Shown here piece by piece: positions 1-26,461 of a DNA stretch of 26,461 nt. Both the position numbers and the translations under genes were made by a program. Under the pieces are notes generated by a model. The model ran no database searches. It was not told the origin of the DNA and was given only the letters and a program-made list of their open reading frames with translations. The DNA is taken from positions 1 through 26,461 of IMG/VR virus record IMGVR_UViG_3300040781_000242. One strand, given 5' to 3'. This DNA comes from a virus. How positions within the stretch are numbered: the stretch's first letter is position 1; each line of letters begins with the position of its first letter.

Positions 1-2010
1 CAGCTCAGGGTAACCTGGGCATGCGATTAGATTGAAGCGGTTGCCTTCGTTACGGATGTCAGTGTTGGTAGCAACTACTGATTGCAGTGCGCGTACTACT
101 GCGCGGCGCTGTGCCTTGCGCAACATGTAAGGTGAACCATCAGCCTTGTTGCCTGAGTAATCAACCCAACGGTTGTTCACGCTGTCCCACTGCTTGACGT
201 TACCACCACTACCACGCTTGTTCCAAACCAAAATGCCGTATGGGAACAATGTAACTTGTGGTGCGTCATCATCCAGTGTTGCTCCGCTGTTTGCGCGTAC
301 ATCAGCAAACACCATGCCGTCGGCAGTCTCACCATCAGTTGTGTCTACTTGTACCCATGCTGTTCCGCTGTACTTGAACACCTGTGGGTAATTCTCCAGA
401 TCAGCTGAGCTAATCCAAAGGTCACCCACCTGAAGTGGTGTACCATCACTTTGTGTTGAAGGCTCACTTGCTGCAACGTTGATGTCACCAAAGTAAGTTT
501 CCCAAGTACCGTTGTTATTGTACAAGATATCAATGTTGTCGTTAGATACTAGTGAATCGTACCACAATGCACCTTCCGCAACACCACCAAACAACTCAGT
601 TGCACTAGCTTGGTAGCTAAGTTCTTCAAAGTTGCTCAACGTCACAGGATCAGTGTCACTTGTCTCGTTACCAATGAAAACAGATCCAGGCCCAAAGCCA
701 ACAATTTCAGCTGGCTCAAAGTACACATTGCGCCCATTGCGGCTCACAATCTCTATTGATGTGCCGTTTGTACGAACCACCAAGTCAGATGCTTCAGCTA
801 GAGGATCTGCTGCTCCAAGCGATGCTGAAAACTGGTCCAGGAAGTTGCTGTATGTTACGTTGCTGCCTGGTCCAGAGTCAGATACTATAATGTCAAAAAT
901 AGCTGCGTTGCCGTTCTCCACATTGTTGTCGTTCACAATAACACGCAGAGCTACGTTAGATCCGTTTAGCAGAACCAGTTCTGGAATTTCCTGATCCAGT
1001 ATCTCAGAGGAATAAGTTGCAACAACAAGCTCGTCTTGTCCATTGTGACGCTTGATTTGAATAACAGCTCTATCTGATTCGAAGTCAGCCCACAGGTCGC
1101 CCTGTGTTACTCCGCCTGCTGCTGTATACACTGCATACGCCTCAAAAGAGAACTCACGGTTAACCACTGTTTCTGTAACAAATTGTCCTGCTACACTGTC
1201 ATAAACTTTTACTTCCAGCACTGTACCGTTATTGGGTGCTGTGGTTTGTAGCATTACATCACCGCTTGCCAAAGAGCTGCTATCTGAACGGCTAATTGGC
1301 AGAGCTGTGTGGGGAGCTACTTGGAAATCGGCACTAGCTTTGTTAGCTATCCAATCGCTGCTGCCCACCACGAACCATACGTTGTTAATTTTTTCCCAGA
1401 TCACAATCTGGTCCAATGTGGTACCATCTGGGTCGGCTACTACTGCTGCAAAACTACCTTCTACTCCAGCACTAGGACGTGGACGAACAGTGTCAGGCCC
1501 AGTGCGTTGTGTCTGCAAAGGATCCAAAATGCTCACTGGCTGTGCTACCCAGTTGGTGCCGTCCCACTCTTTGATGCCCAGTACACTTTGAGCAGTGTCT
1601 AGCCAATATGTGCCGTCTGCTGGTGCGCTGTTAGGAGGTGTAAAGCTTCCTTCCAGCTGATCCAGATCAATGTCTGCACGTAGAACGTATGCACGGTTGG
1701 CAATGCCCAGGTAGCTAAACGCTGCCTGCAAACCATACTCGTTCAATTCGTTTCCGTGTAGCGGGGTTCCGCCTGATGTTTTAAAGTCTGGATTGCCGTA
1801 ACCGCCCAGCAACTGACGCTGACTTGTGATTAGCTTGACTTCACCAGCTTGTGCTGCTGTGGTAAATTCTGCTAAACCAAGTCCGTCAGGGCTAGATTTG
1901 TCTTGTGCGGTGGCAATGATGATTAGAGGTACTGTGCCAGGACCCCCTCCGGCTGTAAAGCTCTCGTCAGTGACGGTAACCTGTACGCCTGGTGATACTA
2001 ATTCTGCCAT
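1..2010 (-). CDS. 18: Tail sheath protein, gp18-like (3' end outside window)
   Basis: The contractile tail sheath subunit polymerises around the tail tube and contracts at injection. The reading frame is open without a stop for 670 codons from the ATG at 2008-2010 to the window edge, so the C-terminus is missing. The N-terminus MAELVSPGVQV carries the SPGV start typical of myovirus sheath proteins, and the last visible residues (FNLIACPGYPEL) resemble the conserved mid-protein segment of that family. A GGGAG Shine-Dalgarno sits 6 nt before the ATG and a TATAAATA late promoter lies further upstream. The visible part is already about as long as whole T4 gp18 (659 residues), so this is an enlarged version. 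The extra length contains several small W-rich modules (for example GTYWLDT and GDLWISS) that look like surface decorations. The identification rests on motif recognition, not on a database search. Confidence 0.88.
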   Translation of the reverse strand, partial: MAELVSPGVQVTVTDESFTAGGGPGTVPLIIIATAQDKSSPDGLGLAEFTTAAQAGEVKLITSQRQLLGGYGNPDFKTSGGTPLHGNELNEYGLQAAFSYLGIANRAYVLRADIDLDQLEGSFTPPNSAPADGTYWLDTAQSVLGIKEWDGTNWVAQPVSILDPLQTQRTGPDTVRPRPSAGVEGSFAAVVADPDGTTLDQIVIWEKINNVWFVVGSSDWIANKASADFQVAPHTALPISRSDSSSLASGDVMLQTTAPNNGTVLEVKVYDSVAGQFVTETVVNREFSFEAYAVYTAAGGVTQGDLWADFESDRAVIQIKRHNGQDELVVATYSSEILDQEIPELVLLNGSNVALRVIVNDNNVENGNAAIFDIIVSDSGPGSNVTYSNFLDQFSASLGAADPLAEASDLVVRTNGTSIEIVSRNGRNVYFEPAEIVGFGPGSVFIGNETSDTDPVTLSNFEELSYQASATELFGGVAEGALWYDSLVSNDNIDILYNNNGTWETYFGDINVAASEPSTQSDGTPLQVGDLWISSADLENYPQVFKYSGTAWVQVDTTDGETADGMVFADVRANSGATLDDDAPQVTLFPYGILVWNKRGSGGNVKQWDSVNNRWVDYSGNKADGSPYMLRKAQRRAVVRALQSVVATNTDIRNEGNRFNLIACPGYPEL

Positions 2011-2043
2011 GTTGTTCTCCCGATATATGTTTATGGATACTGG

Positions 2044-2051
2044 TATTTATA
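2044..2051 (-). promoter_or_regulatory. T4-type late promoter octamer TATAAATA before tail sheath gene
   Basis: Read on the minus strand this is a perfect TATAAATA, the T4 late promoter -10 element recognised by the gp55 sigma factor. It lies 33 nt before the sheath ATG, which leaves room for a leader with the GGGAG ribosome site. No -35 element is expected for this class. Confidence 0.8.
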
Positions 2052-2122
2052 CAAAACGGGAGAAAAACGTATTAAACGGATTTAGTGCACATCAGGATCG
2101 TACGGTTTCGATAAATAGACCC

Positions 2123-2773
2123 TCAAACCATGCGAAGCTTGGTTTGGGCAAACTCGTTCATCATGGATAGCACAGCGTGGTTGAGATCTTCCATGGAGCC
2201 ATCATTTGTGATGATCTTGTCCACAGGATAGCCAGCCCAGTCCCACTCGGAACGATGTACATCAGCGTGGCGTGTTTCCATGATGCGCTCTGCTAGCACA
2301 TTGCCGCCTGTTGCGTCACATGCAGTCTGGTACCATTCAGGCAGTTTGCCACGTTGTACCCAAACCACTTTGCCACCCATGCGCTGTATGATTTTCAGCT
2401 CATTGCGAAAGCGGCAATCGCTTATGACTTTGTTGGCGTTGTGAGTTTTGTGGAAACGATATTCCAGACTGTTCAACCAGATGTCTTGATGGAAATGGTC
2501 GCGCATTATGTCAGTGCCCAACAATTGTAATGCCAGTCGAGGTGTAAAGTTGGCAATGTCCAGCTTGCGGCTCCAAAACATGTCAGGTGTTTCACGGAAA
2601 CCTCTGCTTTCCATGGTGTCACCTTCCAGCAACTCTCTAGGCCACCCAAATACTGCTGCGCAAAGATCCTTCAAGGGTGCTGCAAAACTATCAGTCTGAT
2701 AACCTTGCTTAACTAAAATGTCGGAAACGGTGCCTTTTCCTGAACCTATAAATCCAACTAAACCAATTACCAT
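2123..2773 (-). CDS. 1: Deoxynucleoside monophosphate kinase, T4 gp1-like
   Basis: Predicted to phosphorylate dNMPs to dNDPs for phage DNA synthesis in the cytoplasm. The 216-residue protein begins with a P-loop, GFIGSGKGT at residues 7-15 (GxxGxGKGT). It continues with family-like segments around FAAPLKDLCAAVFGW and LQLLGTDIMRDHFH that I recognise from T4 gp1-type phage kinases; T4 gp1 has 241 residues. The start is the ATG preceded by GAGAGG at good spacing, just downstream of the gp13-like gene (about 17 nt gap), so the two are probably cotranscribed. A nucleotide-metabolism gene between neck and sheath genes is not the classical T4 order. Other small P-loop kinases cannot be fully excluded. 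Confidence 0.82.
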   Translation of the reverse strand: MVIGLVGFIGSGKGTVSDILVKQGYQTDSFAAPLKDLCAAVFGWPRELLEGDTMESRGFRETPDMFWSRKLDIANFTPRLALQLLGTDIMRDHFHQDIWLNSLEYRFHKTHNANKVISDCRFRNELKIIQRMGGKVVWVQRGKLPEWYQTACDATGGNVLAERIMETRHADVHRSEWDWAGYPVDKIITNDGSMEDLNHAVLSMMNEFAQTKLRMV

Positions 2774-2790
2774 GTGTGTCCTCTCTGTTA

Positions 2791-3546
2791 TTATCCGATG
2801 GTGAAACCCAAAGGGCTGTTTCCTTCCTCCATGTTACTTATAGACTCTAGCAAATCTTGCACCTCTTGCTGGCCTTCGGCCTTGAGTTGTTCACCATTTA
2901 GTGTGATTGCGCCGCCTGCTCCTGGCAATCCACTCTGATACTTGCTGCGGGCTTCACCCAACATCAGCTTGCATTGCGCTAATGCATAACTGGCTATCCA
3001 AAAGCTAGCGTACACATCCTTGAGCAGCACACATTCTGGAACATAGTTATAGCACATACACAGTATGTCTTCTTCTGCTCTGACGTTGCGCAACAGACGA
3101 AGAATTTTGCTGTTGTGATTCCATTGGAAGTCGTATTCACCACCAAATATTCTGCCGGCTGTTTCCTTCCACTGTGAGTAAAAGTCAAAAGTGCTCAGCC
3201 CACCTCCAGCACTGGCGCTCAACAGATAAGCATTAGCGTATGCTGCGTCAAAAGGATCGAAGTTTGTTCCAGTGCCGCTGTTGGTGCCTATGCCACGGCG
3301 ATAAACGCGACGTATTTCCATGATTTCACTGGGAAGTTGATATTCAACCTGGTCAGGTTTGGTGCTGATAAACAGCACACTCTCTTCCACACTACCGCCA
3401 CTGATCTGGCGGTATTTGCCGAACGCTTGCTTGATTGCTACATCATAGTGCTCACGATCCAGTTCAACATCAACAATGCCGTCTGCTAGTCGTAACTGAA
3501 GTTCTCGTATGAGGTCTTGCCGATCTTTATACCCAATGTCATCCAT
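2791..3546 (-). CDS. 13: Neck protein, gp13-like
   Basis: Head completion/neck protein that helps close the filled head and join it to the tail. The 251-residue product has an N-terminal helical stretch, LADGIVDVELDREHYDVAI at about residues 17-35, and then a segment around QVEYQLPSEIMEIRRVYRRG. Both match the pattern I know from gp13-type proteins of marine T4-like phages (a helical start with VxVELxxE, then a short beta segment). The middle is rich in Gly, Ser and aromatics. The ATG lies only 5 nt after a GATAAATA late octamer and has no Shine-Dalgarno. That octamer overlaps the stop codon of the upstream 388-residue gene. The dNMP kinase follows downstream. Assignment is by pattern recognition and by the presence of gp14, gp15 and gp18 nearby. 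Confidence 0.72.
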   Translation of the reverse strand: MDDIGYKDRQDLIRELQLRLADGIVDVELDREHYDVAIKQAFGKYRQISGGSVEESVLFISTKPDQVEYQLPSEIMEIRRVYRRGIGTNSGTGTNFDPFDAAYANAYLLSASAGGGLSTFDFYSQWKETAGRIFGGEYDFQWNHNSKILRLLRNVRAEEDILCMCYNYVPECVLLKDVYASFWIASYALAQCKLMLGEARSKYQSGLPGAGGAITLNGEQLKAEGQQEVQDLLESISNMEEGNSPLGFTIG

Positions 3547-3551
3547 GCCGT

Positions 3552-3559
3552 TATTTATC
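3552..3559 (-). promoter_or_regulatory. Late promoter octamer GATAAATA abutting gp13 start
   Basis: On the minus strand GATAAATA is followed by five bases (ACGGC) and then the gp13-like ATG. It overlaps the TGA stop of the upstream gene. One base differs from the T4 consensus TATAAATA. The same octamer-N5-ATG layout is found at the gp14-like and gp15-like genes. Confidence 0.65.
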
Positions 3560-4724
3560 AGAAAACCTTGAGCAATAGCGTGTGCTCGTTCAGTCGACCA
3601 TTCATCTTGGTCTCTGAAGCATTGACTTCCTTGTACAGTTTGTCAATTTTGGTACGGGCCAACTTGTCGGCTCCCTTGAGCAATACCTCTGGCTTGCGGA
3701 TGGTCTTCTGTGTACTAGTAGCAGCATCAAAACCCACAATGGTTGTGCCCTTTACACTGAGCTCCATGCCTTGCTCAGCTCTGTAAATGCCTAGCTTGCG
3801 GTTCTTGGTGTTGAACACCCACAGTGCGTTGGCGCCAATAATGCTCACGGGATTGATGCTAGCCAAACCCAGGCTGGACTCTGAATCCTTGAACTTGATC
3901 TTTTCCACTAACTTGGTCTTGTTGAGTGACTTCTTGACGCGAGGCTTGCGATGTGCCTTGGCTTCGTTTATCACCGTGTCCAGCGCCGCAAACAGAACAT
4001 CATAAAACTTTTCCATCTGCTTGCGTTTGCGAGGCGTGTCCAGGTGTGCATAACCTTCTTTGATATCTTCATCCTTCCATGCCACAACTTCCAGAGCTTC
4101 CTGGTATCCCAGCTCAAACATGTCACGCAGAATCTTGGCGTGGGCGGCTTTGATATCCACCTCGTAAGATTTGATCATGTTGTAGGGCTCGAACTTCTCG
4201 GGCGTGAGAGTGCCATCAACAATCTGGTCCAGTGACCATTCCAGTTCACCTGCAAGTTCACCCACTTGCTCACGCATGCGGTCCTGAATACTCACAACAG
4301 GTGCCGCAGGCTTCTTGCTCTCAGCTTCTTTCTCAATCGCCTCAGCTTGCTCAATCTTGCGGGCCTTCTCCAAGAGTGAGTTGTAGTATTGCTCTACCTT
4401 GTCAGCTCGTTCTTGCGTGAGTATGCCACCTTTGTTGGCAATGTAAGTGTACTTGCCTATGGTGCTGAAGTGGTAGTCAGGCAGCTTCTTGAGCACACGA
4501 CTGTCTTGCACACTAAAATTCTTGGCACAGTACTTGACAAACTCGCTAGCCAGAGTTTTGTCAGCAATCTCATAATGCAGATAGAACTCTGCTTCCCAAA
4601 ACAATCGATCGTAGTCACGCTTGATGCCACCGCTGCGAATGGGTTTGGCTTCCGGATTGATCAATGCCCACTCTGGGCGGGCAAAGCCAGTGGCATTGCC
4701 CAAGTTCTTTTTCTTTACTGCCAT
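3558..4724 (-). CDS. Unknown 388-aa phage protein, basic, partly coiled-coil
   Basis: I do not recognise this protein. It starts with a basic MAVKKK and carries a charged, helix-rich segment at about residues 105-145 (EKARKIEQAEAIEKEAESKK) that could form a coiled coil. A lysine/arginine-rich stretch follows near residues 260-280 (KAHRKPRVKKSLNKTKLVEK). The C-terminal third looks like a small beta-rich region (ALWVFNTKNRKLGIYRAEQG) before a final helix. The ATG is preceded by a textbook AAGGAG at 7-nt spacing. It lies just after the SprT-like gene and is probably transcribed with it; it ends where the gp13 promoter begins. The charge suggests nucleic-acid or protein binding. It could be a structural, packaging or regulatory factor. 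Confidence 0.75.
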   Translation of the reverse strand: MAVKKKNLGNATGFARPEWALINPEAKPIRSGGIKRDYDRLFWEAEFYLHYEIADKTLASEFVKYCAKNFSVQDSRVLKKLPDYHFSTIGKYTYIANKGGILTQERADKVEQYYNSLLEKARKIEQAEAIEKEAESKKPAAPVVSIQDRMREQVGELAGELEWSLDQIVDGTLTPEKFEPYNMIKSYEVDIKAAHAKILRDMFELGYQEALEVVAWKDEDIKEGYAHLDTPRKRKQMEKFYDVLFAALDTVINEAKAHRKPRVKKSLNKTKLVEKIKFKDSESSLGLASINPVSIIGANALWVFNTKNRKLGIYRAEQGMELSVKGTTIVGFDAATSTQKTIRKPEVLLKGADKLARTKIDKLYKEVNASETKMNGRLNEHTLLLKVF

Positions 4725-4740
4725 TCAAATCTCCTTGTTA

Positions 4741-5442
4741 TTATCCCAAGTAGCCATCACGATTGATCTGACCGCCCGTGCTGCGCAGCGTGTAAGTCAT
4801 GCCGCGCATAATTTTACTGTGTCGCCCACTCTTGAGGTCAACAGTGGTACCGCATGTTGCGCGGTACGTGAACACTTTGCTGGGCTTACTAGGCTTACGA
4901 GGCGCAGTCTGCATCTGGTGACAACGGCTAGCCTGTTGACCAATCAGCATCATGATGCCTTTCCAGTATCTACCATGACCCTTGCCGTGGAGCTTGTAAT
5001 GCTGGACCGCAATAATGTGCGCTGCTTCATGACCAGGCGTGTCATCAATAAAAGTTTGCCCGTTCAAGTCCAACAATGTCTGGCTCAGGGTGATGACAGG
5101 CTTCTCTACGCAGTAGTGGCGTCCCCAGGACCACTTGGCAGTGCCAGCAGTTCTGGTCATCTTGCTGCTGAACTCCACAACAGGTCTTTCAAACTCACAA
5201 CCAAAATGTTCTTCAGCAATAGTAAACGCTTGTTCGATTTTGTCAAGACATTTTTGCTGCGCATCAGTATAGCCACGCCGCACACTAGCGGCCGCAGTCT
5301 TTACTTTGGGAACCACAGCCCCGTCAATAAAGCCTTTCTTGGCCAGGGCTGCTATCATGCCCTTGTCAATTCCAGCAGTATTGCCTTGTGAACGGATCTT
5401 GTCCAGTGCATCTTGCTGACGAGAAGTGAGGGATTGTGACAT
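4741..5442 (-). CDS. SprT-like zinc metallopeptidase domain protein
   Basis: The 233-residue protein contains the gluzincin motif HEAAH at residues 138-142, with a third probable ligand at His156 in GKGHGRYWKGIM. This arrangement (HExxH, then GHG..WK.LM) is typical of the SprT/Spartan family, whose eukaryotic members degrade DNA-protein crosslinks. A Cys/His-containing stretch follows (SRCHQ). The N-terminal 55 residues are helical and charged and may be a separate binding region. The role in a phage is unknown; removal of host proteins from DNA is one possibility. It has its own sigma70-type promoter and a GGAG ribosome site, and it is followed closely by the 388-residue gene. The family call is good; the function is inferred. 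Confidence 0.8.
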   Translation of the reverse strand: MSQSLTSRQQDALDKIRSQGNTAGIDKGMIAALAKKGFIDGAVVPKVKTAAASVRRGYTDAQQKCLDKIEQAFTIAEEHFGCEFERPVVEFSSKMTRTAGTAKWSWGRHYCVEKPVITLSQTLLDLNGQTFIDDTPGHEAAHIIAVQHYKLHGKGHGRYWKGIMMLIGQQASRCHQMQTAPRKPSKPSKVFTYRATCGTTVDLKSGRHSKIMRGMTYTLRSTGGQINRDGYLG

Positions 5443-5474
5443 TTTCTTGCTCCGCTTTATTAACCTACATACTT

Positions 5475-5502
5475 AGTCTAGCAAAACGACCGGATATGTC
5501 AA
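5475..5502 (-). promoter_or_regulatory. Sigma70-type (early) promoter for SprT-like gene
   Basis: On the minus strand a consensus -35 TTGACA (5497-5502) is followed by a 16-nt spacer ending in TGC and a -10-like TAGACT (5475-5480). The spacer CGGTCGTT core and the leader (TAGGTTAA..AAGCGGAGCA) closely match a second promoter at 6638-6665, which supports both. TAGACT is a weak -10, partly compensated by the TG extension. Confidence 0.68.
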
Positions 5503-5533
5503 CTTTCAGTACTTATGTAAGTTGTTGATATTA

Positions 5534-5554
5534 TTGGAGTTTTGAAAAAAGTTG
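5534..5554 (-). repeat. 21-bp conserved element upstream of early promoter, copy 1
   Basis: This 21-bp block differs at one base from the block at 6687-6707. On the minus strand it reads as a T-tract element (AACTTTTTTCA) lying 31 bp upstream of the -35 box. It could be an activator site, an AT-rich UP-like element, or the U-tract end of a terminator for the gene that ends at 5561. Confidence 0.6.
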
Positions 5555-5560
5555 AATCTT

Positions 5561-6127
5561 TTATGCGTTCTGGAGCTTTTTGAACCAGGCTTCCATGCGC
5601 TCTTCGGCTTCCATCTCCAGTCGATAAGCTCGCTCTTCCTGCTTGCGCTCTTGCTCTGCAAAGCGGCTCTTTTGCTCACGCCACTCTGCATCCAGACTAC
5701 GCTGTGTCACGCTCTTAGCGAGCGTCTGAGCCTCTTCTGCTTCTTTCTGGGCACCTACACAAGCCCTATCAACAGGTGCTACAGCCACTCGAGCAGGTTT
5801 GCTAGCCTTGCGCTGCGCTTCTGCATCCAGCTGGCGCCAGTATTTGGCGATGCGCATGGTGCCCTTGGCGTTGGGCTTCATCCAGCGCTCAATCTGCCAG
5901 TCCAGCATGCTGCGATGCTTCAGGAAGTATTTGGCGCTGATACACCCGCTGTGAGCGTCTCCGCCTGTAAATCCCACCCCGTTATCCACGTTGGTGACAC
6001 TAGCAGCTTTTTCGCCCTCAGTCTGGTTGTTGAAGATCACCACCAGTGCCCGGCCAATAAACTCAGCACGTTTCTCAGGGTTATTGGTCAGGAAGTTTTG
6101 GATGTACTCTTTTGTCACAATAGCCAT
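5561..6127 (-). CDS. Unknown 188-aa phage protein with charged helical C-terminus
   Basis: Not assigned to a function. The N-terminal part (NNQTEGEKAASVTN, NGVGFTGGDAHSG, then AKGTMRIAKYWRQL) resembles small conserved hypothetical proteins of phages that carry a pattern of Q-T-x-x-E-K followed by N-G-x-G-F and K-Y-W. From about residue 125 to the end it is very rich in Glu, Arg, Lys, Gln and Ala with few prolines, so a long helix or coiled coil is likely. The start ATG overlaps the stop of the preceding 65-residue gene in a TAATG arrangement, which implies translational coupling. It lies in the block driven by the promoter at 6638-6665. Confidence 0.72.
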   Translation of the reverse strand: MAIVTKEYIQNFLTNNPEKRAEFIGRALVVIFNNQTEGEKAASVTNVDNGVGFTGGDAHSGCISAKYFLKHRSMLDWQIERWMKPNAKGTMRIAKYWRQLDAEAQRKASKPARVAVAPVDRACVGAQKEAEEAQTLAKSVTQRSLDAEWREQKSRFAEQERKQEERAYRLEMEAEERMEAWFKKLQNA

Positions 6128-6324
6128 TAGATTTTGCCCTCTTGTGTGACTGCCGCCATGTTTTGTAACGCCACGGTGGCTTCCATGCCAGCATCATCAA
6201 GTTCATTATTTTGAATATAACAAAGTGCTTCTTCCGCTATATTCAACTTGGCTTTCAGCGTATCTATCTGTTCTTTAGCGGCCATCAATTCTGTAACTTC
6301 TTCGTCGCTTAACCAGATACTCAT
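6127..6324 (-). CDS. Small unknown protein, 65 aa
   Basis: A short helical, acidic protein (MSIWLSDEEVTELMAAKEQ...) with heptad-like spacing of hydrophobics, compatible with a small coiled coil. The ATG is preceded by AAGGAG at good spacing. Its stop overlaps the start of the 188-residue gene (TAATG), and the 90-residue gene ends just 10 nt upstream, so it is the middle gene of a three-gene unit. No family recognised. Confidence 0.7.
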   Translation of the reverse strand: MSIWLSDEEVTELMAAKEQIDTLKAKLNIAEEALCYIQNNELDDAGMEATVALQNMAAVTQEGKI

Positions 6325-6334
6325 CGTTATCTCC

Positions 6335-6607
6335 TTACGCTATATGTGCTGTTTCGGGGATGATGCTGAACTGGACGTAGCCATATTCTTCCGCCACTGC
6401 CCACTCCAGGGCTCGAATCTTGCCCTCAAACTGGCTGTATACAATGCTGTCCACGTCCCTGCAGAACGCCTCGCACTCGTTAGCGCCAAAGCCTGTAACA
6501 GTAACCACATCATCAATGTCGTCTACCTTGAGGTTCCCGTTACGCTTGACGCTGGGGAACTCCCTGGAAATCGCTCTTGCTACTTGGTGTGTTATCAACT
6601 GGGCCAT
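6335..6607 (-). CDS. Small unknown protein, 90 aa
   Basis: First gene behind an early-type promoter. The 90-residue acidic protein (MAQLITHQVARAISREFPSV...) shows a predicted helix, a beta segment (LKVDDIDDVVTVTGFG) and a C-terminal helix-strand. No motif is recognised. A GGAG ribosome site lies a few bases before the ATG, within a leader almost identical to that of the SprT-like gene. Small early genes of this kind in T4-like phages often encode host-takeover or regulatory factors, but nothing in the sequence shows that here. Confidence 0.68.
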   Translation of the reverse strand: MAQLITHQVARAISREFPSVKRNGNLKVDDIDDVVTVTGFGANECEAFCRDVDSIVYSQFEGKIRALEWAVAEEYGYVQFSIIPETAHIA

Positions 6608-6637
6608 TTCTGCTCCGCTTCTTTAACCTACACACAT

Positions 6638-6665
6638 ATGATAGCATAACGACCAGAAGTGTCAA
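6638..6665 (-). promoter_or_regulatory. Sigma70-type (early) promoter for the small-gene unit
   Basis: On the minus strand TTGACA (6660-6665), a 16-nt spacer ending in TGC, then TATCAT (6638-6643, five of six matches to TATAAT). The TGC before the -10 makes an extended -10. Transcription would begin about 24 nt before the ATG of the 90-residue gene. It is a near copy of the promoter at 5475-5502. Confidence 0.78.
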
Positions 6666-6686
6666 GCCTGTAAGTGCTTGATTTAG

Positions 6687-6707
6687 TTGGAGTTATGAAA
6701 AAAGTTG
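6687..6707 (-). repeat. 21-bp conserved element upstream of early promoter, copy 2
   Basis: Twenty of 21 bases match the element at 5534-5554. Here it lies 21 bp upstream of the -35 box, exactly 10 bp closer than in copy 1. Its T6 tract also falls just downstream of the hairpin at 6709-6730, so it may double as the terminator tail of the lipoprotein gene. Confidence 0.6.
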
Positions 6708-6730
6708 GGCGGGCTATGTAGAAAGCCCGC
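6698..6730 (-). terminator. Possible rho-independent terminator of the lipoprotein gene
   Basis: A perfect 7-bp stem GCGGGCT/AGCCCGC (6709-6715 with 6724-6730) with an 8-nt loop lies after the stop of the gene ending at 6743. On the minus strand it is followed by CCAAC and then TTTTTT (6698-6703). The 5-nt gap before the T tract weakens the call. Confidence 0.55.
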
Positions 6731-6742
6731 TATGTAGAGGTG

Positions 6743-7498
6743 TTACGGGCTAATTATGACCCCGCGAGAGATTAAACTATCAATTATCTGCTGATAGTCG
6801 TTAGAGATTTCGGAAAAGTTTGCCTGACCGTATTCATAGCCTTGCGTTGCTGTTTCGACTACTGCACCCAAGCCTGTGGCATAAAGGTCTTCTGCGAGCA
6901 CAAAACCGTCACGACTCACGTCAGATACAGCATCAAGCCCTTGACTGGCGATCCCAGTTGTCGCATCCAAACCAGCTTGATTGGATACCGCTAGTGCATC
7001 AAACCCTGCTTGTCCAAGATCAGCTATAGCGCCCACACTTACTGCGGTAGCCGCTGTGCTTTCAGCATATTGCTGCCCCAAGCCCAATACCATGGATTGG
7101 TTCCCCAGCTGGATGTTCTCCTGGCTTTGGAAGTTGGCCATTTGTACTCTGGCTGCATTATCGCTAGCATTCTTGGCTACATCTGCCTGTAGTGCAATAC
7201 CAGCTACTGCCGCTACTGGTGCCGCTAGAATACGTCCCCAAGTTAACGACTCGGACTCTACATACTGTGGAGCCACAATACGATCTTGCGTCATGGCTAT
7301 GGCCATGGTTGCTACTGCTGAGGTAGTGGGATCTTGACTTGCTGCCATTCCAGACAGTGCCAAGTATCGAGCTTCTTGCTGTCTGGCATTTGCCTCGGCA
7401 GCTTCGCCTATTGCTCTGTAGTAATTTTCTTGCGATGTGTTTGCACAGCCTGTCACAAACAGCAAAGCAAGGATACTGATTACCAATTTAATTTTCAT
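6743..7498 (-). CDS. Outer-membrane-type lipoprotein with six 11-residue repeats
   Basis: The 251-residue protein has a lipoprotein signal peptide: basic MKIK, hydrophobic core, and lipobox VTGC with the modified Cys at residue 18. Asn at +2 rather than Asp suggests the outer membrane. Residues 162-228 contain six consecutive 11-residue units with Gly followed by a large hydrophobic residue at 165/166, 176/177, 187/188, 198/199, 209/210 and 220/221. This spacing fits a hendecad helix or coiled coil. A mildly hydrophobic stretch lies near residues 90-104. The ATG has a good AGGAG. The gene is divergent from the gp14-like gene and near the lysozyme, so an envelope role in lysis (o-spanin-like) or superinfection exclusion is conceivable. 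There is no C-terminal membrane anchor, which argues against a u-spanin. Confidence 0.8.
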   Translation of the reverse strand: MKIKLVISILALLFVTGCANTSQENYYRAIGEAAEANARQQEARYLALSGMAASQDPTTSAVATMAIAMTQDRIVAPQYVESESLTWGRILAAPVAAVAGIALQADVAKNASDNAARVQMANFQSQENIQLGNQSMVLGLGQQYAESTAATAVSVGAIADLGQAGFDALAVSNQAGLDATTGIASQGLDAVSDVSRDGFVLAEDLYATGLGAVVETATQGYEYGQANFSEISNDYQQIIDSLISRGVIISP

Positions 7499-7533
7499 GG
7501 TTTTCTCCTGTTAATATGCTTTGGACAATTACC

Positions 7534-7541
7534 GATAAATA
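7534..7541 (+). promoter_or_regulatory. Late promoter octamer GATAAATA abutting gp14 start
   Basis: GATAAATA followed by CTGGC and the ATG at 7547. It lies in the 48-nt gap between the divergent lipoprotein gene and the gp14-like gene. No Shine-Dalgarno is visible before this ATG. Same geometry as at 3552 and 10205. Confidence 0.65.
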
Positions 7542-7546
7542 CTGGC

Positions 7547-8620
7547 ATGCCACGTTTAAGTCTCTGGAATCCCATTAAATCAAACGATTTTTCGTTTATC
7601 GATCGCATTGTAGGCGAGCACATGTACGCCGGAGGCACGGGTGTCTTGGTTCATAGATACCTGGGTATCCAAGGTGGTATCAACTCACCTGACGGCGACT
7701 TAACGCAACCTACCAGTACACCAAGTGACTCCGAAGTATTTATCCAGGATCTACTATTTTTGGAAAACAGAGACCGCAAATACGATAAAACCATATACGA
7801 GTTGCGTGGGCAATACAATATCCAGGACGCAGATGCATATGATCTCACCCAGTTTGGTCTGTTCCTGCAAAGCGATACAGTTTTCATGAACTTTCACATC
7901 GAGAGCATGGTGGAAAGCTTGGGTCGAAAGCTTATGCCTGGTGACGTTCTAGAGCTACCGCACTTGCGCGACGACTTGCTGCTGGGCAGCGAGGATGCCA
8001 TCAACCGCTTCTACGTGGTACAGGAAGGTGCTCGACCTAGCGAAGGATATGATCCCATGTGGTGGCCACACCTGTGGCGTGTCAAGCTAGGACCCATCAG
8101 CGACAGCCAAGAGTACAGAGACATCTTGGGTACTGGTGAGAATGAGGACGATCTCAGAAACTTCGTGAGCCAGTATGAGAAAGACATTCAGATTAACGAT
8201 GCTGTGTTAGCGCAAGCTGAAAAAGACGTACAGTTTGATCCGCAATATCGCAAGAACGCACACCTGTACTTTGATCCCACAGTGCCAGACAAACCCACCT
8301 TGGGTTTTGACTACATGGGCGGCGGTGCTACACCCCCAAATGGTGAAATGGTATCAGGTAGTGGCGCAAGCTTCCCCACAGAGAATGTCCACGAAGGAGA
8401 TTATTTTTTGAGGACTGATTTTATGCCCAACAGGCTGTTCCAGAAGCAAGGCAACTTGTGGAAACGTATATCAGATGATAACCGCAATGCTTGGGCAGCC
8501 GCAGACAAAGTACTCACCAGTTTCATCAACAACGACGACACTACAGAATACACAGACGGCGAAATTGCTCCAGTCAAGACTAACTTGAGCAAGGTTGTGC
8601 GTCCCAAGACGGATGACTGA
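7547..8620 (+). CDS. 14: Neck protein, gp14-like
   Basis: Head-tail neck protein. The 357-residue product starts MPRLSLWNPIKSNDF. It carries an internal region (FLENRDRKYDKTIYELRG, QFGLFLQSDT, PGDVLELPHLRDD, FYVVQEG, WWPHLWRVK, DSQEYRDILG) that I recognise from gp14-type neck proteins of marine T4-like phages. T4 gp14 is shorter (about 256 residues). The extra C-terminal third includes a decoration-like module, GDYFLRTDFMPNRLF followed by a W-containing strand. The reading frame is open further upstream, to 7334, but that part overlaps the lipoprotein gene antisense. The ATG at 7547 fits the family N-terminus and the GATAAATA octamer. The gene is on the plus strand, opposite to gp13 and gp18. 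The next gene follows after 2 nt. Confidence 0.78.
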   Translation: MPRLSLWNPIKSNDFSFIDRIVGEHMYAGGTGVLVHRYLGIQGGINSPDGDLTQPTSTPSDSEVFIQDLLFLENRDRKYDKTIYELRGQYNIQDADAYDLTQFGLFLQSDTVFMNFHIESMVESLGRKLMPGDVLELPHLRDDLLLGSEDAINRFYVVQEGARPSEGYDPMWWPHLWRVKLGPISDSQEYRDILGTGENEDDLRNFVSQYEKDIQINDAVLAQAEKDVQFDPQYRKNAHLYFDPTVPDKPTLGFDYMGGGATPPNGEMVSGSGASFPTENVHEGDYFLRTDFMPNRLFQKQGNLWKRISDDNRNAWAAADKVLTSFINNDDTTEYTDGEIAPVKTNLSKVVRPKTDD

Positions 8621-8622
8621 AC

Positions 8623-9684
8623 ATGAAAAAACATGTAATCGCCCACTATACCTGGAATCCTGAGTTCTCCAAGAGAGGGCTTCGCCACGATCTCTTAAAC
8701 TACACTAACACTAAATTTTTATTGATAGGCCCAGAAGAATCTGTAGTCTATCGAGATGATGAATTTATAGATACTCCCATCATAAGAAAAACCATCAAGC
8801 ACAGTATCAATCATTTGGGTAATGAGATACATGCTGTTTTCAACTTTGTGCCTGATACACCTCGGACAACTGAGCACGAAGATGAATATTTTGCTGATAT
8901 GTTGCATGATTATATTACTGTGCATCCATACAACTCATTTTTTTTCACTTACAGCGTCAATGGGTTTATTAAACAGGCTCCTGAAGATCGCTACCCGCAT
9001 GATACATCAGAATTTAATTATAACTTTTGCTGTCTGAACCGCAATCCCCACCCACATCGCAAGTACCTCATGGACTGTCTGGCCAAATACCGCTTGATTG
9101 AATACAATGTTGTGAGCTGGCTCGCTGATTGTGACCATGATGAGCCATATAACTTTCAATACTGGACACCCAGACAGATTATTTTACCTGAGACCCGTGG
9201 CTATAAAACACGGGAAGGCAGTGAGCCAGTCGCATACAAGCAATGTTTTTCCAATCTGGTTTCTGAGTCAACAATGGACAGAGTGTTTCTAACAGAAAAG
9301 GTGGGACGACCAATATTGGCTAAAAGGCCATTTCTGGTACAAGGCGGGGTGGGCTACCATGAAAATTTGAAAAATTTAGGCTTTGAGTTGTATGATGAAC
9401 TGTACGACTATGCCTTTGACGCAGAGCCTGACTGGAAAACCAGAACAGAAATGGTTGTGAAGCAAATTCACAGCACACAGGGCGCAAACTATCAGGAACT
9501 CTACGCACAAGTACTGCCCAAGTTGGAACACAATCTGGCGCGTTGGATACACTTTGTGGTTCATGACAGACCGGTTCCTGATATAGTATCAGAGCACCCA
9601 GAATTTTTTCAGAATTATGTTCTACGTGATCAAGATGCAGTCAATTGTCTTATCCATCACGATTATTTTAAAAAGTATGTATAA
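8623..9684 (+). CDS. Putative glycosyltransferase-like protein (exostosin/GT10-like C-terminus)
   Basis: The 353-residue protein has a central CCLNRNPHPHRKYL (about residues 136-149). Its C-terminal block, FLTEKVGRPILAKRPFLVQGG (about 222-242) followed by GYHENLKNLGFELYDEL, is the E-K-x-x-x-P-I ... P-F-x-x-x-G ... L-G-F signature seen in the C-terminal nucleotide-sugar-binding half of exostosin- and fucosyltransferase-like enzymes. Proteins of this kind recur in marine T4-like phages. The substrate is unknown; virion or host-surface glycan modification is possible. It begins 2 nt after the gp14-like stop, with no strong ribosome site, so it is probably coupled to it, and is followed by lysozyme. 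Divergence is large enough that it may be non-catalytic. Confidence 0.65.
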   Translation: MKKHVIAHYTWNPEFSKRGLRHDLLNYTNTKFLLIGPEESVVYRDDEFIDTPIIRKTIKHSINHLGNEIHAVFNFVPDTPRTTEHEDEYFADMLHDYITVHPYNSFFFTYSVNGFIKQAPEDRYPHDTSEFNYNFCCLNRNPHPHRKYLMDCLAKYRLIEYNVVSWLADCDHDEPYNFQYWTPRQIILPETRGYKTREGSEPVAYKQCFSNLVSESTMDRVFLTEKVGRPILAKRPFLVQGGVGYHENLKNLGFELYDELYDYAFDAEPDWKTRTEMVVKQIHSTQGANYQELYAQVLPKLEHNLARWIHFVVHDRPVPDIVSEHPEFFQNYVLRDQDAVNCLIHHDYFKKYV

Positions 9685-9702
9685 TTTCAGGAGCAAGTAA
9701 TA

Positions 9703-10209
9703 ATGTTTAAGAAATGTTTTGAATCGCCACTATTTAGAACTCTGTTTGCCAGAAAAGGCACCAAGATGGATTTAGACAGACTCAGAGATCAATTGATATC
9801 AGATGAGGGTGTTGTATACGCTGTGTACCTGGACCACTTGGGTTATCCCACCATGGGCGTGGGGCATCTAATCACCCCAGATGATCCTGAGCATGGCTGG
9901 CCTGTCGGTACCGAAGTTTCATACCAGCGTGTTTGGAATGCCTTTGAGCAAGATGTACATTTCAAGATTGATGAATCCAGAAGGTTGTACTCAAACTTTG
10001 ACACCTGGCCCGGCGAGGTTCAAGAAATCATGGTGAACATGATGTTCAACATGGGGCGCAGTAGATTATCTGGATTCAAACGCATGCATGCGGCGTTGGA
10101 GAAAAATGACTGGCGGGAGGCTGCACGTGAAGGCAGAGACAGCCGTTGGTATCGCCAGGTCACCAATCGTGCTGAACGCCTGATGACTCGCTTGGAAAAC
10201 GTGGGATAA
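9703..10209 (+). CDS. e: Endolysin, T4-type lysozyme (GH24)
   Basis: Muramidase that cleaves peptidoglycan at lysis. The T4 lysozyme catalytic triad is conserved with exact spacing: Glu35 (SDEG), Asp44 (YLDHLG) and Thr50 (PTMGVGH), matching Glu11, Asp20 and Thr26 of T4. The C-terminal part (MVNMMFNMGRSRLSGFKRM, then DSRWYRQVTNRAERLM) parallels the T4 enzyme. The start at 9703 has a GGAG about 9 nt upstream and adds 21 basic residues; an internal ATG at 9766 would give a T4-like N-terminus but has a poorer ribosome site. The extension is not hydrophobic enough for a signal or SAR anchor, so a holin elsewhere is expected. A lysozyme domain in a baseplate protein is excluded by the small size. 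Confidence 0.93.
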   Translation: MFKKCFESPLFRTLFARKGTKMDLDRLRDQLISDEGVVYAVYLDHLGYPTMGVGHLITPDDPEHGWPVGTEVSYQRVWNAFEQDVHFKIDESRRLYSNFDTWPGEVQEIMVNMMFNMGRSRLSGFKRMHAALEKNDWREAAREGRDSRWYRQVTNRAERLMTRLENVG

Positions 10210-10212
10210 ATA
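10205..10212 (+). promoter_or_regulatory. Late promoter octamer GATAAATA abutting gp15 start
   Basis: GATAAATA overlaps the TAA stop of lysozyme and is followed by CAAGC and the gp15-like ATG at 10218. No Shine-Dalgarno is present between octamer and ATG. Third example of the octamer-N5-ATG layout in this window. Confidence 0.65.
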
Positions 10213-10217
10213 CAAGC

Positions 10218-11564
10218 ATGAATAACATGGACTATTGGTATGATGGCCAAATACGTCGCTATCTAATACAGCTAGTCAGAGTGTTCAGTCACTTTGAGAT
10301 TGCTGAGAACACCAGCGACGGAGTGAAGTTTAATCGTGTGCCCTGCAAATACGCAAGCTCAAGCAGACAGGTGGCACAGATACTCAAGGGTAACAGTGAG
10401 AATGTACTTAACAGTGCACCACAGATTACTGTGGCACTTGAAGGCATATCTATAGCAAGAGATCGCACCCAAGATCCCTTTAATGTGGACACCCGGCAGG
10501 TTGCTGAGCGTGAGTGGGATGGCGCAAATGGTCGCTACACCAGCGAGCAAGGTAACCTGTATACCACTCAGCGTTACATGCCAGTACCATACGACTTAAC
10601 CATTCAAGTTGACATCTGGACCACCAACACAGATGCTAAACTGCAAATTCTCGAGCAGTTGTTTGTGTTGTTTAACCCTGCGATTGAGTTGCAAAGCAAT
10701 GATAACCCACTGGACTGGAGCAACGTGTTTACGCTTGAACTAGACACCATTAACTGGAGTAGCCGCAGTGTGCCAGCTGGCACCGAGGACACATTGGACA
10801 TTGCTACCATGACATTTACAGTGCCCATATGGATATCTCCACCAGCAAAGGTCACACGCCAAAAGATTATTCAGAAAATTGTTGCTGACATTTACACATT
10901 GGACCAGTCATCTGAGCTACCCTCACTTGATGGCTACACTGACTTCTTTGCAAACATTCCAGAAGATTCACGATTCACCATCACACCAAACAATTACTGG
11001 CTTGAACTTGGTCCTGATACAGCCACGCTTACTACCAGCGGCGATGTGCCGCAAATATGGCAAGACTTGATTGAGATGCAAGGAGAGTTGGGAACCAGCA
11101 GTCGTCTGGAAGTAAACTTGTCAGACGATCAAGAAGATTTTAGCGCCATTGTAGTGGGTATTGTATCTGCGTCAGGTGATGATTCAGTGTTAAACTTTTC
11201 CCTGGATACTGATACTCTGCCAGGTAATACACTGGATGCTGTTGACAGAATTATCGACCCCATAGCATCAACACCTGGGTTTGGCATACCTGCTGAAGCA
11301 GTAGGACAACGATATCTGCTCATCAACGGGTTTCCACCAGGAAGTAACACAGCAAATGCTTGGGGTCTTCCAAGTGCTGTGGAAAACACCATATTAGAAT
11401 ACCAACCCACCGGCTGGGTAGTCAGTTTTGATCCTGATCAAGCATCATCGCCGGAATATATTACAAACAATGCAACGAACGAACAATTTCGCTGGACAGG
11501 TGAAGAGTGGATAAGTAGCTGGCAAGGGACATATAATCCTGGATACTGGCGACTTATTCTATGA
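10218..11564 (+). CDS. 15: Tail completion and sheath stabiliser protein, gp15-like
   Basis: Caps the proximal end of the tail and mediates head joining. The N-terminus (YWYDGQIRRYLIQLVRVFSHFEI, then VKFNRVPCKYASSSRQ) follows T4 gp15 (FYNSSFRRYATLMGDLFSN, then KFIRVPITYASKE). The later YDLTIQVDIWT, QILEQLFVLFNP and MTFTVPIWISPPAKV match T4 MIYELSIFT, QIVEQILPYFQP and LTFEVNGWMYPPV in order. At 448 residues it is much longer than T4 gp15 (272). The extra C-terminal region ends in FRWTGEEWISSWQGTYNPGYWRLIL, a W-rich module. The stop overlaps the Nudix start by 4 nt (ATGA). A second ATG lies three codons in. Confidence 0.85.
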   Translation: MNNMDYWYDGQIRRYLIQLVRVFSHFEIAENTSDGVKFNRVPCKYASSSRQVAQILKGNSENVLNSAPQITVALEGISIARDRTQDPFNVDTRQVAEREWDGANGRYTSEQGNLYTTQRYMPVPYDLTIQVDIWTTNTDAKLQILEQLFVLFNPAIELQSNDNPLDWSNVFTLELDTINWSSRSVPAGTEDTLDIATMTFTVPIWISPPAKVTRQKIIQKIVADIYTLDQSSELPSLDGYTDFFANIPEDSRFTITPNNYWLELGPDTATLTTSGDVPQIWQDLIEMQGELGTSSRLEVNLSDDQEDFSAIVVGIVSASGDDSVLNFSLDTDTLPGNTLDAVDRIIDPIASTPGFGIPAEAVGQRYLLINGFPPGSNTANAWGLPSAVENTILEYQPTGWVVSFDPDQASSPEYITNNATNEQFRWTGEEWISSWQGTYNPGYWRLIL

Positions 11565-12013
11565 TAATCAAAGCAGCGGGCATACTATTTTTAGCTAAAG
11601 ACACTGGGCGGTGTTTGTTACAATTGCGCAATGCCGACAAACGACATCGGCACACTTGGGGATTCTTTGGTGGCACACTGGAAAACGATGAGACTCCGTT
11701 TGAAGCTATTCAGAGAGAGTTAAAAGAAGAGATTGGCTTCGTTCCTGAGCTTGAAAAACTCAACCCCATAGACATCTACCAAAGTCGTGATAAAAACTTC
11801 TTCTACTACAGCTTTGTGGCTGTTGTGGAGCATGAGTTTCACCCCACTCTCAATGACGAAAGTGCAGGATATGCCTGGGTCAACATAGGCACGTGGCCAC
11901 AACCCTTGCACCAAGGCGCAAAGGTCACTTTGCAAAAAAACAAAGGCACAGAAAAGCTTCACACTATTCTGGATATAAATAGACGGTCTAAGGCTGGGAG
12001 TGTGTGTGACTAA
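11561..12013 (+). CDS. Nudix hydrolase
   Basis: Hydrolyses a nucleoside diphosphate linked to another moiety. The 150-residue protein has a perfect Nudix box at residues 38-60 (G-x5-E-x7-REL-x-EE-x-GF: Gly38, Glu44, Arg52, Glu53, Glu56, Glu57). The upstream GILFLAKDTGRCLLQLRN and TWGFFGG match the canonical first strands. The substrate is not evident; T4-like phages carry Nudix enzymes such as NudE. It starts at the ATGA overlap with the gp15-like stop, so translation is coupled. Its 3' end contains a TATAAATA late promoter for the next gene, which overlaps it by 8 nt. Confidence 0.9.
   Translation: MIIKAAGILFLAKDTGRCLLQLRNADKRHRHTWGFFGGTLENDETPFEAIQRELKEEIGFVPELEKLNPIDIYQSRDKNFFYYSFVAVVEHEFHPTLNDESAGYAWVNIGTWPQPLHQGAKVTLQKNKGTEKLHTILDINRRSKAGSVCD
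11974..11981 (+). promoter_or_regulatory. T4-type late promoter octamer TATAAATA within the Nudix gene
   Basis: Perfect TATAAATA inside the last codons of the Nudix gene, 24 nt before the GTG start of the next gene. The distance leaves room for the GGGAG ribosome site at 11996-12000. Confidence 0.7.
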
Positions 12014-12626
12014 GGTTGTTGATTTCAAATGTATCAAGGTACAGAATGAAATTGACTGGTTTGTGAGAACCAGTCTTGTACCCGTGAGTTTGCAGTCTGG
12101 TGAAATTAGCATTCGAGATGTAGAGCAATGCTTGGATACCATGGACCTGCCATTCAAAAAAAGTGGTGTGAAACTTATCAATGCTTTTGTAAAAACTAAT
12201 GCCGTTACTGGTTTACACGCTGCCGCTATTCGTGAATACGATTCACTATATAACAATCTTAAATCCAAAAACAGAAGATTCAAATTTTCACAGGTGCTAG
12301 ATAATTACCGCATGACCATAAACCCCCTTACTGCATTCTATTATGAGTGTCGTGAGATGCGGAGGGTATGGGACCCATCTAACGGGTATCATTCTTGGCT
12401 ATTACGAACTGCACAGGATCATGAGTTTTACAGTTGCATTGTAAAAGCATTGGATCATGATCTCGAGGCTTTAACCAGATACACCAATCGCTATTATTGG
12501 TTGCTTCTTTACATGAAGAAAGAAATGCCTATAGAAGTTTATCATGCCAAGCAATTCATGGAAGACTTGAATGATTATCGTGAATTCTTCACAGAGCTAC
12601 GTGAGTGGACCCCGCCTACCACTTGA
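12006..12626 (+). CDS. Unknown 206-aa phage protein
   Basis: No family recognised. The protein (MTKVVDFKCIKVQNEIDWFV...) is helix-rich with many aromatic and charged residues (YYECREMRRVW, RYTNRYYWLLLYMKK) and no clear membrane segment or signal. I prefer the GTG at 12006 because GGGAG lies 5 nt upstream; the in-frame GTG at 12000 would overlap that ribosome site. It has its own TATAAATA late promoter, so expression with virion genes is likely. Its 3' end overlaps that of the convergent bilin reductase gene by 11 nt. It could be a minor virion or assembly protein. Confidence 0.7.
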   Translation: MTKVVDFKCIKVQNEIDWFVRTSLVPVSLQSGEISIRDVEQCLDTMDLPFKKSGVKLINAFVKTNAVTGLHAAAIREYDSLYNNLKSKNRRFKFSQVLDNYRMTINPLTAFYYECREMRRVWDPSNGYHSWLLRTAQDHEFYSCIVKALDHDLEALTRYTNRYYWLLLYMKKEMPIEVYHAKQFMEDLNDYREFFTELREWTPPTT

Positions 12627-13215
12627 CTGTGGGGAACAACATGGTCTCCATGAACTCACGAGCACGTTGCTCACCTACATGGCTCTTGAGCATGCGGAAT
12701 GTTTGCGGGTTGCGTCGTTGCCCGTCTATGTAACGCTGTTGGCCAGCTGCGTTATCGCCTGTAGGTATGCCAGGAAGCTCATACTCCAAGTAATAGTTTA
12801 ACACATACACGCCCATCATGAGATCACGTAAATCAGGCTTGCAGCACACAAACTCATCACTGAAAAAGTCTCCCCACTCTGGGATCGGTCTCGGTTCACC
12901 CACTCTGGGCAGTGTGGGTGGTGGAGTATCATCCACTGGTGTGACATCCAAGAACATGCCCGTGAGATTACCATTGATCTCTATGGCGTCAAAACCGAAT
13001 ATGGGTGCGTTTGTATGAGTGTGTGGCATTATCACACAATGTATCACGCTAACTTTTTCAGTCCAGTAGTTTTCCAGATGAGCTCTGGCAAATTTGTCAC
13101 TTTGCCACACATAGTTTTCCCACCCATAGTCAGGCACACCAATTTGTGTGCCGTGATTTTCCAGCAAGTCGTAAAGCTGATTACTGACTTGTCTGAGTGA
13201 CTCGGAATATTTCAT
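12616..13215 (-). CDS. pcyX: Ferredoxin-dependent bilin reductase, PcyA/PcyX-like
   Basis: Predicted to reduce biliverdin IXalpha to a phycobilin using ferredoxin electrons. Residues 57-94 (SVIHCVIMPHTHTNAPIFGFD, then GMFLDVTP) match the active-site block of PcyA and PebS, with Asp90 in the place of the catalytic PcyA/PebS Asp105. The C-terminus (QQRYIDGQRRNPQTFRML, then GEQRAREFMETMLF) closely follows PcyA. At 199 residues it is shorter than PcyA or PebS (about 230-250). The second acidic residue (PcyA Asp220, PebS Asp206) seems replaced by Asn169-Pro170. The start overlaps the heme oxygenase end by 35 nt; no other good start exists. PcyX, a phage enzyme related to PcyA and known to make phycoerythrobilin, is the likely class, but the product cannot be read from sequence alone. 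Confidence 0.8.
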   Translation of the reverse strand: MKYSESLRQVSNQLYDLLENHGTQIGVPDYGWENYVWQSDKFARAHLENYWTEKVSVIHCVIMPHTHTNAPIFGFDAIEINGNLTGMFLDVTPVDDTPPPTLPRVGEPRPIPEWGDFFSDEFVCCKPDLRDLMMGVYVLNYYLEYELPGIPTGDNAAGQQRYIDGQRRNPQTFRMLKSHVGEQRAREFMETMLFPTVKW

Positions 13216-13702
13216 CGTATAAGTCCATGCTCAACTTGAATCCCAAGTTGGCTTCATCTGCTAATTCTTCTTCCCTGCCAGCCAGTTCAGCTCGCATGTA
13301 GTCCACTAGCTCTTTACGAGACTCAAAGTCCATGTGTGATTTGTTTTCGTAAGGCACCATCTTCTTGAGCATTTGTCCACCAAACAGTTCACCCATGTAA
13401 TGCACATACAAGTGACCCCAGATAGCTGCATCATCAAGAGACTGCAAATGTTCCAGGTACTTGTGTGTAGCACCCAGCAACACTCTGGGCAGTTTGTTAC
13501 AGTCTTCAAACAGGCGTTCCTCACGACGCAAATTCTCAGGAAGTTCTATTCTGCTCTCAATGTACTTGTACAGGTGATACTTTTGATGCAGTAGCAAAGT
13601 CCACTGCTTTTCCGTAATGCTGCCGTCAAAGATGCTCTTGTTAAGAGGCAGTTCCTCGATTGCATCATGTGATGCTTGCGTTAGCTCGCGTAAGGTAGCC
13701 AT
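13181..13702 (-). CDS. ho1: Heme oxygenase (biliverdin-forming)
   Basis: Opens heme to biliverdin, CO and iron. The 173-residue protein shows the HO fold markers: proximal heme ligand His12 in ASHDAIE, and the distal helix signature YVHYMGELFGGQML at about 99-112, equivalent to YxRYLGDLSGGQxL. The family's catalytic Asp (human Asp140) is Glu105 here. It is shorter than cyanobacterial HO1 (about 240 residues), mostly by loss of the C-terminus and shorter loops. The ATG overlaps the stop of the oxygenase-like gene in TAATG, and the bilin reductase follows with a 35-nt overlap. This makes a coupled heme-to-bilin unit. Iron release could be an alternative or added role. Confidence 0.88.
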   Translation of the reverse strand: MATLRELTQASHDAIEELPLNKSIFDGSITEKQWTLLLHQKYHLYKYIESRIELPENLRREERLFEDCNKLPRVLLGATHKYLEHLQSLDDAAIWGHLYVHYMGELFGGQMLKKMVPYENKSHMDFESRKELVDYMRAELAGREEELADEANLGFKLSMDLYDEIFRVTQTSQ

Positions 13703-14313
13703 TATTTCTCCACGTCGAAAAAGAACATATGCCAGAGTCGACAGTTAAATTTGTCTGAACCAAAATAGTCACTTGCGCTGTGCAAGCATCCACCATCAAA
13801 TAACACCAGGCGGTTAAAGATATTACCAAAGCTATCCACTTGATCATATCGAGTGCGATCACTAAATGTATCACCAGGAAATACTTCCCAGCCCTGGCCA
13901 CTTTCCCAGTCAACCTGGCTGTTGTGCCACACACGGTGCTTCTTGTGCATCCAAGTGCTTGTTCCACAGCTTGGTGGTGCATCAGGGGTGAGATAGATCA
14001 TGCCAGCCCACATCTGCTCGTCACAATGATATACCAAACGCTCGCCAGCCACGTTATGCTGGAAGCGGGAGTTCATTCCATAAGTTTCATTCCAGCCAGT
14101 TACTTCTTTACCAATGAGCTCACTAAAAGCTTCCTTGACACCAGGTATGTCGTGCTGTGTGCGAGTGCGCTTGCCAATGTATCCTGGATCATCATAAAAG
14201 TCTTGTTGCAGTGCGTAGTCACGCACAGCATAAGGATCTTTGTAGAAGTTGTCCACAACAATAGCACGTTTAGACTTTTGAAAATCTGGATTTACTCTTA
14301 ATATTCCGTCCAT
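13702..14313 (-). CDS. 2-oxoglutarate/Fe(II)-dependent oxygenase-like protein
   Basis: The 203-residue protein has the facial triad expected of 2OG oxygenases: HxD at His96-Cys-Asp98, a distal histidine at about 178 (LFDGGCLHSA), and a candidate 2OG-binding Arg192 in CRLWHMF. The segment WAGMIYLTPDAPP just after HxD is typical of small phage and marine bacterial oxygenases of this class. The substrate is unknown; protein, nucleotide or sugar hydroxylation are all possible. It starts 1 nt after the GT2 stop and its own stop overlaps the heme oxygenase start (TAATG), so it belongs to the same polycistron. It may act on the carbohydrate pathway or, less likely, on the bilin. Confidence 0.75.
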   Translation of the reverse strand: MDGILRVNPDFQKSKRAIVVDNFYKDPYAVRDYALQQDFYDDPGYIGKRTRTQHDIPGVKEAFSELIGKEVTGWNETYGMNSRFQHNVAGERLVYHCDEQMWAGMIYLTPDAPPSCGTSTWMHKKHRVWHNSQVDWESGQGWEVFPGDTFSDRTRYDQVDSFGNIFNRLVLFDGGCLHSASDYFGSDKFNCRLWHMFFFDVEK

Positions 14314-14314
14314 G

Positions 14315-15157
14315 TTAAAATCCTAGGTGTTTGCTTCTGACAAAGTTTAGGTCCCACGTTGAATAGTCAATGGGTATGTCTGCCTTGCCATACGGATGTT
14401 GTACTGGCTGGCACACTCTCCAATCAGGACCCCATTTTTGTGTCATGTACTCGATGTTTATCTGATTGATTGCATCCAGTTTGCCAGTGAGAGCAGGATC
14501 TGACTTCTTGGTTTGACTACCAGCATTTTCATTGTAGTAGTCACTTGCTTTAGCAAAACCGTGCCAGTAGTCGTTTTCAGTACCCACCATTTTCACAATG
14601 GGGCGATGGATCATGCGCATGATGTAATCAGCATCTTCGTTATATGCCGGGTAGGTGTTTTCATCAAACAGACCAAACTCTTGCACAATGATATCGCGTA
14701 TCATGAACAAGTCCCAAGCGCCAATGTTAAAGTCGCCTTCGTTAGGATGGATCATGCCCAGTTGTGGGTATTCTTCCATGAGATCATGCATTTCTTTCAG
14801 CAACCCTGGTCCAAACGCCACGTCATCGTTTGTGATCAACCAGTAAGGCGCGTTCATGTAACACTTGATGATCAAGTTCCATGCGCCACCACAACCAATG
14901 TTAGCTGGCATGTGTGTTACGGTCACCTTCTTGACATACTCGTGTTTGATGCTCTTGAGTGCATCCAGATCCGCATCAATAATACCACGCCCGTTGTTGT
15001 TGATAATCACAAACTCATCAACTGGATAATCCACACTCATTAGCAGTCGTGACACCCAATACGGGTTGTTGACAACCGCTGTGCCAATTACAGGGATACT
15101 CTTGCGAGGTTCTGCCTGCACTACTTCCTGTTCAGGAACATTTACTTCTTGGTCCAC
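14315..15157 (-). CDS. Family 2-type glycosyltransferase
   Basis: GT-A fold glycosyltransferase predicted to transfer a sugar from a nucleotide sugar. The 280-residue protein shows an N-terminal Rossmann-like start (IPVIGTAVVNNPYWVSRLL), NIGCGGAWN at 86-93, the metal-binding ITNDDVAFGPGLL (Asp111-Asp112), and a likely catalytic acidic pair in YPAYNEDADYIMR (Glu174-Asp175). The start is a GTG with GGGGAG upstream; the FkbM gene ends immediately before it. The target is unknown; fibre protein or host-surface glycan are the obvious candidates in this context. The remaining C-terminal 80 residues carry no recognised domain. Confidence 0.85.
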   Translation of the reverse strand: MDQEVNVPEQEVVQAEPRKSIPVIGTAVVNNPYWVSRLLMSVDYPVDEFVIINNNGRGIIDADLDALKSIKHEYVKKVTVTHMPANIGCGGAWNLIIKCYMNAPYWLITNDDVAFGPGLLKEMHDLMEEYPQLGMIHPNEGDFNIGAWDLFMIRDIIVQEFGLFDENTYPAYNEDADYIMRMIHRPIVKMVGTENDYWHGFAKASDYYNENAGSQTKKSDPALTGKLDAINQINIEYMTQKWGPDWRVCQPVQHPYGKADIPIDYSTWDLNFVRSKHLGF

Positions 15158-15158
15158 C

Positions 15159-16481
15159 TTATTCTCTCCCCATCATGTATGATTCGGCACTCTTGGTGTC
15201 ATCGTGCTTTTGCATTAGTTGTTCAATCGTTTCTGCGCTCACCAGATCAGGATGTACATACCAGTCCTCATAGGGGCGTGGTGAATCGTCTGGTGAAATG
15301 TTACCTGCTACCAACACATAACCATATGACTCCAGATACTTGCGGCTCTTGGCGCGATAAGAATCGTCTGGATCAGTATAATGATCATGCTCGTATGTGA
15401 TTGTGGCGAACTTGAATTCCTCGAAAGGAATGTTTAGCAGTATCTTGTATGTGGTTGCTGCTGGCTCACAGTCAAGTTGCAAGTAGTCAAATTCTCGCTC
15501 ACCATCAAAGATGCTGTCCAAGAAAGCAGTGTAGTTAACTCCAGTTGCATCACGGATAACGCAAGGATTGGCTCGTTGTGCGTTAAAGTTGTTTGCTAAT
15601 CCTTCGTCAAGTTCCAGGCTGATGCCTTTCCAAGCATACTCACGCTCTAACAGCACAGTGTTGTTTCCGTACTCTGCGTTACCTGCTCCCACTTCCACAT
15701 ACTTGCCTTCGCGCTTGCCGCCAGTTGCTGCCAACACAAACATATCCTGGTAGCTCTCGCTGAAGTTGCGGCGTATTAGTTTGGAGTTGTCAAACTTCAC
15801 ACGCAAGTCTTTATGCATGTTCTGCTGATAGCTCTGAATCTCTTTGGTGCAAAATGCGTTAAGCTGGATCAAGTTGGTTTTTACCAATTGCTTGAGGTTG
15901 GAATCCAACTCTGGCTGTGCCCAAAGTGCCAGGAACAGTTTACGAGATTCATCACACATACCACACCACCATGCTGCGGCGGCATGCTGTACGGCGATGC
16001 TATCTCTTCCGGGATAGTCCACATCAGTTCGCAAAAGCTCAAGCTCTCCAGCAGCAAAGCTATCAGCAGCACGTAGACCCAAGGTGGCCCATGTGTAGCT
16101 GTCAAACCAGTTACCGTCACCACCTTCGTTACTGGTGATCTTGCCCAGCATGTAATATGCTTCAGGACGTTCTGGGCGCAATGCTATTGCATGTTGCAGC
16201 ATGCCTTTAACGCTAAACTTGCGAATGCCTTGTGCGTCAAAACACATGGCTGCGCGGATCATGCACTCGTACTGCCACAATGTGTCGTCCTCAATGCGCT
16301 CTACTGTGCGAATGTAAAAGCCCACTGCTGGCGCATGTTGGCCATTCTCATGATACCACAATGCCAACTTCCAGTTTAGTTCTGGGTCTGCAGGTGTTTG
16401 AATGTAAGCCTGTAGCAGGCCGTCAAACTCTTCCAGGTCAAATTGTTCTAGTTCGTCTGCTATATTAAGATATTGATTCAT
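15159..16481 (-). CDS. TPR-like repeat plus FkbM-type methyltransferase
   Basis: The 440-residue protein has an N-terminal helical region (about 1-225) with TPR-like patterns (LNWKLALWYHENGQHAPAVGF, PEAYYMLGKI). A C-terminal SAM-dependent methyltransferase domain of the FkbM type follows. Motif I is KYVEVGAGNAEYGNNT (260-275), the acidic SLELDE (288-293) follows, and FDYLQLDCEP (331-340) is the FkbM-like post-motif. FkbM enzymes usually O-methylate sugars or small molecules. The start overlaps the end of the propeller-protein gene by 17 nt; the GT2 gene follows directly. TPR plus FkbM fusions are common in surface-glycan loci, which supports a carbohydrate role. Confidence 0.82.
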   Translation of the reverse strand: MNQYLNIADELEQFDLEEFDGLLQAYIQTPADPELNWKLALWYHENGQHAPAVGFYIRTVERIEDDTLWQYECMIRAAMCFDAQGIRKFSVKGMLQHAIALRPERPEAYYMLGKITSNEGGDGNWFDSYTWATLGLRAADSFAAGELELLRTDVDYPGRDSIAVQHAAAAWWCGMCDESRKLFLALWAQPELDSNLKQLVKTNLIQLNAFCTKEIQSYQQNMHKDLRVKFDNSKLIRRNFSESYQDMFVLAATGGKREGKYVEVGAGNAEYGNNTVLLEREYAWKGISLELDEGLANNFNAQRANPCVIRDATGVNYTAFLDSIFDGEREFDYLQLDCEPAATTYKILLNIPFEEFKFATITYEHDHYTDPDDSYRAKSRKYLESYGYVLVAGNISPDDSPRPYEDWYVHPDLVSAETIEQLMQKHDDTKSAESYMMGRE

Positions 16482-17454
16482 CGATATAATCCATTAGTGT
16501 GTTTTGGGCCACTCTCATCACAAATGCAGCGTTATCCTGGAAGCCAAATGTCAACAAAACGTCGTCACCCTGCATGCACATTCCCACGCTGAACTCCACA
16601 TCTCCATCCAGGATGCTGAAGTCTGGTGTGTACTTGACCAGGTTCCAGTCATTGTCCCAGATCAAGAAGCGGTGTCGGTAAATGGCATCTTTGCGACCCA
16701 CTTCACTGTGGAACAAAGCAACTTCGTGTGTCATGGTGATACGATGGTTTTCATCCAAGCGTATTACTTGTGAGCCGCCGCGCTGATCGTTGGGCAAATA
16801 AATGGGCTTGCCCAGGAACACAGTTTCGCTTGTCTTTTCAACTGGGTCTACTTTGACAATCTCTACTGGGTTACACCATTTGACAAAACAGTAAGGCATG
16901 TCATCAATAGGCATCCAGTTCTTTTCGCAAAAGCTGTCAGGGTCGTTTGGTGGTGGGATGCGGAAGCGGCTTACTTCCTTGATCACTGCACCATCTTCCA
17001 CAATCTCACAAAGCTCCATGCGGCCTTCGCCGTTTGGCTTGAGATCACGTCGCACACCTGTGGTGTACAGTTTGCCATCGCCCCAGTCAATCAATCTGGC
17101 ATCTTCCAATCCCACAAAATCCCACTTCTCCTGCTCAGGGAAGTTAGTGGTATCAATCTTGTGTAGTTTGGTGATGTTTAGATCGTCGTCCAGTTCGCCA
17201 TACCAGTTCCAGGTACGCAAATGCATATCGTTCTCTGGGTGCAAATATGTTAATGGACCGAAAGGATGCTGAAACAGTTTCTTTTCTGAATGATAGAAGG
17301 TGTAGTTCACCTGCCGTATGTTAATCAGTATCTTGCCGTTGCGATTGTAGATACTGGGATTCATCAGGCCTGTACCGCCCGTGTGTTTGCCTGGGATTAG
17401 CAAGGGCTTGATTACTGCTCCTCGATCCACCGCGTACTTCGCAAAGTTTTCCAT
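16465..17454 (-). CDS. GH130-like five-bladed beta-propeller protein
   Basis: The 329-residue protein shows the repeated strand pattern and the GLEDARL motif (115-121, followed by WGDGKLYTTGVRRD) typical of the GH130 mannoside phosphorylase/hydrolase family and its relatives. It also has MNPSIYNRNGKILINIR near the N-terminus. GH130 enzymes phosphorolyse or hydrolyse mannosides. Whether this protein is catalytic cannot be judged from motifs alone; phage members may be sugar-binding or transferase-like. It is the first gene of the six-gene operon, and a short intergenic segment with a hairpin separates it from the upstream fibre gene. No strong Shine-Dalgarno is visible before its ATG. Confidence 0.68.
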   Translation of the reverse strand: MENFAKYAVDRGAVIKPLLIPGKHTGGTGLMNPSIYNRNGKILINIRQVNYTFYHSEKKLFQHPFGPLTYLHPENDMHLRTWNWYGELDDDLNITKLHKIDTTNFPEQEKWDFVGLEDARLIDWGDGKLYTTGVRRDLKPNGEGRMELCEIVEDGAVIKEVSRFRIPPPNDPDSFCEKNWMPIDDMPYCFVKWCNPVEIVKVDPVEKTSETVFLGKPIYLPNDQRGGSQVIRLDENHRITMTHEVALFHSEVGRKDAIYRHRFLIWDNDWNLVKYTPDFSILDGDVEFSVGMCMQGDDVLLTFGFQDNAAFVMRVAQNTLMDYIDESIS

Positions 17455-17498
17455 GTGTGTGTCGCCAATATGTTGTGTTTGTGTACTACTATATATCT

Positions 17499-17517
17499 AG
17501 ACTGGCAGAGCCAGTCT
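17499..17517 (-). terminator. Hairpin after fibre gene, possible transcription attenuator
   Basis: A perfect 8-bp stem AGACTGGC/GCCAGTCT with a 3-nt loop lies 12 nt downstream of the first fibre gene's stop codon. There is no T tract after it on the minus strand (AGATATATAG follows), so it is not a classic rho-independent terminator. It could protect the 3' end of the long fibre mRNA or partly separate it from the downstream operon. Confidence 0.45.
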
Positions 17518-17529
17518 GAATATTTTAGG

Positions 17530-20500
17530 TTACATCAGGGTGACTATGACTTCAATAACGGTGGACCCCGCAACGTCTGTAGATTCAATTGCCTTGCCCA
17601 GAATACGTCCTGGTGCAGCAAAGTTATTGACCGCAGCGTGACCAGCAATACCTGAACTCACCAATATATCGCCCTGAGTTACTGGCCCGATTACTTTGCA
17701 TGGTACGCGGCCTGCTAGTGCCAAGTATGGGTGCGTTTCATCATCACCAGCCTTCTTGTTCATCATGAACGCAGGTTCTGTGGATATAACCCCAGCAAGT
17801 CTATGGTCGTTTGCGATGGTACTCTGGGTTATTTCGGCATTGCCCCCAAATACCACCACTGTGCCTTTTTCAACTGGTGCATCAATTTCATAACGCTCCG
17901 CCAAGTCAGCAAAGGTTGCTGTTGTGGCTTCACCATCAAACAGATTGGCATGCACAGTGTCCCAGTTAAGCGTGGCTGATCCAATATCTTGAGTATTATT
18001 TGCAGCTGGTAACAAGTCACCACCAGCATTGACTCTCAATAGACTGGTTGACTCAAGCGTGGTTCCGTTATAACGCAACGTCTGAGTATCTGTTCCGCCC
18101 GGGTTGGGCCCTTCGACACCCTGAATACCTTGACGTCCTTGAGTGCCTTGTGTACCAGTTGTGCCTTGTGTACCAGTTGTACCTTGTGTACCAGTTGTAC
18201 CTTGACTACCAGTTGTTCCCTGAATACCTTGTACGCCTTGCTGGCCAGTTGTGCCTTGGCGACCTTGGGTTCCTTGACTACCAGTCGTACCCTGTCGTCC
18301 TTGTGTGCCCTGGCTGCCAGTTGTACCTTGACTACCAGTTGTTCCCTGGATACCTTGTACGCCTTGTGTACCGGTTGTACCTTGGCGACCTTGGGTTCCT
18401 TGACTACCAGTCGTACCCTGTCGTCCTTGTGTTCCCTGGCTGCCAGTTGTGCCCTGTTGTCCAGTTGTGCCCTGGATGCCCTGAACACCTTGTTGTCCAG
18501 TTGTACCTTGGCTACCAGTTGTGCCTTGTCGTCCCTGTGTACCTTGTGTGCCTTGTGTACCAGTTGTGCCCTGGATGCCCTGAACACCTTGTTGTCCAGT
18601 TGTACCTTGTTGTCCAGTTGTACCTTGTTGTCCAGTCGTACCTTGTTGTCCAGTCGTACCTTGAATACCTTGAACACCTTGTAGACCTTGTTGACCGAAT
18701 GTTCCCTGAGTACCTTGTGTACCAGTTGTACCTTGTTGTCCAGTTGTGCCTTGTTGTCCAGTCGTACCTTGTGTACCTTGCTGTCCAGTTGTACCTTGTT
18801 GTCCAGTCGCTCCCTGGATACCTTGAACACCCTGTTGTCCAGTCGTGCCTTGCTGTCCAGTTGTACCTTGTTGTCCTGTTGTACCTTGTGTACCTTGTTG
18901 GCCAGTTGTACCTTGTTGGCCAGTTGTACCTTGTGTACCTTGTTGACCAGTTGTACCTTGTTGGCCAGTTGTACCCTGGATGCCTTGTACACCCTGTAGT
19001 CCACCACCACCGTTAAATCCGCTGATGCCCTGGATACCTTGCGTTCCCTGTGTGCCTTGGCTTGCTTGTGTTCCTTGCAGACCTTGAGTACCCAAAATAC
19101 CTTGCAGGCCCTGTCCACCAAATATACCTTGGATACCTTGAGTACCTTGAGTACCTTGAGTACCTTGTTGACCGGTGTTGCCTTGGGTTCCTTGGGTTCC
19201 TTGCTGGCCAGTAGTGCCTTGGAGTCCTTGAATACCTTGTGAACCCAAAGTACCATCAATACCCTGAACGCCTTGAACTCCTTGTTGGCCAGTTGTTCCT
19301 TGCGCGCCTTGTAGACCCTGGGTTCCTTGGGTTCCTTGTTGACCGGTGTTGCCTTGGGTTCCTTGGGTTCCTTGCTGGCCAGTAGTGCCTTGGAGTCCTT
19401 GAATACCTTGTGAACCCAATGTACCATCAATACCCTGAACGCCTTGAACGCCCTGTGTACCTTGTGTACCTTGGGTTCCTTGTGTGCCTTGCGTTCCCTG
19501 TGTGCCTTGCGTTCCTTGCTGCCCAGTTGTGCCTTGCGTTCCTTGGAGTCCTTGGATACCTTGTGAACCCAAAGTACCATCAATACCCTGAACGCCTTGT
19601 TGGCCTGTTGTTCCTTGTGACGCTTGGGTGCCTTGAAGGCCTTGGATACCTTGAACACCTTGTATACCATCAGTACCTTGTGTTCCCGATATTCCCTGGA
19701 TACCTGGATCGCCTTCTGTTCCCTGGGTTCCTTGTGCACCCTGGGTTCCATCAAGACCGATTGTTCCCTGGCTGCCTATAATACCCTGGCGGCCTTGTGT
19801 TCCTTGTTGTCCGAACGTGCCCTGAGTACCGGTTTGCCCTTGGATACCTTGACTAGCCTGCGTTCCTTGTAGTCCCTGTGTTCCCTGAATGCCTTGAACA
19901 CCTTGTGTTCCCTGAGTTCCTTGACGACCTTGTAGGCCTTGTGTGCCCTGGATGCCCTGAGTACCTTGACGACCTTGAGTACCTTGAGTACCTTGCTGGC
20001 CCAGAGTACCCTGACTACCAGTTGTGCCTTGTGTACCAGTCTCGCCTTGTATTCCCTGAGTGCCCTGGGTACCTTGTGTGCCCTGCTGGCCCAGAGTACC
20101 CTGGCTACCAGTTGTGCCTTGAGGACCAGTATCACCTTGAATGCCTTGCTGGCCCTGGATACCTTGTTGACCCTGGGTTCCTTGAGTGCCTTGAGTACCT
20201 TGTTGGCCAGTTGTGCCTTGTAGTCCCTGGAAACCAGTAGAACCCTGAAGTCCTTGTTGACCAGTTGTGCCTTGTCGTCCTTGAGCTCCTTGTGTACCTT
20301 GTTGTCCGAATGTACCTTGTGTTCCCTGAATACCTTGCGTACCTTGTGTACCCTGGCGTCCTTGTGTGCCTTGTGCACCAGTGTCGCCCTGAATACCTTG
20401 TGTACCAGTATTTCCCTGAAGTCCTTGAGTGCCTTGTGTTCCTTGCAGGCCCTGTGTGCCTTGTTGGCCTGTTGTACCCTGACGACCTTGACTTCCCTGA

Positions 20501-21864
20501 GTGCCTTGTAATCCCTGAGTGCCTTGTAATCCCTGAGTACCTTGCAGACCTTGGATGCCCTGTCGTCCTTGGCGTCCTTGCAGGCCCTGTGTGCCTTGCA
20601 GACCTTGACGACCCTGTGATCCCTGGGTGCCTTGTGTGCCCTGCTGGCCCTGTGATCCTTGTAGTCCTTGTGTTCCTTGCAGTCCTTGAGTACCTTGTGT
20701 TCCCTGAGTACCTTGAGTACCTTGCTGTCCAGTTGTACCCTGACGACCTTGAGTGCCTTGTGTTCCCTGCAAGCCTTGTGTACCAGTATCTCCTTGGATA
20801 CCTTGTTGCCCTTGAGTGCCTTGCAGGCCTTGTGTGCCCTGGCTTCCTTGTGTACCAGTCTCACCTTGGATTCCCTGAGTACCTTGTGTTCCCTGAGTAC
20901 CTTGTGTACCTTGGAGTCCTTGCTGACCCTGCAGACCTTGTTGACCAAATGTTCCCTGAGTACCTTGAGTACCTTGTTGTCCAGTTGTTCCCTGTCGTCC
21001 TTGGCTGCCCTGAGTACCTTGGATACCCTGTGCTGCCTGTGTTCCCTGACGTCCTTGTGTGCCTTGGGTACCTTGAATTCCTTGTGTACCTTGTAGACCT
21101 TGTTGACCAAATGTTCCCTGAGTACCTTGAGTACCTTGTTGTCCTGTTGTTCCCTGTCGTCCTTGGCTGCCTTGAATACCGGTATCGCCCTGTATGCCCT
21201 GGGTGCCTTGCAGACCCTGGGTACCTTGTTGTCCGTTTGTTCCTTGAGTACCAGTGTTACCCTGGGTTCCTTGAGTACCTTGTGTCCCCTGGCTTCCTTG
21301 TAGACCTTGCGTTCCTTGTATGCCCTGGATGCCTTGCACACCTTGAGTGCCCTGGATGCCTTGAATGCCCTGGGTACCTTGTGTACCTTGACGACCCTGT
21401 GTACCTTGCTGGCCTTGTATTCCTTGTGACGCTTGAGTTCCTTGAAGTCCTTGTGTTCCTTGGATACCCTGCAGGCCTTGTATTCCCTGGTTTCCTTGTG
21501 TGCCTTGGCTACCGGTTGTACCTTGGCGTCCTTGGCTACCCTGGATGCCTTGGTTACCTTGTATGCCCACAGAGCCTTGAGTACCAACTGTTCCTTGTCG
21601 TCCTTGTGTGCCTTGGGTTCCTTGTGTACCTTGAGTGCCTTGTAGTCCTTGGATACCCTGAATGCCCTGGGTTCCTTGTGGGCCTTGGAGACCCTGCTGT
21701 CCTTGTACGCCTTGCTGACCTTGAATGCCTTGAGTGCCTTGTGGGCCCTGAGGACCAATCAGACCCTGCACACCCTGTCCGCCGCCACCCTGGATTCCCT
21801 GGATACCTTGAATACCCTGGTTACCCACGTAGGTGTTATTTAGAAAGTCACTTAAATTAGACAT
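17530..21864 (-). CDS. Giant collagen-like tail fibre protein (Gly-X-Gln repeats)
   Basis: The 1444-residue protein has a short N-terminus (MSNLSDFLNNTYVG), then about 410 Gly-X-Y triplets to residue 1252, then a 192-residue globular C-terminus. In most triplets Y is Gln and X is Thr, Ile, Leu, Val or Arg; Pro and Lys are almost absent. The C-terminus (NNTQDIGSATLNWDTVHANLF, FADLAERYEIDAPVEKGTVVVFGG, GRVPCKVIGPVTQGDILV) is of a kind I recognise from tail fibre and structural proteins of marine T4-like phages. The repeats should form a long trimeric stalk. The ATG lies 23 nt after a GATAAATA octamer, with only a weak ribosome site. One triplet-phase break occurs near residue 30 (GGGGQGV). Confidence 0.85.
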   Translation of the reverse strand: MSNLSDFLNNTYVGNQGIQGIQGIQGGGGQGVQGLIGPQGPQGTQGIQGQQGVQGQQGLQGPQGTQGIQGIQGLQGTQGTQGTQGTQGRQGTVGTQGSVGIQGNQGIQGSQGRQGTTGSQGTQGNQGIQGLQGIQGTQGLQGTQASQGIQGQQGTQGRQGTQGTQGIQGIQGTQGVQGIQGIQGTQGLQGSQGTQGTQGTQGNTGTQGTNGQQGTQGLQGTQGIQGDTGIQGSQGRQGTTGQQGTQGTQGTFGQQGLQGTQGIQGTQGTQGRQGTQAAQGIQGTQGSQGRQGTTGQQGTQGTQGTFGQQGLQGQQGLQGTQGTQGTQGTQGIQGETGTQGSQGTQGLQGTQGQQGIQGDTGTQGLQGTQGTQGRQGTTGQQGTQGTQGTQGTQGLQGTQGLQGSQGQQGTQGTQGSQGRQGLQGTQGLQGRQGRQGIQGLQGTQGLQGTQGLQGTQGSQGRQGTTGQQGTQGLQGTQGTQGLQGNTGTQGIQGDTGAQGTQGRQGTQGTQGIQGTQGTFGQQGTQGAQGRQGTTGQQGLQGSTGFQGLQGTTGQQGTQGTQGTQGQQGIQGQQGIQGDTGPQGTTGSQGTLGQQGTQGTQGTQGIQGETGTQGTTGSQGTLGQQGTQGTQGRQGTQGIQGTQGLQGRQGTQGTQGVQGIQGTQGLQGTQASQGIQGQTGTQGTFGQQGTQGRQGIIGSQGTIGLDGTQGAQGTQGTEGDPGIQGISGTQGTDGIQGVQGIQGLQGTQASQGTTGQQGVQGIDGTLGSQGIQGLQGTQGTTGQQGTQGTQGTQGTQGTQGTQGTQGVQGVQGIDGTLGSQGIQGLQGTTGQQGTQGTQGNTGQQGTQGTQGLQGAQGTTGQQGVQGVQGIDGTLGSQGIQGLQGTTGQQGTQGTQGNTGQQGTQGTQGTQGIQGIFGGQGLQGILGTQGLQGTQASQGTQGTQGIQGISGFNGGGGLQGVQGIQGTTGQQGTTGQQGTQGTTGQQGTTGQQGTQGTTGQQGTTGQQGTTGQQGVQGIQGATGQQGTTGQQGTQGTTGQQGTTGQQGTTGTQGTQGTFGQQGLQGVQGIQGTTGQQGTTGQQGTTGQQGTTGQQGVQGIQGTTGTQGTQGTQGRQGTTGSQGTTGQQGVQGIQGTTGQQGTTGSQGTQGRQGTTGSQGTQGRQGTTGTQGVQGIQGTTGSQGTTGSQGTQGRQGTTGSQGTQGRQGTTGQQGVQGIQGTTGSQGTTGTQGTTGTQGTTGTQGTQGRQGIQGVEGPNPGGTDTQTLRYNGTTLESTSLLRVNAGGDLLPAANNTQDIGSATLNWDTVHANLFDGEATTATFADLAERYEIDAPVEKGTVVVFGGNAEITQSTIANDHRLAGVISTEPAFMMNKKAGDDETHPYLALAGRVPCKVIGPVTQGDILVSSGIAGHAAVNNFAAPGRILGKAIESTDVAGSTVIEVIVTLM
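18110..21825 (-). repeat. 9-bp-period Gly-X-Y coding repeat of fibre 1
   Basis: About 3.7 kb of degenerate 9-bp units (plus strand CCTTGnGTn-like), encoding Gly-X-Gln. The repeat has few stop codons in any frame, so long spurious reading frames appear on both strands. It contains longer internal duplications, for example 19163-19278 against 19334-19449. Confidence 0.9.
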
Positions 21865-21887
21865 ACATTATAATTCTCTATTTCCTC

Positions 21888-21895
21888 TATTTATC
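21888..21895 (-). promoter_or_regulatory. Late promoter octamer GATAAATA before fibre 1
   Basis: On the minus strand GATAAATA lies in the 40-nt gap between the 164-residue gene and the fibre 1 ATG, 23 nt upstream of the ATG. This gives the fibre its own late transcript with a normal-length leader. Confidence 0.6.
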
Positions 21896-21904
21896 CTTTA
21901 GAAA

Positions 21905-22399
21905 CTACGCGGCGGTATAGTTAATGCGGCACCGTAATGCATTAAATGTATCGACTCTGTTGAGTTCCACGTTGGGGTTTACTATGCGCAATTCAACTCC
22001 AAAAGCGGGTATACGCACATCATACGGTGTAGGGGTGAGACCCCACAGTTCAAACAACCCACCGCGTGTTGCCACACTCAAAAGATCATTTGCTGGAAAC
22101 GGACTGCTTACTGTTCCAGCGTGTATCCAAACTGACAGTGTGTCATCACCTATTGGGTCGAGTATCTCTACTTCGATTCCGTCTACACTTACAGCGTCTA
22201 CAGGAACACCGCCCGCAGTGTCAAATCCAAAACCAGTCCAACGACGTCGGTCTGTTGCGCCACCAAACTTTACCAAGGTTCCAGTTGATACCAGATTGAT
22301 ATCATCTGCATAGGCGTTTTCAGGGTTAACCCATCGTGTTTCGCCGTTGGCAAAATACATTTCACTAGCCGTAGGGTATTTCCAATCAGTCCATGTCAT
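21905..22399 (-). CDS. Unknown 164-aa probable virion protein
   Basis: A beta-rich protein (MTWTDWKYPTASEMYFANG..., GTLVKFGGATDRRRWTGFGFD, DTLSVWIHAGT) without a recognised motif. Its small size, high Trp/Gly content and position between two fibre genes suggest a fibre-associated or adapter protein, possibly a jelly-roll, but nothing proves it. The start overlaps the stop of the upstream 188-residue gene by 4 nt (ATGA). A late promoter for fibre 1 follows its stop. Confidence 0.7.
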   Translation of the reverse strand: MTWTDWKYPTASEMYFANGETRWVNPENAYADDINLVSTGTLVKFGGATDRRRWTGFGFDTAGGVPVDAVSVDGIEVEILDPIGDDTLSVWIHAGTVSSPFPANDLLSVATRGGLFELWGLTPTPYDVRIPAFGVELRIVNPNVELNRVDTFNALRCRINYTAA

Positions 22400-22962
22400 C
22401 CGTAAAGTGCCGTCCAGTCTCGTTGTTGGCTTGCTTCTGCGTATCCTTCTAAAGGAAAGGAAAACAAGAAGCCAGGTATATAGTTTGCATCCACTGTGGT
22501 CTGAACTCCTGCTGGCAGGGTGTTACCAAACAAGTACTTACACATGGTTGCCGTGCGCGAATTTTCCGCGCAAATGTTCAAAATTTCCATTTGTACATCT
22601 GCGTTGCATCTGATGTACAATTCATGATGTGCGATTGCCCAACTAAATGTGGCTGCCATTCTGGGGAATGGCTCCCGTAGTTCCAAACATTCGCTAACGA
22701 TAATAGTGTTGCTGGGCACATCGGCATTGTCCATCATGACTTCACACACAGTGAGCCAGTGGCAAGGAGGAGCAATATTGGATATAAGTCCTTCAGCGTT
22801 GGCTGTCTGATATAAATCCATCATGACATTCCATGCGCCATCATCCATGCCCCACTTGTGTCCTGGAGTATAGCCGGTATCATATGACAAGTACTCAGCC
22901 TTGTGATCCAAGTTCATGGCTTCACCGGCTATCTCATACCAATTTAAACTTATGTTAGCCAT
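22396..22962 (-). CDS. Unknown 188-aa probable virion protein
   Basis: The protein ([21 protein letters not shown]...) contains several Cys and aromatic residues and no recognised domain. The frame is open 7 codons further upstream, but the ATG at 22960-22962 overlaps the stop of fibre 2 as TAATG, so that start is preferred. It is translationally coupled at both ends (TAATG in, ATGA out), implying production in step with fibre 2. A fibre-tip or assembly role is plausible by context only. Confidence 0.7.
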   Translation of the reverse strand: MANISLNWYEIAGEAMNLDHKAEYLSYDTGYTPGHKWGMDDGAWNVMMDLYQTANAEGLISNIAPPCHWLTVCEVMMDNADVPSNTIIVSECLELREPFPRMAATFSWAIAHHELYIRCNADVQMEILNICAENSRTATMCKYLFGNTLPAGVQTTVDANYIPGFLFSFPLEGYAEASQQRDWTALYG

Positions 22963-25900
22963 TATACGGAAGTGTCTACCCAAATGTCGCCAACCGATGG
23001 CCCTGGTGGCGGTGTTGAGCTCACTGTTACCAGACTGTTAAGTCCATCAGTACCTTGGATACCCTGGATGCCTTGTATGCTGACCCCTTGAAGTCCTTGG
23101 TTACCAAATATACCTTGCAGGCCGGTGCTTCCCTGGATGCCTTGCACGTTAGCGTCTGTGCCTTGTGTACCGGTGATTCCTTGGATACCTTGGCGTCCTT
23201 GTGTACCCTGTATGCCTTGTTGACCGAAAGTACCTTGTAGTCCGTCATTACCACCTGTTCCCTGGGTACCTTGTCGTCCCTGAATACCCTGTTGCCCAAG
23301 TAATCCTTGTGTGCCTTGCGTACCAGTTTGACCTTGTGTACCGGTTGTGCCCTGACTACCAGTTGTGCCTTGAAGTCCTTGCACGCCTTGGGAACCAGTT
23401 GTACCTTGACGCCCTTGCGTTCCTTGTGAACCCACTGCGCCTTGAACACCGTCCTCACCAGCAGTACCCTGAATACCCAGTACACCTTGTAGACCGCGTG
23501 AGCCTTGTGCACCTTGTGATCCAGCGATACCACTAGTACCTTGTGATCCAGTATTACCAGTTGTGCCTTGGAGTCCTTGTGAACCTTGTGTACCAGTTGT
23601 GCCTTGTGTACCGTTTGTACCGCCCGTGCCTTGCAGGCCCTGTTGTCCAGTAGTGCCTTGACGTCCTTGTGTTCCTTGGCTGCCCTGTGTGCCAGTTGTA
23701 CCCTGTGATCCATCATTACCAGCAGTACCTTGAGAGCCTGTTGCACCCAAGATACCCTGTGTGCCTTGAATACCTTGTTGTCCGAACGTGCCTTGTGTTC
23801 CTTGACGGCCTTGTGTTCCTTGCAGTCCATTAGCGCCCTGGACGCCAAATGTTCCTTGGATGCCTTGACTACCAGTCTGGCCCTGAGCGCCTTGCAAACC
23901 CTGATTACCCTGTAGTCCAGTAGTTCCCTGAATACCTTGAGAACCCTGTGTGCCAGTTGTACCTTGTAATCCATCGTTACCAGCAGTACCTTGCGACCCA
24001 AGCGTTCCTTGAATACCCTGAGTGCCCTGGATACCTTGTGTACCAGTTGTTCCTTGTGTACCCTGGCGGCCTTGTGTTCCCTGGAGTCCTTGTAATCCCT
24101 GGGCACCTTGTATACCATCAGTTCCTTGTAGGCCCTGAATTCCCTGGCGGCCTTGTGTTCCCTGGGTACCTTGGGTTCCTTGTTGGCCGTCAGTACCCTG
24201 CGCACCAATAGTACCAGTTTGTCCTTGTGAACCCGTTGTTCCCTGAGTACCCTGACTACCAATTATTCCCTGTGTACCTTGAATGCCTTGCTGGCCCGTT
24301 GTTCCCTGGCGTCCTTGTGTGCCTTGGATACCTTGTGTACCTTGCTGTCCAAACGTTCCTTGCGTACCAGTGCTACCTTGAGTACCCTGGTTACCAGTTG
24401 TGCCTTGCGAGCCAGTAGTTCCTTGGATACCCTGGGTGCCTTGGATGCCTTGTGTTCCTTGACGTCCTTGCGTACCCTGGTTACCAGTTGTGCCTTGTGT
24501 ACCTTGTGTACCTTGCAGGCCCTGAATTCCTTGAGTACCTTGGGTGCCTTGGATACCCTGGAGTCCTTGTGTGCCTTGGCTTCCTTGTAAGCCGTCTGTA
24601 CCTTGTGTACCAGTGTTGCCTTGGGTGCCTTGAGTACCTTGACGTCCTTGTGCACCCTGGCTGCCTTGTATGCCCTGCACACCTTGTTGACCAAATGTAC
24701 CTTGAGTTCCTTGGGTACCCTGACTACCAGTTGTTCCTTGGCGTCCCTGGGTTCCTTGTATTCCTTGCTGACCAAAGTTACCCTGAATGCCTTGTGATCC
24801 AGTTGTGCCCTGTCGTCCTTGGCTTCCTTGGGTGCCTTGTGTTCCTTGCGTACCCTGTGTGCCTTGCTGGCCCTGAAGACCTTGCTGGCCTTGGATACCC
24901 TGGATACCCTGAGTACCTTGAGTTCCTTGGGTACCTTGAGTACCTTGAGTACCTTGAGTTCCTTGTATGCCCTGGGTGCCTTGAGTGCCTTGTTGGCCTT
25001 GTATGCCTTGGATACCTTGTCCAGTTATACCCTGAATACCCTGTTGGCCAAAGTTACCTTGAACACCTTGTATACCAGCACCATCTGCGCCTTGTATTCC
25101 TTGCAATCCTAGACGACCAACGTTAGCCGTAACCTGCCAGGTGCTACCATCCCATACAAAACGCACCTCAGTATCCTGTACATCAAGTACAAGCTCATGT
25201 GTTTGGCTTTCAATTGTATTGCCGTTAGGCGAGACGTTGACACTGACATTACTAAAATCGTCACCATCATAAATCCATATTGCATCACCAATTACTGGAG
25301 CGGATGGCAAATCAATCGTAAAAGGTGTACCCTCAGGATCAGCAATAATAGCATCTTGTGGGTTAGCAGTGTATGCACTTGTTATGCGGATATAACGGAA
25401 TGTAATACCTTGCAGACCTTGTATGCCCTGGATACCTTGCAGACCCTGTGTTCCTTGAACGCCTTGCAGACCTTGTATGCCCTGGATACCTTGAGATCCA
25501 CCAATTCCTTGTGCCCCGGTTATTCCTTGCTGTCCGGTTATTCCTTGAGTTCCTTGGATACCCTGAACACCTTGTGTTCCTTGAACGCCTTGAATACCTT
25601 GAACGCCTTGAGTACCCTGGATGCCTTGAACACCTTGAATGCCTTGAGTACCCTGGATGCCTTGAACACCTTGAACGCCTTGCTGTCCAGTTATACCCTG
25701 GATGCCTTGCAGGCCCTGTGTGCCTTGAATTCCCTGTACACCCTGGTTGCCTTGAGTTCCTTGGACACCCTGGATTCCCTGAATGCCTTGAGTTCCCTGT
25801 ACGCCTTGAATGCCTTGAACGCCTTGTATTCCCTGTACGCCCTGCGTTCCTTGAACGCCTTGTATTCCCTGTACGCCCTGCGCTCCTTGAACGCCTTGTA

Positions 25901-26461
25901 TTCCCTGTACGCCCTGCGTTCCTTGAACGCCTTGAATGCCTTGAACGCCTTGCGTGCCTTGAACGCCTTGCGTTCCTTGAACGCCTTGCGTTCCTTGAAC
26001 GCCTTGAATGCCTTGAACGCCTTGCGTTCCTTGAACGCCTTGAACACCTTGAACGCCTTGTGTGCCCTGTGTTCCTTGCAGACCCTGTGTTCCTTGCAAT
26101 CCCTGGGTGCCCTGTGTTCCTTGCAATCCCTGGATACCTTGGGTACCTTGAGTTCCTTGAACACCTTGAATTCCTTGAGTGCCCTGGATACCCTGTGTAC
26201 CTTGAACACCTTGAATTCCTTGGATGCCTTGCGTTCCTTGAACACCTTGAATACCCTGGATGCCTTGCAGTCCCTGTGTTCCTTGAACACCTTGAATACC
26301 CTGGATGCCTTGGATACCTTGCGTTCCCTGCAAGCCCTGAGTTCCCTGGAGTCCTTGTATTCCTTGGATTCCTTGGATACCTTGTTGGCCCTGAATGCCT
26401 TGGATGCCTTGCAGGCCCTGTGTTCCTTGGATTCCCTGTACGCCTTGGATACCTTGTTGGC
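22962..26461 (-). CDS. Second giant collagen-like fibre protein (5' end outside window)
   Basis: At least 1166 codons, open to the right window edge, so the N-terminus is missing. It is made of Gly-X-Gln triplets with a single non-collagenous insert of about 95-100 residues (25114-25407; [21 protein letters not shown], then [12 protein letters not shown]). The edge-proximal stretch favours Val and Ile at X (GVQGIQG), while the rest favours Thr, Arg and Ser. The C-terminus is short and non-repetitive ([19 protein letters not shown]), lacking the large head seen in fibre 1. Apparent starts inside the repeat, such as the TTG near 26333, are not real starts. The stop overlaps the next gene's ATG (TAATG). 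Confidence 0.83.
25114..25407 (-). other. Non-collagenous globular module within fibre 2
   Basis: About 98 codons without Gly-X-Y periodicity interrupt the repeat. The segment reads as a small beta domain with alternating hydrophobics ([35 protein letters not shown]). It could be a trimerisation or carbohydrate-binding insert that registers the helix on either side. Confidence 0.7.
25815..25922 (-). repeat. Three tandem 36-bp units in fibre 2
   Basis: Units at 25815-25850, 25851-25886 and 25887-25922 are identical apart from one base, and encode four Gly-X-Gln triplets each. They indicate recent tandem duplication in the fibre stalk. Confidence 0.8.

Follow-up and report, generated by a model that had tools for sequence, protein, structure and literature searches.

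Minus-strand phage promoters with a predicted IHF-type site directly upstream, set one helical turn apart in two copies and recurring in environmental phage contigs

IHF sites upstream of phage promoters are already known, for example at lambda pL. Known sites of this kind, including that of the Mu early promoter, lie further upstream, at about -86 to -89, and have been described one promoter at a time. The promoters described here resemble these IHF-assisted promoters in being phage promoters for the host polymerase with an upstream IHF-type site and A/T-rich DNA, whereas here the core lies at about -46, -57 or -68, adjoining the polymerase, and the arrangement is found in many phages, with several copies in a genome. 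The PeSL elements of Arbiol et al. are reportedly mobile regulatory cassettes of T4-type phages in which a stem-loop is joined to an early promoter. The present modules are comparable in that putative early promoters recur before small genes unrelated to each other, with a stem-loop before copy A, but differ in that no terminator-like hairpin lies upstream of copy B. A passage of PMC4177764 gives Arbiol et al. 2010 as its reference for PeSL cassettes. The early promoters of T4 have a UP/-35/TGn/-10 architecture (PMC2988021) and share with the present modules a near-consensus -35, an extended -10, upstream A/T-rich DNA and conserved bases outside the hexamers; however, their description in that paper includes neither an IHF-type core nor two positions one turn apart. 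The gltBDF promoter of E. coli is IHF-assisted and tolerates a 10-bp but not a 5-bp insertion (PMC1784095). At that promoter it is Lrp that is phased, and IHF is required as well.

The window, that is the whole stretch of DNA analysed, is the 26,461-base IMG/VR record IMGVR_UViG_3300040781_000242, positions 1 to 26,461. A 64-kb sister contig, IMGVR_UViG_3300040801_001103, carries it at positions 37,547-64,007 with 3 differences. The gene set is that of a T4-like tailed phage (tail sheath stabiliser, baseplate lysozyme, head-tail adaptor Ad2, deoxynucleoside monophosphate kinase), and among cultured phages the sheath stabiliser is best matched, at 36-40% identity, by jumbo phages including Phosso, Paride and PA5oct. 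No direct nucleotide relatives of the promoter region were found among named phages, and the arrangement was not found in the first 50 kb (early region) of the cultured relative PA5oct. The IHF-like block alone is weakly common to Lacusarx, AAT-1/PaMx28 and ASO78B, where no such promoter follows it. Two very long genes of the window (17530-21864 and 22962-26333, minus strand) are built of 9-base collagen-like repeats.

The first-pass annotation of this DNA had described two minus-strand promoters with TTGACA, a 16-nt spacer, a TGC-extended -10 and a common leader, and the coordinates bear this out (Table 1). Both have TTGACA and extended TATAAT-like hexamers within the 15-18 nt spacing of sigma70 promoters, with TG before the -10, and they rank first and second among promoter-like sites in the first 13.5 kb. 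The leader pattern, allowing up to 3 mismatches, occurs at only 2 places in the window, which are the two promoter copies (0.02 expected), and tested as an RNA structure it gave no stable fold. A T4 MotA middle promoter was ruled out: the MotA box (TGCTT, centred at -30 and replacing the -35) is absent and a perfect TTGACA stands in its place. The hairpin just upstream of copy A lies 3' of gene 6743-7498, and its T run begins 5 nt past the stem. The 21-bp upstream element reported in the annotation is present, 21 nt from TTGACA in copy A and 31 nt in copy B, but its extent was set too short. The block common to both copies extends over about 39 bp (5516-5554 against 6669-6707, 85% identical), includes ..ATCAAnnACTTACA, and ends in ..AATCAAGCACTTACA in copy A and ..TATCAACAACTTACA in copy B. 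The 10-bp length difference sits wholly between this block and the -35, the core and TTGACA being 5 nt apart in copy A and 15 nt apart in copy B.

Table 1. Features of the two promoter copies and their surroundings in the window. The predicted start (+1) is assumed to lie 7 nt after the -10.
Feature	Position	Strand	Remarks
Copy A, 21-bp A/T-rich upstream element CAACTTTTTTCATAACTCCAA	6707-6687	minus	putative 5' arm of IHF-like site
Copy A, IHF consensus core AATCAAGCACTTA	6683-6671	minus	exact match to WATCAANNNNTTR; centre about -46 from predicted start
Copy A, sigma70-type promoter	6638..6665	minus	TTGACA 6665-6660, 16-nt spacer, TATCAT 6643-6638, TGC extension; 11/12 matches
Copy A, conserved leader TAGGTTAAAGAAGCGGAGCA	6630-6611	minus	GGAG ribosome-binding site; ATG at 6607
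Copy B, 21-bp A/T-rich upstream element CAACTTTTTTCAAAACTCCAA	5554-5534	minus	
Copy B, IHF consensus core TATCAACAACTTA	5530-5518	minus	exact match to WATCAANNNNTTR; centre about -56 from predicted start
Copy B, sigma70-type promoter	5475..5502	minus	TTGACA 5502-5497, 16-nt spacer, TAGACT 5480-5475, TGC extension; 10/12 matches
Copy B, conserved leader	5467-5448	minus	GGAG ribosome-binding site; ATG at 5442
Terminator-like hairpin	6709..6730	minus	7 pairs, 8-nt loop; -14.3 kcal/mol, z -4.7
Three-gene unit behind promoter A	5561..6607	minus	90, 65, 188 aa
SprT-like metallopeptidase, first gene behind promoter B	4741..5442	minus	233 aa; PF10263, E 1.5e-14

The 13-bp IHF consensus is WATCAANNNNTTR, and IHF sites of 30-35 bp combine an A/T-rich 5' part with a 3' core (PMC7581858, PMC10380432). 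Judged by its sequence, the 21-mer is the predicted A/T-rich 5' arm of such a longer, IHF-like site. An arm of this kind is seen both in the 21-mer itself and, over 53 sites, at the A/T positions -13 to -10. These positions and -5 to -1, counted from the core, played no part in the selection; they are 75-98% A/T with a C/T-rich gap separating the two runs, a pattern that fits the 5' arm of IHF sites. The annotation had proposed a protein-binding site for phage early gene control, and the part of that proposal concerning a binding site in helical phase that is used by phages stands. The recognition core, however, which the annotation had not pointed out, lies downstream of the 21-mer and matches the consensus of host IHF, so that a phage early protein is not needed as the binder, and the interpretation as a whole is therefore partly supported. 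Three further exact consensus matches in the window (8805, 16478, 17413) lie inside genes, without such a promoter.

IHF is typical of Pseudomonadota and is not known from Bacillota. Not counting the seed, 14 of 149 Pseudomonadota genomes contain the extended motif AATAAAATCAAnnACTTA (control 0); in Bacillota the motif is not enriched, with 1 of 149 genomes beyond the seed (control 2). No recognisable gene for a phage-encoded IHF/HU (DNABII) protein was found in 20 of these phage contigs, and the protein would thus be the host's. Taken together, we infer that the protein reading the upstream site is most likely host IHF. The genome of a Betaproteobacteria MAG (L112, VGIF01; e.g. L162-L181) holds 226 exact copies of AATAAAATCAAnnACTTA, with 0 for the backwards control; the genome is GC-rich and the copies sit in its A/T-rich islands, some of them running right up to an ATG, and the motif is there a dispersed IHF-like intergenic repeat.

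An element confined to this locus would have spoken against a regulatory role, but the same block with its promoter is present in other phage contigs. A search with the leader pattern alone, blind to the upstream DNA, returned 18 viral stretches in which a TTGAC-type -35 precedes the leader. Nine of the 12 independent promoters selected in this way have an IHF consensus within 120 bp upstream, in one orientation throughout, against a background of 0.016 per 120 bp (about 1.6%). The remaining 3 have no site, and in 2 promoters the site is 52 and 63 nt away, outside the main peaks of distance. The combined pattern (core, 0-20 nt, TTGACA, GCTA) matched 77 viral stretches, while with the motif read backwards there were 0 viral matches. 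A set with one bacterial genome per species (257 billion bases) gave only 6 matches, 1 of which falls in a genome that has the motif as a dispersed repeat. Among 171 other promoters of the same DNA, the consensus was found forward at 13 and reversed at 4; about half of the 13 forward sites are again at 4-8, 15 and 27, and 5 of the 13 belong to leader-type promoters. Several contigs hold 2 to 4 copies of the arrangement, and in the sister contig a further copy of the promoter, the third, is found about 23 kb off. The recurrence in dozens of environmental phage contigs suggests that many phages may borrow IHF to start their first genes. In the third copy (L021:499, minus strand, and upstream; 20497-20652 of the sister contig) the IHF-type core is 63 nt away with a hairpin between, and a second core in inverted orientation lies 24 bp upstream of the first. 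In four other stretches (L043, L048, L128, L129) a single promoter is preceded by a tandem pair of IHF-type sites separated by about three to four turns. Four more (L028, L036, L037, L038) have the same leader and no IHF core, with a GGTCAACC ... GGTTGACC inverted repeat around the upstream region. Exact 20-mer matches in L003, L004 and L006 are not followed by a promoter and were discounted as chance or coding matches.

The annotation had also held that a shift of one turn keeps the element on the same face of the helix, and distances from core to -35 across many phage contigs agree with this. Over 38-59 sequence clusters they concentrate at 2-7, 13-18, 24-29 and about 38 nt, peaks that are about 11 bp apart, and the interval of 8-12 nt is almost empty. 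The Rayleigh test at 11 bp gave p ~1e-7 for 52 clusters and 3e-5 for a stricter set of 38; with coarse clustering (13 clusters), in which near and far versions merge, the phasing signal is gone, as expected. The best-fit period is 11-11.5, not 10.5. Because the distances are phased in many clusters, the one-turn shift appears to be a general rule rather than a local accident. In five stretches with the site one turn further out (L007, L026, L033, L061, L088), inverted repeats flank the -35 with arms that differ but match, as in AAACCCCCAGAA cg TTGAC TTTCTGGGGGTTT of L033, and the mean stem score around the -35 is 4.86 versus 3.12 (sd 0.31) in permutations. As a cause of the 10-bp shift this repeat was rejected; it is real in some phages, but neither the near class nor the window copies have it.

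Each module is probably a strong sigma70 phage promoter with a host IHF site directly upstream, fixed in orientation and helix face. Host IHF would bind the core, centred near -46 in copy A and -56 in copy B, and bend the DNA sharply next to the polymerase. The bend would return the upstream DNA, including the A/T-rich arm, towards RNA polymerase, where the arm might act like a UP element on the alpha C-terminal domains or IHF might touch the polymerase itself. Promoters assisted in this way could outcompete host promoters at the start of infection. Since the geometry is preserved when the site moves by one turn, the near (3 nt) and the far (13-15 nt) forms would be interchangeable. Against this reading stand the best-fit period, the intragenic consensus matches of the window, the leader-type promoters that lack the site or have it outside the main peaks, and the lack of the arrangement in the first 50 kb of PA5oct.

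The alternative that survives best, although we regard it as unlikely, is that a different activator of host or phage origin reads AATCAAnnACTTACA, which is then merely IHF-like, with the same phased activation through polymerase contact. The core is tighter than the classical consensus, NNNN being nearly always nnAC and CA following TTA, and the pattern is largely restricted to viral contigs. The nnAC bias persists in the leader-selected promoters, with AC in most of those that bear an IHF site, so another protein could be the reader. However, two leader-selected sites, AATCAAGGGTTTA (L024) and AATCAATAAGTTG (L032), break nnAC and still fit the WATCAANNNNTTR consensus, and the match to that consensus is exact, with an A/T-rich 5' arm at the right distance. 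The motif is also present without the promoter in proteobacterial genomes, and it occurs in unrelated phages such as Lacusarx and AAT-1. It seems similarly doubtful that environmental phages have a standard early-promoter architecture in which a dedicated non-IHF DNA-bending activator reads AATCAAnnACTTACA on one helix face at the whole-turn positions -46/-57/-68/-79. Less probable still, and in our view very unlikely, is that the A/T-rich block needs no further protein and is recognised directly by the alpha C-terminal domains, as a UP element or as intrinsically curved DNA, comparable to the T4 early promoters. A UP element has a fixed place immediately upstream of the -35, whereas the core can lie 24-38 nt away. 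The A/T-rich tracts are in phase and T4 early promoters are UP/-35/TGn/-10 promoters (PMC2988021), but the core is a fixed, oriented 13-15-mer with C positions, not A/T alone. A simple local duplication, with one copy derived from the other, an incidental 10-bp indel and a functionless upstream block, is highly improbable and already largely refuted by recurrence and phasing: the intergenic stretch of about 100 bp is alike throughout (80-85%), but the downstream genes of copies A and B that were compared are unlike, with no paralogy for the comparisons made, the block is found again in other phages with both spacings, and a third copy stands far off in the sister contig.

A literature search for papers printing the motif found none that were relevant, and as far as could be found the standardised, phased IHF-type arrangement across unrelated environmental phages is new. 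The novelty for specialists is that the phased arrangement is widespread. If host IHF is indeed the reader, this protein, known mainly from lambda integration and single promoters, would be a general host factor for the first transcripts of environmental phages, and infection would be predicted to depend on IHF in hosts still to be studied. The motif would also serve to locate early promoters in uncultured phage contigs, and the natural spacing variants would test how a phased DNA bend helps the polymerase.

The promoters are inferred to be early because they are of sigma70 type like the T4 early promoters and late-type GATAAATA sites lie elsewhere in the window, and also from phage biology in general. 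GATAAATA is close to the T4 late element TATAAATA and occurs 6 times in the window versus 0.33 expected. Sites of the form GATAAATA/ATAAATAC are at 2043-2050, 2110-2117, 3552-3559, 7534-7544, 7736-7744, 10205-10213 and 21888-21895, and several of them immediately precede virion genes, as T4 late promoters do.

Follow-up and report, generated by a model that had tools for sequence, protein, structure and literature searches.

The window, as we call the whole stretch of 26,461 nt analysed here (IMG/VR record IMGVR_UViG_3300040781_000242), carries on its minus strand the genes of a heme oxygenase (HO) and of a ferredoxin-dependent bilin reductase (FDBR), with open reading frames that overlap by 35 nt. 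The best explanation for this pair, which we hold with good confidence, is a two-gene cassette for heme degradation and bilin synthesis, carried as auxiliary metabolic genes by a jumbo phage that belongs to the T4 superfamily. The FDBR reaches 67.9 bits against Pfam PF05996 (Fe_bilin_red; E 1.3e-18), where the gathering score is 31, and the HO 56.7 bits against PF01126 (Heme_oxygenase; E 3.9e-15), where it is 23. At these scores chance can be excluded as the source of both matches, and sequence together with predicted fold establishes the enzyme class of each protein. An earlier note on this DNA had described the overlapping minus-strand pair, had taken it for a heme-to-bilin cassette and had put the reductase in the FDBR family; on these points it is borne out alike by profile scores, by AlphaFold models and by fold matches in the PDB.

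Table 1. Positions in the window of the genes of the cassette array and of the active-site residues of its two enzymes.
Feature	Position	Strand	Remarks
FDBR (ferredoxin-dependent bilin reductase), PcyA-type catalytic residues	12616..13215	-	199 aa, ATG start
FDBR Asp76 = PcyA Asp105	12988..12990	-	alignments
FDBR His59 = PcyA His88	13039..13041	-	alignments
FDBR Glu48 = position of PcyA Glu76 / PcyX Asp55	13072..13074	-	alignments
HO (heme oxygenase), short	13181..13702	-	173 aa, ATG start; end 35 nt within FDBR gene
HO Glu105, at distal Asp140 position	13388..13390	-	alignment
HO His101, at Arg136 position	13400..13402	-	alignment
HO His12 = proximal heme ligand His25 of human HO-1	13667..13669	-	alignments
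DUF6445 protein	13702..14313	-	PF20043 3.3e-9; overlaps HO start by 1 nt
Family 2 glycosyltransferase	14315..15157	-	PF00535 1.5e-5; PHROG galactosyl transferase 5e-21
TPR-like region	15159..16481	-	weak TPR match, below cut-off
Unassigned protein, first gene of tight array	16465..17454	-	no Pfam match; spacing

PcyA requires Glu76, His88 and Asp105, and its reduction of the 18-vinyl group depends on Glu76, which PcyX lacks (PMC10151467); PcyX carries Asp55 (PMC11480375). In the alignment made here Asp55 shares a column with Glu76, and the window FDBR has Glu48 there instead of Asp. The acidic residue and the following His are 11 residues apart in the window FDBR, as in most phage PcyA, and 14 apart in the PcyX type. 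Since the three PcyA residues are kept and both Asp55 and the longer loop are absent, phycocyanobilin is the likeliest product, a prediction from residues and model in which we have fair confidence. The earlier note had seen a PcyA/PcyX-like C-terminal signature. The N-P-x-T motif at that end does resemble PcyX, while the catalytic residues are those of PcyA.

Profile and fold comparisons lean to the same side. The NCBIfam PcyA model NF002760 gives 70 bits, under its 206-bit cut-off, so that the protein is filed under PcyA-type residues and not as a PcyA equivalog; the phycoerythrobilin (PEB) models give at most 18. A PDB sequence search returned PcyA 2g18 with E 4e-14 and, more weakly, PcyX 5owg with 9.9e-9. 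The AlphaFold model (pLDDT 95.8) shows the alpha/beta/alpha fold of FDBRs, and its top PDB fold match is again PcyA 2g18 (E 2e-13, TM 0.85 over the query), compared with 0.71 for PcyX and about 0.73 for PebS. This bears out the claim that the reductase is closer to PcyA/PcyX than to PebS. The fold and the catalytic triplet are thus common to the window FDBR and cyanobacterial PcyA (PDB 2G18, 2D1E), although the latter is longer (about 245 aa) and only about 23% identical. Other residues occur at the Glu76/Asp55 position elsewhere: Gln in compact FDBRs, and Ser, Asn or Glu in FDBRs with a PcyX backbone (loci L108, L110, L113; L042, L072, L084, L089; L046, L059; L032, L048, L139-L145). Glu, Asp, Gln, Ser and Asn are therefore available as natural variants for testing what determines phycocyanobilin versus phycoerythrobilin formation.

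Phylogeny, which the earlier note had proposed as a check, separates PebS clearly, far outside, and leaves the finer placement of the reductase undecided. The phage FDBRs that are linked to an HO all fall into a single group (90/100), separate from cyanobacterial and cyanophage PcyA, and PcyX and its kin are a clade (100/97) within it. The best tree puts the window FDBR outside the PcyX clade and outside an 18-row compact clade (97/90). It also falls outside the PcyA clade, in a tree made without the bacterial PcyA of the AX clade and with an AU p of 0.185 for placement with cyanobacterial PcyA. Its closest relative is at most 39% identical. AU tests reject none of the PcyX, main-compact and cyanobacterial-PcyA placements (p 0.14–0.19), so it is residues and fold, and not phylogeny, that carry the PcyA assignment. 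As regards bacterial AX PcyA, a plasmid search gave no match and one scan of genome contigs returned solely a Bacteroidetes MAG contig (L095). The FDBR-like stretch of that contig has stops in the surrounding frame and lacks the Glu76/Asp55 residue; it is possibly phage-derived or decayed.

The HO matches human HO-1 and HO-2 in a PDB sequence search (about 1e-5), and its AlphaFold model (pLDDT 95.7) matches the folds of rat HO-1 and HmuO with TM 0.82–0.87. In common with HmuO and human HO-1 (PF01126) it has the fold, the glycine-rich distal helix and the proximal His, which is invariant in all 98 tabulated cassette HOs; Glu16, equivalent to Glu29 of HO-1, is kept too. Unlike them, this 173-aa protein is missing the canonical distal pair, with His for Arg136 and Glu for Asp140. 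In human HO-1 these two residues are thought to sustain oxygen activation, and the D140A variant is a peroxidase (PMC5623701), so the full activity of the window HO is not assured. A plant HO without both residues is still active by means of another hydrogen-bond network (PMC7948506). Asp140 is present in 72 of 72 cassettes with a long-loop (PcyX-backbone) FDBR (45/45 at 70% non-redundancy) and in 6 of 26 with a compact one (5/21), where Trp, Asn, Pro, Leu, Tyr or Glu may replace it. The window HO, with its Glu, is one of this compact class. From these sequences we take the separation of long-loop from compact cassettes to be a real class difference. Nevertheless, on the HO tree three changes suffice to explain the substitution pattern, and for this reason the loss of Asp140 is not independent evidence of altered function. 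Given this, and the activity of the plant enzyme, ordinary HO activity is retained as most likely for the window protein.

The two genes are the downstream end of a six-gene minus-strand array in which the successive gaps, counted from the FDBR, are -35, -1, 1, 1 and -17 nt. In the order of the array there come an unassigned protein, a TPR-containing protein, a family 2 glycosyltransferase, a DUF6445 protein, the HO and the FDBR. From the spacing we infer that the six genes are co-transcribed, and the DUF6445 gene is probably co-transcribed with the HO. An H-x-D...H pattern, seen by eye, suggests that the DUF6445 protein is 2OG-Fe(II) dioxygenase-like, and the C-terminus of the TPR-containing protein is, also by eye, possibly methyltransferase-like. 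The array had been called a glycan-modification operon; its abutting and overlapping genes fit an operon, but only one recognisable glycosyltransferase is among them. Promoter-like sites are no commoner than in shuffled sequence. There are two T4-late-type TATAAATA sites, neither of them upstream of the cassette array, and an Rfam search gave no match. Directly upstream of the array lie two collagen-like G-x-Q repeat proteins (17530-21864, 1444 aa; 22962-26333, at least 1123 aa), which are probably fibres.

Other cassettes have other neighbours. A RyR-domain gene is directly upstream of the HO in 16 of 28 compact-class cassettes (among L104-L128), whereas neither the window nor any of the 72 long-loop loci has one. 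In PcyX-class cassettes (L168, L169 and about 30 others), a short family that looks by eye like ClpS and a second one that looks like Hsp20 occur just upstream of the HO, each in 32 of 72.

The window matches the end of a 64,009-bp linear IMG/VR contig (UViG 3300040801_001103) with 3 mismatches. The T4-superfamily families gp15, head-tail adaptor, gp17, tail tube and UvsX are present, so that the description of the phage as T4-like was correct in a wide sense; the nearest relatives are a jumbo-phage lineage of that superfamily. The gp17 is 63% identical to that of PA5oct, about 54% to those of Phosso and Atu_ph07 and 37% to that of the pelagiphage Mosig, whereas gp15 is 39.5% identical to that of Sinorhizobium phage Phosso and 39% to that of PA5oct. 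Relatives of gp15 also occur on HO- and FDBR-bearing contigs, among them ones of 452,799, 518,643 and 278,126 bp. Because gp17 and gp15 are nearest to those of PA5oct, Phosso and Atu_ph07, we infer a jumbo phage of the T4 superfamily, seen here as a 64-kb fragment; judged by these genes, it is neither a cyanophage nor a pelagiphage. The records of PA5oct, Phosso and Atu_ph07, unlike the window, have no HO or FDBR match. Cassette type does not track phage lineage, as a 265,892-bp contig (L067) has a gp17 62% identical to that of the window contig and yet a PcyX-type cassette with the canonical HO Asp. The large terminase gene gp17 is split into pieces of 310 and 383 aa (L010:9399-12224, which corresponds to 28399-31224 of the parent contig) by an HNH-type homing-endonuclease ORF (PHROG 4.7e-15), with no Rfam intron match at the interruption.

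Several other explanations must be weighed against a cassette that makes phycocyanobilin from heme. We think it unlikely that the FDBR is functionally a PcyX, which would form phycoerythrobilin by way of 15,16-dihydrobiliverdin, like the enzymes of marine phages. The gene order and the N-P-x-T motif match PcyX cassettes, and a clade of the window FDBR with PcyX is not rejected (p 0.145), but the Glu at position 55/76, the shorter loop, the position outside the PcyX clade in the best tree and a model nearer to PcyA all speak against it. It is also improbable that the HO is impaired or altered by the His and Glu in its distal network, being peroxidase-like or of other regiochemistry, and that the pair does not carry out ordinary biliverdin-to-phycocyanobilin synthesis. 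The uneven distribution of Asp140 and the peroxidase activity of D140A would favour such a change; the retained proximal His, Glu partner and glycine helix, the working plant enzymes, the few changes on the HO tree and a paired FDBR with its three catalytic residues intact go against it. Possible, if rather doubtful, is a separate jumbo-phage cassette class, in which a PcyA-type reductase accompanies an HO without the canonical Arg-Asp oxygen-activation network; the HO might use a plant-like network or give a different heme-cleavage outcome, to which the reductase would be tuned.

The remaining alternatives concern the purpose of the pair. A cyanophage light-harvesting cassette, whose bilin would feed host phycobilisomes, is very unlikely: cyanophages do carry PcyA and PebS genes, but the cyanophage PcyA genes sampled have no HO partner nearby, the structural genes are nearest to those of Pseudomonas and rhizobial jumbo phages, and photosynthesis genes are not among the Pfam matches listed. 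Supply of iron to the neighbouring dioxygenase-like DUF6445 protein, in a functional trio, seems extremely unlikely to us. The overlap of that gene with the HO start agrees with it, as do the several 2OG oxygenase genes and the ferrochelatase gene just upstream of the HO in Mosig. Nonetheless, of 98 cassettes only 9 have a related dioxygenase gene next to the HO, on which ground a 2OG-Fe(II) dioxygenase was rejected as a general third member. Dioxygenase genes of this type are common in the phages concerned, and it is nearly established that they adjoin the HO no more often than they would elsewhere in these genomes.

In the preferred cassette, the HO would open host heme to biliverdin IXalpha, Fe2+ and CO, and the FDBR, fed by host ferredoxin, would pull biliverdin off the HO and reduce it by four electrons, likeliest to phycocyanobilin and not to phycoerythrobilin; a bilin-binding protein of the host might then take up the reduced bilin. 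These reactions, their product and the co-transcription of the pair are deduced from the gene and protein features given above. The simplest reading of the purpose is that iron is freed from heme and the bilin is reduced afterwards; alternatively, the bilin may serve a host photoreceptor as chromophore. Our best guess is that the phage gains by turning over host heme, which would give free iron, with reduction of the bilin by host ferredoxin. The lack of a visible phycobiliprotein gene, already pointed out for the window, extends further: no Fer2 ferredoxin, PHY-domain phytochrome or phycobiliprotein is above cut-off in the 64-kb contig or in 17 other cassette-bearing IMG/VR contigs (the largest of 453 and 519 kb). 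Sub-threshold matches to PF00502, in ORFs of 2,700–3,200 aa, were judged to be repeat-protein noise. Therefore, the electrons must be supplied either by the host or by a phage gene beyond the fragment, and any bilin acceptor must be the host's. Among three named phage genomes checked, Mosig alone has a Fer2 ferredoxin.

The pairing of the two genes is conserved, the FDBR being the next gene after the HO, usually with overlap, in 95 of 100 unique HO-bearing cassettes of the sampled set. A conserved-motif scan of IMG/VR found at least 589 FDBR relatives, and cassettes of hemO with pcyX or pcyA/X, with and without valaS, have been reported (Wegner et al. 2024, PMC11480375). Because of these relatives, the Mosig pair and the published cassettes, the window pair belongs to a known kind, and the novelty implied by the earlier note was overstated, HO with PcyX (marine) and HO with PcyA (freshwater CB_2, active enzymes) being already in print. 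Its sequence is distant and its combination of features informative.

Compared by published features, CB_2 is close to the window. It is a large freshwater phage with a proposed non-photosynthetic host, whose HO makes biliverdin IXalpha and whose adjoining FDBR, also without the PcyX Asp55, makes phycocyanobilin (PMC11480375). Mosig EXVC030M (MT647606; PcyX EBK42635, PDB 5OWG), with the order 2OG oxygenase, HO, FDBR, resembles the window in gene order, overlapping ORFs and the upstream 2OG-oxygenase-type gene. It differs in having Asp55, the longer loop, the canonical HO Arg-Asp, its own ferredoxin and another phage lineage, and its FDBR and HO are only 23% and 28% identical to those of the window.

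So far, bilin cassettes had been described in pelagiphages and in a small number of freshwater phages, and what they do in a host that has no phycobilisomes is an unsolved problem. The window adds to them a lineage of jumbo phages near PA5oct, Phosso and Atu_ph07, and linked active-site features divide the cassettes into two classes. Asp, Trp, Asn, Pro and Glu at HO position 140 are natural variants for probing the oxygen-activation needs of the enzyme. Heterologous tests are a realistic prospect, since isolated relatives of the phage grow on laboratory Pseudomonas, Sinorhizobium and Agrobacterium.

In a search for pmoC (PF04896), eight records and the control alike gave no match. CB_2 carries valaS, unlike the 64-kb contig of the window and all compact-class contigs tested, and valaS was rejected as a cassette partner, being found only on a PcyX-type contig of 278 kb. 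This jumbo-type contig (L166, G044; 278,126 bp) encodes AlaS at 91590-92768, a strong match (E 4e-172) that lies about 55 kb away from its cassette.
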